Positions 1 through 63,773 of a stretch of DNA of 63,773 nt are shown here, in pieces. The notes below the pieces were generated by a model. It was not told the origin of the DNA. It worked only from the letters and a program-made list of their open reading frames with translations, and made no database searches. How positions within the stretch are numbered: position 1 is the stretch's first letter; each line of letters starts with the position of its first letter. The position numbers were made by a program, and so were the translations under genes. This stretch comes from Flammeovirgaceae bacterium (GTDB lineage Bacteria; Bacteroidota; Bacteroidia; Cytophagales; Cyclobacteriaceae): NCBI GenBank assembly GCA_021299455.1, contig JAJTGQ010000061.1, forward strand, positions 1 to 63,773, written 5' to 3'.

Positions 1-141
1 ATTCTTTCATCGGCACTTGCAAAATCAATGACATCAATCCCTTCGAGTGGCTCAAGAACACACTCGAAACTATACCTCAACATCCCGTCAACAAATTATA
101 CGAGTTGATACCGCGCAAGGTGTAGTTTACCGTGGGCTTAC
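1..141 (+). mobile_element. IS66-family insertion sequence, right end (partial)
   Basis: The window opens inside an insertion sequence. The 3' end of an IS66-type transposase (3-125) is followed 16 nt later by CTTAC ending at 141; read inward this is GTAAGCCCACGG, which fits the GTAA-starting terminal repeats known for IS66 elements. The next eight bases, GGGGAGAG (142-149), would be the target duplication, but the left end lies outside the window so it cannot be confirmed. The family assignment comes from the protein; the exact boundary is inferred. Confidence 0.7.
3..125 (+). CDS. IS66 family transposase, C-terminal fragment (cut by window edge)
   Basis: Frame 3 is open from the window edge to the TAG at 123-125 and gives 40 residues. 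They begin SFIGTCKINDINPFEWL and end with HPVNKLYELIPRKV. This is the typical IS66 transposase C-terminal tail: a (T/S)CK-x-N-x-I-N-P-x-x-W-L segment, then a P-x-H-P-x-N-x-x-x-E-L-(I/L)-P segment. The catalytic DDE domain would lie upstream and is not in the window, so it cannot be said whether the element is intact. The function would be transposition of the IS. Confidence 0.85.
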   Translation, partial: SFIGTCKINDINPFEWLKNTLETIPQHPVNKLYELIPRKV

Positions 142-271
142 GGGGAGAGGGCGCGGCTTCGGAAGCGCACCACTGAAGAAACACAAACGTTACTGGTCAG
201 TTTAGACCAAAATATGACGGAGGATGCCGAAAATCCAATTTAGAGTAGGCAATAAATTAAAGCAAAGCAAT

Positions 272-589
272 ATGAAAAATTTCGTTTATGAAAACTGGTA
301 CAAATTGATGATTGGTTCGTCACTATTAATGGCATCATTTGGATTTATGGTGCATTCTATTTCACCTGCAATGGCGGATAGCGGCAAGGACAAATTGAAT
401 ATCAAGTCAAATTACAGTTTAGTTTCTACAAATGCGGATGGATCTATCAACGTGAAATTATCGGATGAACAAATGAAAATATTGACTCCAGCAGGTGTCC
501 AGCAAGTTGACATTGTAAGTGTGGGTGGAGATGGAAGTGGCTCATTTGCAAAGGGATTGCTTCCCGTTAAAGCATATATTGCTCAATAA
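272..589 (+). CDS. Small membrane-anchored or exported hypothetical protein
   Basis: A protein of 105 residues if translation starts at the ATG at 272 (MKNFVYENWYKLMIGSS). A longer in-frame start at 224 lacks support and would put a charged stretch before the hydrophobic segment. Residues about 12-32 form one hydrophobic segment ending in SPAMADS, either a signal peptide or an anchor. The mature part is polar, with an NADGSINVKLSDEQMKIL segment. I do not recognise a family. It lies just downstream of the IS66 end, so its original promoter may have been displaced. Confidence 0.6.
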   Translation: MKNFVYENWYKLMIGSSLLMASFGFMVHSISPAMADSGKDKLNIKSNYSLVSTNADGSINVKLSDEQMKILTPAGVQQVDIVSVGGDGSGSFAKGLLPVKAYIAQ

Positions 590-799
590 ATTTAGAACTA
601 TTTGAATTGCTTGCTCAATAAACAAGTAGGTAGCCAACGCACAACAGCCATTAAAGTTGAAGGTATGGGCAAACTGTAGCCGACAATACCTATTCTTACA
701 AATAAGAATAAATGAGGTTTTTGGCTTAAAACCGCGGATTCCATCACTGTCTCCAATTTCTGAATAGAGTGGTAAAACATAATTCTCTATTTTCGACCA

Positions 800-1510
800 G
801 TGAAAAAAGTCGCTTCAATGTCCATGTTTGCTCTAGCTTCTAACTTGCTATTTGCGCAGGGCGGGTTGGGCAGCTGGAATATATTCAGCACTAAGGCAGC
901 TATCTCTGACCGTTGGGGCGTGTTTCTGGAAGGTCAAGTTCGTTCACTACAGTTTTACAACAACTTTCACTACCATGAATTGAAGGGAGGGGTGAGTTAC
1001 GCACTCGACAAGAATTTTTCTTTCGCTGTAGCAGCCGGCAAGTACGACACCTATCAAGAGGGAGGAGACTTTGTAACACCCAAAGCTAGCGATGAAGTAA
1101 GGCTTTTTGAGCAAATGAGTATGAGTCAATATCTGCACCGCATCAAATTTGAGCACCGCTACCGGGCAGAACAGCGCTTTACAAAAAATGGATATCGAAA
1201 CCGATTCAGGTATCGAATGCAAGCCATAATCCCATTGAATGGGCTTAAAATTGAGCCCAAGGTTTGGTATTTTTCGGGAAGCGGTGAGCTATTCTTCACT
1301 GATACGCCTGCTTACTTTGAGCGGATTCGCACGTACGTGGGGTTCGGCTATCAGCTTTCAAAAAACATTGGATTGCAAGCAGGCTACCTACACCAATTCG
1401 ACTATAAACTGGTGGACGAAACGGGAAAAGACTTCCTTCAAGTTTCACTACTATGGGACATGCGGCTCCATAGAAAGGAGCAGGAGAAAATTCCATCGCA
1501 AGTAGATTAA
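800..1510 (+). CDS. DUF2490 family outer-membrane protein
   Basis: A protein of 236 residues starting at a GTG. The first ~19 residues (MKKVASMSMFALASNLLFAQ) are a Bacteroidota-type signal peptide ending in FAQ. The rest alternates aromatic and polar residues as in an outer-membrane beta barrel, with FRYRMQ and W-Y-F-S-G-SGELFF segments. The pattern 'LGSWNIFSTKAAISDRWGVFLEGQVRS' split by strands and the RHRYRAEQRF-like segment fit DUF2490, a family of predicted outer-membrane proteins of unknown role. The next gene is 124 bp away and probably separate. Confidence 0.75.
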   Translation: MKKVASMSMFALASNLLFAQGGLGSWNIFSTKAAISDRWGVFLEGQVRSLQFYNNFHYHELKGGVSYALDKNFSFAVAAGKYDTYQEGGDFVTPKASDEVRLFEQMSMSQYLHRIKFEHRYRAEQRFTKNGYRNRFRYRMQAIIPLNGLKIEPKVWYFSGSGELFFTDTPAYFERIRTYVGFGYQLSKNIGLQAGYLHQFDYKLVDETGKDFLQVSLLWDMRLHRKEQEKIPSQVD

Positions 1511-1634
1511 CAAAACATTTGTAATTTGTTTCTAAACTTCTTGTTTATCGACTCAAACTTTCTTTAACTTTAAGAGGCTAATGAATGTAGCCTTGTAAAC
1601 CAGAAAATAAAACCCACTCTAAACTCATTGTGCT

Positions 1635-1961
1635 ATGGCAAAAAAAGCAAAGAAGGCAGCAAAAAAGAAGGCAAAACCGGCCAAGAAATCAGCTAAAAAA
1701 GCGGTGAAGAAAGTAGTAAAACAAGCGGCCAAAAAATCCGCGAAAAAAGCAGCCAAAAAGGTTGTGAAAAAAGTAGCTAAGAAAGTCGTGAAAAAAGCGA
1801 CTCCTAAAAAACCAGCAGCCAAGAAAAAATCTGCATCTAAGCCAAAACCTGCACCCGCTCCCAAGCCAGTAGTTGTTGCGGTAGTTCCTACTCCACCACC
1901 TGCCCCTACCCCTGCACCAGAAAGCAATGGTGGCGACATGGGAATGGGCGGATCAAACTAG
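1635..1961 (+). CDS. Lysine/alanine-rich histone H1-like protein
   Basis: A protein of 108 residues. Residues 1-75 are almost entirely Lys, Ala and Val in KKxAKK/KKVVKK repeats, resembling the C-terminal tail of histone H1 and bacterial Hc1/AlgP-like proteins. Residues 76-98 are a Pro-Ala-Pro linker (PTPPPAPTPAP), and the tail is glycine/methionine rich (GGDMGMGGSN). Such proteins bind DNA non-specifically through charge, so a nucleoid-associated role is inferred. A strong terminator follows at 1983-2010, making it a single-gene unit. The minus-strand open frame over the same bases is a codon-composition shadow. Confidence 0.85.
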   Translation: MAKKAKKAAKKKAKPAKKSAKKAVKKVVKQAAKKSAKKAAKKVVKKVAKKVVKKATPKKPAAKKKSASKPKPAPAPKPVVVAVVPTPPPAPTPAPESNGGDMGMGGSN

Positions 1962-1982
1962 AAAGACTTATTCGAATAGAAG

Positions 1983-2010
1983 AAGCGATACTATGTGTAT
2001 CGCTTTTTTT
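1983..2010 (+). terminator. Rho-independent terminator after the histone H1-like gene
   Basis: A perfect 9-bp stem, AAGCGATAC (1983-1991) and GTATCGCTT (1997-2005), with a 5-nt loop TATGT, runs into seven T residues (2004-2010). It begins 22 nt after the stop codon at 1961. Confidence 0.92.
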
Positions 2011-2071
2011 ATGACCTTCATTCAGTAGCGGCAAATGAACTTCTTAATCTCAAAAAATCACTGCCATCGAC

Positions 2072-2875
2072 ATGGCAAATCCACGCCCAAAAAGATATAC
2101 TTTTGAGCAAACCGCATCAATGCCTTTATTCAGTTTGAAAAGCCTTCTCTCGCATAAAGATCAATTACGAGAGAAAACCAAGGACTACCGGAGGATTGTG
2201 CTGATTCAAGTGGTGATTGTATCATTTGGATTAGTTCTGTCAGAGCCACTGTTAGCCGACTCAAAGAGTGACGCCTCTAAGCTGATCATTTCAATATTTT
2301 CGCTTTTTGCAGCGGTCTATGCTTTTTTACAATGGGATTTGCTTCGGAATTTCACAGACAACCGGATTGTATTAAATGCCATTCTTATCGCGTTGATATT
2401 GGTGATAGTAACCGGCATCCTGGTTGAATTTCCTTACTATCAAATCATACAGGTACCTAACCGCCAAGCCTATTTGCTAACCCTACGCGGTGTTCTCTTC
2501 CCCATCGAAGTGACCGTAATCAGCTTTGCAATACATGATCTGTTTTCTGGAAGTCACATGACACCCGACAAGCTTTGGGGTGAGGCCTGCATATTCTTGA
2601 TGATAGGGATATCCTTTGGCAGTTTATTCGACCTGATATCTGTCGCCAAACCCGAGAGCCTGGGTGTCGCTATAGAATTAGGCGTTCCAAATTACGCTGA
2701 ATGTGTAACTTACAGCTTTAGCATTTTAGGGGGCGTAGACTCCGGATTGCAGCCCAGTCGGCTAATTCGAAATATTAGCATTTTAGAAGCCGTTTGGGGA
2801 GGCCTTTATGGCATGCTAATAATTGGAAAACTATTAGGGCTGCCAAGAGAAGAGGAAAAACCAGAAAATAAATAA
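2072..2875 (+). CDS. Ion-channel-like membrane protein with degenerate selectivity filter
   Basis: A protein of 267 residues with hydrophobic segments at about 42-63, 72-90, 100-121, 135-155, 168-188 and 240-258. The C-terminal block (about 205-260) reads Y-A-E-C-V-T-Y-S-F-S-I-L-G-G-V-D-S-G, then R-N-I-S-I-L-E-A-V-W-G-G-L-Y-G-M-L-I-I-G-K-L-L-G-L. It lines up with the pore helix, filter and last helix of two-TM potassium channels (YxSFxTLTTxGYGDxxP then RxLAxLEAxxGxLYxAxLIxRLVGL). The GYGD signature is replaced by GGVDSG, so potassium selectivity is doubtful. It is followed 16 nt later by an SPFH gene, probably in one operon. The homology is my alignment by eye. Confidence 0.6.
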   Translation: MANPRPKRYTFEQTASMPLFSLKSLLSHKDQLREKTKDYRRIVLIQVVIVSFGLVLSEPLLADSKSDASKLIISIFSLFAAVYAFLQWDLLRNFTDNRIVLNAILIALILVIVTGILVEFPYYQIIQVPNRQAYLLTLRGVLFPIEVTVISFAIHDLFSGSHMTPDKLWGEACIFLMIGISFGSLFDLISVAKPESLGVAIELGVPNYAECVTYSFSILGGVDSGLQPSRLIRNISILEAVWGGLYGMLIIGKLLGLPREEEKPENK

Positions 2876-2891
2876 ATAAAAATAAACTACC

Positions 2892-3707
2892 ATGAATAAC
2901 AGTAAACTTCCATTTATCATTGTGGGCATCATTGCCTTTTTTGTATTGCTTGCGCTTTCTTCAAGCCTTTTCTACAATGTAGCCGTCACCGAACGGGCTA
3001 TCATCTTTTACCCATTTGGCAAAGGTCTTGATAAAACAGATGTTATTGGGCCAGGAACACACCTAAAAATGCCCTGGAATGAGGTGGCTACCTATAAGGT
3101 AAACGAGACTTCTTCCGATGAAAACATGGACGTGCTGGACAAGAACGGTCTGTCGATCCATGTGGATATTACGGTTCGTTTCTACCCTGTTCCCAATAAA
3201 ATTGGCTTTATACATGAGCAATTCACCAAAGATTATGTGAATGTGTTGGTTATCCCGGAGGTTCGGTCAACCGTTCGCCAGGTAATGGGTAGATATACTG
3301 CCGAGGAAATCTATTCTACCAAAAGGGCCGAAGTTGAAACAGCTATCACCACGGAAACCGAAAATATTTTACACACCAATAACGTGAAAGCTACGGCTGT
3401 ACTGATTCGTTCCATTACTTTGCCCGAACAAATCAAGGCAGCCATCGAAAACAAGCTTCAACAACAACAGGAATCACTGGCCTACCAATATCGCCTCGAT
3501 AAAGAAAAGAGTGAAGCAGAGCGTAAGCGGATTGCTGCAGAAGGTGAATCAAGGGCAAACAATATCATCAACAACAGCTTAACCGACAAACTGCTAAAAA
3601 TGAGGGGCATTGAAGCGACCTTAGAGCTTTCTAAGTCGCCCAACTCAAAGGTGATTGTGGTGGGTTCAGGCAAAGATGGCATGCCGCTAATCTTGGGTAA
3701 TAACTAA
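2892..3707 (+). CDS. SPFH/Band 7 (prohibitin-like) membrane protein
   Basis: A protein of 271 residues. Residues 7-28 are an N-terminal membrane anchor, followed by an SPFH/prohibitin domain (about 28-210). Family features include VTERAIIFYPFGKGLD, the GTHLKMPWNE segment, DVLDKNGLSIHVDITVRF and R-S-T-V-R-Q-V-M-G-R-Y-T-A-E-E-I-Y. A charged coiled coil (about 200-235, EKSEAERKRIAAEGES) leads to a short tail. SPFH proteins form ring or scaffold assemblies at the membrane that organise or protect other membrane proteins. The tight linkage to the channel-like gene suggests that protein may be a partner, which is inference. Confidence 0.88.
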   Translation: MNNSKLPFIIVGIIAFFVLLALSSSLFYNVAVTERAIIFYPFGKGLDKTDVIGPGTHLKMPWNEVATYKVNETSSDENMDVLDKNGLSIHVDITVRFYPVPNKIGFIHEQFTKDYVNVLVIPEVRSTVRQVMGRYTAEEIYSTKRAEVETAITTETENILHTNNVKATAVLIRSITLPEQIKAAIENKLQQQQESLAYQYRLDKEKSEAERKRIAAEGESRANNIINNSLTDKLLKMRGIEATLELSKSPNSKVIVVGSGKDGMPLILGNN

Positions 3708-3777
3708 ATATCAAAGACTATTTTTTTCTACTAACTCTTCCCTTTATCTTTAAAACCAAAGCATAAACAATATTCTT

Positions 3778-5064
3778 ATGGCGAAAACAGCTGAGTTGAT
3801 TATTAATGGAAAGTCGTATAAACTTCCAATAGTAGAGGGTACCGAGAACGAGATAGCAGTAGATATAAGTACCTTACTAGAAGATTCTGGTGCAATAACC
3901 CTGGATCTAGGCTATAAAAACACAGGCGCTACTAAAAGTGCCATTACTTTTTTGGATGGCGACAAGGGAATCCTTCGTCACAGGGGATACTCCATTGAGG
4001 AACTGGCATCGATGTCTAGCTTTTTAGAAGTTTCATACCTATTGATTTTTGGGGAATTACCCAACAAAGAGCAGTTAGACAAGTTTTCCGATGATATCAG
4101 ACGGCACACGATGGTGCATGAGGATATCAAAAAGATATTGGATGGATTCCCCTCTTCTTCCCACCCCATGGGCGTTTTGGCTTCCATGTTTTGCGCACAG
4201 ACTGCTTTTTATCCGGAATCATTGGATCCGAACAGATCTGCTGAGGGTGTTTATTTAAGCATTGTTCGGTCGTTGGCCAAGATGCCAACATTTGCTGCAT
4301 GGGCCTACAAAAACGCAATGGGCCACCCGGTGAACTATCCAGACAATTCCCTCAACTATTGTTCACGGTTTTTGAAAATGCTATATGCATTGCCTGCCGA
4401 ACATTATGAAGTCGATCCAATTGTCGCCAGTGCGCTTGACAAACTACTGATTCTACATGCCGACCACGAGCAAAACTGTTCAACTTCTACGGTTCGTATC
4501 GTGGGCTCTTCCAAAGCTAGTATCTACTCTTCTATCTCCGCAGGTATCAACGCCCTTTGGGGCCCTTTACATGGAGGCGCCAACCAGGAAGTTATTCTAA
4601 TGCTAGAAGCCATTAAAAAAGATGGCGGAGATGTAGAAAAATGGATTAACAAAGCCAAAGACAAAAACAGCGGATTCCGCCTGATGGGCTTTGGACATCG
4701 TGTTTATAAAAACTTTGACCCACGTGCCAAGATCATCAAACAAACCGCAGACGAGGTATTGGGTAAACTAGGCGTGAATGATCCCGTGTTGGATATTGCG
4801 TTGAAACTTGAGGAGGTAGCACTGAGAGATCCTTATTTTATCGAACGCAAATTGTATCCAAATGTGGATTTCTACTCAGGCATCATTTACCGCGCGTTGG
4901 GAATTCCGGTGGATATGTTCACCGTGATGTTTGCGATGGGTCGTTTGCCTGGATGGATAGCCCAGTGGAAGGAATTGCGTGAAAACAAAGAACCTATTGG
5001 TCGTCCTCGCCAAATATATACTGGACAGAATCTGAGGACTTACGTACCTATCGGAAAAAGATAA
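3778..5064 (+). CDS. gltA: Citrate synthase
   Basis: A full-length bacterial type II citrate synthase of 428 residues. It condenses oxaloacetate and acetyl-CoA to citrate, the entry step of the TCA cycle. The catalytic residues are in place: His265 in WGPLHGGANQ, His307 in GFGHRVYKNFDPRA and Asp364 in NVDFYSG. The N-terminal ~50 residues form the small beta domain typical of Gram-negative enzymes. A TATCTTTA sequence at about 3742-3749 is a plausible -7 box. A perfect-stem terminator follows at 5074-5110, so the gene ends a transcription unit. Confidence 0.97.
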   Translation: MAKTAELIINGKSYKLPIVEGTENEIAVDISTLLEDSGAITLDLGYKNTGATKSAITFLDGDKGILRHRGYSIEELASMSSFLEVSYLLIFGELPNKEQLDKFSDDIRRHTMVHEDIKKILDGFPSSSHPMGVLASMFCAQTAFYPESLDPNRSAEGVYLSIVRSLAKMPTFAAWAYKNAMGHPVNYPDNSLNYCSRFLKMLYALPAEHYEVDPIVASALDKLLILHADHEQNCSTSTVRIVGSSKASIYSSISAGINALWGPLHGGANQEVILMLEAIKKDGGDVEKWINKAKDKNSGFRLMGFGHRVYKNFDPRAKIIKQTADEVLGKLGVNDPVLDIALKLEEVALRDPYFIERKLYPNVDFYSGIIYRALGIPVDMFTVMFAMGRLPGWIAQWKELRENKEPIGRPRQIYTGQNLRTYVPIGKR

Positions 5065-5073
5065 TTTCTCAAC

Positions 5074-5110
5074 GTCCATGGTCGATTGTCAATTGACCAT
5101 GGACTTTTTT
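5074..5110 (+). terminator. Rho-independent terminator after gltA
   Basis: A perfect 10-bp stem, GTCCATGGTC (5074-5083) and GACCATGGAC (5095-5104), with an 11-nt loop, is followed by six T residues. An in-frame ATG of the next gene lies inside the stem (5078). This argues that the real start of that gene is further downstream at 5123. Confidence 0.9.
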
Positions 5111-5122
5111 ATTTACAAAATT

Positions 5123-5386
5123 ATGGCGCTCATAGATGACTTTAACGCAGCAGTTTCAAAATCAAAAGACTTAACCAAGAGACCTTCGAATGAAGAACTT
5201 TTGGATTTGTACGCACTCTTCAAGCAGGCAACTGATGGCGATGTGAGTGGTGATCGTCCGGGAGGTTTTGACTTTAAGGCAATCGCAAAATTTGATGCGT
5301 GGGCAAACAAAAAGGGTCTTTCCAAAGATCAGGCGATGACTGACTACGTCTCGCTCATGAATCGTCTGCAAGCTGCTTACTCATAA
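5123..5386 (+). CDS. Acyl-CoA-binding protein (ACBP)
   Basis: A protein of 87 residues from the ATG at 5123 (MALIDDFNAAVSKSK). The upstream in-frame ATG at 5078 lies in the gltA terminator and is rejected. The family pattern is clear: F-x-A-A-V at the N-terminus, LLDLYALFKQATDGDVSG in the middle, and F-D-x-K-x-x-A-K-F-D-A-W near the ligand site. Length matches ACBPs (about 85-90). It binds long-chain acyl-CoA esters as a cytosolic pool and carrier. This fits the acyl-CoA genes elsewhere in the window, although it is not in an operon with them. Confidence 0.93.
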   Translation: MALIDDFNAAVSKSKDLTKRPSNEELLDLYALFKQATDGDVSGDRPGGFDFKAIAKFDAWANKKGLSKDQAMTDYVSLMNRLQAAYS

Positions 5387-5415
5387 CTCCATCCAATAAG
5401 GCTTACTATTTAGCC

Positions 5416-6096
5416 GTGAATCTATTTTTTCAACCAGCGGTTTCAGAAGGAGTCAATCACCTGACCGCTGAGGAATCGTACCATGCTTTTCGCGTTTTGA
5501 GACTGTCGGTAGGTGACGAGATTAAAATTACCGATGGCAAAGGTGTTTTATATCAGGCCACGATTACTTCCATTGATTCGAAAAAGTGTGGATTCAAAAT
5601 CAATACCGAAAAAAAAATTCCAAAGAAGAGCTACTACATCCACATCGCTATTGCTCCTACCAAAAATACAGATCGGATTGAATGGTTTGTTGAGAAGGCA
5701 GTAGAAATTGGTGTTCATGAAATCAGTTTTATCCTTTGCAAAAACTCAGAACGAAAGGTGCTCAACTTAGAACGAATCGAAAAGATTGCAATAAGCGCGA
5801 TGAAACAGTCGCAACAAGCATGCATGCCAATACTTCATCCGTTACAACCGTTTAACGAAATCCTAAAACAACCGGCAGATCAAAAATTTATTGGGCATGT
5901 GGATTCTTCCAACCCTTTCCATCTCAAGGCGATCGCTAAACCGAACAAGAGCTATTTGGTTTTGATTGGACCTGAAGGCGATTTCGCAATAGACGAATTG
6001 AATGCTGCACTTCAATCTGGTTTTGAAAAAGTAAGTCTTGGCGAAAATCGGCTAAGAACTGAAACGGCTGGCGTTGTTGCCTGTCAAGTTTTTCGA

Positions 6097-6111
<15 letters not shown>
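5416..6111 (+). CDS. rsmE: 16S rRNA (uracil(1498)-N(3))-methyltransferase
   Basis: A SPOUT-class methyltransferase of 231 residues starting at a GTG. An N-terminal PUA-like domain (about 1-70, with YHAFRVLRLSVGDEIKITDGKG) precedes the trefoil-knot domain. The knot carries LIGPEGDF and LGENRLRTETA, which form the S-adenosylmethionine pocket in this family. It methylates U1498 of 16S rRNA on the small subunit. The gene sits 29 bp after the ACBP gene and may be cotranscribed with it. Confidence 0.95.
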
Positions 6112-8160
<2,049 letters not shown>

Positions 8161-8165
8161 ATAAA

Positions 8166-8205
8166 AATGTTGAATGTTGAATTTTAAATGTTGAATTTGC
8201 AACAT
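8166..8205. repeat. Low-complexity TGTTGAA-type repeat between ligA and the next gene
   Basis: The gap holds repeated ATGTTGAA units (ATGTTGAATGTTGAATTT, then AAATGTTGAATTTGC). The same style of short A/T-rich repeat occurs after other genes in the window (around 12575-12600 and 53181-53238). Confidence 0.6.
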
Positions 8206-8713
8206 GTTTAAGATGAATTTCCTAAAAATGCGTACTCGCTCGGCTTTGCGAAAAAACCTGAGTATGCGTGCCAGCATTCCTTATAAACAAACAAAATCAG
8301 TGGGCATTGTTTTTTCAGTAGATGACAAACAAACGCGTCAAGATGTAAAGGAATTCATTCGCATCTTGGAGCTAGACGGAAAGCAAGTAAAAGTATTGGA
8401 GTTCTTACCTAATAAAAAAGAAAACTATGATGTTCTTTTTGACTTCTTTTCGATAGATGACTTATCATTTTGGGGAAAGATCAATTCTGAAACTGCTGAC
8501 AATTTTTCAAAAACCGGCTTTGATCTTTTGTTTTATGTTGACTTAAATTCGAATCCACTGGTACTTGATTTACTGGCACGCTCAAAAGCACATTGCAGAA
8601 TTGGCCGCTATTGCGAGGAAGAAAGTCCCTATTTTGAAATGATGATCAAGCAAGAGGGCACCCCGAAGGGATTGATGGAAACAATGTATAAATACGCAAA
8701 ACAGTTACGATAA
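8204..8713 (+). CDS. DUF6913 family protein
   Basis: A protein of 169 residues of unknown function. It shows a small alpha/beta pattern: KSVGIVFSVDDKQTRQDVKEF, then FDLLFYVDLNSNPLVLDLLARSKA (each read in two parts), and GRYCEEESPYFEMMI. This fits DUF6913, found in Bacteroidota next to dapA. An alternative start at 8213 (MNFLKMRTRSAL) is equally plausible. The dapA start is 6 bp after its stop, so the two are almost certainly cotranscribed, but no metabolic link is visible from the sequence. Confidence 0.75.
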   Translation: MFKMNFLKMRTRSALRKNLSMRASIPYKQTKSVGIVFSVDDKQTRQDVKEFIRILELDGKQVKVLEFLPNKKENYDVLFDFFSIDDLSFWGKINSETADNFSKTGFDLLFYVDLNSNPLVLDLLARSKAHCRIGRYCEEESPYFEMMIKQEGTPKGLMETMYKYAKQLR

Positions 8714-8719
8714 CCTTTC

Positions 8720-9595
8720 ATGCTTACAAAAAAACTTTATGGAACCGGAGTTGCATTGGTGACGCCATTTGACAACCGAGGCGGCATTGATTTTCAAGCA
8801 CTGAAAAAGCTATTGCGTCATACTTCAAAAGGAGTTGATTACTATGTCGTCATGGGCACTACGGGAGAATCGGCTACGCTTTCTAAAGGAGAAAAAAAAG
8901 AAGTGTTACAATATGTTATCGCCAACAATATCAAGAAACTTCCCATCGTATATGGAATAGGCGGTAATCATACGCAAGGCATAGTGGACGAGATCCGATT
9001 AACAGACCTAACAAACGTAGATGCACTGTTATCTGTAAGTCCCTATTACAATAAACCATCTCAAGAAGGAATCTATCAACACTTCGTTGCAGTAGCTAAT
9101 GCTAGCCCTATTCCAGTCATTCTCTACAATGTCCCCGGGCGGACTGCTTCCAATTTGACTGCAGAAACGACTCTTCGACTTGCCAAACACAAAAACATCA
9201 TCGGGATCAAAGAGGCGTCTGGCCATTTGGAGCAATGCATGAAGATTGCGAAAGAAAAGACGGTTGATTTTCTGCTCATCTCAGGAGATGATATGCTTAC
9301 TCTTTCCATATACGCCATTGGTGGCTCGGGCGTAATTTCAGTGCTGGCCAACGCCTATCCCGTCACTTTCAAAAAAATAAAAGAGTACATGCAAGCAGGC
9401 AAATTGAACCGAGCGCAGCAAGAGCAGTTCAAGTTATTGGAGATCAATGCACCCATGTACGAAGAGGGAAATCCCGTAGGCCTGAAGCATCTGTTAAAAA
9501 CCATGAGTATTGGCAATGGTCAAGTAAGGCTTCCATTAGTTGCCGCTTCTAGCGCACTGCAGAAAAAAATTGAAACACTAGCTCAAAAGATCTAG
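8720..9595 (+). CDS. dapA: 4-hydroxy-tetrahydrodipicolinate synthase
   Basis: A Class I (Schiff-base) aldolase of 291 residues, the normal DapA length. It condenses pyruvate with aspartate semialdehyde, the first committed step to diaminopimelate and lysine. Active-site residues are present: the TTGES segment, Tyr136 in VILYNVPGRT, and the Schiff-base Lys164 in IGIKEASG. It is convergent with the S46 peptidase gene, with an 11-bp gap and no obvious terminator. Confidence 0.96.
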   Translation: MLTKKLYGTGVALVTPFDNRGGIDFQALKKLLRHTSKGVDYYVVMGTTGESATLSKGEKKEVLQYVIANNIKKLPIVYGIGGNHTQGIVDEIRLTDLTNVDALLSVSPYYNKPSQEGIYQHFVAVANASPIPVILYNVPGRTASNLTAETTLRLAKHKNIIGIKEASGHLEQCMKIAKEKTVDFLLISGDDMLTLSIYAIGGSGVISVLANAYPVTFKKIKEYMQAGKLNRAQQEQFKLLEINAPMYEEGNPVGLKHLLKTMSIGNGQVRLPLVAASSALQKKIETLAQKI

Positions 9596-9606
9596 CGCTG
9601 GTCGAC

Positions 9607-11757
9607 TTATTTCAGGGTCAGCTCTTGAATAATATTTTTGGCTCCTCCCAACTTATCAATACACCAGAGCACATAGCGCACATCCACACAAATTGTGCGG
9701 TTGAGGTCCTTGTCAAAAGCAATCTTGTGACTAAGCGCTTCATAGTTACCATCGAACGCTAAGCCTATCAATTCGCCTTTTGCATTTAATACTGGTGACC
9801 CTGAATTTCCCCCTGTAATATCGTTCGTAGTTATAAATGCCACTACGATATCGTTCAACTTGGCATCTTTGTACTGACCAAAATCCTTTTTGTTGTACGC
9901 CTCTATGAGATTAGCTGGCAAATCAAACTCATAGTCACCCGGTTTGTATTTTTCCATCACTCCCGAGAGCGTACATACGTAATCGTAAAAGACCGCATCC
10001 CGCGGGTGGTAGGATTTGACATTTCCAAAACTCGTCCGCATCGTAAAATTCGCATCGGGATACATTACCTTGCCGGGATTCATGGCAATCACGCCTTTCA
10101 AATAGGCTTTCCCTAAATCATTATTCTGCAAAGTAAAATTGGTGGCGTAGGAGGCGTACTTGGTAGCATAGTTTTTACTAAACGTAGAAGAATACTGGTA
10201 GGCCATGTCTTTTTGTAATGTAGTGGAATCCGGTTTTGCTAAAAAAGCACTCCATTTAGTATCGTCCAATAGCATTGTCTTGGAGAACAAGTCTGCCGCA
10301 TATTTTTTATACGTAGCTTCATCATTCAAGTCGCCATAAGCAGAAACGATTCCATAAAAACCGGTAGGATGCTGTGACGGATCAATGTCCCTATGAAAAT
10401 AATGACTAGTAGCGGCAACAATTTTTTGATCCGAAGCATGGTTGCTGCTTTCCAGAAAAGTCTTACGCGCTTTGTCGAGGCTTTCACTCACCTTCTGAAG
10501 TTCATCAGCATTGATTGGCTTTTTCGTAAGAGCGCGCTCCATCGCACCTAGCGATGCCGAAAACGCGATCAACGGAGATCCGAAAATCCCTTCGTTCAAA
10601 TATATACGATGCTTGGTGTATGGCGCCCAATCCTGATAAATTTTCTCATACTGTTTAAAGATATTCTCATATTCTGGTTTTCCTTTTGCCCACGTATTGA
10701 ACTTTTCCTCCTCCTTCTTCTTCTGTCCATAGGTATCAAACTTCAGCAACTGTTTGGCTTCGCCATCAAAGAACTTCCAATAGTTGGCAACCGATGCATA
10801 GTTGGACGCTAACCTCAAACGGACCGCTGGGTCTTTCCTCATTTCTTCAAACATCAGCTTTAGCCGAATGTCACGTAGGTTCACAATGGCAGGGTTTTCA
10901 ACATTTGTTTTCAGCTTAACTCCGAAAGAGGTTTCGTATCGGTTGGTACTTCCCGGATACCCATAGATCATGGCATAGTCACCGTCATTGAATCCTTTTA
11001 TCGACACCGGCAAAAAATACTTCGGCTTCAACGGAACATTATCTGCAGAATACTCGGCTGCTTTACCTTCCTTACTCATGTATACACGGAAAACTGAGAA
11101 ATCTCCGGTATGCCGCGGCCATTCCCAATTGTCGGTATCACCTCCAAACTTTCCAACACTTTCAGCTGGAGCGCCAACCAACCGAATGTCGCGGAAACGC
11201 TCGTAGACAAACAATAGGTGTTGATTGCCCTTAAACATAGGGACTAACCTTGCTTCGTAGCCAGTTCCATCAGTTGCCTTTTTAACAATCTCAGCTGAAA
11301 CTGCTCTTAATTTAGTGGCTGATTCCATTCCAGTTAATCCCTTTAATGCTTCATCAACTTGAGCAGTTACGTCATCTATCCGGACTAAAAACTGAACGAA
11401 CATACCCTTGGCCGGAATTTCTTCTGTTTTTGATTTTGCATAAAAGCCATCGCGCAAATAGTTATGCTCCACCGAACTGGCAGAAGCAATCGCATCATAG
11501 CCGCAATGGTGGTTTGTAAAAATCAATCCTTCCGGGCTCACAATCTCTCCGGTACATCCCCCATTAAAAATGATAATGGCATCTTTAATGCTGACCTTGT
11601 TAATGCTGTATAATTGCTCTTTTGAAAGTTTTAAACCCCGCTTGACCATGTCATTGTACACTTGCTCGCCCAGCAGGTACACCAACCACATGCCTTCATC
11701 GGCCCTGGCAAAACTGAATACCAGAACAAAGAACAGGGAAAGAATTCGCTTTTTCAT
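9607..11757 (-). CDS. S46 family dipeptidyl-peptidase (DPP7-like)
   Basis: A protein of 716 residues from the ATG at 11757 (MKKRILSLFFVLVFSFARA, a signal peptide). The longer frame upstream would bury the signal. S46 enzymes are exported serine exopeptidases of asaccharolytic and peptide-scavenging Bacteroidota. The catalytic His84 lies in FTNHHCGYDA and the nucleophile Ser654 in GGNSGSPVLN. The residue corresponding to position 673 of the Porphyromonas enzymes is Gly670 (LAFDGNYE). Gly there marks DPP7 (hydrophobic P1) while Arg marks DPP11 (Asp/Glu P1), so DPP7 specificity is predicted. Confidence 0.93.
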   Translation of the reverse strand: MKKRILSLFFVLVFSFARADEGMWLVYLLGEQVYNDMVKRGLKLSKEQLYSINKVSIKDAIIIFNGGCTGEIVSPEGLIFTNHHCGYDAIASASSVEHNYLRDGFYAKSKTEEIPAKGMFVQFLVRIDDVTAQVDEALKGLTGMESATKLRAVSAEIVKKATDGTGYEARLVPMFKGNQHLLFVYERFRDIRLVGAPAESVGKFGGDTDNWEWPRHTGDFSVFRVYMSKEGKAAEYSADNVPLKPKYFLPVSIKGFNDGDYAMIYGYPGSTNRYETSFGVKLKTNVENPAIVNLRDIRLKLMFEEMRKDPAVRLRLASNYASVANYWKFFDGEAKQLLKFDTYGQKKKEEEKFNTWAKGKPEYENIFKQYEKIYQDWAPYTKHRIYLNEGIFGSPLIAFSASLGAMERALTKKPINADELQKVSESLDKARKTFLESSNHASDQKIVAATSHYFHRDIDPSQHPTGFYGIVSAYGDLNDEATYKKYAADLFSKTMLLDDTKWSAFLAKPDSTTLQKDMAYQYSSTFSKNYATKYASYATNFTLQNNDLGKAYLKGVIAMNPGKVMYPDANFTMRTSFGNVKSYHPRDAVFYDYVCTLSGVMEKYKPGDYEFDLPANLIEAYNKKDFGQYKDAKLNDIVVAFITTNDITGGNSGSPVLNAKGELIGLAFDGNYEALSHKIAFDKDLNRTICVDVRYVLWCIDKLGGAKNIIQELTLK

Positions 11758-11902
11758 ATCAAAAAGGTTAAGGTTGCGACAATACAATCAACAACAATTG
11801 TATACGATTTAAAGAATTTATTGATAAATTTCAAGTGGCTAACAACGTTCAAATCGAACTGACTGCCAAGTATCTCCATCCAAGAAATAAGCGATAAGCC
11901 GA

Positions 11903-12586
11903 ATGTCTGCTCTTTTACTATCTGATCGTATCATTCAATTCAACCAGCATCTTTCCATTTCCACACGTTTACCAAAAGATATTCAAGTTCTCAATCCATT
12001 CCAAGATCCTGTTACCTCTTATCTAAGTCAGCTTTTTTACAAAAAGCATTATAACGACACCAAAACCCGAACAATGATTTTAGGGATCAACCCGGGGCGA
12101 TTTGGATCCGGGCTAACTGGAGTTCCTTTTACAGACCCTATCAATTTGGAGAAGTATTGCGGCATTGAAAACAAACTCCCAAAGAAACAAGAAATCTCTT
12201 CAGAATTTATCTATAAAATGATTGATGCCTTTGGCGGCTGTGATCGATTTTATCAAACATTCTATTTTAGTTCTATCTCGCCATTGGGGTTTGTAAAAGA
12301 GGGCAAGAATCTAAACTACTATGACGTAAAAGGACTGCCGGACAAATTGATGGAATTCATTCATTCGAGTCTAACTGAACAACTCAGTTGGGGAATGAAT
12401 AGGGAAGTTGTCTTTTGCCTCGGTGAAGGGAAGAATTTCGCATTCCTTGAAGAGCTAAATACAAAGCACAAATTCTTTCACAGAGTTGTCCCTCTCTCCC
12501 ACCCTCGCTTCATTATGCAATACAAGAGGAAACGAGTGAAGGATTATGTGGATGAATATGTTAAGAAGTTGGAGTTTAGAAGTTAG
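11903..12586 (+). CDS. SMUG2-like uracil-DNA glycosylase family protein
   Basis: A protein of 227 residues. Motif 1 is GINPGRFGSGLTGVPFTD, close to the GMNPGPFG-x-x-x-x-GVPFG of SMUG glycosylases. The second active-site motif is HPRFIMQYKRKR near the C-terminus. The family removes uracil or oxidised pyrimidines from DNA as the first step of base-excision repair. In motif 1 the residue after GINPG is Arg, not Pro, as usual in the SMUG2 branch. It precedes a helicase gene by 86 bp; a joint repair role is possible but not shown. Confidence 0.85.
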   Translation: MSALLLSDRIIQFNQHLSISTRLPKDIQVLNPFQDPVTSYLSQLFYKKHYNDTKTRTMILGINPGRFGSGLTGVPFTDPINLEKYCGIENKLPKKQEISSEFIYKMIDAFGGCDRFYQTFYFSSISPLGFVKEGKNLNYYDVKGLPDKLMEFIHSSLTEQLSWGMNREVVFCLGEGKNFAFLEELNTKHKFFHRVVPLSHPRFIMQYKRKRVKDYVDEYVKKLEFRS

Positions 12587-12672
12587 AAGTTAGAAATATA
12601 GAATCAAGGTTGAATCGTCAAGTTTGCAGCTTGTAGCATTTAACCCCTACCTTTAAGCCTTAACCAATCGTC

Positions 12673-14607
12673 TTGGAATCTCCTAAAGAGCAACTTCGAA
12701 AAACACTTGGGCTTTTACAGCTAGAACGTCAGGCAGACCTGGAACAATACCGACAAAAAGTATTACTGCGTCCGTTGCAGGCTCGCGTAAAAGAAGGCAT
12801 GACTTGGTATCCTGTTCGAATGGCTAAGGAGTACATTGGAACAGGAGAGCGAATCATTGTTGAAGTAGAGCGGACTACCCAAAAAGATCAACCTCATGCC
12901 TTTCAAAGTGGAAAGATGGTAAGTGTCTTTTCAAATGCCTCTGGCAAATCTGAAAAGCAACATCAAAATGGCGTCATTAACTATGTACGTGATAATCTTA
13001 TGGTAATCACTCTAAATGGGGATGATATTCCGGAATGGATTGATAGCGGTTCATTGGGCGTAGATGTAATGTTTGATGAGATGAGTTATCGTGAGATGGA
13101 GTACACGCTAAAAAAAGTAATTGAAGCAGACGATGATAGAGTTGCCGAATTTCGAGAGCTACTATTAGGAGGCGGGGTTGCCGGTTACCGGTTGGCTGTC
13201 GCTGGTGAACAGGGAACCGGAAACTGGAAACTAGGAATTTTGAACGAAAGTCAGCTAAAAGCAGCTCAGAAGATTATTGACAGCAAAGACATCGCCTTCA
13301 TCCACGGTCCTCCAGGTACTGGAAAAACTACCACGCTTGTTCAAGCGATCAAATACACGGTAAAAGAAGAGGGGCAAGTGCTCGTATGCGCACCAAGTAA
13401 TGCGGCCATTGATCTGTTGGTTGAAAAATTAAGCGATCAGGGTTTGAACGTAATCCGTATTGGCCACCCGGCACGCGTTACCGAACAATCGCTCAGTAAA
13501 ACAATGGATGCGCGCATTGCAGAACATCCGAACTTTGACGAGTTACGTTTGTTGCGCAAAAAAATGGAGCAGGCCAAACAAAAGGCAAACAAATACAAAC
13601 GCAGCTTTGGGTATTTTGAAAAAGCAGAGCGAATAATGTTGCGCGAGGAAGCCAGGCAACTCAAGTCAGATGCCGACACATTGGAATTCTATATTACCAA
13701 CGACCTACTTCAAAAAAGTGAAGTAATTTGTTCTACGCTGGTTGGCGCATCGCACCCTACCTTAAAAGGCAGAAGGTACAAGACTGCATTTATTGATGAA
13801 GCCGGACAAGCGCTGGAACCTGCCAGCTGGATACCATTTCTCCGTGCGCAACGCGTCATCCTTGCGGGCGATCATATGCAGCTGCCACCAACCGTAAAAT
13901 CAAACGAGGCTGCCAAGTTAGGATTGGCAGAAACACTTTTTGAAAAAGGAATTTTAAAGCACCCCTCACAGGCATCGATGCTTCAAGTGCAATACAGAAT
14001 GCACGAATCTATCATGAAGTTCTCATCAAGTTATTTTTACGATGATGAACTGATCGCTCACGAATCCGTTCGTTTCGAATTGCTGCGCCCCAATCAACCA
14101 CCCGTTGAATTTATTGATACTGCCGGTGCCGGCTACACCGAAGAGCAAGATCCAGAAACCTTAAGTCGATTCAACAAAGAAGAAGCAGCGCTTCTCATCC
14201 GCGTAGTAGAAAAATTAATCGAAGAAATAGGATTAGAAGATTGGATTACTCAAAACATTACGCTGGGTATTATCACTCCCTACCGGGCACAGGTAGACTA
14301 TCTTCTTCATTTGGCCGAAAGTTCTGCGTTCCTGGAACCACTTCACAAATTAGTTACCATCAACACCGTTGATGCTTTTCAAGGGCAAGAACGTGACGTA
14401 ATTGCTATAAGTTTCGTGCGTAGCAATGCGAAAGGGGAAGTTGGTTTTCTGGCAGACATCCGCAGAACCAATGTAGCCATGACCCGAGCCAAGAAAAAAC
14501 TAATCATGATTGGTGATAGTGCTACGCTGGGCACACATCCCTTTTATGTGAAGTTGTTGGAGTTTGTGCAAGGTCATGACTTTTATAAGAGTGTTTTTGA
14601 AGTGTAG
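12673..14607 (+). CDS. IGHMBP2/UPF1-like superfamily 1B helicase
   Basis: A protein of 644 residues starting at a TTG (the first codon after a TACCTTTA -7-like box at 12649-12656). An N-terminal beta-barrel domain with RVKEGMTWYPVR precedes the motor. Helicase motifs: Walker A GPPGTGKTTT (about residue 214), motif II DEAGQALEP, motif III AGDHMQLPPTV, motif IV-like LQVQYRMHESI, motif V TVDAFQGQERDVI and motif VI VAMTRAKKKL. These are the signatures of the UPF1-like family, which unwinds RNA or DNA 5' to 3'. The cellular role in Bacteroidota is unknown. Confidence 0.93.
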   Translation: MESPKEQLRKTLGLLQLERQADLEQYRQKVLLRPLQARVKEGMTWYPVRMAKEYIGTGERIIVEVERTTQKDQPHAFQSGKMVSVFSNASGKSEKQHQNGVINYVRDNLMVITLNGDDIPEWIDSGSLGVDVMFDEMSYREMEYTLKKVIEADDDRVAEFRELLLGGGVAGYRLAVAGEQGTGNWKLGILNESQLKAAQKIIDSKDIAFIHGPPGTGKTTTLVQAIKYTVKEEGQVLVCAPSNAAIDLLVEKLSDQGLNVIRIGHPARVTEQSLSKTMDARIAEHPNFDELRLLRKKMEQAKQKANKYKRSFGYFEKAERIMLREEARQLKSDADTLEFYITNDLLQKSEVICSTLVGASHPTLKGRRYKTAFIDEAGQALEPASWIPFLRAQRVILAGDHMQLPPTVKSNEAAKLGLAETLFEKGILKHPSQASMLQVQYRMHESIMKFSSSYFYDDELIAHESVRFELLRPNQPPVEFIDTAGAGYTEEQDPETLSRFNKEEAALLIRVVEKLIEEIGLEDWITQNITLGIITPYRAQVDYLLHLAESSAFLEPLHKLVTINTVDAFQGQERDVIAISFVRSNAKGEVGFLADIRRTNVAMTRAKKKLIMIGDSATLGTHPFYVKLLEFVQGHDFYKSVFEV

Positions 14608-14653
14608 TTCGATGTTTGTTAATGATTATTAGAATCAGACGAATAAATAGTGG

Positions 14654-14744
14654 CTAGCGTTACGCGCCCCTTTAAAGTCGGCTAGAATTCAAAGGCATCT
14701 GACCGCTCCATGCGGTCTGACGCCTACTTCCTGCATAACGTTAG
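14654..14744. repeat. Palindromic 91-bp element (attC- or MITE-like)
   Basis: Outer inverted repeats CTAGCGTTACG (14654-14664) and CATAACGTTAG (14734-14744) match at 9 of 11 positions. Inside is a hairpin: GGCATCTGACCGC (14694-14706), loop TCCAT, GCGGTCTGACGCC (14712-14724), 11 of 13 paired. It sits between convergent helicase genes. The nested architecture recalls integron attC sites or MITEs, but the ends do not match the attC core GTTRRRY, so no class is assigned. Confidence 0.65.
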
Positions 14745-14761
14745 TAACAAATTAACAGTAA

Positions 14762-17245
14762 CTATTTCCTTTTAATGGCTCCCCTGACCGCCTCAGCTGT
14801 CCATGGGTCTTCCGGCCAATGATGGCGGGGATAGCGTCTTTTTAACTCACTTCGTACTTCATGATAAATGGTATGCCAAAAGCTCTTTAGATCTTGTGTT
14901 ACCTGAACGGGTTTATAGCCGGGAGAAAGCAGGTGCAATACTATTTTAATCCTGCCTTCATTAATTGTTGGAGTTTCTAATAGCCCAAACATTTCCTGAA
15001 GTCTTACTTCCATAATAGGAAGCTGGCCATCGTTGAAATAGGTAAGCTTTATCATGGAACCGCTGGGGACTTGCAATTTGGCGGGAGCTAATTTATCGAG
15101 CTTGGTATTTAGCTCCCATGGAAGTAGGCCCGTTAAAATAGCTTGCAAATCCAATCGTTGAAAATCAATACGCTTCGAAACCTGACTTAGAAAAGGCCCG
15201 AGCCAATCTTCTGCACTGGCTAACAGGTTTTCTTCACTAACATCTGGCCATCCTTCTTCGGGTCGCCAACTTCGTAAGCACATCAAGCGCGTTTGCCATT
15301 CCGTGTGCTCATCCTGCCAATTCAGCAAACTAAATCCTTCTTCTCGCAGCGCGTCACATAAAACACGTATCCTTATTTCTTCAGAAATCTTTTGCAGGGG
15401 CCGCGTGGAGACCACCACATTTCCTATTCGCTTCTCTATTACCGCTACAAGCATCCCCCTTTCTTTGTCCCATCGCACAGCTTCCTTTTCTTCTGCTCGT
15501 TCCATCAAATCATCCAGATGTACAGGCGCTGCCAAGAATATTTTTCCTTCACCTTTAGTGCCAGCATCCAATTGAGCAACACACAACCAGGTCTCACGCA
15601 AAAGTGAATCATGATCTGGCAACCGTACAACCCGGCCGTTGGCTAACTTGTATCGTTCGGTTTGCTTTTCAATCTGTTGGGCTATTCGCTCGGGATAGGC
15701 CTCTGATAAAAACTTTCCAACATCTGTATCAGCAACGATCGCGTTGTCGACTTCCAATTTAAAAATCTTTCGCCAAGATGAGGCTAAACGTTCAATTCGT
15801 TGCAACACGTTTCGATCAGCATTTACTCGCTCCCCTTTTCGCCACTTGCGCAAAACTTCCACGCGTAAACTTAAGTCAGCCCCTGCGTCTTTCGACAGTG
15901 GGTCACACTCTTCCAATAGAGCGGCTACATCAGTTGCCAGCGCATTGCCCTTTGCATCCGCCTCTTTTGCCGATAGCAGCATATGCGCAATTCTGGGGTG
16001 AGTAGGAAGCTTCAACATGGCTCTTCCCCGTTGGGTAATCACGTCTCCGATCAGGGCACCCAACTCTTGCAACAATTGTTTTGCCTGACTAACCGTACCT
16101 GTTGGGGGCAACGTGATCCACTGCAACTCGTTCAGGTTTTTTATTCCCCAGTTGCTCAACTCTAAAAGAAGTGGCGACAAATCTGCTTCTAAAATTTCCG
16201 GCTGTCGCATCGGCAACAAATGGCTGTGTGTATTCTCGGCCCACAGACGATAGCAAACCCCGGGTCCCAGTCGACCGGCACGACCCGCTCGCTGATCAGC
16301 TGCATCTCTTGTGACACGTATCGTTTCGAGCTTAGTCATACCACTTCTCGGATCAAACCGTGCTACCCGAGAATAGCCTGAATCAATAACCGTTGTGATG
16401 CCTTCTATGGTCAGTGATGTCTCGGCAATCGAAGTAGCTAACACCACTTTGCGTAGGCCTTGCGGATGGGGCAAGATCGCTTGCTGTTGTTCCTTCAATG
16501 GCAAGTCTCCATAAAGTGGTTGAACAACAACAGAACTTTCATCGCTACTCAAAGCTTCCAAAGCTTTGCGAATTTCGCCTGTACCCGGTAAGAACACCAG
16601 CAAATCTCCTGACTGTTCTTTCAACGCTTTGCGTATAACACGAGTTGTTGCGAGTGCTACTGAGTCTTCCTTGTCAGCAGCCTGATACTTGATGGTAACT
16701 GGGAACTGCTTACCAATACTAGTAATGACAGGAGCATTACCGAGCAACGCTGAAATTTTTTCGCTGTCCAGGGTGGCAGACATGATGAGCAATTTCAGAT
16801 CATCTCGCAACACTTGCTGACTTTGGTAACAAAAGGCCAAGGCTAAATCTGCTTGCAAACTGCGCTCATGGAATTCATCGAAAATCACCAAGCCCACGCC
16901 CTCCAGTGAATTGTCAGACTGGATCATCCGAGTGAGTATTCCTTCTGTAACCACCTCGATACGAGTTTGAGCACTCACTACCGTTTCAAAACGAATTCGA
17001 TAACCAATGGTCTGCCCTACTTCTTCGTTCAATAAACTCGCCATGCGAGCAGCGACTGATCTGGCGGCCAATCTCCGTGGTTCCAGCAAAATGATTTTAC
17101 TCCTTTTAAGCCAAGGCACATCCAACAGCTGTAGTGGTAACACGGTTGATTTCCCGGCACCGGGTGGTGCTTGCAGTATAACTATCGGATGTTGATTAAG
17201 TCCCTCGATGAGGTCGGGAAGTACATCAAGAACGGGATACGACAT
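14762..17245 (-). CDS. hrpB: ATP-dependent helicase HrpB
   Basis: A DEAH-type helicase of 827 residues with the full HrpB length and layout. Walker A is APPGAGKST (Lys32), motif II is DEFHERS in place of DEAH, motif III is SATLD, and motif VI is QRAGRAGR. The C-terminal helicase-associated and HrpB-specific domains are present (e.g. PWELNTKLDKLAPAKL). Its biological role in bacteria is poorly defined; RNA remodelling is assumed. A perfect -7 box ends 4 nt before the ATG, so the mRNA may be leaderless. Confidence 0.95.
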   Translation of the reverse strand: MSYPVLDVLPDLIEGLNQHPIVILQAPPGAGKSTVLPLQLLDVPWLKRSKIILLEPRRLAARSVAARMASLLNEEVGQTIGYRIRFETVVSAQTRIEVVTEGILTRMIQSDNSLEGVGLVIFDEFHERSLQADLALAFCYQSQQVLRDDLKLLIMSATLDSEKISALLGNAPVITSIGKQFPVTIKYQAADKEDSVALATTRVIRKALKEQSGDLLVFLPGTGEIRKALEALSSDESSVVVQPLYGDLPLKEQQQAILPHPQGLRKVVLATSIAETSLTIEGITTVIDSGYSRVARFDPRSGMTKLETIRVTRDAADQRAGRAGRLGPGVCYRLWAENTHSHLLPMRQPEILEADLSPLLLELSNWGIKNLNELQWITLPPTGTVSQAKQLLQELGALIGDVITQRGRAMLKLPTHPRIAHMLLSAKEADAKGNALATDVAALLEECDPLSKDAGADLSLRVEVLRKWRKGERVNADRNVLQRIERLASSWRKIFKLEVDNAIVADTDVGKFLSEAYPERIAQQIEKQTERYKLANGRVVRLPDHDSLLRETWLCVAQLDAGTKGEGKIFLAAPVHLDDLMERAEEKEAVRWDKERGMLVAVIEKRIGNVVVSTRPLQKISEEIRIRVLCDALREEGFSLLNWQDEHTEWQTRLMCLRSWRPEEGWPDVSEENLLASAEDWLGPFLSQVSKRIDFQRLDLQAILTGLLPWELNTKLDKLAPAKLQVPSGSMIKLTYFNDGQLPIMEVRLQEMFGLLETPTINEGRIKIVLHLLSPGYKPVQVTQDLKSFWHTIYHEVRSELKRRYPRHHWPEDPWTAEAVRGAIKRK

Positions 17246-17257
17246 TCTACAAAAGTA
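17246..17257 (-). promoter_or_regulatory. hrpB -7 box TACTTTTG, 4 nt before the start codon
   Basis: On the minus strand the order is TACTTTTG (17257-17250), TAGA, then ATG (17245). The box is a perfect TAnnTTTG match. With a start point about 4 nt after the box, transcription would begin at the start codon. No convincing -33 TTTG is seen at 19-21 nt spacing. Confidence 0.5.
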
Positions 17258-17288
17258 AGTCGGAATTGGAAATTAGGAGAATAGTCGA

Positions 17289-19256
17289 TTAGGACGTTCT
17301 ACGAAACTGGAAACTTTTTACAACATCGCGTGCCTCATCCATTGATTGGCAAACAAAAAAATCCAAGCCCAACTGAGCTGTAACCTCTTTCATTCGATCC
17401 AAATATGTTTTCCTTGAAGGGTCGGTAAACCCAACGGTAACAACCCGCTTTAATCCAGTTCGAACAGCCTCCGGAAGCACTTTAGAAACAAACCAAATTT
17501 GATCTTCATCCCCGATTTTTCCTTGATGGCGCAAATCTGCAATCCACGAAGGTGTATTATAGTTCTTGATCGTCTGTAGAATAGTGTCAAAAACGGTGTG
17601 GTACTCCGCACTCGAGATATTCCTTTTCCAATTGATCACCGTTGTATTGAGTTCTGCATCGAAATGCAAATCAGCTGCCTCTACTTCGAGAAGGACCTGA
17701 CGCTCTATCTCTTTCGGTTTTGGCAAAGTGATTCGGAAAAGTGTGCCCTTGTTAAGCTCGCTTTCAATTTCAATTGTGCCGTCCATCATTCCAACCTGCG
17801 TTTTCACGATAAACAATCCTAGCCCCTTACCACCAATATGCGGATGAAAACGTCTGTACAATTTAAACACGTTCTCGCGCTGTCTAGCCAAATCAATCCC
17901 CAACCCATTGTCTTTCACCTCAAAAATGGTCCTTTCTTGATCATCAACATAAGAGCGTACTGTGATTCTAAGCAACCGATCAGGTGACTGATACTTGATG
18001 GCGTTGCTAAACAAGTTATACAAAATACTATGCACCATCGGCCGAATAGCGAAAACATGCGTGGCCGCAGAAAAATCGACCTCTATTGAATAATCAGGCT
18101 TTATCTCATCTACAAGGCTTCCGCCTACCTTTTTCCATTCCTCGTCAAGTGATATCTTCTCTCGTATCGTGTACAGTTGATTTCGAATATCGATGATCAT
18201 GCTAAGGTCTTTCAAGATCACGTCTAGATCTTGTGTTGACTGTTGGATATAACTCACAATTTGGCGCCTTGCCTCCTCTGAGTTGTCCATATCAAACATC
18301 TGCGATAACCCCAACAAACGCGCCACTGGACCCCGAAGATTATGAGAAACCGTGTAAGAAAATTGCCGCAGTTCACTATTGTGCTTTACCAATTCTTCGT
18401 TCGCGCTAGATAGGTTTTTGCTTTTCTCGTCTACTAACAGTTGGAGTTGTGTATTGAACAACGATAGCTCATCCTTTTGTACGTTGATCAGTTGGTTTGC
18501 TTCTTCTAGCTTATCGCGCCCCACAGCTAGCTCCTCTTGCTGCTGCTGCATTTCCTCATTCCTGGCCTCAATGTCGAAATTTAATCGACTTAGTTCCAGA
18601 TTTTTTTCCAAAAGTGTGGCATTAATAGACTCCTTTTCAACGATAGACTTGTCCGCTTTCAGTTGCGCCCGTTCGGTGATCGTCTTCAAAGTGATAATAC
18701 CAAAAAGCAAAATAAAATAGGCGGTTACCGAAATGTAGTTGATATAATAGTAAGAGGGTGCCGTGAACCCACGTTGGTAATAGCCTAATCCAAGAGCATT
18801 GTGAATGGGGTCAAATAAAACTAAACAAAGCAGGGTCGAAGCAAGGCAAAAAGTTATTTTCAACCGTTCATCTAGTCTAAAAACTACTGCCGGTAAAATA
18901 GTCGTTGCGATTAGAATGTAACGGCTGTCAAAATAGGTGATATACGACTGACCAGTAGCGATGCTTTTGCCGTAAAGACTGACAAACATCGTCATCCAAA
19001 TTGGCGTCAGGCAAAAAAGCAGTCTCCCAATATCATAAAATCGAATATTGACAAATACCGACACAAAAAAGAAAACGGCCACCGATAATATATAGGGGGA
19101 CGTTGACGTCCACCCAAACAACTTATATAGAATAAGAAACAGAATTGCGGTGAGCAAGGAAAGTATTACAGACAAAATGTTAGTGATATAGACCAATTCC
19201 CTCACCTTCTGGGGTACATGAAAAGATGGACGCAGGAATGAAAATAATTCTGACAT
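17289..19256 (-). CDS. Membrane sensor histidine kinase with C-terminal STAS/SpoIIAA-like extension
   Basis: A protein of 655 residues from the ATG at 19256 (MSELFSFLRPSFHV). The N-terminal ~200 residues contain about six membrane segments. A coiled coil follows (about 205-290, MQQQQEELAVGRDKLEEAN), then HisKA with the phospho-acceptor in YTVSHNLRGPVARLLGLS, and a HATPase domain with NLFSNAIKY, DNGLGID and GKGLGLF. After the ATPase domain there are about 130 more residues. They include W-K-R-N-I-S-S-A-E-Y and SWIADLRHQGKIGDEDQIW, resembling a SpoIIAA/STAS-like fold seen as free-standing proteins in Bacteroidota. No response regulator gene is adjacent. Confidence 0.85.
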   Translation of the reverse strand: MSELFSFLRPSFHVPQKVRELVYITNILSVILSLLTAILFLILYKLFGWTSTSPYILSVAVFFFVSVFVNIRFYDIGRLLFCLTPIWMTMFVSLYGKSIATGQSYITYFDSRYILIATTILPAVVFRLDERLKITFCLASTLLCLVLFDPIHNALGLGYYQRGFTAPSYYYINYISVTAYFILLFGIITLKTITERAQLKADKSIVEKESINATLLEKNLELSRLNFDIEARNEEMQQQQEELAVGRDKLEEANQLINVQKDELSLFNTQLQLLVDEKSKNLSSANEELVKHNSELRQFSYTVSHNLRGPVARLLGLSQMFDMDNSEEARRQIVSYIQQSTQDLDVILKDLSMIIDIRNQLYTIREKISLDEEWKKVGGSLVDEIKPDYSIEVDFSAATHVFAIRPMVHSILYNLFSNAIKYQSPDRLLRITVRSYVDDQERTIFEVKDNGLGIDLARQRENVFKLYRRFHPHIGGKGLGLFIVKTQVGMMDGTIEIESELNKGTLFRITLPKPKEIERQVLLEVEAADLHFDAELNTTVINWKRNISSAEYHTVFDTILQTIKNYNTPSWIADLRHQGKIGDEDQIWFVSKVLPEAVRTGLKRVVTVGFTDPSRKTYLDRMKEVTAQLGLDFFVCQSMDEARDVVKSFQFRRTS

Positions 19257-19267
19257 GAACAAAATGA
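19257..19267 (-). promoter_or_regulatory. -7-like box TCATTTTG, 3 nt before the histidine-kinase start
   Basis: The minus strand reads TCATTTTG (19267-19260), TTC, then ATG (19256). It has one mismatch to TAnnTTTG. It fits the same close spacing seen at several other genes in this window, but alone it is weak. Confidence 0.35.
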
Positions 19268-19382
19268 ATGCTAAAAATAAATCGAAATCGAACGAAAACA
19301 AACAACCTCCTTTGCAAACCAGCTAATTCTTTCATAAATAGAGCTATAAGGCTGGATCTTTCCTATATTGAAGTCAACAGGC

Positions 19383-19667
19383 ATGAAAAACAAAAGACTC
19401 ACCATCATTCTAATTTCAGTAGGAATTCTACTGCTTATCCCATTGATCGCGATGCAATTCACCGAGGAAGTAAATTGGACCTTCTTCGATTTTATAGTCA
19501 TGGGCACTTTATTGCTAATTACGGGAACTATTCTGGAAGTCGTGCTTAGAAAAGTAACACAAACCAAGTATCGAATTCTTCTTTGGGTGTTAATGATGGG
19601 AGCATTTGTGTTAATTTGGACAGAACTGGCAGTTGGAATTTTTGGGACTCCATTTGCTGGCCATTAG
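19383..19667 (+). CDS. Small three-helix membrane protein
   Basis: A protein of 94 residues from the ATG at 19383 (MKNKRLTIILISVGILLLI). A TTG 15 nt upstream is in frame but unlikely. Three hydrophobic segments are visible at about 7-22, 34-51 and 66-84, with short charged loops (FTEEVNWTFFDF, LRKVTQTKYR). Similar short inner-membrane proteins are common in Bacteroidota and have no known function. It is divergent from the histidine kinase gene, with 126 bp between starts. Confidence 0.75.
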   Translation: MKNKRLTIILISVGILLLIPLIAMQFTEEVNWTFFDFIVMGTLLLITGTILEVVLRKVTQTKYRILLWVLMMGAFVLIWTELAVGIFGTPFAGH

Positions 19668-19738
19668 TCAATTACGTCAGTTAATGATGACTATTCTACT
19701 TATTGTATCGACTACATTATTTAAGACAAATCGGTAAG

Positions 19739-20110
19739 ATGAAAAAGTATTCGTTCAACTTGTTAGCCATGGCGCTCTTTTATGTGTTTGCCGGCCTTAA
19801 TCATTTTGTTAATCCTGCGTTTTATCTCCCACTCATTCCGCCCTATTTTCCATATCACACACTTATCAACGTGAGTAGTGGTGTGATTGAGATTTTATTG
19901 GGCATCCTATTAATTCCCGCCCTAACCAGAAAATGGGCAGCAGTAGGAATCATAGCTATGCTAATTGCTTTTATACCATCCCATGTCTACTTTATTGAAG
20001 TTAACAGTTGTGCAGGAGATCTTTGTGTTCCCAACTGGGTAGGATGGTTCAGGCTCGTTGTGATTCATCCCGTCCTAATTTATTGGGCGTGGCGTAATCA
20101 TAACTCTTAA
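19739..20110 (+). CDS. DoxX-like family membrane protein
   Basis: A protein of 123 residues from the ATG at 19739 (MKKYSFNLLAMALFYVFAG). Four hydrophobic helices are visible with the DoxX-like pattern: F-x-x-A-G-x-x-H-F in the first helix, then SSGVIEILLGILLI, AAVGIIAMLIAFIPSHVYF and VVIHPVLIYWAW. DoxX-like proteins are small inner-membrane proteins often linked to redox enzymes. Two cysteines lie in the third loop (CAGDLC). It overlaps by 4 bp the end of the convergent flavin monooxygenase gene. Confidence 0.8.
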   Translation: MKKYSFNLLAMALFYVFAGLNHFVNPAFYLPLIPPYFPYHTLINVSSGVIEILLGILLIPALTRKWAAVGIIAMLIAFIPSHVYFIEVNSCAGDLCVPNWVGWFRLVVIHPVLIYWAWRNHNS

Positions 20111-21396
20111 CTACTCTTCGCCAACTCCTTCGATAATCGATCTCTAAAGGAATGGTAGTTAACCGTAATCGTATGCCTGGGCGTTTTGATCTGCTTGAAA
20201 TCGGGATGCTTCACTTCGTTGTTAGCTAATGCCGCAACTTTCTTTGGACGCGTCCATTTTCCCGCCAGCTCTTTGGCCATAATTTTACTTTGCAACTCTG
20301 CGCCCGGCCAGATGCACCCCAGTGGCTGAAACAAGCCAATAAAATAGACATTCTCAATCTCAGGATGCAACATTCTTAAGTAGAGCGGCACATCACCCTC
20401 CGAGTAATCAATAAACTTCTTTTCAAAAAACGGGTGTGATATAATGTAGCCGGTGCAGGCTACGATCACATCATAGTCACTCTTACTTCCATCTTTAAAA
20501 AAAACGGCAGATCCCTCGTAGTGATCAATGTCCTTTCGCGGATTGATTTTGCCATGACGCAAAAAGTAAAACAATTCACTATTGACAGTTGGGTGATGAA
20601 ATCCAAAATCTTCCTCGGGCTCAGGAAGTCCGTAAGAAGAATTTGTCCCTTGAATTATTTTAATCATCAGGCTCGTTGCTTTGCGCCAAATAAATTTGGG
20701 CATAATGCGGAGTATACCGCCTACGATGTCAGAAGGTTTTCCAAAAATGAATTTGGGCACAATCCAATAACCTCTTCGCCAGCTGATATCCGTAGATTTC
20801 GAAAATCTACTTGACTCCACTGCCACATCACAGGCCGAGTTACCTCCTCCGATGACGAGTACTCGCTGATCTGTGAAATCCGAAAAGCGCTTCACATCAT
20901 GTGAGTGCATCATCTTCCCTGAAAAATTTCCCGGATAGGTTGGATAACGCGGCTTCCAATGATGGCCGTTGCAAACGGCAAGCGCATCAAAAGATTCCGT
21001 CTTCGTTATTCCACTCTTGGTGGTCGTCACTTTCCACTTCATATCATTGTCTAATTCACACTTTTCTACCAGTGTATCAAACTGAATATGCTCATACAAC
21101 TTAAAATGCTTCGCATAATTTTGAAAATAGGCAGCCAGCTGCTGATGGGATGGATAATCCGGATAATCTGCGGGAAACGGAAAATCATCATACTGAGACA
21201 ACGTCTTCGAACTAATAATATGTGTTGTCTCAAATACACTTGAATGTGACGACTTCGCATTGAAAACCCAATTCCCACCCACTTCTTGTCCGTAATCATA
21301 TACGACTACATCCATTCCTTCGTCTAATAGATTTTTCGCAGCCGTTATCCCCGAAGGGCCTGCACCAATCACGCAAACTCTTTTTCTTACACTCAT
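20107..21396 (-). CDS. Flavin-containing monooxygenase-like protein
   Basis: A protein of 429 residues. The FAD-binding Rossmann motif is IGAGPSGITAAKNLL at residues 10-24. The FMO/BVMO fingerprint is present as NFSGKMMHSHDVKRF. The NADPH-binding motif is VIGGGNSACDVAVE. The late ATG-type motif appears as VIVACTGYI. These enzymes oxygenate soft nucleophiles or ketones. The gene follows the class V aminotransferase gene by 12 bp in the same direction, so they are likely cotranscribed. The substrate cannot be inferred. Confidence 0.9.
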   Translation of the reverse strand: MSVRKRVCVIGAGPSGITAAKNLLDEGMDVVVYDYGQEVGGNWVFNAKSSHSSVFETTHIISSKTLSQYDDFPFPADYPDYPSHQQLAAYFQNYAKHFKLYEHIQFDTLVEKCELDNDMKWKVTTTKSGITKTESFDALAVCNGHHWKPRYPTYPGNFSGKMMHSHDVKRFSDFTDQRVLVIGGGNSACDVAVESSRFSKSTDISWRRGYWIVPKFIFGKPSDIVGGILRIMPKFIWRKATSLMIKIIQGTNSSYGLPEPEEDFGFHHPTVNSELFYFLRHGKINPRKDIDHYEGSAVFFKDGSKSDYDVIVACTGYIISHPFFEKKFIDYSEGDVPLYLRMLHPEIENVYFIGLFQPLGCIWPGAELQSKIMAKELAGKWTRPKKVAALANNEVKHPDFKQIKTPRHTITVNYHSFRDRLSKELAKSS

Positions 21397-21408
21397 TAGG
21401 TCGTATAC

Positions 21409-22677
21409 TTAAGCTGACAATTCGTTTACAATTTTTAAGGCTCGGTCAATTTCTTCTGTTGAATTAAAAATATGCGTTGAATGTCTCACGCCAAAGACAT
21501 CGCCTTGCGACCGTGGACGCATCTTGGCTTTCGCCCAATACGCATCCTGGATTTGAGTGCCCGTTAAGCCTTCAATCGTATACAAGGTAATGCCCGCGCA
21601 CATCGCGTCTTCTTTCGGAGAAAAGATTTTGACTTTCTTATTTTGCTTCAACCCCGTGCGCAAGCGGTCTCCTAAAAATTTGATACGTTCATATACTTTG
21701 TCGGGCCCGAGTTGAAAATGAAAATCAAGGGCTGTTTCAAGGGCTAGTAAAACGGAAAAATTACCCGTTCCTCGTTGTGTAAACCGAAAGCCTTCATCTG
21801 CATGATCATCCCATCGGTAACTAGCGATGGTAGTCCATAGGTTTTTCATATGCTCTGCCTTCACAAACATAAAGCCCGTTCCAGTTGGCGCACCCATCCA
21901 TTTATGAAAGCAGCCTACGTAGGCATCGCAGTCGATGTCTTTCAGATTAATTTTTATGTGACCTATCGTTTGAGCGCCATCTAACACCGTAAAGATTCCT
22001 CTTCTCTTTGCTTCTGCACACAATTCCTTCACAGGAAGAATTGCGCCTGAACCAGAGATCATGTGCGACAGCATCAACACTTTGGTCTTCGGTGTAAACG
22101 CTTTTACAATCGTATCATAGACTTCTACCGAATTAGTAATTGGCTTTCCAATGGCTACTGTTTTGAACACTGCACCGAAACGCTTTTCCTTCACTTTCCA
22201 GGACGATTGTCCGCCCCCGTGCTCTTGATCGGTCGTTAAAATTTCATCCCCCGGCTGCAAGGTCATGCCATTCGCGATGTAACTCATTCCATTCGTTACG
22301 TTGTCCGTCATTGCAATCTCGCCTACTTCACAGTTCAAGAGTTTCGCTACTTTGGTTCGAATGTGTAATAGATTATTGTAGCCGCTTATGAACTGTTCTT
22401 TGTTGTCATCTTTGTATGCCCAATCAGCAACATCGGAAGCCAGGTAGCGAGAATGTTCGGTTAGCTTTTCAAAAACCACGCGTGGCATCACGCCTACTGT
22501 ACCACAATTAAAAAAGACTTTGTCTTTGCTCAACATAAATTGACCGCGCACACTGTCCCAAAATTTAGGATCTTCGAAATCAAGCAAAGGCTTCAAGTCG
22601 GTCGCACCCGCTTGCAGTGCCGACAAAGAGAGCGCTGATAGGCCTAGCGATTTGAGTACATGTCTGCGAGATAACAT
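21409..22677 (-). CDS. Tat-exported class V aminotransferase (isopenicillin-N epimerase-like)
   Basis: A protein of 422 residues from the ATG at 22677. The N-terminus MLSRRHVLKSLGLSALSLS is a twin-arginine signal (RR followed by HVLKSLG), which fixes the start; an in-frame extension upstream would bury it. The PLP-binding lysine lies in YVGCFHKWMGAPTGTGF, and the preceding FTVLDGAQTIGH contains the PLP-interacting Asp. Export of a folded PLP enzyme by Tat is a known pattern in this subfamily. Activity could be desulfurase-, lyase- or epimerase-like. It sits in a reductase, unknown, aminotransferase, monooxygenase operon. Confidence 0.9.
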   Translation of the reverse strand: MLSRRHVLKSLGLSALSLSALQAGATDLKPLLDFEDPKFWDSVRGQFMLSKDKVFFNCGTVGVMPRVVFEKLTEHSRYLASDVADWAYKDDNKEQFISGYNNLLHIRTKVAKLLNCEVGEIAMTDNVTNGMSYIANGMTLQPGDEILTTDQEHGGGQSSWKVKEKRFGAVFKTVAIGKPITNSVEVYDTIVKAFTPKTKVLMLSHMISGSGAILPVKELCAEAKRRGIFTVLDGAQTIGHIKINLKDIDCDAYVGCFHKWMGAPTGTGFMFVKAEHMKNLWTTIASYRWDDHADEGFRFTQRGTGNFSVLLALETALDFHFQLGPDKVYERIKFLGDRLRTGLKQNKKVKIFSPKEDAMCAGITLYTIEGLTGTQIQDAYWAKAKMRPRSQGDVFGVRHSTHIFNSTEEIDRALKIVNELSA

Positions 22678-22744
22678 AAGGTCGAGTTTAGAGATTGGAA
22701 GAAAGACGTAAGTAGTAAGACGTAAGACATAAGATAACGTGTCT

Positions 22745-23161
22745 TTAAAGTAAATCAATGTGATAGACATCTGTTTCGTTACGCTTAATATTTTTTATGT
22801 GAAAGCCGCCCGGCTGCGCGATCTCTTCAATCATATCAAACACTAGACAGTTTTTAGGAAGACCACCAAAAATAAGCAGAAAAGTAAAATCTCCCTTTCG
22901 GGGAATGATCGTCCACTGTGGGGCATAGGAAATATTTTCCGCGTGAATTAGTTGTGACCTGGCTGCTGAATAACGGTCGACTAAAAAAGTGGTAGACCAA
23001 ATGCGAATCAACATATCATCAGACGTATTGTTGAAATGGCAATGAACATACACAAACGAATCCTCCATGGTAGACGGATCAATCGAAGCCAATGTCTCCA
23101 CATCCACTTTGGGTTTCACCAAAGGGTCCTTTATTTCAACAGCAGATCGAATCCCATTCAT
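22745..23161 (-). CDS. Hypothetical protein in the aminotransferase operon
   Basis: A protein of 138 residues I do not recognise. There is no signal peptide or membrane segment. The sequence has beta-rich stretches with conserved-looking SFVYVHCHFNNTSDDML, RIWSTTFLVDR and WTIIPRKGDFTFLLIFGGLP segments. It starts 3 bp after the DUF1295 stop, strong evidence for translation in one operon. The following 67 bp to the aminotransferase start contain short repeats of the GACGTAAG type. Confidence 0.7.
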   Translation of the reverse strand: MNGIRSAVEIKDPLVKPKVDVETLASIDPSTMEDSFVYVHCHFNNTSDDMLIRIWSTTFLVDRYSAARSQLIHAENISYAPQWTIIPRKGDFTFLLIFGGLPKNCLVFDMIEEIAQPGGFHIKNIKRNETDVYHIDLL

Positions 23162-23164
23162 ACG

Positions 23165-23950
23165 TTACTTTTTAGGAAACCAGGGAAAAAAGGATGGTGT
23201 TCTGCGAACGTACTCTTCATATTCCGGTTTATTTTTTTTCAATGCTTTCTCCAGTAAAGCTACACCGGATACTTTCAACAAAAGAAATGTCATGAGCACG
23301 GAACTCAAGATGGGCCAGTAACTTCCAGCGGCTATGGCGAAAATCGTTAATCCCCACCATAAACAGGCATCACCAAAATAATTTGGATGTCGGGAATACT
23401 TCCAAAAACCGGTATTCAATACTTTGCCTTTATTGGATACGTCTGATTTGAATTTCGACAGTTGATAGTCACCACCGGCCTCGAATGAGAAGCCGATGAT
23501 CCAAAGTATGATTCCCAAAACATCCAACATCCCAAAAGGGCGATCTGACCCTTGCTGGGCAACCAGCAATGGCGATGAAATTAGCCACAACAAAATTCCT
23601 TGTAACAAAAACACTTGAAAAAAACTGAACCACCAATACCGTTCCGGACCATATTGTTTTCGGAATTGAGCGTACCGATAATCTTCTGGCTTACCGGCAT
23701 TACGGAATAAGAGATACCCAGACAAACGAAGTCCCCAAACCGTTGCCAATAGCAAAACAACTGTTTTTCGAGTCGGATCACCCTCCGCATTGAAATAATA
23801 GTAAGTCGCCAACAGCACGAATCCCAAACCCCAGAAGGGATCGACTATGCTGGCATTGGTCAATTTCACACTAACCATCCATACAACGGTGAGCATGGCC
23901 ATTACCACCCCAAATCCAATAAAGTAAACCGACCAAAACTCTGACTGCAT
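23165..23950 (-). CDS. DUF1295 family membrane protein (steroid 5-alpha-reductase-like)
   Basis: A protein of 261 residues with about six or seven hydrophobic helices. The C-terminal catalytic region matches the family: NTGFWKYSRHPNYFGDACLWW, then EEYVRRTPSFFPWFPKK near the end. The RHPNYFG-D segment is the NADPH-site signature of 5-alpha-reductase-like and isoprenylcysteine methyltransferase-like membrane enzymes. The substrate is unknown. It is the first gene of a four-gene minus-strand unit, with a promoter-like TTTG-N20-GAATTTTG directly before the ATG. Confidence 0.9.
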   Translation of the reverse strand: MQSEFWSVYFIGFGVVMAMLTVVWMVSVKLTNASIVDPFWGLGFVLLATYYYFNAEGDPTRKTVVLLLATVWGLRLSGYLLFRNAGKPEDYRYAQFRKQYGPERYWWFSFFQVFLLQGILLWLISSPLLVAQQGSDRPFGMLDVLGIILWIIGFSFEAGGDYQLSKFKSDVSNKGKVLNTGFWKYSRHPNYFGDACLWWGLTIFAIAAGSYWPILSSVLMTFLLLKVSGVALLEKALKKNKPEYEEYVRRTPSFFPWFPKK

Positions 23951-23986
23951 CGATCAAAATTCAAGATTTAAGCTATAATTGCCAAA
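23951..23986 (-). promoter_or_regulatory. Candidate promoter TTTG-N20-GAATTTTG before the DUF1295 gene
   Basis: On the minus strand a -33 TTTG (23986-23983) is followed after 20 nt by GAATTTTG (23962-23955), one mismatch from TAnnTTTG. Then come four bases and the ATG at 23950. Both boxes and their spacing fit the Bacteroidota primary sigma factor, and the start point would coincide with the start codon. Confidence 0.55.
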
Positions 23987-24043
23987 TGGATCTACTTATT
24001 GCTGAATGCGATTTCATACTTTAGTGGCCATAACTTACTACCC

Positions 24044-24517
24044 ATGAGTCAACTCGTCATCAGCAGTCACGAAGAATTTCAAACCTTTTTAGGCAAAGAA
24101 TTGGGTGTTTCTGAATACACGACCATCACGCAGGATCAAATCAACCGGTTTGCTGATGCTACCCTCGATCACCAATGGATCCACACCGATCCTGCCCGAG
24201 CGGCTGCAGAAACAACTTTCAAAAGCACGATCGCCCATGGCTATTTAACCTTATCGCTGGTTCCTCATCTATGGGATCAGATTGCCGAATTCAGAAATAT
24301 CAAGATGATGATCAACTATGGTATTGAGAAACTAAAATTCAATCAACCCGTGCTGGTCAATCACGAAGTAAGACTTAGAGCCAAACTTCATTCTATTCTT
24401 AACCTTCGCGGAATCACTAAATTTGAAGTGGATGTAACACTGGAAATCAAAGACAATCCGAAACCAGCCTTCAATGGAATACTAGTATTCTTGTATCACT
24501 TTACGAATAACAAATAG
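24044..24517 (+). CDS. MaoC family hydratase (R-specific enoyl-CoA hydratase-like)
   Basis: A protein of 157 residues from the ATG at 24044 (MSQLVISSHEEFQ); 15 extra in-frame codons upstream look non-coding. The hot-dog-fold hydratase 2 motif is present as FADATLDHQWIHTDPARA. Here Asp and His of the usual DxNxxH catalytic pair are retained as D-H-Q-W-I-H, with Gln in place of Asn-Pro. GYLTLSLVPHLW is also typical of NodN/MaoC proteins. It would hydrate a trans-2-enoyl-CoA or related acyl chain. Two genes follow closely on the same strand. Confidence 0.9.
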   Translation: MSQLVISSHEEFQTFLGKELGVSEYTTITQDQINRFADATLDHQWIHTDPARAAAETTFKSTIAHGYLTLSLVPHLWDQIAEFRNIKMMINYGIEKLKFNQPVLVNHEVRLRAKLHSILNLRGITKFEVDVTLEIKDNPKPAFNGILVFLYHFTNNK

Positions 24518-24549
24518 CGGCCGATGGCCATCATCACGATCAGCATCAA

Positions 24550-24930
24550 ATGAAAGACTTCAAAAAATATTTTACGATACCCGCACCGCCAGAAGATGTT
24601 TATCTGGCGCTCACCAATCCGAATACCATTCATCTATGGTCTGGCGAGGAAGCTGAAATGAGTACGGAGCCCGGGAGTGAGTTTTCGCTGTGGGAAGGTA
24701 GCATAGCCGGAAAAAATCTAGAGTTCGAAACCAATAAAAAAATAGTGCAACAGTGGTATTTTGGGGATCAAATCGAACCTTCCATTGTCACCATCAAACT
24801 TCATGAAGATAAAGCCGGAACTTCTGTAGAACTTCGGCACACTAATATTCCTGATCAAGATTACAATGATATTGTAGAAGGCTGGATCAATGCCTACTTT
24901 GGGTCGATCGAAGAATTCTATACAGAGTAG
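24550..24930 (+). CDS. SRPBCC/AHSA1-like ligand-binding domain protein
   Basis: A protein of 126 residues. It follows the AHSA1 (activator of Hsp90 ATPase homologue 1-like) pattern: YFTIPAPPEDVYLALTNPNT near the start, then EFSLWEGSIAGKN, KIVQQWYFGD, TSVELRHTNIPDQDYNDI and a C-terminal WINAYFGSIEEF. These START-like domains bind hydrophobic ligands. It lies 32 bp after the MaoC gene and 3 bp before the SET gene, so the three probably form one operon. The specific ligand is unknown. Confidence 0.88.
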   Translation: MKDFKKYFTIPAPPEDVYLALTNPNTIHLWSGEEAEMSTEPGSEFSLWEGSIAGKNLEFETNKKIVQQWYFGDQIEPSIVTIKLHEDKAGTSVELRHTNIPDQDYNDIVEGWINAYFGSIEEFYTE

Positions 24931-24933
24931 CCG

Positions 24934-25356
24934 ATGGCATTGCTAGAAAAAAGTCTTTTTATCAAGAAATCAAACCTACCGCAAGCAGGGAAAGGTCTTT
25001 TTACTAAAATAGAAATTAGTAAGGGCACACGCATCTTGGAATACAAAGGGAAAATGAGAAAATGGAAAGAGGTGAAGCACCTCGATGGCTACAACGGTTA
25101 TCTGATGTACATTACCCGAAATGCAGTGATCGATGCACTACACTACAAGAAAACTTTAGGCCGATATGCGAATGATGCACGAGGATTTAGCAGGATACCT
25201 AAACTTAGAAATAATTGCGAATTTGTAAGTGAAGGTAATCGATGCTACCTCGAAGCAAAACGTTTTATTCAAAAGGGTGAAGAGTTGTTAGTGGGTTATG
25301 GAAAGGAGTTCTGGCAATTGCAGCGGAAAATTAGGAAGACTAAAATTCAAGAATAA
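24934..25356 (+). CDS. SET domain protein
   Basis: A protein of 140 residues made of a single SET domain. The first motif is AGKGLFTKIEISKGTRILEY. The knot region has RYANDARGFSRIPK and RNNCEF where typical SET proteins have NHSC-PN-C. The last motif is KGEELLVGYGKEFW, containing the conserved Tyr. SET domains transfer methyl groups from SAM to lysines. The protein here has no histone target, so ribosomal or other proteins are possible substrates. Start is 3 bp after the SRPBCC stop. Confidence 0.85.
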   Translation: MALLEKSLFIKKSNLPQAGKGLFTKIEISKGTRILEYKGKMRKWKEVKHLDGYNGYLMYITRNAVIDALHYKKTLGRYANDARGFSRIPKLRNNCEFVSEGNRCYLEAKRFIQKGEELLVGYGKEFWQLQRKIRKTKIQE

Positions 25357-25381
25357 AAATAGTACTTCAAATAGAGTAATA

Positions 25382-25675
25382 TTACTTATTGACAAAAACC
25401 AAACAAGAAAGAATCGTTGTTTTCACTCGACCCAGGTATTTAGGTATCTCACCTGGGTAATTTTGAATGCCACTCAAATCATCTCTATTAGTTAAATGAA
25501 TTAAACGAGTCGCGTCTGTAACGTCTCTGGAAATTTGTTCTCCTTGCACAGCAGCTAACTTCAATAGTTCAACTTTTATATCCCGAATCGTTTTTTCATA
25601 AAACGGAATCGACTTATATGTCAAATCGGAGTGATTTTTTACTTCGTTGTAGAGTTGCTTTAACCTGACTGACAT
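25382..25675 (-). CDS. Small hypothetical protein
   Basis: An open frame of 97 residues that overlaps no other gene and is convergent with the SET gene. It has helical, charged character (LKQLYNEVKNHSDLTYKS, KTIRDIKVELLKLAAVQGEQ) and no membrane segment. I do not recognise it. It is coded on the same strand as, and 83 bp downstream of, the PLD-like gene. It is judged real mainly because of its unbroken length and lack of a competing frame. Confidence 0.45.
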   Translation of the reverse strand: MSVRLKQLYNEVKNHSDLTYKSIPFYEKTIRDIKVELLKLAAVQGEQISRDVTDATRLIHLTNRDDLSGIQNYPGEIPKYLGRVKTTILSCLVFVNK

Positions 25676-25758
25676 GATTTCGTATTATACTGTTGTTGTA
25701 CGTATAAAAATGCAAACAAATATAACGCATTAATTACAGAAGGTAGCCTAGAACTTGA

Positions 25759-27003
25759 TTAGGTTTTCAAGAATAGCCGATACAACAAAACAAGTTTATC
25801 AAACTCGTGATTCATCATCTGGCTAATTTTTTCCGAACTAATGGCCGGATCGCCCGGTAAATACTTTCTACCAACACTAAATGCGTAATACCGCCAATCA
25901 TCGGCCTTTATAAATTCAGCCAGTAGCTCGGGATTTAGGAAAGACTCAACCTTTCGTTTGTCTCCAACCACTTCAATCCAATAACCCGAACCTAAACCAG
26001 TAGATAATTTAAAGAATTGATTCCTGTACTCCTCTTCGAGCATCTTATCTTTCAAATACGCCCGATCTTCTCTTCCTTTCCCAATTCCGCAAAACAATGA
26101 TACTTCTATTGATTGTGGTTTGATGCTTAGTTGTAACTGAACTACCTCTTCCAACCGATGATTAATCTTCTTTAGCTCGGCTTCTCCCCTGCCATACCCA
26201 ATCGAAAGACTTCTTACCTTTTGGCTAGAATAGTGAGTCGGATCAATACTATTGACAAGACAATTAATATCTGCGTTTTCAAACAAATTCAGTTTATGCA
26301 CATGCTCTTTGACAGTATTGTGCAATTGAACCAATTTATTTCGCACCTTTTCGCGCTGCGCAACCACCTCTTGTGTAGTCAAGTGTGCCCTGTCATTGGC
26401 AAACGTGAGGTAATGTGCCTTTTGAAAAAATTGATTTTTAAACTTGATGGTCTCCCAATTAAATCCGGCAGTAGTAAGCGAAACAAATTCTTCTTTCTCT
26501 TGCCGCGAAGCAATTTCTCGCTGCTTGATGGATGGATATAGCAATTCATACTCCTGAATCAGCGCCTCGTTCAATGGCTCAGCAAACTCAAAGTAGCCGG
26601 TAAACCACGACTTCAGTTCTTCGATCTGCTTGGCATCGGTGATCTTATAAAAGAGTTCTTCCCGATCCTTGAGGCCCTCCAGCGTAAAATCTCCGGAGCC
26701 AATAAAAGCCACCGCTTTGCGAAAGGGCAAATCGAAAATGTACACGTTCGAGTGAAATACATTGCGGGTATACACGTTCAGCGTAATTCTCCCTTGATAG
26801 TTTCTCCAAATCCGTCTGAGTACTTGTGGTGACGTAGGCACATCCAATCCTGTCACTATATCCATTTTACATTTGGGCGGAATCCGGCTACGGACAAAAT
26901 CAAATCCTGCCTCTGAGATAGAAGCCGAAGCGATGTAGCAATGCTCTGCCTGTTGCAGTAACTTCTCGTTGATTAAAGGTGCTGCGAGTTTTTTAACAAG
27001 CAT
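25759..27003 (-). CDS. Phospholipase D-like domain protein with variant HKD motif
   Basis: A protein of 414 residues. The N-terminal ~165 residues resemble the PLD-like nuclease domain found in restriction-type and helicase-associated proteins: SASISEAGFDFVRSRIPP, the core FHSNVYIFD, then FIGSGDFTLEGLKDREELF. The canonical HxK(x)4D reads H-S-N-V-Y-I-F-D, so the catalytic lysine is replaced by Asn. The C-terminal ~240 residues match nothing I recognise. There is only one HKD copy, so a dimer would be needed. Function could be a nuclease, a binding-only relative, or a defence component; none is shown. Confidence 0.7.
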   Translation of the reverse strand: MLVKKLAAPLINEKLLQQAEHCYIASASISEAGFDFVRSRIPPKCKMDIVTGLDVPTSPQVLRRIWRNYQGRITLNVYTRNVFHSNVYIFDLPFRKAVAFIGSGDFTLEGLKDREELFYKITDAKQIEELKSWFTGYFEFAEPLNEALIQEYELLYPSIKQREIASRQEKEEFVSLTTAGFNWETIKFKNQFFQKAHYLTFANDRAHLTTQEVVAQREKVRNKLVQLHNTVKEHVHKLNLFENADINCLVNSIDPTHYSSQKVRSLSIGYGRGEAELKKINHRLEEVVQLQLSIKPQSIEVSLFCGIGKGREDRAYLKDKMLEEEYRNQFFKLSTGLGSGYWIEVVGDKRKVESFLNPELLAEFIKADDWRYYAFSVGRKYLPGDPAISSEKISQMMNHEFDKLVLLYRLFLKT

Positions 27004-27017
27004 AGTTAAACTAACAC

Positions 27018-29051
<2,034 letters not shown>

Positions 29052-29067
29052 TTATAGAAAGTTCTGA

Positions 29068-29109
29068 TGTCAATCTTTTTAAATAGTTTGTGACGATAGC
29101 AAAGGCTAC
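29068..29109. repeat. 42-bp repeat, copy 1 (paired with 29235-29276)
   Basis: This block begins TGTCAATCTTTTTAAATA and ends AGCAAAGGCTA. It differs from the copy at 29235-29276 at two positions. Copy 2 contains the last bases after the histidine kinase stop, so copy 1 looks like a duplicate of the gene's 3' flank. Confidence 0.85.
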
Positions 29110-29116
29110 TAATTTT

Positions 29117-29234
29117 TTTTGAAAACGCAAATCCAGGCACCAAATTTCTCAAGACAACATCAATAACTGAATTCCTTGGCCTTTAAAGGAAACCGATTTG
29201 AAGGGTCAGGTCGTAAGACCTGACCACACAGGAA
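29117..29234. repeat. 118-bp direct repeat, copy A
   Basis: This block runs from TTTTGAAAACGCAAATCC to CCACACAGGAA and recurs at 31811-31929 in the same orientation with one substitution and one 1-base indel. It contains a perfect 9-bp hairpin: GGTCAGGTC (29204-29212), loop GTAA, GACCTGACC (29217-29225). It is immediately bordered by the 42-bp repeat on both sides. Confidence 0.92.
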
Positions 29235-29276
29235 TGTCAATCTTTTTAAATATTTTGTGACGAAAGCAAAGGCTAA
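29235..29276. repeat. 42-bp repeat, copy 2
   Basis: This is the second copy of the block at 29068-29109. It overlaps the histidine kinase stop codon region at its end (gene end 29273). The two copies are 167 bp apart and enclose the 118-bp repeat A. Confidence 0.85.
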
Positions 29277-31426
29277 TTATTTTTTAGGAATATCTTAAAG
29301 ACTGTTCCTTCATTCACCTTGCTTTGCACCTCCAGCGTTCCACCCATAGCATCAACATGGGTTTTCACCAGAAACAATCCTTTGCCCTTGCCTTCCACAT
29401 GAAAATGAAATCGGCTGTAGAGCTTAAAAAGTTTTTTTCCATATTGTAGCAAGTCGATACCCAACCCATTATCGCGGAAATCAATTTCTATTTTGTTATC
29501 GACAATAGCTGAAGAGATTTTTATGTGAGGAGGCCGATCCGGATGACGATACTTGATGGCATTGCTCAATAGGTTTAGCAGGATGCTTTGTAAATAGGGG
29601 CGGATCGTATGCACCGTATCAACCTTTTCAAAGTTGATGTCTATCACGGCCTTGGATTGCAGAATATCATTCTCAAGACCATTTAATGTGATAACTAACT
29701 CCTTCTGGAGATTAACTTCCGTTATTGTTTGGCTGAGGTTTTCGCGTATCTCCAAGATTTGTCCGAGGTCTTTCACAATCGTGTCCAACTCTGCACAACT
29801 GAAAATCATTTTCTGTATGATCAATTCTTTTTCCGTAAGGTTTACCTGTTGCCGGGTAAGCAAATGCGACAAGCCAAGGATCCTTGCTACAGGCGCACGA
29901 AGGTTATGCGAAGCAATGAAAGCAAATTGCTCCAATTGAAGATTATAGTCGGTAAGTTCCTTTGTTCTCTTTTTTACTTCCTCCTCCAAATTCACATTTC
30001 TTAAAAGAATATCCTGATTCTGTTCTTCAATAATAGTCTGGGCCTCTTTCAGTTGCACATTTTGATAGGCCATTTGGTCACGCTGGGCGGCTATCTCTTC
30101 TTGCCCTTGTATTAGTTCCTCGTTTTGCGCAGCAATTTCTTCGCGTTGACTGATTAACTCCTCGTTCTGTGTAACTATCTCTTCTTTCTGCTCTTGAATC
30201 TGGCGTGTCCGTTGCAATACCTGCTCCTCCAGTTCCTGGTTAAATTTAACCTGCTGATCTATTCTTGCCCGTGATTCTAGCTGCAACTTGTACCCGATAC
30301 CCAAAGCGAAAATTAGGATTTCGACAATTGTCCCATAAGCGATGATCAGAAAAATATCGGTATAGAATTCTTTGTAAAGAATATATATGCCAAACAGTAT
30401 GCTGCTCCACAGCACTAAGGAGCCAATAAGTAGAAAATAATCTGCTCTTACGTTTTTTCTAAACGCAACAAAGAGAAAGGCAGTTATTGTAGTAAACGAG
30501 AGAAGACAAAACCCAACAGTAATGTCGCGTGAAATGAAAAAAGCATTGTATCGAACCTGAATGTAAATAATTAGTAAGGTGGACAAGATGGTTAAAATAA
30601 GAAATCCTGAATGCCATTTCCGCAATTGGGGGAACCGGGTCTTTGCATCTAAGAAAACGTAAACAAATTCCCCGTAAGCGCCAAGCACAAGTACCGAAGA
30701 AATGAGATTGATATCAAATAGCAATTTGATACTAAAAACGCTGCTTACCCAATAATACAGCCACGGGTTTGTAGTGACCATAAATACAACAAAAAGAATT
30801 GAGTAGAGCGCATGAATGATGTACATTCTCACTTTGCTGAGCAGATAGATGGCAAAATGATAAAGGGCTATCATGGTCAGGGCAATGGCAAGAAAAATTG
30901 AAATGTGGTTCTTGCCGCCTTCATACTGTAAATGGAAAGGAATAACAGCTAGGAAGGTAATCTTTTCATATGGGTTTCTGGCGAACCTCAGCAGAAATTG
31001 TCGAGTAGTTCCCTTAGGCACTATAACCGCCCTTCCGAATACATTAACAGGAAAACGAACGTGGCCATTGTTTGAAACAGGAAGCCACAAGTCACTATCA
31101 ACACTTTTCTGATAAAGACTAAAGATGGGATTATTATTAGCCCGATCCTGAATAACAAAAATGGGATCCTTCACATCTTGATTGAAAACATTAAACCTTA
31201 ACCAGCCATTAAAATCTATAAACGTTTCATCATTAAGCTTAGAAAAACTCAGGCTTGCTGCTTTGGCCGGATCAGGTTCTTGTGATTGAGCTATTTCGGC
31301 TACTTTTAAGATATCTGTAATTCCGTTCCGTTGAGAAACCACAACATCAGCTCCTCCTTGTGCCAAAAGGAGTGTGGGAAACAAGAAGAGTAAACCCACG
31401 AAGATCGATTTTGAAATACTTAACAT
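29273..31426 (-). CDS. 7TMR-DISM sensor histidine kinase
   Basis: A protein of 717 residues from the ATG at 31426 (MLSISKSIFVGLLFLFPTLLLAQ, a signal peptide). Domains: a periplasmic 7TMR-DISM extracellular domain (about 25-185), seven membrane helices (about 185-385), a long coiled coil of QEEIAAQNEELI heptads (about 395-500), HisKA with the phospho-acceptor in FIASHNLRAPVARILGLS, and HATPase with NLLSNAIKY, DNGLGID and GKGKGLFL. It senses an unknown periplasmic or envelope ligand. No response regulator is adjacent. The gene is bracketed by 118-bp direct repeats. Confidence 0.92.
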   Translation of the reverse strand: MLSISKSIFVGLLFLFPTLLLAQGGADVVVSQRNGITDILKVAEIAQSQEPDPAKAASLSFSKLNDETFIDFNGWLRFNVFNQDVKDPIFVIQDRANNNPIFSLYQKSVDSDLWLPVSNNGHVRFPVNVFGRAVIVPKGTTRQFLLRFARNPYEKITFLAVIPFHLQYEGGKNHISIFLAIALTMIALYHFAIYLLSKVRMYIIHALYSILFVVFMVTTNPWLYYWVSSVFSIKLLFDINLISSVLVLGAYGEFVYVFLDAKTRFPQLRKWHSGFLILTILSTLLIIYIQVRYNAFFISRDITVGFCLLSFTTITAFLFVAFRKNVRADYFLLIGSLVLWSSILFGIYILYKEFYTDIFLIIAYGTIVEILIFALGIGYKLQLESRARIDQQVKFNQELEEQVLQRTRQIQEQKEEIVTQNEELISQREEIAAQNEELIQGQEEIAAQRDQMAYQNVQLKEAQTIIEEQNQDILLRNVNLEEEVKKRTKELTDYNLQLEQFAFIASHNLRAPVARILGLSHLLTRQQVNLTEKELIIQKMIFSCAELDTIVKDLGQILEIRENLSQTITEVNLQKELVITLNGLENDILQSKAVIDINFEKVDTVHTIRPYLQSILLNLLSNAIKYRHPDRPPHIKISSAIVDNKIEIDFRDNGLGIDLLQYGKKLFKLYSRFHFHVEGKGKGLFLVKTHVDAMGGTLEVQSKVNEGTVFKIFLKNN

Positions 31427-31810
31427 CGTTCGAAATATACAAAATAGTACAAACTTGTTGAAAGTATAATTTTTTGTACTATCACCTGAACGAAAAGTTA
31501 AAATGAAATGGCGGAAGCATTTCAAATGACCAGCTTTTTTATGGTGCTTATATTACCACACAACAGCATCGTGTGTAAAAATATAAAATTATCGGGTCAG
31601 TCTATTGTTTGCCAACCGGTTTCTTTCGTTCCTGATCATTTGATTGAAAAAGCGATAGCCGTTTACAAGTCCGATCACAATTGCAAGATAACGACACCGC
31701 GCAAGCAAATGGTATTTATTTTTACTGGATGATCACCCGCTGCCATTCCCTACAGGATCTGTTCAAGAGTCCGCTTTTTTCCCTGTGCCGTCCGGCCTTC
31801 CGAACTGACG
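31427..31810. other. Non-coding stretch upstream of the 7TMR-DISM kinase
   Basis: I see no gene here. A TATATTTC sequence on the minus strand (31439-31432) just before the kinase ATG is a possible weak -7 box. Short open frames exist on the plus strand (31508-31732) but show no recognisable protein pattern. The following bases are occupied by repeats. Confidence 0.6.
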
Positions 31811-31929
31811 TTTTGAAAACGCAAATCCAGGCCACCAAATTTCTCAAGACAACATCAATATCTGAATTCCTTGGCCTTTAAAGGAAACCGATTTGAAGGG
31901 TCAGGTCGTAAGACCTGACCACACAGGAA
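31811..31929. repeat. 119-bp direct repeat, copy B
   Basis: This is the second copy of the repeat at 29117-29234, same orientation, 2694 bp away. The hairpin is intact: GGTCAGGTC (31899-31907), GTAA, GACCTGACC (31912-31920). It differs by an extra C (AGGCCACC against AGGCACC) and one A/T change (ATATCTG against ATAACTG). Confidence 0.92.
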
Positions 31930-31998
31930 ATTAAAGGAAACTCGTTTAAGGGGTCAGGTCGAAAGGCTAGACAGTACAGACAAAAGGAAACTCATCTA
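31880..31998. repeat. Degenerate ~50-bp tandem repeat overlapping copy B
   Basis: Three units start with AAAGGAAAC at 31880, 31933 and 31983 (spacing 53 and 50). Units 1 and 2 both continue with GGGTCAGGTCG; unit 2 has lost the second hairpin arm and unit 3 is cut short before the serine hydrolase gene. Confidence 0.8.
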
Positions 31999-32003
31999 AT
32001 TCT

Positions 32004-33125
32004 TCAATTCTTGTTTTTCTTTCGTGTATCATCGCTATACAAAATATGCCTCAATTCATTAAGTAATCTCGGTATTTCATCATAGTTTGTGTGAATGATG
32101 ATGACTTTATCGCTGGTGATATGCCGCTCGATAAATGTTGCATAACCAGGCCACCCCTCAGTATTGCTTGCGTAATAACCAAAGGTATTATCGTTAATAA
32201 AAAACAAACCTAGTCCATATTGAGTCTTTGTACCATCCATTAACGTAGCGGGAACATACAAGTCTTTTTTGCTCTCTTTAGTAATTAACGTGTTTTGATG
32301 TAAAGCCCTGTCCCACTTCACCAAATCACTAACGGTGGAGTTTATTGTTCCATCTCCAACAATCCCATCTAACCATATCACTATTTTATTGGAGTTGTAG
32401 TTGTAGTTGTTAGCCAATACAAATCGATTTGAACTAAAGTCGTAGACATATCCAGAAGCATCATTAATAACTTTTTTTGGCGCATATCTACGATAGAACA
32501 TAAATGTGTTTGACATTCTTAGTGGTTTAAAATATTTTTTATCTAGATAAGTGGCATAAGATAATCCCGACAATTTTTCTATAATAGACGCCAATAAAAC
32601 ATAGCCTGTATTGCTATATTCAAATTTTGTATTCGGTTCAAATAACAATGGGGGGCGATGAGCTTCAAATAAATAGATGATATCCTGATTGGTAGCAATC
32701 TTCGCCTTGTCCCACAAGCTATCCATTAGCTGCATATAGTCGGGCATTCCACTTGTGTGATTTAACAAATGCCTTACCGCTACTTTGTGATATTCTCTTA
32801 ATTCAGGAAGGTGTTTGTCAATAGTATCATCGTAATTCAACTTCCCCTGTTCTTTTAGTTGAACAATGGCCAGTGCAGTGAATTGTTTTGCACAAGAAGT
32901 CAATTCAGAAACCGAATTCTCCTTTAATTCTTCCTTGCTCTCTTTATTCGCCAAACCAAAACTCTTCTGATAAATTGGCTTTCCTTTCTCAGTTATTAAA
33001 ACATTTCCATTGAACTGCCCATGCTCGCTAATAGCATTAAAGAGGCTGTCAATTCCCTGAAATTTATTTTGGCCAAAAAGAAAATGACTGAAGACTATAG
33101 CGATTAAAAGCAGCTTAAATTTCAT
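32004..33125 (-). CDS. Serine hydrolase (beta-lactamase/PBP4-like, PF00144 type)
   Basis: A protein of 373 residues with an N-terminal signal (MKFKLLLIAIVFSHFLFGQ). The catalytic SxxK is Ser77-Cys-Ala-Lys80 in ELTSCAKQF, and the YxN motif is Tyr170-Ser-Asn172 in KFEYSNTGY. NHTSGMPDY is also typical of this family. These exported enzymes are esterases, peptidases or beta-lactamase relatives; the substrate cannot be inferred. The gene reads more AT-rich than the flanking housekeeping genes and lies next to repeats, hinting at lateral gain. Confidence 0.9.
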   Translation of the reverse strand: MKFKLLLIAIVFSHFLFGQNKFQGIDSLFNAISEHGQFNGNVLITEKGKPIYQKSFGLANKESKEELKENSVSELTSCAKQFTALAIVQLKEQGKLNYDDTIDKHLPELREYHKVAVRHLLNHTSGMPDYMQLMDSLWDKAKIATNQDIIYLFEAHRPPLLFEPNTKFEYSNTGYVLLASIIEKLSGLSYATYLDKKYFKPLRMSNTFMFYRRYAPKKVINDASGYVYDFSSNRFVLANNYNYNSNKIVIWLDGIVGDGTINSTVSDLVKWDRALHQNTLITKESKKDLYVPATLMDGTKTQYGLGLFFINDNTFGYYASNTEGWPGYATFIERHITSDKVIIIHTNYDEIPRLLNELRHILYSDDTRKKNKN

Positions 33126-33431
33126 TTTTGATTTTCGTGTTAAATCAAAGTATTAGAGTTTATTGAAAAGAAAATCGGCAATTAATGTAGCTACGTGTTG
33201 CAATATGAAAATCAAATTAATCAGATTATCTATTTAAAGGATACCTAGCCAATGTTGATGTCTTTCACCGACATGTACGCTAAACGTTTTTCAGACCAAA
33301 ACTTTCATGGTCTGCTCGGTCTATCACAGTTTACCTCATCCATCAGCCTAGTTCATCGTGTTTCTTGGTGAAGAACACCTATAAAGACAAGTCATTGGCG
33401 TGGTTGTTCGGAGAGCCAAAAGTCGTCCTTC
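33126..33431. other. Gap between serine hydrolase and hydrolase fusion genes
   Basis: No intact gene is visible. One plus-strand stretch near 33376-33448 reads protein-like (KNTYKDKSLAWLFGEPK) before a stop. It has no credible start and no family I recognise, so it may be a gene remnant or chance. Confidence 0.4.
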
Positions 33432-35327
33432 TCAGTATTTTGCTGTAACATTAAATCCAACGCCCATTGGGAATTTCTTCCACCGTCCTTGACTTGCTTT
33501 TCGGTAAAATGTCCCCTTATTTACGAAACCTGAAGAAAATACTACTCCAGAATTGCTTTTACCTTCAACCCACTCAAGTCCTATAAAGAAATCGCCATTC
33601 ACAATCGCATTGTATCTTGATAAGTCAACATCAATTTTACCTGTTTGACCGCTTATTTTTACAAGGATATTTTCAGCCAGAATATTTTTATCAGGAAGCC
33701 CATTTTTTATTTCATAAATATTTACTCTGAAAGTCGATGTGTCTCCTTCGTTATAGGAAATATTAAAACTAAAGGTATCTAGATAGGTTGGAACATCTTT
33801 GATTTTTATCTTGACAACAATTTCGCTTCCTAAATCTCCTGAGGCAAATCTTCCGCCAAAGAACTTCGATTCGGTCTTATTCCCTAATACTCTTTTGGTC
33901 AGCTTTTTGTCAGTGATTACGATTTCTCTCAATTCATCTGTCCTTTCTTGTAATCGAACATTTAAAGTCAACTTCTGCTTTTTAAACACGTCCTTCAAAT
34001 ATATCACAGTGGGTTCGTAGCCAACCATTGAAATTCTAAGCGTGTCATTTACATTTGATTCCAACAATGGAAGCTCAAATTCACCTTTTGTGTCGGAAGT
34101 AGTGCCTACATCCTTGTTAGGAATACCAATATTTACGTAGGGCAAAGGAAGATTTAACTTTTTGTCCTTTATAACTCCCGTCAATGTATTCTTTTTAATT
34201 GGCTCAAAAACACTCTTTGATGTCGGCTGTGAAAACTGTTTGGTTATTCCTTGATTCGGAATGTTATTGGAAAAATAATTCTCTCCTTTTAGCTTATCCA
34301 TTAAGTAGTCAATAGTCAGTTTTTGAATTACAGAATACTTAGAGTCAGTTTTGTTATCTCTCAAAACGATGCTTAGACTTGAGAAATCCTCATGTGTTGA
34401 ATGGTCAATTTTCAGATACAACTTATCCTTCAAAATATAGTCGGTTATGTTATAGATTGAGTCTGGTAAATTATCCCATTTCGAAATATCACTATCCAAA
34501 CGAAGAAATGAAGAACTGATTGCTTCTGGTTTAAAGAAACTTGCGTCTCGTATACGAGTTATTTTGTCATTTTCTTCTTCGTCTACATAAGCAAATTGTT
34601 CAGAACCATCAAGTGAAACAAAAGCCTTGATTCTACTCGTTTTTTTCATGGCCATTATTGTCGCAGCAAGACCACCCCAGCTATAGCCTATTAAACCAAC
34701 GTCTTGCGAGCCTAAATTGCGTTTAGTCAAATAATCAATAATGAAGTCAGCATCGTTTATTTGCTCAAAGACATCTTCAGGCTCCGTTGTCATATTGCCA
34801 GGAAATCGGCCAATTGAGCTAACAGATGCTACAACGAAGCCTTTCTTTGTCAATGACTCAAATAGCAAATAGTTTTCATAACTCATTCCATTAAATCCAG
34901 CTAAGTAAATTATCAACGGAAACTGTTGTGCAATTGGTTTTGCATTTACATAACTTTTCGTTCGTACTCTTCTTAGGGTATCGTGGTTTGTACAATTTAA
35001 ACTAGCACAAATGTATTGAAGCAGTTCTGTTGTGAATCCGTAGTAGGTTCTTGTGTCATCATAAAAATTACTCCTTTGTTCAAGCAGATTTACCAAATCT
35101 ACAAACGAGGCAGTTGTATCAGATGAGGTAATGTAAGCAGGATACCAAAGGTCTATATCAATTGGTCTATAATGTAATTTGTCAGATATGGTAGTATTTG
35201 GTTTATAAGTCCGACTTGAATCATAAATGCTAATGACTTTAAACCCGACATGAAAATCCCCAGCTTGTCCAATAGCAGCTAATGAAGTGAGTAAAATCAG
35301 TCCAGTTGCCTGTATTATTCTCCTCAA
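33432..35327 (-). CDS. Exported alpha/beta hydrolase fused to a CarboxypepD_reg-like domain
   Basis: A protein of 631 residues with a signal peptide ([21 protein letters not shown]). Residues about 25-340 are an alpha/beta hydrolase of the PAF-acetylhydrolase/dienelactone hydrolase type: PLIIYLAGFNG, and the nucleophile elbow IGYSWGGLAA. Residues about 385-470 are a CarboxypepD_reg-like beta sandwich (LTGVIKDKKLNLPLPYVNIG, TSDTKGEFELPL), common at the N-terminus of TonB-dependent receptors. The last ~150 residues are a beta-rich domain (FFGGRFASGD, FFIGLEWVEGK). An ester or peptide substrate at the cell surface is likely; a fusion in this order is uncommon. Confidence 0.85.
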   Translation of the reverse strand: MRRIIQATGLILLTSLAAIGQAGDFHVGFKVISIYDSSRTYKPNTTISDKLHYRPIDIDLWYPAYITSSDTTASFVDLVNLLEQRSNFYDDTRTYYGFTTELLQYICASLNCTNHDTLRRVRTKSYVNAKPIAQQFPLIIYLAGFNGMSYENYLLFESLTKKGFVVASVSSIGRFPGNMTTEPEDVFEQINDADFIIDYLTKRNLGSQDVGLIGYSWGGLAATIMAMKKTSRIKAFVSLDGSEQFAYVDEEENDKITRIRDASFFKPEAISSSFLRLDSDISKWDNLPDSIYNITDYILKDKLYLKIDHSTHEDFSSLSIVLRDNKTDSKYSVIQKLTIDYLMDKLKGENYFSNNIPNQGITKQFSQPTSKSVFEPIKKNTLTGVIKDKKLNLPLPYVNIGIPNKDVGTTSDTKGEFELPLLESNVNDTLRISMVGYEPTVIYLKDVFKKQKLTLNVRLQERTDELREIVITDKKLTKRVLGNKTESKFFGGRFASGDLGSEIVVKIKIKDVPTYLDTFSFNISYNEGDTSTFRVNIYEIKNGLPDKNILAENILVKISGQTGKIDVDLSRYNAIVNGDFFIGLEWVEGKSNSGVVFSSGFVNKGTFYRKASQGRWKKFPMGVGFNVTAKY

Positions 35328-35398
35328 AGTTTATACTATTTTAGATTTCCTTATAGTGAAAATATCTTTTGTACGATGGTTGAATAAGAAAAATAGTT

Positions 35399-35940
35399 TT
35401 AAGCTGTTAGTCTATTAAGGGTAGTATGAATTGGCTCTTTTGCTCGCTTTGGTGTCGCGCGGGAATGAGCCGCAAGTAAAACGCCAATGTTCGAAGCACA
35501 CGAATCTGTCCGTGCGGCATTGGGCATAACTCTCAAATATACGCAACTCCGATAAACGAAATTTTCACAAATCCATCCAAAACTGGTTAGCATGACGTAA
35601 TAACTACAAACCTAAAAAGCTAAACAAAAAACTACGTACTGGCATCGGCCAGCGATAGTAGCGGAAAGCCCACAGCGAGGAACGAGCGAGGACTTGTAGC
35701 GGATAGCGCGGCCCCGATGGCACCGTGTATAGGAAGGTGTGCATCGGGGGGCCGTCCACCTTCGCTGAAGCTACGGTGGGCAGGCCCAAACAACCAAAGT
35801 CGTCTGACCGCTTTTTCGGGAGAATCATCAGCGGTCTGACGACTGGTCGGTAAGTCCACCTTCGCCACCATCTTCTCTTAAGCTACAATGGCTAAAAAGG
35901 CTACGGTGCACAGGCTACCACACGTTAGCTAAATAAACAC
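35399..35940. repeat. Palindrome-rich intergenic region upstream of icmF
   Basis: About 650 bp (35328-35976) without a gene. Visible elements: an imperfect inverted repeat GCCAATG (35483-35489) / CATTGGGC (35518-35525); a GC-rich hairpin GGCCCCGATG (35710-35719) / CATCGGGG-GGCC (35742-35753); a direct repeat GTCCACCTTCGC at 35754 and 35851, with a shared GCTACGGTG-x-x-CAGGC following each; and the 15-bp-arm hairpin at 35798-35844. The block GAGCGAGGACTTGTAGCGG (about 35685-35703) resembles repetitive extragenic sequences I associate with Bacteroidota. The short open frames inside look spurious. Confidence 0.7.
35798..35844. repeat. Hairpin with 15-bp arms (same family as 14694-14724)
   Basis: AGTCGTCTGACCGCT (35798-35812) and AGCGGTCTGACGACT (35830-35844) pair at 14 of 15 positions around a 17-nt loop. 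The single T:T mismatch and the flanking TCTGACCGC/GCGGTCTGACG core match the hairpin at 14694-14724. Confidence 0.88.
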
Positions 35941-35976
35941 GTAATCCGTACTTTTGAGGCCTAAAACCGCTTTCCG

Positions 35977-38900
35977 ATGGCTGCTGCTACTTCCGAGAAA
36001 AAAGAGAAAACCGTTTCCATGGCCGGGCATACCGCGCCCGAGCCGTACAAACCCAAAAACAAAGTGCGCATAGTAACGGCAGCCAGCTTGTTTGATGGGC
36101 ACGATGCAGCCATCAACATCATGCGCAGGATCATTCAGGCCACAGGCGTAGAGGTGATTCACCTCGGCCACGACCGCAGTGTAGAAGAAGTGGTGAACAC
36201 GGCCATACAAGAAGATGCGCAGGCGATTGCCATGACAAGCTACCAGGGTGGTCACACAGAATATTTTAAATACATGTATGACTTGCTGCAAGAGAAAGGT
36301 GCTAGCCACATCAAAATTTTTGGCGGTGGCGGTGGCGTAATCTTGCCCGATGAAATCAAAGAGCTGATGGACTACGGCATTACAAAAATATATTCGCCCG
36401 ATGATGGGCGCGCCATGGGCTTGCAGGGGATGATCAATGATCTAGTGGAGCGGAGTGATTATGCTACCGGAAAGTCCATAGATCATGGACCTTTAACTAT
36501 CGACAACCACGTGCGCATTGCGCAATACATTTCAGGAGCAGAGAATTATTTTGACGATCATAAAAAAGTATTTGAAGAGATCAACCAAAAAGCTACGCTG
36601 TCCAAAGCACCGGTGTTGGGGATCACGGGAACGGGTGGCTCGGGCAAATCTTCGATGGTGGATGAAATTGTAAGACGATTTTTAATTGACTTTAAGGATA
36701 AAACAATCGGGTTAATTTCGGTCGATCCATCGAAACGCAAAACGGGTGGCGCGCTGTTGGGCGATCGAATTCGCATGAATGCCATCAACAACTCAAGAGT
36801 CTACATGCGCTCGTTGGCTACGCGTCAAAGCAATTTAGCATTGTCGGCCTACGTGAAAGAAGCGGTGCAAGTGTTGAAAGCCGCAGGTTTTGATATTATT
36901 ATTTTAGAGACATCGGGGATTGGGCAGAGTGATACGGAAATATTAGATCACAGCGATGTATCGCTCTATGTGATGACACCAGAATATGGTGCGGCTACGC
37001 AACTGGAGAAAATCGATATGCTTGATTTTGCCGATGTGATAGCATTGAACAAATTTGACAAGCGTGGTGCATTAGATGCTTTGCGCGATGTGAAAAAACA
37101 ATATCAGCGCAATCATAATCTCTGGGACAAAAAGCCGGAAGATATGCCGGTATACGGCACAATTGCCTCACAATTCAACGACCCGGGCACGAACCAACTC
37201 TACAAGCATTTAATTGATACACTCAACGCGAAGACGCATGCAAATTTGATCTCTTCATTTGAGATCACCCGCGAAATGAGTGAGAAGATTTTTGTGATCC
37301 CTCCGCACCGCACTCGCTACCTCAGCGAGATATCCGAGACGAATCGCAAATACGACCAGTGGGTAAACGAGCAGGCCGAAGTCGCGCAAAACTTATATGC
37401 AATTGAAAAAGTGAAGTCGCTGCTCAAGAGTAAAGCAGAATTGGAAAGTGAAGAAAGTAATTTGAGATTGAGCCTGAGCCCAAAGAACTGGAAACTGATT
37501 GAAGAATGGCCGGCCAAAGTGCAACAATACAAAGCACCATTGTTCAAGTTTAAAGTAAGAGATAAAGAACTCGCCATTCAAACCCACACCGAATCGCTCT
37601 CGCATTCGCAAATACCAAAAGTAGTATTGCCGGCTTACAAAGCGTGGGGCGATTTGTTGAAATGGATGTTGCAGGAAAATGTGCCTGGAGAGTTTCCGTA
37701 CACGGCCGGGATTTATCCGTTTAAGCGTGAAGGCGAAGATCCTACCCGTATGTTTGCAGGCGAGGGTGGTCCCGAGCGAACCAACAGACGCTTTCATTAT
37801 GTGAGCAAGTCGATGCCCGCGAAGAGATTGTCGACTGCCTTTGACTCGGTAACTCTTTATGGAAATGATCCAGACTACCGACCGGATATTTATGGAAAGA
37901 TTGGTAACTCGGGTGTTTCGATTTGTTGTCTAGATGACGCGAAGAAATTATACAGTGGTTTTGATTTGTGTGATCCGAAAACTTCGGTGTCGATGACGAT
38001 CAACGGGCCGGCACTCATGCTACTCGCCTACTTCATGAATGCTGCCATCGATCAGCAATGCGAAATCTATATTAAGAAAAACGGGTTGGAGGATGAAATA
38101 AGAAAAAAGATCAAGGCGATGTACGCCAAAGGAGATGCTCCTGCTTATCAGGGAGAATTGCCGGAAGGAAACAATGGATTGGGATTAATGCTGCTCGGCA
38201 CTACCGGAGATCAGGTGCTGCCGAAAGATGTCTACGAAAAAATCAAAGCAGACACACTTACACAAGTGCGTGGCACGGTGCAGGCTGATATTTTAAAGGA
38301 AGATCAGGCACAGAATACGTGTATTTTCTCAACAGAGTTTGCCTTGCGCCTCATGGGCGATGTGCAACAGTATTTTATTGAAAAGAGCGTTCGGAATTTT
38401 TATTCTGTATCGATCTCGGGCTACCACATTGCCGAGGCAGGTGCAAATCCAATCACACAGTTGGCATTTACCCTTTCAAATGGTTTCACCTACGTGGAAT
38501 ATTATTTGAGTCGCGGGATGGACATAAACGAGTTTGCCCCTAACCTATCGTTCTTCTTCTCGAATGGCATCGATCCGGAATATGCTGTGATCGGTCGAGT
38601 AGCCCGCAGAATATGGGCAAAAGCCATGCGCGAAAAATACGGAGCAAATGCGCGCAGCCAGATGATGAAGTATCATATTCAAACTTCGGGTCGCTCATTG
38701 CATGCGCAAGAAATTGACTTCAACGATATCCGTACTACGTTGCAAGCTCTGTACGCCATTTACGACAATTGTAATTCGCTGCACACCAACGCCTACGATG
38801 AGGCGATTACCACTCCTACCGAGGGATCGGTTCGCAGGGCGATGGCTATTCAATTGATCATTAATAAAGAGTTGGGGCTGGCCAAAAATGAAAATCCGTT

Positions 38901-39369
38901 AACGGGTTCTTTCATCATTGGAGAACTTACTGACTTAGTGGAAGAAGCTGTTCTCTTAGAATTTGATAAAATAACAGAACGCGGTGGAGTATTAGGTGCC
39001 ATGGAAACGATGTATCAGCGTGGAAAAATTCAAGAGGAGAGTTTGTATTACGAGACCTTGAAGCACACAGGCGAATACCCGATCATTGGCGTGAATACGT
39101 TCTTAAGTTCTCAAGGCTCTCCAACCATCATACCGGGTGAAGTTATTCGTGCTACCACCGAAGAGAAAGAATACCAGATCAAAATGCTGCGAAATCTTCA
39201 TGCATTCCAGGGAAACAGAATCGATATCTCCATCAATAAAGTGCAAGATGCCGCAGTTCAAAACAAAAACATTTTTATTGAATTGATGGAAGCCGCCAAA
39301 GTTTGCTCGTTGGGTCAAATAACGAGAGCCTTATTTGAAGTGGGTGGGCAGTATCGAAGAAATATGTAG
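35977..39369 (+). CDS. icmF: Fused isobutyryl-CoA mutase (B12-dependent, with G-protein chaperone)
   Basis: A protein of 1130 residues, the usual IcmF length. Domain order: a B12-binding domain with His42 in [10 protein letters not shown] and [12 protein letters not shown]; a MeaI-type GTPase chaperone with Walker A GTGGSGKS (Lys224) and NKFDKRG; then the acyl-CoA mutase TIM barrel (about 560-1130, e.g. [33 protein letters not shown]-like segment). It interconverts isobutyryl-CoA and n-butyryl-CoA by a radical mechanism, with the G-domain guarding cofactor loading. It is a monocistronic plus-strand gene. Confidence 0.95.
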
Positions 39370-39371
39370 CC

Positions 39372-39402
39372 AAAAAAAAAGAAAGCCCCGACTAGAGCTT
39401 CC
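39372..39402 (-). terminator. Terminator of the minus-strand gene at 39428-40021
   Basis: On the minus strand, GGAAGCTC (39402-39395), a 6-nt loop and GGGCTTTC (39388-39381) form an 8-bp stem including two G:T pairs. It runs into nine T residues (39380-39372). Confidence 0.7.
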
Positions 39403-39427
39403 CTTTTCACTTGGTTAAGACTTGACC

Positions 39428-40021
39428 TTATTTAGTAACCGAAGCTGTTACGTTTTTGTCACTCACTTCGAATGTAGGAGTGCCCACCAATTGCTTCAGG
39501 CTGTATACTACACCCAAGTCACCGTTAATGTTCATGTTTTTGTTGTACACCATTTCTTTGTTACCGTTAAAGATGCGAACGTTCACACGGTTCGTTCCTT
39601 GATTAGAGATCGCCAACAAATATTTGTTCTCGCCAGCTAACTTTGATACGTGAATAGACTTCACAGCTCCGCTTTCCACTTTCTCATTTACTGATTCAGT
39701 AGCATATACGATGATTTGCTCAGTTACCTGCTTACCAGACTTCAATTCAACTTTGTAATTACCTGATTCCATTCCAAAGAAATTCAATGGGCGGATAAAA
39801 CCATTTGAAGCTCTGATATAGTCAGCAAATACAATTTCGCCTTGTTGGTTATATACTTTGAAGGCTATACTGTTCTCTCCTGGTTGATGATAAATCACCT
39901 TGAAAACACCTGCTGTATTCGTATTCAATACTACAAGTTGCGAGTTGCTTGGATCACTAGCGAATGCAAACACGCTTACCAACACCATCAATACGCTTAA
40001 TACAATTGACTTCGTTTTCAT
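39428..40021 (-). CDS. Secreted hypothetical protein with beta-sandwich repeats
   Basis: A protein of 197 residues with a signal peptide (MKTKSIVLSVLMVLVSVFAFA). The mature part has two similar beta-rich halves: FKVYNQQGEIVFADYI, followed by ESGNYKVELKSGKQVTEQI, and VNVRIFNGNKEMVYNKNM. This pattern resembles the sorting-domain-like or DUF3244-type folds of Bacteroidota secreted proteins, but no family is certain and no lipobox is present. A perfect -7 box lies 29 bp upstream and a terminator lies downstream, so it is a single-gene unit. Confidence 0.8.
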   Translation of the reverse strand: MKTKSIVLSVLMVLVSVFAFASDPSNSQLVVLNTNTAGVFKVIYHQPGENSIAFKVYNQQGEIVFADYIRASNGFIRPLNFFGMESGNYKVELKSGKQVTEQIIVYATESVNEKVESGAVKSIHVSKLAGENKYLLAISNQGTNRVNVRIFNGNKEMVYNKNMNINGDLGVVYSLKQLVGTPTFEVSDKNVTASVTK

Positions 40022-40049
40022 AATTTGTTTTTTCGTTTTGTTTATGATG

Positions 40050-40057
40050 CAAATGTA
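40050..40057 (-). promoter_or_regulatory. -7 box TACATTTG for the gene at 39428-40021
   Basis: The minus strand carries TACATTTG (40057-40050), a perfect TAnnTTTG match, 28 nt before the ATG at 40021. A clear -33 TTTG at 19-21 nt is not present. The expected leader is about 25 nt. Confidence 0.5.
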
Positions 40058-40360
40058 CGTGGCTCACGCACAAAAGGCCGAACGTTGTAAGTAAACTTGA
40101 TTTTAAATCAAAAAAATCGTTTGCGTAAAGTCAGCCGCGAAAACAAAATTAAGTACCCACTATAACAAAGGGAAAAAATGAGAAGTTAAAAAAGGAAGGC
40201 AAAATTAATTACGAACTCGATTGCATTGATTATTGTGCGAAAGACTACCAGCAGAAGGGGCTTTGGGCTATTTAGCAAACCATCGAAAGCGCTCGCGATG
40301 GCGAAATGTTCGCTAGCGCACAAAGCCTTTGCGCTTTAAGTCCGATACCTAAAATGAATT
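40058..40360. other. Intergenic region with nested inverted repeats
   Basis: No gene is visible. It holds a nested stem: outer GGCTTTG (40259-40265) / CAAAGCC (40321-40327), and inner GCGCTCGCGA (40289-40298) / TCGCTAGCGC (40310-40319) with one mismatch. There is no T-tract on either side, so it is not a standard terminator; a structured RNA or extragenic repeat is possible. Confidence 0.55.
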
Positions 40361-40948
40361 CTAGTTTAGATGAAAAACATCTTTCGATTTTTCAGCTTGT
40401 AAAAGAAGCTGATGATGATAGGTCAATTGATTGAACAAAAAGCTTTCCTTCCGTTCATCTTCTGCAGAAACAAATTTCAATTTGCTTTCAAAATCCATAC
40501 TCAAATCGTTGGCAATATGGTAAATCGAAATGTTTTTTGTTGATGGGGTAATGTTCATTTGAGCCGCATACTCTTTGTACTTCTCCACTAACTTCACCGA
40601 AGTGGATGCATGCATGTCCGTGTTCATCATCGTTACATCGCCACCCGGATACAGCTTATCCCTGAATGTGCGATAGAGTGTATCCATCACAAACAGATCG
40701 GTGCATTTCACAATGATGTCGGACTCGCCAGTGGGATAACGCTTAATGATGCTCTCCAATTTTACCAAAGAACCAAACTTCTCACTGTTCAGTGCATGGT
40801 TAAAATAAATTCCAAAGCTGATATCTTTTGTCTCCGCATCATCCAATAATTGACGGTAGCGAGGCTCAAAAATATGAAGGGGAACCATCTCCCCAGGCAG
40901 TGGGAAAATAGTTAACGGAAACATCGGAATCTTGATTAAACCACTCAT
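40361..40948 (-). CDS. LON substrate-binding domain protein
   Basis: A protein of 195 residues made of the N-terminal (substrate-binding) domain of Lon without ATPase or protease parts. The signature IPMFPLTIFPLPGEMVPLHIF and EPRYRQLLDDA opens the protein; KFVSAEDERKESFLFNQL closes the helical part. Stand-alone LON-domain proteins are widespread and of uncertain role, perhaps adaptors for proteolysis. It is 59 bp upstream of the apt-hutI pair's end on the same strand, so cotranscription is possible. Confidence 0.92.
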   Translation of the reverse strand: MSGLIKIPMFPLTIFPLPGEMVPLHIFEPRYRQLLDDAETKDISFGIYFNHALNSEKFGSLVKLESIIKRYPTGESDIIVKCTDLFVMDTLYRTFRDKLYPGGDVTMMNTDMHASTSVKLVEKYKEYAAQMNITPSTKNISIYHIANDLSMDFESKLKFVSAEDERKESFLFNQLTYHHQLLLQAEKSKDVFHLN

Positions 40949-41007
40949 TAGACGATTAAAACACCAAAATCAGCGTAAAGTTGCGGTGGTTGTAAAAAAA
41001 ACCAAGG

Positions 41008-41544
41008 TTAGAAGCTGATTAAGTAGTGCGGCACAACGTTAAACCGGCTTTGCAACAAAGCGTCTCCCGGCAGAAAACTGAGATTTACGATGAATGAGTA
41101 GCCTGCCACAGTTGCACCGAGTCGTTGGATCATATTGCCAGCTGCGGTAGCCGTACCCCCCGTGGCTAGCAGATCATCGTGCAATAACACTCTTGTTCCA
41201 CTAGAGACAGCATCTACATGCATTTCAATCGAAGCAGTTCCATATTCAAGGGCATATTCTTGTCTTATTTTTTTAAAGGGAAGCTTTCCCGCCTTGCGGA
41301 TGGGAATGAATGGGATGGCCATCTTCTGAGCGATGAGCGAACCGAAAATAAAGCCACGAGCCTCCACTCCTGCCACGGCATCAATCTGATGGTTCTTGAA
41401 GTGATCTGCAATCGCATCGACCACGCATTCGCGCGCAGATGGATTAGCCAATAGAGGCGTAATATCTTTAAATAAAATACCCGGCTTAGGAAAGTCGGCC
41501 ACATCACGAAGCAAAGGCTTCAGCTCTTCTTCCAATGAAATCAT
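41008..41544 (-). CDS. apt: Adenine phosphoribosyltransferase
   Basis: A protein of 178 residues. It converts adenine and PRPP to AMP in purine salvage. The PRPP-binding motif is VLLHDDLLATGGTATAAG; GVEARGFIFGSLIA and GKLPFKKIRQEYALEYG are typical of Apt. Its ATG overlaps the hutI stop by 4 bp (ATGA), so translation is coupled to hutI. The pairing with histidine degradation is unusual but no shared pathway step is implied. Confidence 0.96.
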   Translation of the reverse strand: MISLEEELKPLLRDVADFPKPGILFKDITPLLANPSARECVVDAIADHFKNHQIDAVAGVEARGFIFGSLIAQKMAIPFIPIRKAGKLPFKKIRQEYALEYGTASIEMHVDAVSSGTRVLLHDDLLATGGTATAAGNMIQRLGATVAGYSFIVNLSFLPGDALLQSRFNVVPHYLISF

Positions 41545-42782
41545 GTATAGCTAGTTCTTTTTCCGTTTAAAAAAATCTGATCAATCCAATCATAGCCAAG
41601 GCGGTAGGGTAAATAAGCAAATGAGGGAGTTGACTTAGTAATAATCAGGTTTGCTTTCTTCCCTTTCGTGATACTTCCATGGGTACTTAACAGTTCCAAA
41701 CAACTGGCCGTGTTAATAGTTACAGCATTAAATGCTTCTTCGGGCGTCATTTTCATTTTTATGCAGGCAAGCGAAAACATCAGGGGCATACTGCCACTGG
41801 GAGAACTCCCGGGATTGTAATCGGATGCAACTGCGATGGGCAACCCCGCATTCAACATTTTGCGAATCGGTGGAAAGGGTAAGCCAAGAAAGAAGGCAGC
41901 AAAGGGCAAAGCGGTCGGCATCACTTGTGTGTTTTTGAGTAGCTCAATCTCCTCATCACCTATATTTTCCAAATGATCTACACTCAACGCCTTTGTGGCA
42001 ACACCTGCTTGCACTCCACCTGATCTAGAAAGTTGATTGGCATGGATGCGGGGTTTCAAACCAAATTTTTTTCCTTGTTCTATAATTGACACTGTTTCTT
42101 CGCGACTGAAAAAACCTTCTTCACAAAAAACATCGATATAGTCGGCCAGTTTTTCTTCCGCAATGGCCGGAATCATTTCTTCTAAAACCAATTTTAGATA
42201 ATTGGGTTTGGTCATTTCTTTGGGCACTGCGTGCGCACCCAAAAAAGTGGTCTTTACTGACAGACCTGTTTCCAACCCGATCTTCTTTGCTACCCGCAAC
42301 ATTTTGATTTCGTCTTTCACGGTAAGTCCGTAGCCGCTTTTAATCTCCACGGCTCCTGTCCCCGTTTGGATAATTTCGATGGCCCTGGGCATTGAGCGAT
42401 CGAACAATTCTTGCTCAGAAACAGCCTGCAGTTTTTTCGCGGAGTTGAGTATGCCGCCACCGGCCGCTGCAATCTCCTCATAGCTGGCACCTTTAATTTT
42501 CAGCACAAATTCCTCCTCACGTGTAGCTGCGAACACAAGATGAGTGTGGCTGTCCACAAAACTGGGTAACACAAATTTGCCCGAAGCATCTACCCTTTCG
42601 ATAGCTTCTGCGGGAGCGTCTTGCTGCACACCATAGTCTGCAATCAATCCATCTTTAACAGCCAAATAAGCATTGGAAAGGATGGGCAAATCGCTCATTG
42701 AAGCACCGGAAAGAAAAGCGGGTGTTGAATCTCTAACCTGAACCAGACCTTTGATATTCTCGATCAGCAGATCAAAAGCCAT
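41541..42782 (-). CDS. hutI: Imidazolonepropionase
   Basis: A metal-dependent amidohydrolase of 413 residues. It opens imidazolone-5-propionate to N-formimino-glutamate, the third step of histidine degradation. Metal ligands lie in LPSFVDSHTHLVFA, and GAVEIKSGYGLTVKDEIKML and KPRIHANQLSRSGG are HutI signatures; ASDYNPGSSP carries the late Asp. No other hut gene is in the window. It overlaps apt by 4 bp and begins 11 bp after the preceding outer-membrane gene, suggesting one transcript. Confidence 0.95.
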   Translation of the reverse strand: MAFDLLIENIKGLVQVRDSTPAFLSGASMSDLPILSNAYLAVKDGLIADYGVQQDAPAEAIERVDASGKFVLPSFVDSHTHLVFAATREEEFVLKIKGASYEEIAAAGGGILNSAKKLQAVSEQELFDRSMPRAIEIIQTGTGAVEIKSGYGLTVKDEIKMLRVAKKIGLETGLSVKTTFLGAHAVPKEMTKPNYLKLVLEEMIPAIAEEKLADYIDVFCEEGFFSREETVSIIEQGKKFGLKPRIHANQLSRSGGVQAGVATKALSVDHLENIGDEEIELLKNTQVMPTALPFAAFFLGLPFPPIRKMLNAGLPIAVASDYNPGSSPSGSMPLMFSLACIKMKMTPEEAFNAVTINTASCLELLSTHGSITKGKKANLIITKSTPSFAYLPYRLGYDWIDQIFLNGKRTSYT

Positions 42783-42793
42783 TCTACGAAAAA

Positions 42794-43840
42794 TTACTTG
42801 CCGAATGATTCAACTTTGTAGTCGAGATTGGTGCCAAATACAGGGAATGCAATTTTAAACATCATGTAAAAACCCTGACCGGCAATCGAAGGCCTTATAC
42901 CGACTTCACCACCATAAGACCAGCTCATAGTGCGATTGAATTTGCCATCAATGCCTGCACGAAACCCAAACGAACTGGTTTTAACTGCATTTGTTGCATA
43001 GTCTTGTCCTAAATAAGTAACCGGATCCAGCGTTAACCCTGGTGCAAAAATTACATCGAAAAATAAGGTCAACAATCCATCGTCAAGCCCCTCCTCATAT
43101 TTTTCAAAGCTGACGGCCACATTTCTAAACCAGGCTGCTGATCCTCCTATGTAGATATTGGTAGTTGATAGGTTACTGAAGACGCCCACATTTCTAACTG
43201 CGCCTGTAATAGGATTTATAGGAAGAAGTCCTTCTCCGTTGTTATTCACCAAATCTGCATTGGTAAGCCCTTGCTCTTTCAAAGCACGATTTAAATCAAC
43301 TGTACTCTTCCAATGTATTCCGCCTAGCCTAACTCCATAGATCTTTCTCACCTTGCACGGCACTTCCGCCCGGAGGGGCACGTTGGCAGCCCACTTGTTA
43401 CCTCGAAGACTCTTTTTGTAGAGAACCATCTTCGTCTTTCCTGCTCCATCAAAATCTTTAATATGGTAGGTTCCTCCGAGCTCAAAATAGTTAAAAATCT
43501 GTGGTTTGTTGGTAAAATCTAAATCGCTATTGTCCAATGCAGCCTGGCGATTAAAGTCAAAAAAATTGCTGCTATAGGTTTTTCTGAAATGAGCTTTAAA
43601 GTCAAGTTTGTCCTTGTAATAATAACTTGCTTCTACCCCAAATCCTGCGTTTGCATTGGTGGCGAAAAGCTCGCCATACAGCGGCTGAACCCCAATAAAC
43701 AGTTTGTTTACTGAGTAAGGTTCGTCATAAAGCTCTTCATACGTTACAGCAGGCTTTTCTTTGTTGTCCTGAGCTAACATGGAAAACGGAAGCAACAAAG
43801 TCAGGCAAAAAATCAGAAACCTGTTCATCAAGTTATTCAT
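42794..43840 (-). CDS. Predicted outer-membrane protein
   Basis: A protein of 348 residues with a signal peptide (MNNLMNRFLIFCLTLLLPFSMLAQ; a second start at MNRF is possible). The mature part alternates polar and aromatic residues with many Gly and Tyr, as in beta barrels (AGFGVEASYYYKDKLDFKAHF, split by turns; FELGGTYHIKDF; FGFRAGIDGKF). I do not recognise the family. It precedes hutI by 11 bp, but a metabolic relation is not evident. Confidence 0.7.
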   Translation of the reverse strand: MNNLMNRFLIFCLTLLLPFSMLAQDNKEKPAVTYEELYDEPYSVNKLFIGVQPLYGELFATNANAGFGVEASYYYKDKLDFKAHFRKTYSSNFFDFNRQAALDNSDLDFTNKPQIFNYFELGGTYHIKDFDGAGKTKMVLYKKSLRGNKWAANVPLRAEVPCKVRKIYGVRLGGIHWKSTVDLNRALKEQGLTNADLVNNNGEGLLPINPITGAVRNVGVFSNLSTTNIYIGGSAAWFRNVAVSFEKYEEGLDDGLLTLFFDVIFAPGLTLDPVTYLGQDYATNAVKTSSFGFRAGIDGKFNRTMSWSYGGEVGIRPSIAGQGFYMMFKIAFPVFGTNLDYKVESFGK

Positions 43841-43982
43841 TATATGCCAATTTAACTAAAAAGCAGCTTTCCAGAAAACGTGGAAAGGCCACTTGAATAT
43901 CCTTTTAACTCGAAAGGTAATTAAAAACGCACTTACAACTAATTGATGTGTAAGTATTTCAATCAATTTGAATCAAAAGAAG

Positions 43983-45758
43983 CTATTTGATTACTTCCAA
44001 CTGCCCAGTTTTGAAGCGCACGAAAGGGACCAATCCATTGTCGCGGGTGGGTTGCAGTAAATAGCCAGACGTAAGGACGCCCGAAAGAGCTCCACCTACG
44101 AGCAATCCATCCTGAAAGTAGTTCCCATACAACTGCAGAGCCCTCCCAATGTTCATCATTACCTCATAACCTTTTATCGCATTGTCTGGCGGCATCATTC
44201 CATGCTTATTGATGTACGATGAACGGAAATTCAGAAAGGCCGGATTGCTAGGCGAGTAATAATTGGGAGCAATAAATACCACTCCGTTATCATCAAATTT
44301 TCCGTATTCAACTGCGTTATCTTGAAGCCAAGACTCCTGTCCAATAACAATGATTGAATCACCTCTGGATTCTACACTGTTGATGATCTTTGTATAAATG
44401 ACAGGTTCATCAGACGCCACAAAAATAGATCCGATGCTGTCTTTTTTCAACGTGAACTCCAATGGGTTCTTCCACTCATCGTATTTGGTGGCCTTTGCTA
44501 ATTTTTCGAATATCCCGGCCGAAGTTTCGCGTCTTATCTCCTCAGCATACACCACCTTCACACCCAAGTCTAGCGCTCGCTTGATATAGTTGAAAGCCAG
44601 TATCGAATCTTTAGGACTCGTACCATAGTACACCATTGAGGTTTTCTTTCGCGGCCTTGTGGCTACCATTTCGGCAGCCTTTTTCCCCATTGTAGCGTGG
44701 CTGGGCTGATAGAGAAATGAGAATGGATTTTGCTGAATAAAATCGCTATTGCTCGAAACAGGGTTGACGATTAAATTGATCTCGTTTTTTTGCGAGAAAA
44801 GCTGAACTGCTTTGGCGTCTTCTGCAAACAACGGTCCAACGATGAGATCTGCCCCCATTAGTTCAGGGCGGGTAAGAAGTTTTTTTGTTGTCTCGGTATT
44901 TCGCTCTGTGTCATATGCAATTAGATCAATGCCAATAGCGGTTTTGTTTAAAGAATCAGCAGCGAGTCGCATTCCCTGATACAAATCGAGAATGGGTTGA
45001 TTTCTTTTTTTCTCGGGACTTGGCTCGAGAGTAGCAGTTTGAAAAGGGAACAACAACGCCACTCGATATCGATCTTTCTTAATGGATCTCTTTTGAGCGG
45101 GCACCAGAAACTCATCACGTCTCCATGCGTATTTTGTTAGCAACGAATCAAAAAGATTATTTTCTAAAGTTGAAAAACCTTTTCTTCCAATGGCTCTGGC
45201 CAAGGCACGATCGACTTCCTTATCATTGGGGTGGTTTTCCCGAAGCATCTTCATCGTCTCCACGTCTTCGATCTTTGAAAGATAGAATCGCTTGAGCGAA
45301 TCGCACTTGTGGCTCAGCGAACTGTCTTTTATTTCGGCCAGCAGAAGCATTGCTTGAAAAAAATCAGACTGCTGAAAAAACAAACTGGCCAGCCAGAGAT
45401 TCACTTCATTCAACTGAACCCAAGTGGGGTATGTTTTCCGTATAGCCGAAAATTGATTCTTTGCCAATGTGGTAAACCCCAGTCGTTGTGCGGATAGCGC
45501 ATAATAAAAAGAGGCGTACTCCGGATAGGGATTGTTTTTATCGTAAACAATCAGCGCGTTGAACCCATCCATGGCAGCACTATAGTTGCCTTTTTCGAAT
45601 TGATCTTTTGCTTTGTTGAATTGCTTTTTAAAGTCCTGCGAAATTGCATTTCCTCCAAGAGCAAGCAAAAAGATCAACAACAAAAATCGCAGGCTTGATT
45701 TTACTGAGAAAGTAAAGTGAGCATAGTTAATGATCATTCCGTTTCGCTTCATTTTCAA
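43983..45758 (-). CDS. TPR plus periplasmic-binding (PBP1/LppC-like) protein
   Basis: A protein of 591 residues (584 if the ATG at 45737 is used, which puts the signal peptide first: MIINYAHFTFSVKSSLRFL). Residues about 40-190 contain TPR-like helices (FNKAKDQFEKGNYSAAMDGF). Residues about 225-590 are a type I periplasmic-binding fold: YRVALLFPFQT, GADLIVGPLFAEDAKAV, PVSSNSDFIQQNP, and KGYEVMMNIGRAL. This resembles LppC/LpoA-type activators and branched-chain amino-acid-binding proteins. No ABC transporter is adjacent, so a regulatory role is as likely as uptake. Confidence 0.82.
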   Translation of the reverse strand: MKMKRNGMIINYAHFTFSVKSSLRFLLLIFLLALGGNAISQDFKKQFNKAKDQFEKGNYSAAMDGFNALIVYDKNNPYPEYASFYYALSAQRLGFTTLAKNQFSAIRKTYPTWVQLNEVNLWLASLFFQQSDFFQAMLLLAEIKDSSLSHKCDSLKRFYLSKIEDVETMKMLRENHPNDKEVDRALARAIGRKGFSTLENNLFDSLLTKYAWRRDEFLVPAQKRSIKKDRYRVALLFPFQTATLEPSPEKKRNQPILDLYQGMRLAADSLNKTAIGIDLIAYDTERNTETTKKLLTRPELMGADLIVGPLFAEDAKAVQLFSQKNEINLIVNPVSSNSDFIQQNPFSFLYQPSHATMGKKAAEMVATRPRKKTSMVYYGTSPKDSILAFNYIKRALDLGVKVVYAEEIRRETSAGIFEKLAKATKYDEWKNPLEFTLKKDSIGSIFVASDEPVIYTKIINSVESRGDSIIVIGQESWLQDNAVEYGKFDDNGVVFIAPNYYSPSNPAFLNFRSSYINKHGMMPPDNAIKGYEVMMNIGRALQLYGNYFQDGLLVGGALSGVLTSGYLLQPTRDNGLVPFVRFKTGQLEVIK

Positions 45759-45795
45759 ATTATCGAATCATCAAATTGTCACATCGACTAATCAA

Positions 45796-47322
45796 TTACT
45801 CCCATTCAATAGTGGAAGGCGGCTTCGAACTGATATCATATACCACCCGATTTACTCCCTTCACTTTGTTTATGATATCCGAGGACACTTCACTCAAAAA
45901 TTCATGTGGCAAATGAGCCCAATCCGCTGTCATCCCATCTACACTAATCACTGCCCTAAGCGCAGCAACTCTTTCGTATGTTCTTTCATCACCCATTACG
46001 CCAACTGTATACACAGGCAACAACATGGCTCCTGCTTGCCAAACTTGATTATACAAATTGTGTTTCCTCAAACCTCCAATAAAAATGCTGTCTACTTCCT
46101 GCAATATTCGTACTTTCTCTGGTGTGATATCGCCCAAAATCCGAATGCCCAAACCAGGCCCAGGAAACGGGTGACGCCCTAAGATCAATGGATCTATCCC
46201 CAATGTTTTACCTACCAAACGAACCTCATCTTTAAAGAGTGTATTGAGAGGTTCAACTATCTTCAGCTTCATTTTAGCGGGCAACCCGCCCACGTTATGA
46301 TGTGATTTTATGGTAGCCGAGGGGCCTTTCACAGAAACAGACTCTATTACGTCAGGATATATCGTTCCCTGACCCAACCACTTTACATCTTCAATCCGGT
46401 GAGATTCCTCGTCAAAAACATCAATAAATGTTTTCCCAATTGCCTTGCGCTTTGCTTCAGGCTCTGAAAGATCTTTAAGTGCTGCATAGAATTTTTCCTT
46501 CGCATCTACTCCCTTTATGTTCAGGCCCATTCCTTTGTAGGACGTCAAAACTTGCTCAAACTCATCTTTTCGTAGCAATCCATTATCAACAAAAATGCAA
46601 AACAGATTTTTGCCGATAGCATGATGAACTAGCATGGCCGCTACCGTAGAGTCTACCCCACCCGAAAGAGCCATCACGACTCGATCATTCCCTAACCTAC
46701 TCTTCAACTCCGCTACGGTTGTTTCTACGAATTGATCAGGCGTCCAATCCTGCGCGCAGCCACAAATGTGAACGACAAAATTTCTTAACAATTCTTTTCC
46801 TTGTAAAGAATGGGTAACCTCAGGATGGAACTGGATGCCGTATAAATCAACGCCCCTCTTTTTGAAGGCCGCTACTTTTACAGACGAAGTGCTGGCGATG
46901 ATATCAAATTCATTACCCACAGAAGCAATCGTATCTGCATGTGACATCCATACTTGTGAATCAATGGATATCTCTTTCAATAGAGGATTGTGATGATCAA
47001 CCGTAGAAAGTTTGGCTCTACCATATTCTCTAATTTGTGAGGGTAAAACAGAGCCTCCCGTTTTTTGAGCGATCAATTGTGCTCCGTAGCAAACACCTAA
47101 AACCGGTAAGTTTCCAAAAAGACTCAAGTCTATGTCAGGTGAACCTTCATCTTTTACGGAACAAGGGCTCCCTGACAATATCACACCTTTAATGCTGGCA
47201 CTAATTGCATGGATATGATTAAATGGGTGGATTTCGCAATAGACATTTAGTTCCCGTACCCTTCGGGCTATTAGTTGTGTGTACTGTGATCCGAAATCAA
47301 GGATTAAAATATGATCTGCCAT
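45796..47322 (-). CDS. guaA: GMP synthase (glutamine-hydrolysing)
   Basis: A protein of 508 residues from the ATG at 47322 ([19 protein letters not shown]); 63 in-frame codons upstream are not part of the family. The glutamine amidotransferase domain has nucleophile Cys78 in [10 protein letters not shown] and GIQFHPEV. The ATP-pyrophosphatase domain has the P-loop [10 protein letters not shown], and the C-terminal dimerisation domain ends in KPPSTIEWE. It converts XMP to GMP. A -7-like box lies 3 nt before the ATG, and the DUF433 gene is divergent. Confidence 0.97.
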
Positions 47323-47333
47323 GTGTAAAAGTA
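47323..47333 (-). promoter_or_regulatory. -7-like box TACTTTTA, 3 nt before the guaA start
   Basis: The minus strand reads TACTTTTA (47333-47326), CAC, then ATG (47322). It has one mismatch to TAnnTTTG. The spacing predicts a transcript starting at the A of the ATG. Confidence 0.4.
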
Positions 47334-47380
47334 ACAAATCCTCATGTAGTTTATATACAAAAAGAATGCTGAGCGACTCA

Positions 47381-47413
47381 TTTGTAACAAGAATCACATT
47401 TTTTGTACTTTTG
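47381..47413 (+). promoter_or_regulatory. Promoter TTTG-N21-TACTTTTG before the DUF433 gene
   Basis: A -33 TTTG (47381-47384), 21 nt, and a perfect -7 TACTTTTG (47406-47413) are followed by ACT and the ATG at 47417. The start point would be at the ATG, predicting a leaderless message. Confidence 0.6.
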
Positions 47414-47416
47414 ACT

Positions 47417-47650
47417 ATGGAAAAGAATCTTCTTGAGAGAATTACTTCTAACCCGAAAGTCTGCGGGGGAAAACCTTGTATCAGGGGAATGAGAATTCGG
47501 GTAGCAGACATTCTTGAATTGCTAGCAGCTGGTCTTACCTTGCACCAGATTATCGCTGAAGAACTGCCTGATCTTGAAGAAGCTGATATTTCCGCTTGCC
47601 TACTTTATGCTGCTTCTAAAGTAAATCATCCGGTGCTTGCTGCCGCATGA
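47417..47650 (+). CDS. DUF433 antitoxin-like protein
   Basis: A protein of 77 residues from the ATG at 47417 ([20 protein letters not shown]); upstream codons would run through the promoter. The DUF433 core is clear: [16 protein letters not shown], then [12 protein letters not shown] and L-P-D-L-E-E-A-D-I. It has a helix-turn-helix-like fold that probably binds DNA. It overlaps the next gene by 4 bp (ATGA), the usual arrangement of a toxin-antitoxin pair in which DUF433 is the antitoxin. Confidence 0.9.
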
Positions 47651-47991
47651 TACTGATTCCAGATGTACACCTGTCACCATTTATCGTCCCTTGGATAATT
47701 GATAATTTTAAGATCGAATGCGCCTCGTTCCATCATTTGGGATGGCAAACATTAGAGGACGAAGCAGCTTTTCTGAAAGCCAAAGAAATGAATGGCATCG
47801 TAGTTACCAAGGATGAGGATTTCATTGGCCTGTTAGAAAAACACTCAGCACCACCTAAAGTAATTTGGCTGACTTGCGGCAACACTTCCAATCAACGGTT
47901 AAAGCAAATATTAACTGCTAACTTAAGTGACGCCATTGATTTACTATCAACCAATGATTTGGTAGAGATAAGCGATTCGGCCGCTACTTAA
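47647..47991 (+). CDS. DUF5615 (PIN-like) toxin
   Basis: A protein of 114 residues. The DUF5615 pattern is present: PDVHLSPFIVPWI at the N-terminus, LEDEAAFLKAKEMNGIVVTK, DEDFIGLLE, and PPKVIWLTCGNTSN. The acidic residues in D-V-H, E-D-E and D-E-D-F fit a PIN/Mut7-C-like metal site, suggesting an RNase toxin. Its start overlaps the DUF433 stop by 4 bp. The C-terminal end overlaps the end of the convergent TPR gene by 8 bp. RNase activity is inferred from the family. Confidence 0.87.
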   Translation: MILIPDVHLSPFIVPWIIDNFKIECASFHHLGWQTLEDEAAFLKAKEMNGIVVTKDEDFIGLLEKHSAPPKVIWLTCGNTSNQRLKQILTANLSDAIDLLSTNDLVEISDSAAT

Positions 47992-48814
47992 AAATATCGT
48001 AACAATGCTCTTTTAGATAACCGGCTGCATCATCCTGACCGGCCTTGAACGCGCGCGCCAAAAGTCGACAGCCCTCCTTCTCGTTCTTCAACTCAACCAA
48101 AACCATGCCTTTGTAAAACATGGCATTCGCATTTTCCGGATTTACTAGCAAGGCAAGATTGAGGTAATCAAGACTCTTAGCATATTTCTCAGTTTCCAGG
48201 CAGAAGGATCCGCCATACAGGTAGGCAGGTTCATAAGTGGCATCCAACTCAATCGACTTATTAATGGCAATGAGTGCACTGTCTATATCATCCAATGAAT
48301 AGTAAGCCAAGGCGAGGTTGGTCTCCAATTCAGGATCATCCGACTGACCTTTCACCACCAAAAAATCTGCCTTCGCCAATTGGTACTCGTTTTTCTGAAG
48401 GAACAATGAACCCCTCCACTTGACAAGCTCCAAATTATCCGGCTGCAGTTCAATGGCTTTTTGAATACTCGCCAACTGTCCATCTGCATTATCCAACTCA
48501 CGACAAATAAATGCGCGGAGCACAAAGGCTTGTGCCACCTGAGGGAATTCTGGAAGAAATACATCAAGGTCTTTCAAAGCCTTATCAAATTCACCAGTGT
48601 AGTAGTAGGAAAACGCACGCTTATATAGCGTTCGGTAATCGTCTCGTTCTTTGAGCCCGCGTGTTGTAATTACTTTTGAATAGAGTTTTGACGCTTCTTC
48701 AAACTGCTGCCGGTTCATCAATGTGTCTGCCTCAGTTTCCCATTGGGCATATTGTGCAGGTGCGGCAGTATGGAGCAAAAACAAAATGACCAAACTCAAA
48801 TAGAGTCTGGTCAT
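47984..48814 (-). CDS. Exported TPR-repeat protein
   Basis: A protein of 276 residues from the ATG at 48814 (MTRLYLSLVILFLLHTAAPA, a signal peptide). About six to seven TPR units follow, e.g. ALKDLDVFLPEFPQVAQAFV, AFICRELDN, IQKAIELQPDNLELVKWRGS and LLVNPENANAMFYKGMVL. TPR proteins mediate protein-protein contacts; this one would act in the periplasm. It lies 51 bp after the typA stop on the same strand, so cotranscription with typA is likely. Its end overlaps the DUF5615 gene. Confidence 0.88.
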   Translation of the reverse strand: MTRLYLSLVILFLLHTAAPAQYAQWETEADTLMNRQQFEEASKLYSKVITTRGLKERDDYRTLYKRAFSYYYTGEFDKALKDLDVFLPEFPQVAQAFVLRAFICRELDNADGQLASIQKAIELQPDNLELVKWRGSLFLQKNEYQLAKADFLVVKGQSDDPELETNLALAYYSLDDIDSALIAINKSIELDATYEPAYLYGGSFCLETEKYAKSLDYLNLALLVNPENANAMFYKGMVLVELKNEKEGCRLLARAFKAGQDDAAGYLKEHCYDIFK

Positions 48815-48865
48815 TTTAAGGTTACCGATAAAAAGAGCCACTGAAGACACTTTATACAAATAAGG

Positions 48866-50689
48866 TTAAGCCGTCACCGTTGCCTTATTGGCATACCGTT
48901 TACGGTCTGTTTCGTTCAAATAAATTTTTCTCAAGCGGATCGACTTTGGTGTTACTTCCACGTATTCGTCTCCTTGAATATATTCGAGTGCTTCCTCCAA
49001 TGAAAACTTAGTAGCTGGGCGAATCGTCATTTTTTCTTCCGATCCCGTGGCACGCATATTCGTCAGTTTCTTTGTTTTGGTGATGTTAATTACTAGATCG
49101 CCACTACGATTATTCTCACCGACTACCTGTCCTTCATAAACTGAATCACTTGGATCAACGAAAAACTTTCCGCGATCTTGCAAATTGTGCAAGCTGTACG
49201 GAATGGCTTCTCCCATTTCCATACAAATCAACGAACCGTTTATCCTGCCTGGAATCTCTCCACGGTAAGGCTGGTATTCTTTGAAACGATGGGTAACCAC
49301 GGCCTCGCCAGCAGTTACGTTTAATAAGTAGTTTCTTAATCCAATGATACCGCGGGCAGGCATAATAAATTTCAGAATCATCCGATCGCCTTTGGGATCC
49401 ATGTTGGTCATCTCTCCTTTGCGCTGCGATACGGTCTCAATGGCTTTACCTGCAACCGACTCGGGTAAGTCAATCGTTAACTCCTCCATGGGTTCGCACT
49501 TCACGCCATCAATCTCTTTAAAAATAACTTGCGGCTGCCCGATTTGTAACTCGTAGCCTTCTCTTCTCATTGTCTCGATCAACACGGATAAGTGAAGAAC
49601 CCCTCTACCGAAAACCAAGAAGCTATCAGCCGAGCCAGTATCACCTACTTTCAATGCCAAATTTTTCTCCAACTCTTTATCCAAACGATCTTTGATATGG
49701 CGAGAGGTAACGAACTTACCTTCCTTGCCATAAAATGGGGAGTTATTAATCGTGAAGAGCATACTCATGGTCGGCTCATCAATTTTGATTGACTTTAATG
49801 CTTCCGGTTTTTCCAAATCAGAAACGGTATCTCCAATTTCAAAACCTTCCAAACCCACTAACGCGCAAATATCTCCCGCAATTACTTCATCTGCTTTCTT
49901 CTTGTCGAAACCTTCAAAAACATATACTTCTTTGATACGTGTTTTGACGATAGCGCCTGTATCGCGTTTTACTAACGCTACAAACTGCCCTGCCTTCACG
50001 CTTCCACGCTGAATGCGACCAATAGCCACCCTCCCGATATAGGAAGAATACTCTAGTGAAGTGATCATTAACTGAGTAGGACCTACATCAATTTTTGGAG
50101 CGGGAATATATTTGATAACGCCTTCAATAAGCGCAGTAATATCGGTAGTTGGTTTTTTCCAATCATCACTCATCCAGCCTTGCTTCGCTGAACCGTAGAA
50201 GGTAGGAAAATTAAGCTGCTCTTCTGTGGCATCTAACGCAAACATCAAATCAAATACAGACTCATGAACTTCATCAGGTGTACAGTTTTTCTTGTCTACT
50301 TTGTTAACTACCACAATTGGTTTTAAACCTAATTGCAGTGCTTTTTGTAACACAAAGCGAGTTTGTGGCATGGGCCCTTCAAAGGCATCTACCAGCAACA
50401 AACAGCCATCGGCCATGTTCAACACACGCTCTACTTCGCCACCAAAATCACTGTGGCCGGGTGTATCAATTACGTTGATCTTATAATCCTTATAGCGAAC
50501 AGATACGTTCTTTGCTAGAATAGTGATCCCGCGCTCACGCTCCAAATCGTTGCTATCCATGATCAATTCCCCTGGATTCTCATGATCCTTGAAAATATGA
50601 CCTGCATGGAGCAGTTTATCAACTAAAGTTGTTTTTCCGTGGTCAACGTGGGCGATAATCGCAATGTTCCTGATTTTTTCAACATCCAT
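48866..50689 (-). CDS. typA: Translational GTPase TypA/BipA
   Basis: A translational GTPase of 607 residues of the EF-G family. The P-loop is [11 protein letters not shown] (Lys19), switch I region [13 protein letters not shown]3 [11 protein letters not shown] and G4 VVNKVDKK. The C-terminal TypA-specific half includes [18 protein letters not shown] and the [12 protein letters not shown] segment. It binds the ribosome and supports 50S assembly and stress growth. A perfect -7 box TATCTTTG lies 39-46 bp upstream. Confidence 0.97.
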
Positions 50690-50727
50690 AAATGGCCTAT
50701 TCTAGTGGTTTTTCTGAATTAAGGCCG

Positions 50728-50735
50728 CAAAGATA
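50728..50735 (-). promoter_or_regulatory. typA -7 box TATCTTTG
   Basis: The minus strand carries TATCTTTG (50735-50728), a perfect TAnnTTTG match, 38 nt before the typA ATG. The -33 region is not convincing. The predicted leader is about 35 nt. Confidence 0.5.
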
Positions 50736-50822
50736 GGCTTATTTACTCAAAAACCGGGTACGAGTTCAACCAATTCATTGTTACCATTTAGTTGATGGAA
50801 TCAGCTTTTTTAGGATTTACCC

Positions 50823-50830
50823 TATATTTG
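50823..50830 (+). promoter_or_regulatory. -7 box TATATTTG, 4 nt before the DUF5618 start
   Basis: TATATTTG (50823-50830), CAAC, then GTG at 50835. The box is perfect and the start point would coincide with the GTG start codon. There is no good -33 TTTG at the expected distance. Confidence 0.5.
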
Positions 50831-50834
50831 CAAC

Positions 50835-51266
50835 GTGAGTACGCAAGAAAAAGAAATGCGGTATCGTGAAGCTGCTCGATATATTGAGAACGCAACCGAT
50901 ATCTTGAAAACCAAAGGAAACAAAGAAGGTGGCTACTACCAAGATACGAAATACGTGAAGATGGCCTGTGGCACAGCTTACAACGGTGTTCTCATGGCCG
51001 TTGACACCTATCTTGAAATAAAAGGCTCTCCAATAAAAGAGAAAACAAGCAGTCGCAAAACCGTGAAAGATTATATAGCCAAGCTTTCTCAGTTAGATAA
51101 AAAATTGTTGCAAGAGTTCAATGCCGCCTACAATATTTTGCACTTGTCTGGATACTACGATGGCAACAACAAATACAATGTAATCCGGGAAGGCCTGCGT
51201 TCCGCCATAACTATACTCAATAAAATTAAACCTGTTGGCATAGAAGGATTGAGATTAGTCAAGTAA
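50835..51266 (+). CDS. DUF5618 family protein
   Basis: A protein of 143 residues, all helical in character, starting at a GTG. It has REAARYIENATDILKTKGNK, YVKMACGTAYNGVLMAVDTYL and LQEFNAAYNILHLSGYYDG segments. This fits DUF5618, found in Bacteroidota with no known function; the helical layout is loosely HEPN-like, which is only an impression. The gene is convergent with the SAM methyltransferase gene, with a 7-bp gap. The -7 box sits 4 nt before the start. Confidence 0.85.
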   Translation: MSTQEKEMRYREAARYIENATDILKTKGNKEGGYYQDTKYVKMACGTAYNGVLMAVDTYLEIKGSPIKEKTSSRKTVKDYIAKLSQLDKKLLQEFNAAYNILHLSGYYDGNNKYNVIREGLRSAITILNKIKPVGIEGLRLVK

Positions 51267-51273
51267 TTTTTTG

Positions 51274-52167
51274 TCATCTTTTAAACCTCAAAAAAGTACC
51301 CATTGGCAAATCATTGCCCTTTTTGGGATGCAAAACAAGCTCTCCAAACTCAGGATCGATGTTTTTAAAATTGCTCTTGGCCACGTTCAGGCCTACAATA
51401 GACGAAAGTCCCACCGCATACATCGACAATATAAAAAACGAATTCTTCTCTTCCAGCAATTCGCTGCTTAATGAAACTAATTCATTCAACTTTTCTTCCA
51501 GTGTCCACTTCTCGCCATCTGGTCCTCGTCCATAAGGTGGTGGATCCATTATGATTCCATTGTATTTTTTCCCTCGCTTTGCTTCGCGCTTCACAAACTT
51601 GAGCGCATCTTCATGCACCCAACGAATGTTATCTAAGCTGTTCATCTGCATGTTTTGATTGGCCCAATTCAATCCGGGTCGTGAAGCATCTACATGTGTT
51701 ACGTCTGCCCCTGCCGCTTTGGCGACCACGGAAGCTGCACCTGTGTAAGCAAACAAATTTAAGACTTTAGGGCTAGAAAGACTCCAACCCGAAATAGCAT
51801 CGTAAATAAAATTCCAATTTGCACCTTGTTCGGGAAAGAGTCCAACATGTCCAAAGTTTGTCAACGCCAAGCGAAGCGAAAGTGAAAGCTTGTTATATCC
51901 ATACTTGATCTCCCAACTATCGGGCATGGCTTTATACTTCTTCCATCCGCCTTTTATATCTTCTCCGAAGCGAAAGTTATCCTTTTGTTCACGATTGAAA
52001 TGTGCGGTAGCCAATCGCTTCCATTCATCTTGCGAAAGGAAACTATTCCAAATGGCTTGTGGCTCTGGCCGAATGAGATGATAAGCACCAAAGCGCTCTA
52101 ACTTTTCAAAGTTGCCGGAGTCAACGAGTTCGTAATCAATCCAGGAAGAAGGGCTTATGATGTTCAT
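51274..52167 (-). CDS. Class I SAM-dependent methyltransferase (RlmI-like)
   Basis: A protein of 297 residues from the ATG at 52167 (MNIISPSSWIDYELVD); the longer frame upstream runs into low-complexity repeats. The SAM-binding motif I is LNLFAYTGAASVVAKAAGA, followed by THVDASRPGLNWAN. The catalytic motif is IIMDPPPYGRGPDGE. This is the core of RlmI/RlmK-type 23S rRNA cytosine methyltransferases but without the N-terminal PUA domain. The exact RNA or protein target is unclear. Confidence 0.9.
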   Translation of the reverse strand: MNIISPSSWIDYELVDSGNFEKLERFGAYHLIRPEPQAIWNSFLSQDEWKRLATAHFNREQKDNFRFGEDIKGGWKKYKAMPDSWEIKYGYNKLSLSLRLALTNFGHVGLFPEQGANWNFIYDAISGWSLSSPKVLNLFAYTGAASVVAKAAGADVTHVDASRPGLNWANQNMQMNSLDNIRWVHEDALKFVKREAKRGKKYNGIIMDPPPYGRGPDGEKWTLEEKLNELVSLSSELLEEKNSFFILSMYAVGLSSIVGLNVAKSNFKNIDPEFGELVLHPKKGNDLPMGTFLRFKR

Positions 52168-52179
52168 GGCGTAAATATA
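52168..52179 (-). promoter_or_regulatory. -7-like box TATATTTA, 4 nt before the methyltransferase start
   Basis: The minus strand carries TATATTTA (52179-52172), CGCC, then ATG (52167). It has one mismatch to TAnnTTTG. The bases just upstream are repeats of the GTTACC/CCGGTTTG kind rather than a -33 box. Confidence 0.35.
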
Positions 52180-52373
52180 GTTACCTGTTACCAGTTTCTG
52201 GTTGCCGGTTTGCCAGTTCCCGGTTTGTAAACATTGCAAATTAGTGTAGAAGTTTGAATCTAAGACTTTAGGGCTGCGACCTTCGGGCTAAAAACACTCA
52301 GGAGTTTAATAATCGAAGCCCGAAAACTGGAAACCGTAAACCCGCAACTTGCATCACTTTCGATTTGAATGTC

Positions 52374-52381
52374 TAATTTTG
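52374..52381 (+). promoter_or_regulatory. -7 box TAATTTTG before the TrmH-family gene
   Basis: TAATTTTG is a perfect TAnnTTTG match, 7 nt before the ATG at 52389. The predicted leader is only about 4 nt. Confidence 0.45.
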
Positions 52382-52388
52382 AATCACC

Positions 52389-53186
52389 ATGCATTTCAAA
52401 ATCACCAGCACGCAAAACCCAAAAGTAAAAAGCCTACTGGCACTCGAAAAACCTCGCGAGCGAAGAAAGCAGCAACTCTTTATCATTGAAGGCAAAAGAG
52501 AAATCGCTTTGGCGCTGGAGGCCGGATATAAAATCGGTAATCTTTTTTTCTGTGATGAGATCGTGAGCGAGAAAGAATTGGCTGAACTTCCTCTGGAAGA
52601 CAGGCTACTCATACCCGTTTCAAAGGAAGTGTTTGACAAAATTGCTATTCGTGAAAGTACGGGTGGAATTTTAGCGGTAGCCGAACAGAAGACCCATCGA
52701 CTTGCCGAAATAAAATTGAGTAAGAATCCGTTGGTATTGATATTAGAAGGCGTAGAGAAACCCGGCAACCTGGGTGCTGTTTTAAGAACGGCCGATGCTG
52801 CGGCTGTAGATGCCGTAATCATCTGCGATCCGCAAACAGATTTTTATAATCCAAATGTGATTCGATCCAGTGTAGGTTGTGTATTTACCAATCAGTTGGC
52901 GGCAGCTTCTTCGGAAGAAACGATTGAATGGCTACACAAAAACAATATCTCTATTTTTTGTACCTACCTGAAAGCCTCTAAGCTCTATCATCAAACTGAT
53001 TTCACTCAACCTTCCGCCATTGTCATGGGAACCGAAGCCACTGGCTTATCAGATGTTTGGGTAAAAAATTCAAAAGCAAATATAATCATCCCGATGCTTG
53101 GCAAAATTGATAGCATGAATGTTTCAAATGCTGCTGCGGTCGTGGTGTACGAAGCGATGAGACAAAGAGAATTCAAAATAAGTTGA
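52389..53186 (+). CDS. TrmH-family RNA 2'-O-methyltransferase
   Basis: A SpoU/TrmH methyltransferase of 265 residues. An N-terminal substrate-binding domain (about 1-100) has ITSTQNPKVKSLLALEKPRE. The SPOUT domain carries motif 1 (GNLGAVLRTADA), motif 2 (VMGTEATGLSD) and motif 3 (LGKIDSMNVSNAAAVVVYE), which form the SAM-binding knot. It methylates the ribose of an rRNA or tRNA nucleotide; the target cannot be told from sequence. A 17-bp inverted repeat separates it from the convergent amidohydrolase gene. Confidence 0.94.
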   Translation: MHFKITSTQNPKVKSLLALEKPRERRKQQLFIIEGKREIALALEAGYKIGNLFFCDEIVSEKELAELPLEDRLLIPVSKEVFDKIAIRESTGGILAVAEQKTHRLAEIKLSKNPLVLILEGVEKPGNLGAVLRTADAAAVDAVIICDPQTDFYNPNVIRSSVGCVFTNQLAAASSEETIEWLHKNNISIFCTYLKASKLYHQTDFTQPSAIVMGTEATGLSDVWVKNSKANIIIPMLGKIDSMNVSNAAAVVVYEAMRQREFKIS

Positions 53187-53195
53187 AAGTTGAAA

Positions 53196-53238
53196 GTTCA
53201 AAGTTGAAAGTTAAAGTAGTCAACTTTCAACTTTGAAC
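53196..53238. terminator. Perfect 17-bp inverted repeat between convergent genes
   Basis: GTTCAAAGTTGAAAGTT (53196-53212), a 9-nt loop and AACTTTCAACTTTGAAC (53222-53238) pair at all 17 positions. There is no long T-tract, but the site between two convergent genes suggests a bidirectional terminator. The left arm belongs to a short AGTTGAA tandem repeat starting at 53181. Confidence 0.75.
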
Positions 53239-53242
53239 TAAT

Positions 53243-54547
53243 TTACTTTTTTACCCCTGGCTCGCGCTTTAGGAATTCATTGTATAATTCAGTCTGACGA
53301 CTCACCATCGGCATACTCCAGCCTTCAATAAATACATGCGAAATCTGAGTCTTCGTTTCAAACGGATCGCCATTGCAAATGAAAAGCGTGGCACTCTTAC
53401 CCACTTCTATTGATCCTAATTTGTTGGCCACTCCTAGTAACTCTGCCGGAATAATTGTAATGGCTTTCAACGCATCTTCTTTATTCATACCATAGGCTAC
53501 CGCAAAACCAGCATGATAAGGTAAGTTGCGATAGTTGTTGTTGTTGCTCTCAGACTTGATAGCGACTTTCACACCCGCTTTCTTTAGTAAACCGGGATTG
53601 GCATAGGCTTTATCATAGCGATCATAATCGCGTGTCGGTAATTCTAAAACTCCGCCCGTTATTACCGGAATGCCGGACTTAGCAATTTCATCGGCTACTC
53701 TCCAACCTTCAGCAACGCCCGTTAAAATTGACTTCTTAACTTTCTTTTCTTTCAACCACTTTAGCGCAGCCTGAATATCTTTAGATGCATTTACTTCCAC
53801 CAACAACGTTTGCTCTCCACGCATGACGGGAATTAACGCTTGTAGCTCAGGATAGTAACCGGCTTTTCCTTTTGTAGCAGAATCAAGCTTTTGATATTGG
53901 GTAGCTTTTTCCCAAACATCGTTCAAACTTGCTAGCGCCTTGTCAGAAGCCTTCTTTATTTCTTCATCTGTTCTTCGGTCAAAAAAACCTCTCCGCCCAG
54001 TGTTTGGAAAATTCAAAACAATACCCTCAAACCCGGCAAACATTTGGTCGGGTGTATAACCATGTAGATTGATCAAAGCAGCAGTTCCTGACAACATCCC
54101 ACCAGTGGGAATAGACAGAGCTGTAGTAACACCGCTCACCCTAGTTACAGGAATAGCGCTTGCATTTGGGTTCACTGCAGTCAACGCTTTCATCTGCGGA
54201 ATTACTTCTCCGATTTCATTGAAATCCGTGGTGCGAGCTACCGAACTGATTTCGTTCAAGCCAAGATTCGTTCCCGCATCAATCATCCCTGGATAAATGA
54301 ATTGTCCTTTGCAATCAATAGTTTCTGTACCTGATGGAATTGATACGTTGCCACCCACTGCAGCAATTTTTCCATCCACTATAAGCAAAGTGCCATTTTG
54401 AATAGTGCCTTTCGTAATGGTTTCAATTGTTGCATTAGTCAATGCCACATTTCCATATTTTCCTTTTGGGCTCTGCGCCTCAACGCGCAACACTACTATA
54501 CAGACGATGGCTGTCAGTAAACCCATTATTGTTTGTAATCCTTTCAT
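53243..54547 (-). CDS. Exported amidohydrolase-fold protein lacking the HxH motif
   Basis: A protein of 434 residues from the ATG at 54547 (MKGLQTIMGLLTAIVCIVVL, a signal peptide). The imidazolonase-like fold is visible: NGTLLIVDGKIAAVGGNVSI, IYPGMIDAG, and the C-terminal NKLGSIEVGKSATLFICNGD. In metal-dependent members the segment after PG-(F/M/I)-ID reads xHxH, but here it reads AGTNLG, so both first-strand ligands are missing. It may be a non-catalytic partner of the adjacent enzyme. Start is 1 bp after the upstream stop. Confidence 0.88.
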   Translation of the reverse strand: MKGLQTIMGLLTAIVCIVVLRVEAQSPKGKYGNVALTNATIETITKGTIQNGTLLIVDGKIAAVGGNVSIPSGTETIDCKGQFIYPGMIDAGTNLGLNEISSVARTTDFNEIGEVIPQMKALTAVNPNASAIPVTRVSGVTTALSIPTGGMLSGTAALINLHGYTPDQMFAGFEGIVLNFPNTGRRGFFDRRTDEEIKKASDKALASLNDVWEKATQYQKLDSATKGKAGYYPELQALIPVMRGEQTLLVEVNASKDIQAALKWLKEKKVKKSILTGVAEGWRVADEIAKSGIPVITGGVLELPTRDYDRYDKAYANPGLLKKAGVKVAIKSESNNNNYRNLPYHAGFAVAYGMNKEDALKAITIIPAELLGVANKLGSIEVGKSATLFICNGDPFETKTQISHVFIEGWSMPMVSRQTELYNEFLKREPGVKK

Positions 54548-54548
54548 C

Positions 54549-55931
54549 TTATTTCTTGTTGGCATTAAATAATTCTGAATCCAAAATAAACTCTGCGCCT
54601 TCCATGCAATGATCTTGATCGGAAAGCTTGTCTCTGAAAGTAGCTGTTTCAATGGCTTGTTTGGGATCTACCACCAATCGCATATCATCCGGATCCTTTT
54701 CGCGATCGAATCGAACGACACCATCTACAATCGTAAACATTGGCACGCCATATATCGACAAGGGGTGATTCTTAAAGATCGCTATATCAGCTTCTTTTCC
54801 TACCTCCAAAGAGCCAACTCTGTTTTCTATACCCAATTGTTTAGCAGGGTTGATAGTGATTAGTGCCAACGCTTCTTCATCGCTCAATCCACCATACTTT
54901 TGCGTTTTACCCGCTTCATGATACAAGTGGCGCATCATTTCTCCATCGTCTGAATTGATAGAGGTAACTACCCCGTTTTTTGCAAGTATCGCTGCATTGT
55001 AGGCCGTAGAATAATACACTTCAAATTTATAAGCCCACCAGTCAGAGAATACAGAAGCCATCGCTCCTTGTGCAGCCAACTCGGGCGCCACTTTGAATCC
55101 TTCATTTACGTGTTGAAATACAATGCGTTTAATACCAAAGTCTTTGCACACTTTTAACATCATATAAATCTCATCTGCACGGTAGCTGTGGCAATGAACG
55201 ATTATTTTATCGTTCAGAATATCAGACAACACTTCATGTCGGTAGCTATACGTTGGAGGTGCTCCCCGAAAACCCTTTACCAATTTAGCTTTGTTGTATT
55301 GGTTCCATTTCTCGGAATATTCTTTTGCCTCAGTAAAAGCCTGACGTATCACAAACTCCACACCCATTCGCGTGCGAGGCACAATGCCACTCCCTTCTCC
55401 ATGACTACGAGTAGGGTTTTCACCTAGCGCAAATTTTATGGTGCGAGGTGCTCCGTCCATTTTCAATACTTCGGGATCGAACGTGCCATAACGTAACTTG
55501 ATCGTCTCACATTGGCCACCAATTGCGTTGGCTGATCCGTGCATGGCGTGCACTGTTGTGATTCCTCCGCCTAACGCACGATAGATTCCAATTTGGAATG
55601 GGTTGATAACATCACTTTCATTTACCTCAGGAGTGATAGGATTTGTACCTTCATTAATTCCATCCAACGCAATGTGCGAGTGCGCATCAATAATCCCGGG
55701 CATCACAAAATGGCCGGACGCGTCTACAATCTTGATGCCTGCCGGTGCAGTAATATTTTTTCCTATCTGGGCGATCTTTCCATCTTTAATCAGCACATCG
55801 GTTTGTTCTAAATTGCCTTTAGTGATGGTGATGACCGTTCCATTTTTAATCAACAAATTTCCTTTATCCACTTGAGCCATTGCGCCAAGCAGAATAAAAC
55901 TTGAAAAGAGCAGTACGAATAATTTCTTCAT
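54549..55931 (-). CDS. Exported metal-dependent amidohydrolase
   Basis: A protein of 460 residues with a signal peptide (MKKLFVLLFSSFILLGAMA). The first-strand metal ligands His84 and His86 are present (MPGIIDAHSHIALD); the IVHCHSYRADEI segment and NSDDGEMM with a late Asp complete the site. The C-terminus has NRVGSLEVGKEADIAIF. It would hydrolyse a cyclic amide or peptide-like bond in the periplasm; the substrate is unknown. It is the middle of three amidohydrolase-fold genes and the only one with an intact HxH. Confidence 0.92.
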   Translation of the reverse strand: MKKLFVLLFSSFILLGAMAQVDKGNLLIKNGTVITITKGNLEQTDVLIKDGKIAQIGKNITAPAGIKIVDASGHFVMPGIIDAHSHIALDGINEGTNPITPEVNESDVINPFQIGIYRALGGGITTVHAMHGSANAIGGQCETIKLRYGTFDPEVLKMDGAPRTIKFALGENPTRSHGEGSGIVPRTRMGVEFVIRQAFTEAKEYSEKWNQYNKAKLVKGFRGAPPTYSYRHEVLSDILNDKIIVHCHSYRADEIYMMLKVCKDFGIKRIVFQHVNEGFKVAPELAAQGAMASVFSDWWAYKFEVYYSTAYNAAILAKNGVVTSINSDDGEMMRHLYHEAGKTQKYGGLSDEEALALITINPAKQLGIENRVGSLEVGKEADIAIFKNHPLSIYGVPMFTIVDGVVRFDREKDPDDMRLVVDPKQAIETATFRDKLSDQDHCMEGAEFILDSELFNANKK

Positions 55932-55948
55932 ATCAATTTTTTTAAGTC

Positions 55949-57700
55949 TTAGTTTTTAGGATTTTTTGTTCCTTCAATGGAGAAACTTCCACGAAGTCCA
56001 ATGCTTGCATTCCCTTTGAATGAATCGCCTTCTACCGTTGCCTCCACGTCTACCTTAATCGAGTTGCCACCAAAACTAAGTGAGTAAGAGTAAGATAATT
56101 TATTTCCTTCCAAGGTGACGGAAGTCAAATCTGCCGGGGCAGGTAATCTTCCACCTGAAACAGTGCCTTTGTATCCGCTTCCGTCTTTTTTAAAAGTCAC
56201 TTTTCCATCGTTGCTGCCTTGTGGAGTTTGAGTAACAGTAGACCAGCTTCCCTCTATCTCTACTTTTGCATTGGGGTCAGATTTCCCTGCCTGTCCGGCA
56301 GGCAGGTTTTCCTCTTTCACTTCTAGTTTGTACATCACACCATCAACAAAAACGTAGCGCACTTTCGCTTTCTCGTTGAAATACGATTTATCTGAAATAA
56401 CGAGGTTAGCCATTTTACCATTTTCCACGGTTCCCATTCGATCAGACAAACCGAGCAATTGTGCCGGTGTCGTGGTTAACGCAGCTAAGGCCGCATCTTC
56501 CGATAAACCTGCCGCAATCATTCTTCGAAGATTGGCAGGAATGTCTTTTGGCTTGGCGCTCAATGACGAAAAGCCAAACGAAACACCCGCTTTATTAAAG
56601 ACACTTGCCTGAGTTGTATAATTAGCAATTGCTTCAGATTTTCTTTTTTCCAACGCATCTCTCTCAAGATCTGCTGCTGTCTTAGGCTTAGCTACTTCTT
56701 TGGCTTTGGTAGAGTCTGCCTTTTTATCTGATTTGCCTCCACTCTTCTTATCATCTTTTTTTGCTTCTTCGGGCAAATCAAGTGATAAGAAAACCTTGGC
56801 GCCTGAAGCCTTTATCTTGTTTGCGACTGGCCAACCCTCTTTTACATCGGCCATTATAAGAGAAAACCCTAAATCGGATTTCAACGTCAGTATCCGATGT
56901 GCATCCAACATTTTTTCAGATTTGAAAAGCACTGGAATTCTTTGATCGATCACGGGATAAAAAGCTTCCAACACGCGATCACTACCCGGTCTTTCTAACC
57001 CAACCCTATTAGATGCATACAAACTCTGATACGATTTTGCTTGAGAAGCCTGCCGATACAATTCCCTCCACTTGGCGATTACGGCCATTGTTGTATTTGG
57101 ATATACACCGTTGGCACCTGACAACTCAGAATACAACGAAGAATTACTGACCAATACCATTTGATCTGCCGACTTACCGCTCAATAGAACGATGCTGCCC
57201 TGTCCAGGTAATAGGTTTCCATATGGAACAACCTGTGCCACCGTAAATCCAATGTTTCGAAGATCTTCGATTGATTTATCGGAAGCATTTAACGAACCAC
57301 GAACATCATTTTGAGGAGTGATACCTGCTCTTTCGGGAGCAGGATTCCCTGGATCTTTCACACGATCACGGCCAACTTCTTCTTTGGGCTTTGTAACACC
57401 TACTCTCGACAGGCCATCAATAAACCCTGCATACACATACATCGAATCTGCCTTGATGACTATTGCATCTGCCGGTATAGCGACCCCCTTACCTACTGCA
57501 GTGATCAAACCATCTTTGATCAATACAGTGGCCATATCTACTTTCTTCCCGGGAGCCTGCACTACATTAACATTCGTGATGGCATAGGTTCGGGTTACAG
57601 GCTTGAGCTCTTTTTCGTCTTGTGCAAAAAGTGAGAAGCTACAAACCAGCAGTGCCAAAACTCCCCCTGTAATTCGTTGAATAAATCTTCTTTCGACCAT
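55949..57700 (-). CDS. Exported amidohydrolase-fold protein with extra C-terminal domain and LPAGQAG insert
   Basis: A protein of 583 residues with a signal peptide (MVERRFIQRITGGVLALLVCSF). The amidohydrolase fold (about 35-440) lacks HxH: the segment reads YAGFIDGLSRVG. It keeps LGLSDRMGTVENGKMANLVI near the end of the fold. The region around 330-350 is Lys/Asp/Ser rich. After it comes a short linker with LPAGQAG encoded by a palindromic DNA insert, then a beta-rich domain of about 100 residues (GSWSTVTQTPQGSNDGKV). It is the first gene of the three-gene amidohydrolase set. Confidence 0.88.
   Translation of the reverse strand: MVERRFIQRITGGVLALLVCSFSLFAQDEKELKPVTRTYAITNVNVVQAPGKKVDMATVLIKDGLITAVGKGVAIPADAIVIKADSMYVYAGFIDGLSRVGVTKPKEEVGRDRVKDPGNPAPERAGITPQNDVRGSLNASDKSIEDLRNIGFTVAQVVPYGNLLPGQGSIVLLSGKSADQMVLVSNSSLYSELSGANGVYPNTTMAVIAKWRELYRQASQAKSYQSLYASNRVGLERPGSDRVLEAFYPVIDQRIPVLFKSEKMLDAHRILTLKSDLGFSLIMADVKEGWPVANKIKASGAKVFLSLDLPEEAKKDDKKSGGKSDKKADSTKAKEVAKPKTAADLERDALEKRKSEAIANYTTQASVFNKAGVSFGFSSLSAKPKDIPANLRRMIAAGLSEDAALAALTTTPAQLLGLSDRMGTVENGKMANLVISDKSYFNEKAKVRYVFVDGVMYKLEVKEENLPAGQAGKSDPNAKVEIEGSWSTVTQTPQGSNDGKVTFKKDGSGYKGTVSGGRLPAPADLTSVTLEGNKLSYSYSLSFGGNSIKVDVEATVEGDSFKGNASIGLRGSFSIEGTKNPKN
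56286..56306. repeat. Palindromic insert encoding LPAGQAG inside the amidohydrolase gene
   Basis: CCTGCCTG (56286-56293), TCCGG, CAGGCAGG (56299-56306) form a near-perfect palindrome. Read on the minus strand in frame it gives NLPAGQAGK at the linker between two domains. The same palindrome-derived peptide is known as a recurring insertion in proteins of Bacteroidota and some uncultured phyla; that association is from memory, not from a search. Confidence 0.8.
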
Positions 57701-57795
57701 AAAATTAAACTTGAGCCGAAAAGGTAAGAAGTTTTGACTAAGTTTCGGGCGGCCTTACAGGAGTGGTTTTTATGATGGCCAAGTGGGCACAAACT

Positions 57796-59694
57796 CTAAA
57801 CCTTGGCCGGTAGAGAAAAAGTAAAAGTTGAGCCCTCGCCCAATTTACTTGTTACGTGAATCGTTCCATTATTAAGTTCAACGAATTCTTTGACCAGCAA
57901 GAGCCCCAGGCCAATTCCTTTTTCGTTTTTGGTACCCGGCTTTGAAAAATTAACTCCCGCCCGAAAAAGTTTTTCTGTATCAGCTACATCAATTCCTACA
58001 CCTTTATCAGTGACAGAAATTTCAACTTGATCCTTCTTCTTTATAGCTCGGATGATAACCACACCGCCCTCGTTACTAAACTTGATTGCATTACTGACGA
58101 GGTTTCTGACTATCAATCCAAGTTGATTTTTATCGGCTCGCACCCGCAAGTCTTGACCAACCTCCACGTTAATGGTTATGGCTTTGACCGAACTACTCTC
58201 AGTCAAAAGTTGAACTTTCTCAATAATCACATCATACAAGCCAAGCTCCTCAACGGCAGACTTTAATCCCTTTTGCTGTGATTGCGCCCAACTCAACAAA
58301 TTGTCGAGGTCAGCATAAACGTAGTCTACGTTCGTTTTGATTTTTTTTGAGAATGCAACAAATTCGTCTTGCGTTAAAATAGACTTGTTCAACAAATCCA
58401 TCATGCCTCTTAGGCTATTCAACGGGCTGCGTAGATCATGGCCAATGATAGAAAAGAGTTTGTCCTTTGTAGAATTTAATGCCTCCAACTGCTGCGCTTG
58501 TTCATTGATAAAGATATTCTTCTCGGCCAATATTTTATTAATGGAATGGCTCCTTCTATTTGTTCTCATTAACATCAGCACCAGAGCGGACAATAGAAGC
58601 ATGCCCCCTATCCCAACATACTTTAATGTCCGTTGTAATCTTAGTTCATTCTCTTTGAGTAATGCATCTTTGGTCAATAATTCTATTTGCGAATTTTTTA
58701 TATCAGATTCAAATTGAGCTTGAGCAATAGCCATTTGTTCACCATTTCGCTGCTCGCTCAACGAATCATGTAATGCGAGATATTGATTTTTGAATTGATA
58801 AGCCTTTTTGAAATCGCTTTTGATTACATAAATCTCTGCCAATAAATTAAACGCATCTTCTAATTCTCGTGTATAGTTATTCATCTTTGATATTGGCAAA
58901 GATTGATTTAAGTAAACCAATGCTTGCTCCGTTTTTCCCAGCTTCAGGTGAATTTTACCTAGTCGAATAAGGGTGGAAGAGATAAGATAATTGTTGTTTG
59001 ATTGGATTGACGACTTTAAGCAGTTTTGCCATTTCTCTAAAGCTGCTTTGTAATTACTTTCCTCAAAAAAAATATCACCTAACGTTCTTTTTGAAAATGC
59101 CGTCCTGAAGTCATCGTTAACATTTTCATCAATAGCCCGTAGTGCGTAGTGCCGCGCGGAGTCTAACTGACGAGTTCTTAAAAAAGCAAAAGAGATATTG
59201 TTTAGACTTCGACTTTTGATTGCAGTCACGTTAAGCTTGACCCCTAGTTGATAGGCTTTTTTATAATTTGCTATTGCTGCATCATAAAGTTTGTGTTCAA
59301 CGTTTACTGCCCCAATATTGTTGAGGCAGTTAGCAATTTCCTTTTCATCACCAATTTCCTGATTCATCAGAAGCGCTTCTGATGAGACTTTCAAAGATTT
59401 GGCATACTTCCCCTGACGGTAATACATCCATCCAATGTTAGCTTGCACCTTTGCCAAACCTTTTTTGTATTGCAGTTTTGTTGCTAAATCTCTTGCTTGT
59501 TCAGCAAATTGAAGTGCCCGGTTGTTATCCGCCTCTCGAAGCGAGGTGGCAACATCATTAAGTAACAATACTCTTGTGGTGTCCATTGGTGCTGCTAATG
59601 CTTTACCCAATAGGCTGTCGCTGGCAGGGGATTGCGAAAAGGCAGTATTTGCAAAAAAAATTAGCAAAGAGAACTGTAAACAAAACCTGCTCAT
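57796..59694 (-). CDS. TPR-containing sensor histidine kinase
   Basis: A protein of 632 residues with a signal peptide (MSRFCLQFSLLIFFANTAFS). Residues about 40-330 hold TPR repeats (LAKVQANIGWMYYRQGKYAK, ANCLNNIGAVNVEHKLYDAA). A membrane helix follows at about 355-375 (VGIGGMLLLSALVLMLM), then a short coiled coil, HisKA with the phospho-acceptor in LFSIIGHDLRSPLNSLRGMM, and HATPase with NLVSNAIKF, DKGVGID and GIGLGLLLVKEF. It is a typical Bacteroidota one-TM kinase. No response regulator is adjacent. Confidence 0.93.
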   Translation of the reverse strand: MSRFCLQFSLLIFFANTAFSQSPASDSLLGKALAAPMDTTRVLLLNDVATSLREADNNRALQFAEQARDLATKLQYKKGLAKVQANIGWMYYRQGKYAKSLKVSSEALLMNQEIGDEKEIANCLNNIGAVNVEHKLYDAAIANYKKAYQLGVKLNVTAIKSRSLNNISFAFLRTRQLDSARHYALRAIDENVNDDFRTAFSKRTLGDIFFEESNYKAALEKWQNCLKSSIQSNNNYLISSTLIRLGKIHLKLGKTEQALVYLNQSLPISKMNNYTRELEDAFNLLAEIYVIKSDFKKAYQFKNQYLALHDSLSEQRNGEQMAIAQAQFESDIKNSQIELLTKDALLKENELRLQRTLKYVGIGGMLLLSALVLMLMRTNRRSHSINKILAEKNIFINEQAQQLEALNSTKDKLFSIIGHDLRSPLNSLRGMMDLLNKSILTQDEFVAFSKKIKTNVDYVYADLDNLLSWAQSQQKGLKSAVEELGLYDVIIEKVQLLTESSSVKAITINVEVGQDLRVRADKNQLGLIVRNLVSNAIKFSNEGGVVIIRAIKKKDQVEISVTDKGVGIDVADTEKLFRAGVNFSKPGTKNEKGIGLGLLLVKEFVELNNGTIHVTSKLGEGSTFTFSLPAKV

Positions 59695-59802
59695 TTGTAC
59701 AAAACGGTTCTAATCCAATCTTAAATGTAGCTTTTGCAGGTACTGTAAAAGCTAGAAAAACACATCAAACCTTACATACAAGAGCTTTTCAGTCGATTCC
59801 AA

Positions 59803-62274
59803 TTAATTCTCACAGTGTTCCAAATCAGAATCGCCAATCGGCATGCCGGGCGGTGCAGGTAAAAGTTCATCGCCCTTAAACTCTTCTGGATTTTGCTGCA
59901 TAAAATTGATCTGACGGCCTATAAAAGCATAGTGCGCACGCCATTCTTCATCGATGACCGTTTTGGTTAGCAACCAACCTTTGAGTTGTTCGAGTTTCAA
60001 TAACACAATTGCTTTTGTCTCTGCTGACGCATTTTTCGCCAGGGCCAGCTTTGCCAAGTTGGTGAACAAAACATGATTAGTTGACATCTGAATAACTCCC
60101 TCTAGTCCTGGTTTGGTGGCAGACTTAAAAGTTGCACTTACTAATCTATCGATCACTGTCTGCAAGCCGGCTAATTTAGGATACCTAGCGTGATGCTCTA
60201 TCAATCTGTTTGCCCTTGCTGAGTGAAGAATCAAACTGAACGTAAGATCAGCGGCACTTTCCGCAGCCGATATCGGGTCAAATGTTAATTCTGTTTTAAT
60301 CTTTATCAACTCGCGATGGCGGCTATATCCAATGGGCCGAGGAGGAATTATTTTTAATAGACTTTCAGGTAAAGTTAACGCAGACGGGTCAACGGTTTTA
60401 ATAAGCGCATCCAACGCTTTTGCTTCTTGCTGAGGAGAAAGCAATTCCGTAACCGGTTGTCCGTCTCCTCGTAACGCATACCGATAATTTAATCCGCCTA
60501 TCATTTTGACAGCAGCCTCTGCCTGATAGCGATGGGCAAAATATAAGGGCACCAGCACTTCTTCCAGTGTTGCCATTGGTGCGCCCATTTTTATATTCTT
60601 CTCTCCAAAGTTTTTTAAAGCCACTGCTCTGACTTCCATCACTCTATTCAATTCATCGACCGGATCTTTGCCGTTGTCCCACAAGTGCGTGTAGGGATGC
60701 GCTCCGCCAACAGGGCGAGCATCCTGATCAGATAAAAAAGTAAGTCCTGCCTTCAGCGAATTCTGAATGATTGCATCCAGTGCCTTTTCTTCATCCGTTC
60801 CCTGTGGAAATTCCTGATACCCAAATGCAATAGAAACTTTATCGAACGCTCCAATTTTTGTATCGTAAGCCTCACTCAAATCAATTTTGCCGTTATTCAA
60901 TTTTGCGACAGGGTGAGGATAATCCATCACTGAAGATAAATTTTCGGCACTAGAAGAATAAGCGTGAGCTAATCCCAAAGTGTGTCCTACTTCATGGGCC
61001 GCCAATTGCCTCAACCGAGCCAAAGCCATTTGTTCCATTTCTTTTATAACCGGCTTGCCTTCTTCATACGGAGCAAGCAGTCCTTCTGCAATCAAATAAT
61101 CTTGTCGCACACGGAGCGAACCTAATACGACATGCCCCTTGATGATTTCTCCCGTTCGCGGGTCTGTCACCCCTCCGCCATACGACCAGCCCCGCGTGGA
61201 GCGATGTACCCAGTTGATCATGTTGTAGCGAACATCCATCGGATCTGCATCCTCAGGTAGAAGTTCCACACGAAAGGCATCTTTATAGCCAGCTGCCTCA
61301 TACGCTTGATTCCACCAACGAGCACCATCCATTAAAGCTGAACGAATAGGTTCAGGTGCACCTGGGTCCATATAATAAATGATGGGCTTAACTGGCTCAC
61401 TAAGTGCTGCCGTTGGGTCTTTCTTAATTAAGCGATGCCGGGTAATGAATCTTTTCTCCAACGGTTCGCTGATAGGAGTTGCATAGTCATAAAAAGAAGT
61501 AGAATAGTAGCCTGCACGCGGATCAAACTTCCTCATCTTAAAGTTGTCATCCGGTAATTGTACAAATGAATGATGTTCGCGGACCGTTACAACCGAAGAA
61601 GTTGGAGTGACACTTCTAATGTATCCCCCTGTTGGTTGTCCCGTAAACGTAAGCGTGACTTCAAATTCAGAATTTTGTGGAAAATTTTTTGTGCGTGGCA
61701 AGTAAAAAGCGGAGCGCGATTTATCCAATGAATACGATCCTTGCTTTGTTTCTTTCAACGTACCAATTACATCATGCGCATCTTGCAATAAAAAGTCAGT
61801 CGCATCAACCAATACTCTTCCTCCTTCTTCAGCTTCAATTTTAAAACCCCACAACACCGATTGCGCAAATGATTCCGTGACTGCCTTACGCTCAGCCGCA
61901 TTGGTGCTGATGGCGCGATAAAAATAATTGGGCTGCGTCATTAAAACCTTTGGGCCTCTACGCTCAAACTTTACAATACGCTCGCCTCCTAATTGATTGC
62001 GATCAATGCCAATATCATTAGATCCCACACCTGCTGTAACAGACTCCACATAAATAAACTCTGCATCCCATTTATCGATCACCAAGAAAATCTTGTCTTG
62101 CTTCTCGTCATAGTAAAAATCAAAGAAGCCCGGGTACTTCTTCATACCACTAACTTTGCCTTCTATCGCAGAAGGTGTTGGCGTAGAAGAAGCAAGTGAC
62201 GGTTCTTGTTTTTTCTTTTGGGCGAAAAGGTTGGTCGAAAAAAGAACTAATAGAAGTAGGAGTATTCTAGTCAT
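59803..62274 (-). CDS. Zinc-dependent metalloprotease (DUF5117/DUF5118/DUF4953 type)
   Basis: A protein of 823 residues from the ATG at 62274 ([18 protein letters not shown], a signal peptide); the frame upstream is not coding. The catalytic zinc motif is [11 protein letters not shown], an HExxHxxGxxH metzincin site, followed by the met-turn [10 protein letters not shown]-terminal DUF5117-like beta regions ([20 protein letters not shown]) and the C-terminal helical region frame it. These large exported proteases are common in Bacteroidota; the substrate is unknown. No terminator is visible next to it. Confidence 0.93.
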
Positions 62275-62404
62275 AGGAAAAGGAATTTGATGGTAAGATA
62301 AAAAATATTCAGTAAGGAGATTGATGAAGTTGATAGATGGCGTTACTATGATCTTTATGGCACAACGTAAGCTGTTCTGGTTTGCCTCATTTTCGTCTTT
62401 CAAC

Positions 62405-62430
62405 AAAAAAAAACCCGGTCCAACCGGGCT
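62405..62430 (-). terminator. Rho-independent terminator after sdhB
   Basis: On the minus strand, CCCGGT (62428-62423), loop TGG and ACCGGG (62419-62414) form a 6-bp GC-rich stem, followed by nine T residues (62413-62405). It lies 27 nt after the sdhB stop. Confidence 0.9.
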
Positions 62431-62456
62431 TTCTATTTTTGTTCCATTATTGTTTG

Positions 62457-63227
62457 TTATTCCCCACCTCCGCCTGTACTTCCTTCATAAGAAGTCATCA
62501 TGGCTCCTAAATATTCACGGTTCATGCGAGCAATGTTAGCTACTTTTATTCCTTTGGGGCACTCGGCTTCACACGCATAGGTGTTTGTGCATGAGCCAAA
62601 CCCTTCTGCATCCATCTGTGCCACCATTTTCTCCGCCCGTTCCTTGCGCTCTACTTGGCCTTGTGGCAACAAGGCAAACTGGGAGACTTTAGCACTTACA
62701 AAAAGCATGGCTGATGCATTTTTACAAGCCGCTACACAGGCTCCACAACCAATGCAAGTGGCTGCATCAAATGCTTCGTCAGCAACTCGTTTTGGGATAG
62801 GTATTTCGTTGGCATCTGGTACACCACCTGTATTTACGTTTACATAGCCACCTGCCTGTTGTATCCTGTCAAAGGCGGTGCGATCTACAACTAAGTCCTT
62901 AATAACGGGGAAAGCTTTGGCTCTCCAGGGTTCAACGGTGATCGTTTCTCCGTCTTTAAAGGTGCGCATGTGCAATTGGCAGGTAGTAGTTTGTAGAGGT
63001 CCATGCGGATGGCCATTGATATACAAACTACACATTCCACAAATTCCCTCTCTACAATCATGATCAAACGCTATAGACTCCTCCCCCTTTTTGATCAACT
63101 CAGTATTTAATACATCGATCATCTCCAGAAATGACATATCGGGAGAAGCATGATCTACATTGTATGTCTTAAAAGCACCTTTGGTGTCTTTGCTCTTTTG
63201 TCTCCAAACCTTTAACTTAATTTTCAT
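62457..63227 (-). CDS. sdhB: Succinate dehydrogenase/fumarate reductase iron-sulfur subunit
   Basis: A protein of 256 residues. It carries electrons from the flavoprotein to the quinone-reducing membrane subunit. The [2Fe-2S] site is [13 protein letters not shown] plus a later Cys in QTTTC, the [4Fe-4S] site is [13 protein letters not shown], and the [3Fe-4S] site is [15 protein letters not shown]. It follows sdhA by 51 bp on the same strand and ends in a strong terminator, so it is the last gene of the sdh operon; the cytochrome subunit would be upstream, outside the window. Confidence 0.97.
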
Positions 63228-63278
63228 AGTGATTTTCTTTTGAATATTAATTAAATCATCGAATCATCCGATGTCAAA

Positions 63279-63773
63279 TTATTTATAACTCCGCTGCGTC
63301 AATTTGACGTTTTCAAATCTCAGTTCTTCTTTGTGGAGTTCTTCCGGTTGGTTCTCTCCCTTAAACTCCCAAGCAGACACAAAGGCATATTCGTCATCTT
63401 TACGCAACGCCTCTCCTTCTGGTGTCTGTGATTCTTCGCGGAAATGTCCGCCACATGATTCGCCACGAGCTAATGCATCATCAACCATCAACTCACCGAG
63501 TTCAATAAAATCAGCAACCCGGTTTGCTTTTTCCAACTCTTGATTGAGTTCATTGTTGCCACCCAGCACACAGACGTTTGTCCAAAATTCCTTTTTAATA
63601 TCTTGAATAATCTGCTTTGCTTTTTTCAACCCTTGTTCACTACGTGACATTCCGCAATACTCCCACATGGTCAATCCCAATTGGCGGTGGAATTCGTCTA
63701 CCGTTTTCTTCCCTTTGATACTTACCAATTTATTCATTCTGTCGGTAGAACTTTGAATGGCTTCTTTGAAGGC
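63279..63773 (-). CDS. sdhA: Succinate dehydrogenase flavoprotein subunit, C-terminal part (cut by window edge)
   Basis: The frame is open from the window edge (codons reading AFKEAIQSSTDR) to the stop at 63279. It gives the C-terminal 164 residues of the flavoprotein. Characteristic features are W-E-Y-C-G-M-S-R-S-E-Q-G-L and ARGESCGGHFREESQTPEGEA, the latter carrying the Arg and His used for dicarboxylate binding and covalent-FAD neighbourhoods in this family. The Met at 63737 is internal, not a start. The FAD-binding N-terminal part is outside the window. Confidence 0.95.
   Translation of the reverse strand, partial: AFKEAIQSSTDRMNKLVSIKGKKTVDEFHRQLGLTMWEYCGMSRSEQGLKKAKQIIQDIKKEFWTNVCVLGGNNELNQELEKANRVADFIELGELMVDDALARGESCGGHFREESQTPEGEALRKDDEYAFVSAWEFKGENQPEELHKEELRFENVKLTQRSYK

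Follow-up and report, generated by a model that had tools for sequence, protein, structure and literature searches.

Two direct repeats around a sensor kinase gene

The locus described here raises the question of whether two nearly identical direct repeats that bracket a sensor kinase gene form the ends of a movable cassette, or whether the repeats came to lie on either side of a gene that was already in place. The window, by which we mean the whole stretch of DNA that was analysed (63,773 nucleotides), carries on its minus strand an open reading frame at 29273..31426 that encodes a 7TMR-DISM sensor histidine kinase, with the 7TMR-DISM_7TM and HATPase_c families above cut-off and HisKA below it. 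On the plus strand, the left repeat occupies 29117..29234 and the right repeat 31811..31929. An earlier note on this DNA had reported the kinase gene, the repeats, one substitution and one indel between them, and a perfect 9-bp hairpin in each, and all of this was borne out. The substitution is A29166 versus T31861, the indel is an extra C in the right copy, and the hairpin, GGTCAGGTC-GTAA-GACCTGACC, lies on the plus strand at 29204..29225 and 31899..31920. The note had also read the arrangement as a recent duplication or mobile unit, which holds for the repeat itself, a REPIN-type element whose left copy is new in this lineage, but not for the kinase.

We consider it very probable that the repeats are REPIN copies, that the right unit is the older one and the left copy a recent one, and that the kinase is not cargo; template switching would be the route by which the left copy arose. 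The REPIN would be a non-autonomous element of approximately 145 bp, composed of two inverted REP hairpins with outward-facing GTGY tags and a spacer between them. RAYT (TnpA-REP) enzymes are believed to act on REPINs of this kind.

The match between the repeats includes a 97-nt stretch at 99% identity, which is far beyond chance, and the final 68 bp of the two are 100% identical. The 9-bp stem of both repeats forms in DNA folding of the strand. Besides this pair and a target duplication, only one other family of direct repeats of at least 35 nt was found in the 63.8-kb window (70% identity, between two kinase-like stretches). Several features were absent from the earlier note: a 52-bp direct duplication with four mismatches that tightly encloses the left repeat, a degenerate inverted REP (31785..31810) immediately 5' of the right repeat, a second degenerate REP (about 31930..31982) immediately 3' of it, and the recurrence of the hairpin elsewhere in the same genome, where a search found the full unit only twice. 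A known RNA family was rejected as an identity for the repeats, as Rfam returned three matches only, all well under the gathering scores.

A dispersed hairpin with a one-sided tag

The hairpin was searched for as GTCAGGTC-NNNN-GACCTGAC, with the reversed query as a control. The genome from which the window is taken has 14 copies at two or fewer mismatches, ten of which are exact, and none for the control. Exact copies are present in 21 of the 62 genomes of the genus (control, 0/62), and at two mismatches 19 of the 20 same-genus genomes tried have matches. Outside the genus, one of five genomes matched at two mismatches (G039), with a single match versus four in its control; the reversed control at this threshold gives between zero and four matches in other genomes, and so is not always zero. 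A cluster of six REP hairpins (two or fewer mismatches) was seen within 1.9 kb on another contig of the window's own genome (L073, G000 C144, 1201..3076).

The loci in hand provide 32 distinct exact hairpin contexts. A TGY tag is located one or two nucleotides 5' of the hairpin foot in 31 of them, and on the mirrored side in none (0/32). The full GTGY tag is present in 22 of the 32, again with none mirrored, and in all ten own-genome contexts. When the tag was fixed at exactly two nucleotides from the foot, in a first count, only 7 of 32 contexts carried it, and the spacing was then widened to one to two nucleotides. Read from the tagged side, the loop is TTNC in the 32 exact contexts, and a filter for TNNC or GNNA excluded none. 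Loops unlike TTNC occur in G016 (ATAA and ACAA), G024 (GCAT) and G068 (TCTC).

A one-sided tag before a hairpin is described as a mark of REP sequences (PMC6006769, PMC8266576). The hairpin is a REP of this type, a short palindrome repeated at many places, with a tetranucleotide tag on one side, 5' of the foot, although this tag is unlike the canonical GTAG. Extragenic placement was considered only for copies with listed open reading frames. More than 100 copies are given as usual for REPs (PMC2817692), a larger number than the 14 of this genome.

The hairpin encloses RAYT genes in related genomes

In relatives, the hairpin encloses a gene for a RAYT (REP-associated tyrosine transposase). One such protein, P0004 of G024, passes the NCBIfam model NF047646 (REP-associated tyrosine transposase) with 93.7 bits against a cut-off of 80; P0005 and P0006 match the model below this cut-off, with 72.6 and 75.7 bits. 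With P0004 as the query, matches were obtained in 44 of the 62 genomes, and the loci of 30 matches were examined, a 61% fragment in G064 lying outside that set. All six of the longer loci with at least 56% identity to P0004 (L126-L131) carry inverted hairpins on either side of the gene, none with more than one mismatch. These six are all in relatives and include the locus of P0004 itself (L126). Among the other 24, 21 have no hairpin within the stretch examined, some being cut by contig ends. A fragment at 62% (L137) has two hairpins, both on one side, and two loci (L138 and L149) have two-mismatch variants on both sides.

The genome that contains the window has five matches to P0004, at 35-38% identity, and Pfam identified two further Y1 proteins on C103 and C93. 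Of these seven own Y1/RAYT loci, six were read (all but the one on C44), and none of the six (L051, L063-L066 and L142) has the hairpin beside the gene; those on C9, C165 and C68 lie close to the end of a contig. The physical link between REP and RAYT is thus found in relatives and not at the loci read in this genome. Because the matches here reach only 35-38% identity and no hairpin accompanies the loci read, the cognate RAYT of this REP family is absent, unassembled or divergent in this genome.

Architecture of the repeat unit

The unit on C13 of G074 consists of two exact inverted REPs 110 bp apart, and is predicted to fold end to end as a single hairpin. In G080 the two REPs have two and one mismatches and are 111 bp apart, and no end-to-end fold is predicted. 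On C45 of G074 we found one similar REP pair and one copy without REP2. The right unit of the window begins with REP1 on the plus strand at 31785..31810, which has a GTGC tag and a broken stem, and which is intact in G074 C13 and has one mismatch in G080. The spacer follows, then the perfect REP2a (31899..31920) and a degraded REP2b, also on the plus strand, at about 31930..31982. Since it is REP2b that aligns with the REP2 of G080 and the adjoining flank, REP2a is an additional arm.

The right repeat thus corresponds to the spacer and REP2a of this unit. The left repeat is a REPIN copy without one REP, composed of the spacer and a single hairpin whose GTGT tag is on the minus strand. The arrangement of two inverted REPs enclosing a spacer is found in G074 C13 and G080, REP1 of the right unit is degenerate, and the left copy taken alone does not have this form. 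The alignments indicate that the right unit is a REPIN, intact in G074, recognisable in G080, and decayed and enlarged here. This unit (31785 to about 31982) would be the older of the two, as one common to the relatives and decayed in the present genome.

The full unit is a low-copy element. Across the 62 genomes there are two copies here, three in G074, one in G080 and a weaker one in G010, and nine further genomes or places match it over short stretches only. Copies away from the kinase (G010 C516 and G074 C13) have different surroundings. The G010 copy has no recognisable REP1 before the T run; it could be a second truncated copy or a product of decay. REPIN-type copies in G074 were also seen where gene order changes, one adjoining a match to position 35789 of the window and another a match to 33352. 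There are hints from such alignments that REPINs may mark breakpoints in this group.

Origin of the left copy

The kinase has orthologues in G080, G074 and G025, at 97%, 96% and 93% identity, respectively. On the downstream side of the gene, all three relatives have a single copy of the target and no repeat (3/3 empty sites). On the upstream side, G080 and G074 have one repeat, and G025 an apparently collapsed one. Because these relatives have the kinase and the upstream repeat and none downstream, the kinase predates the direct-repeat pair, and because they keep the kinase yet have an empty left site, the left repeat is specific to the present lineage. It would be a recent arrival that postdates divergence from the closest relative found. 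Over 119 positions, a single substitution and a single indel separate the two repeats, whereas the aligned stretch of 29234..31470 shows 2.9% base differences from G080, and this agrees with copying after that divergence.

Both junctions of the left copy can be read. The copy consists of the right unit's spacer and REP2a. Its start coincides exactly with the inner foot of the hairpin of REP1, within a T run that is common to the target, and it ends 5 bp past the GTGT tag. On either side are 52 bp of target. Copy A (29067..29118, plus strand) resembles the single copy in G080 (L117, 9707..9758, an overlap of 52 bp), and copy B (29234..29285, plus strand), which overlaps the 3' end of the kinase gene, carries the changes.

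Template switching is the route we prefer for the left copy, judging from the junctions of this one event. A strand undergoing replication or repair would have taken the right unit, at a distance of 2.7 kb, as its new template, and would then have stalled at the REP1 hairpin. Its return through a short T/A run to a point already copied would have duplicated 52 bp. A stalled template switch of this kind could yield the start of the left copy, its end and the duplication in a single step.

Alternatively, the left copy might be a one-ended or aberrant event catalysed by a RAYT, with the 52-bp duplication as its footprint, which we consider unlikely. In its favour, relatives show a link between the REP family and RAYTs, which are thought to be the means by which REPINs move (PMC3116915), and the end of the copy beyond the GTGT tag is near a CT dinucleotide, the dinucleotide that is cleaved by studied enzymes (PMC8266576). 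However, the other end of the copy carries no REP, the join is not at a CT of the target, and a cognate RAYT was not found in this genome. Long target duplications would be unexpected for single-strand Y1 transposition, and this also counts against a RAYT event. Transposition by a RAYT accounts for the REP family, but not for the lost REP or the long duplication.

The mode of REP spread is still said to be poorly understood (PMC8266576). The locus offers a single recent copying event for which the donor, at a distance of 2.7 kb, can be compared with the copy, the target is seen empty in three relatives, and both junctions are readable; its truncation coincides exactly with the foot of a hairpin. 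It can therefore serve as a small test of copying that does not involve a complete transposition reaction. It is conceivable, if rather doubtful, that REPINs of this genus spread locally by hairpin-stalled template switching as a rule, with truncated single-REP copies and long target duplications as a regular product. If so, template switching would let REPs multiply even after the loss of the RAYT. A second empty site was sought at the own-genome REP on C117 by comparison with four relatives, and none was obtained; in G074 the hairpin is present at the same place, with one mismatch. Our literature search found no paper that joins REP sequences and template switching.

The kinase and its surroundings

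If the direct repeats were recombination sites by which a 2.7-kb kinase segment is inserted, deleted or exchanged, as the earlier note had suggested in proposing a cassette-like exchange of environmental sensors, a gene flanked by two direct copies with 68 bp of perfect identity is what might be seen. We regard this explanation as highly improbable. As an account of how the pair arose it is contradicted by the three kinase-bearing relatives, in all of which the left repeat is absent and the target single-copy. Moreover, apart from the kinase, a 101-aa antisense frame is the only open reading frame of at least 100 aa that lies entirely between the repeats (the family search covered the kinase only). 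From these comparisons, the kinase appears to be a resident neighbour of the element and not its cargo, and would not have travelled with the left repeat.

The earlier note had allowed that its reading would fail if the repeats occurred at hundreds of sites unconnected with kinases and the gene was constant in related strains. The hairpin is indeed present at further sites without an adjacent kinase, and the gene is in place in the relatives that carry it, although the sites number about a dozen and not hundreds. As for the proposed deletion or circularisation of the segment, the 68 bp of identity could in principle recombine, but the assemblies compared contain no deletion junction. Nor do they include a relative in which the repeat pair is present and the gene at this locus is swapped or absent, and an exchange cassette, whether site-specific or homologous, was rejected. 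We also rejected a composite transposon or IS-borne kinase, for which a transposase gene would be expected, as the repeats enclose no further long open reading frame. The next-best matches to the kinase have at most 53% identity, mostly over the kinase domain.

A 4.2-kb segment of G074 (L118, C45, 936..5178), upstream of the kinase and between two REPIN-type copies, carries a histidine kinase (HisKA_3, HATPase_c) and a LuxR-type response regulator (Response_reg, GerE). Six genomes were searched for it, and it was found whole only in G074 and in none of the five others. This segment is the best remaining support for a link between REPINs and sensor genes. It does not make the kinase of the window a cassette, and the locus is no longer tempting as one.

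A short-read misjoin at the REPIN might have created the left copy as an assembly artefact, given that REPs belonging to this family are found at some contig ends of relatives (e.g. G025 C8 and C35) and that the genome of the window is in 176 contigs. However, a substitution and an indel distinguish the two repeats, and 4 of 52 bases differ between the target copies. Neither pair is therefore a plain doubling of a single stretch, which leaves such an artefact with very little probability.

The stretch at 31470..31783 of the window (approximately 313 bp, upstream of the kinase) is common to G025 and missing in G080 and G074. In the latter two genomes the REPIN abuts the kinase leader, and the deletions seem to end next to the REP tag. 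An oxidoreductase gene that neighbours the kinase locus, which we take to be FadH-like, is present in five of the 62 genomes at E 1e-150, and not in G080. In G011 and G035 the DNA upstream of this gene has no match to the window, and a fixed synteny of this neighbour was rejected. As the gene is found in few genomes and the upstream DNA does not match, neighbours turn over there anyway.

Relation to known REP systems and other repeats

The REPINs reported by Bertels and Rainey (2011; PMC3116915) are likewise composed of two inverted REPs around a spacer, with RAYTs in the same genome group, and one Pseudomonas type described in that paper also has a spacing of 110 bp. In contrast to these, the unit here is low-copy, the right unit is decayed and has an extra REP, the left copy is without one REP, and no cognate RAYT was found in the same genome. 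The REPtron of TnpA-REP subclass 2.6, mostly from Bacteroidetes, is described as a RAYT flanked by hairpins that recur elsewhere (PMC6006769), as is the case here. Read by eye, P0004 resembles this subclass in having NHLH and a YIH-NP-like motif. It reads WE and YIHMNP, whereas the table for subclass 2.6 gives WQ and YIH[QN]NP, a comparison of motifs. The hairpin here is regular and has a GTGY tag, whereas subclass 2.6 is described with atypical structures. The GTAG-tagged and CGTC-tagged REPs (PMC3733652) share the combination of a short palindrome and, at one of its ends, a tetranucleotide tag, but the tag of the present family is GTGY and stands one or two nucleotides from the stem. Among the matches listed for papers on REPs and RAYTs of Bacteroidetes, no title names this REP family, which does not prove that it is absent from them.

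Other repeats were seen in the course of these comparisons. A repeat of approximately 190 bp (L118, 4989..5176) has 42 matches in G025, many of which are at contig ends, and is probably another small mobile repeat family. In addition, a stretch of approximately 60 bp in the genome of the window (L161, G000 C117, 903..963) has 19 matches in G080 and represents another dispersed repeat.
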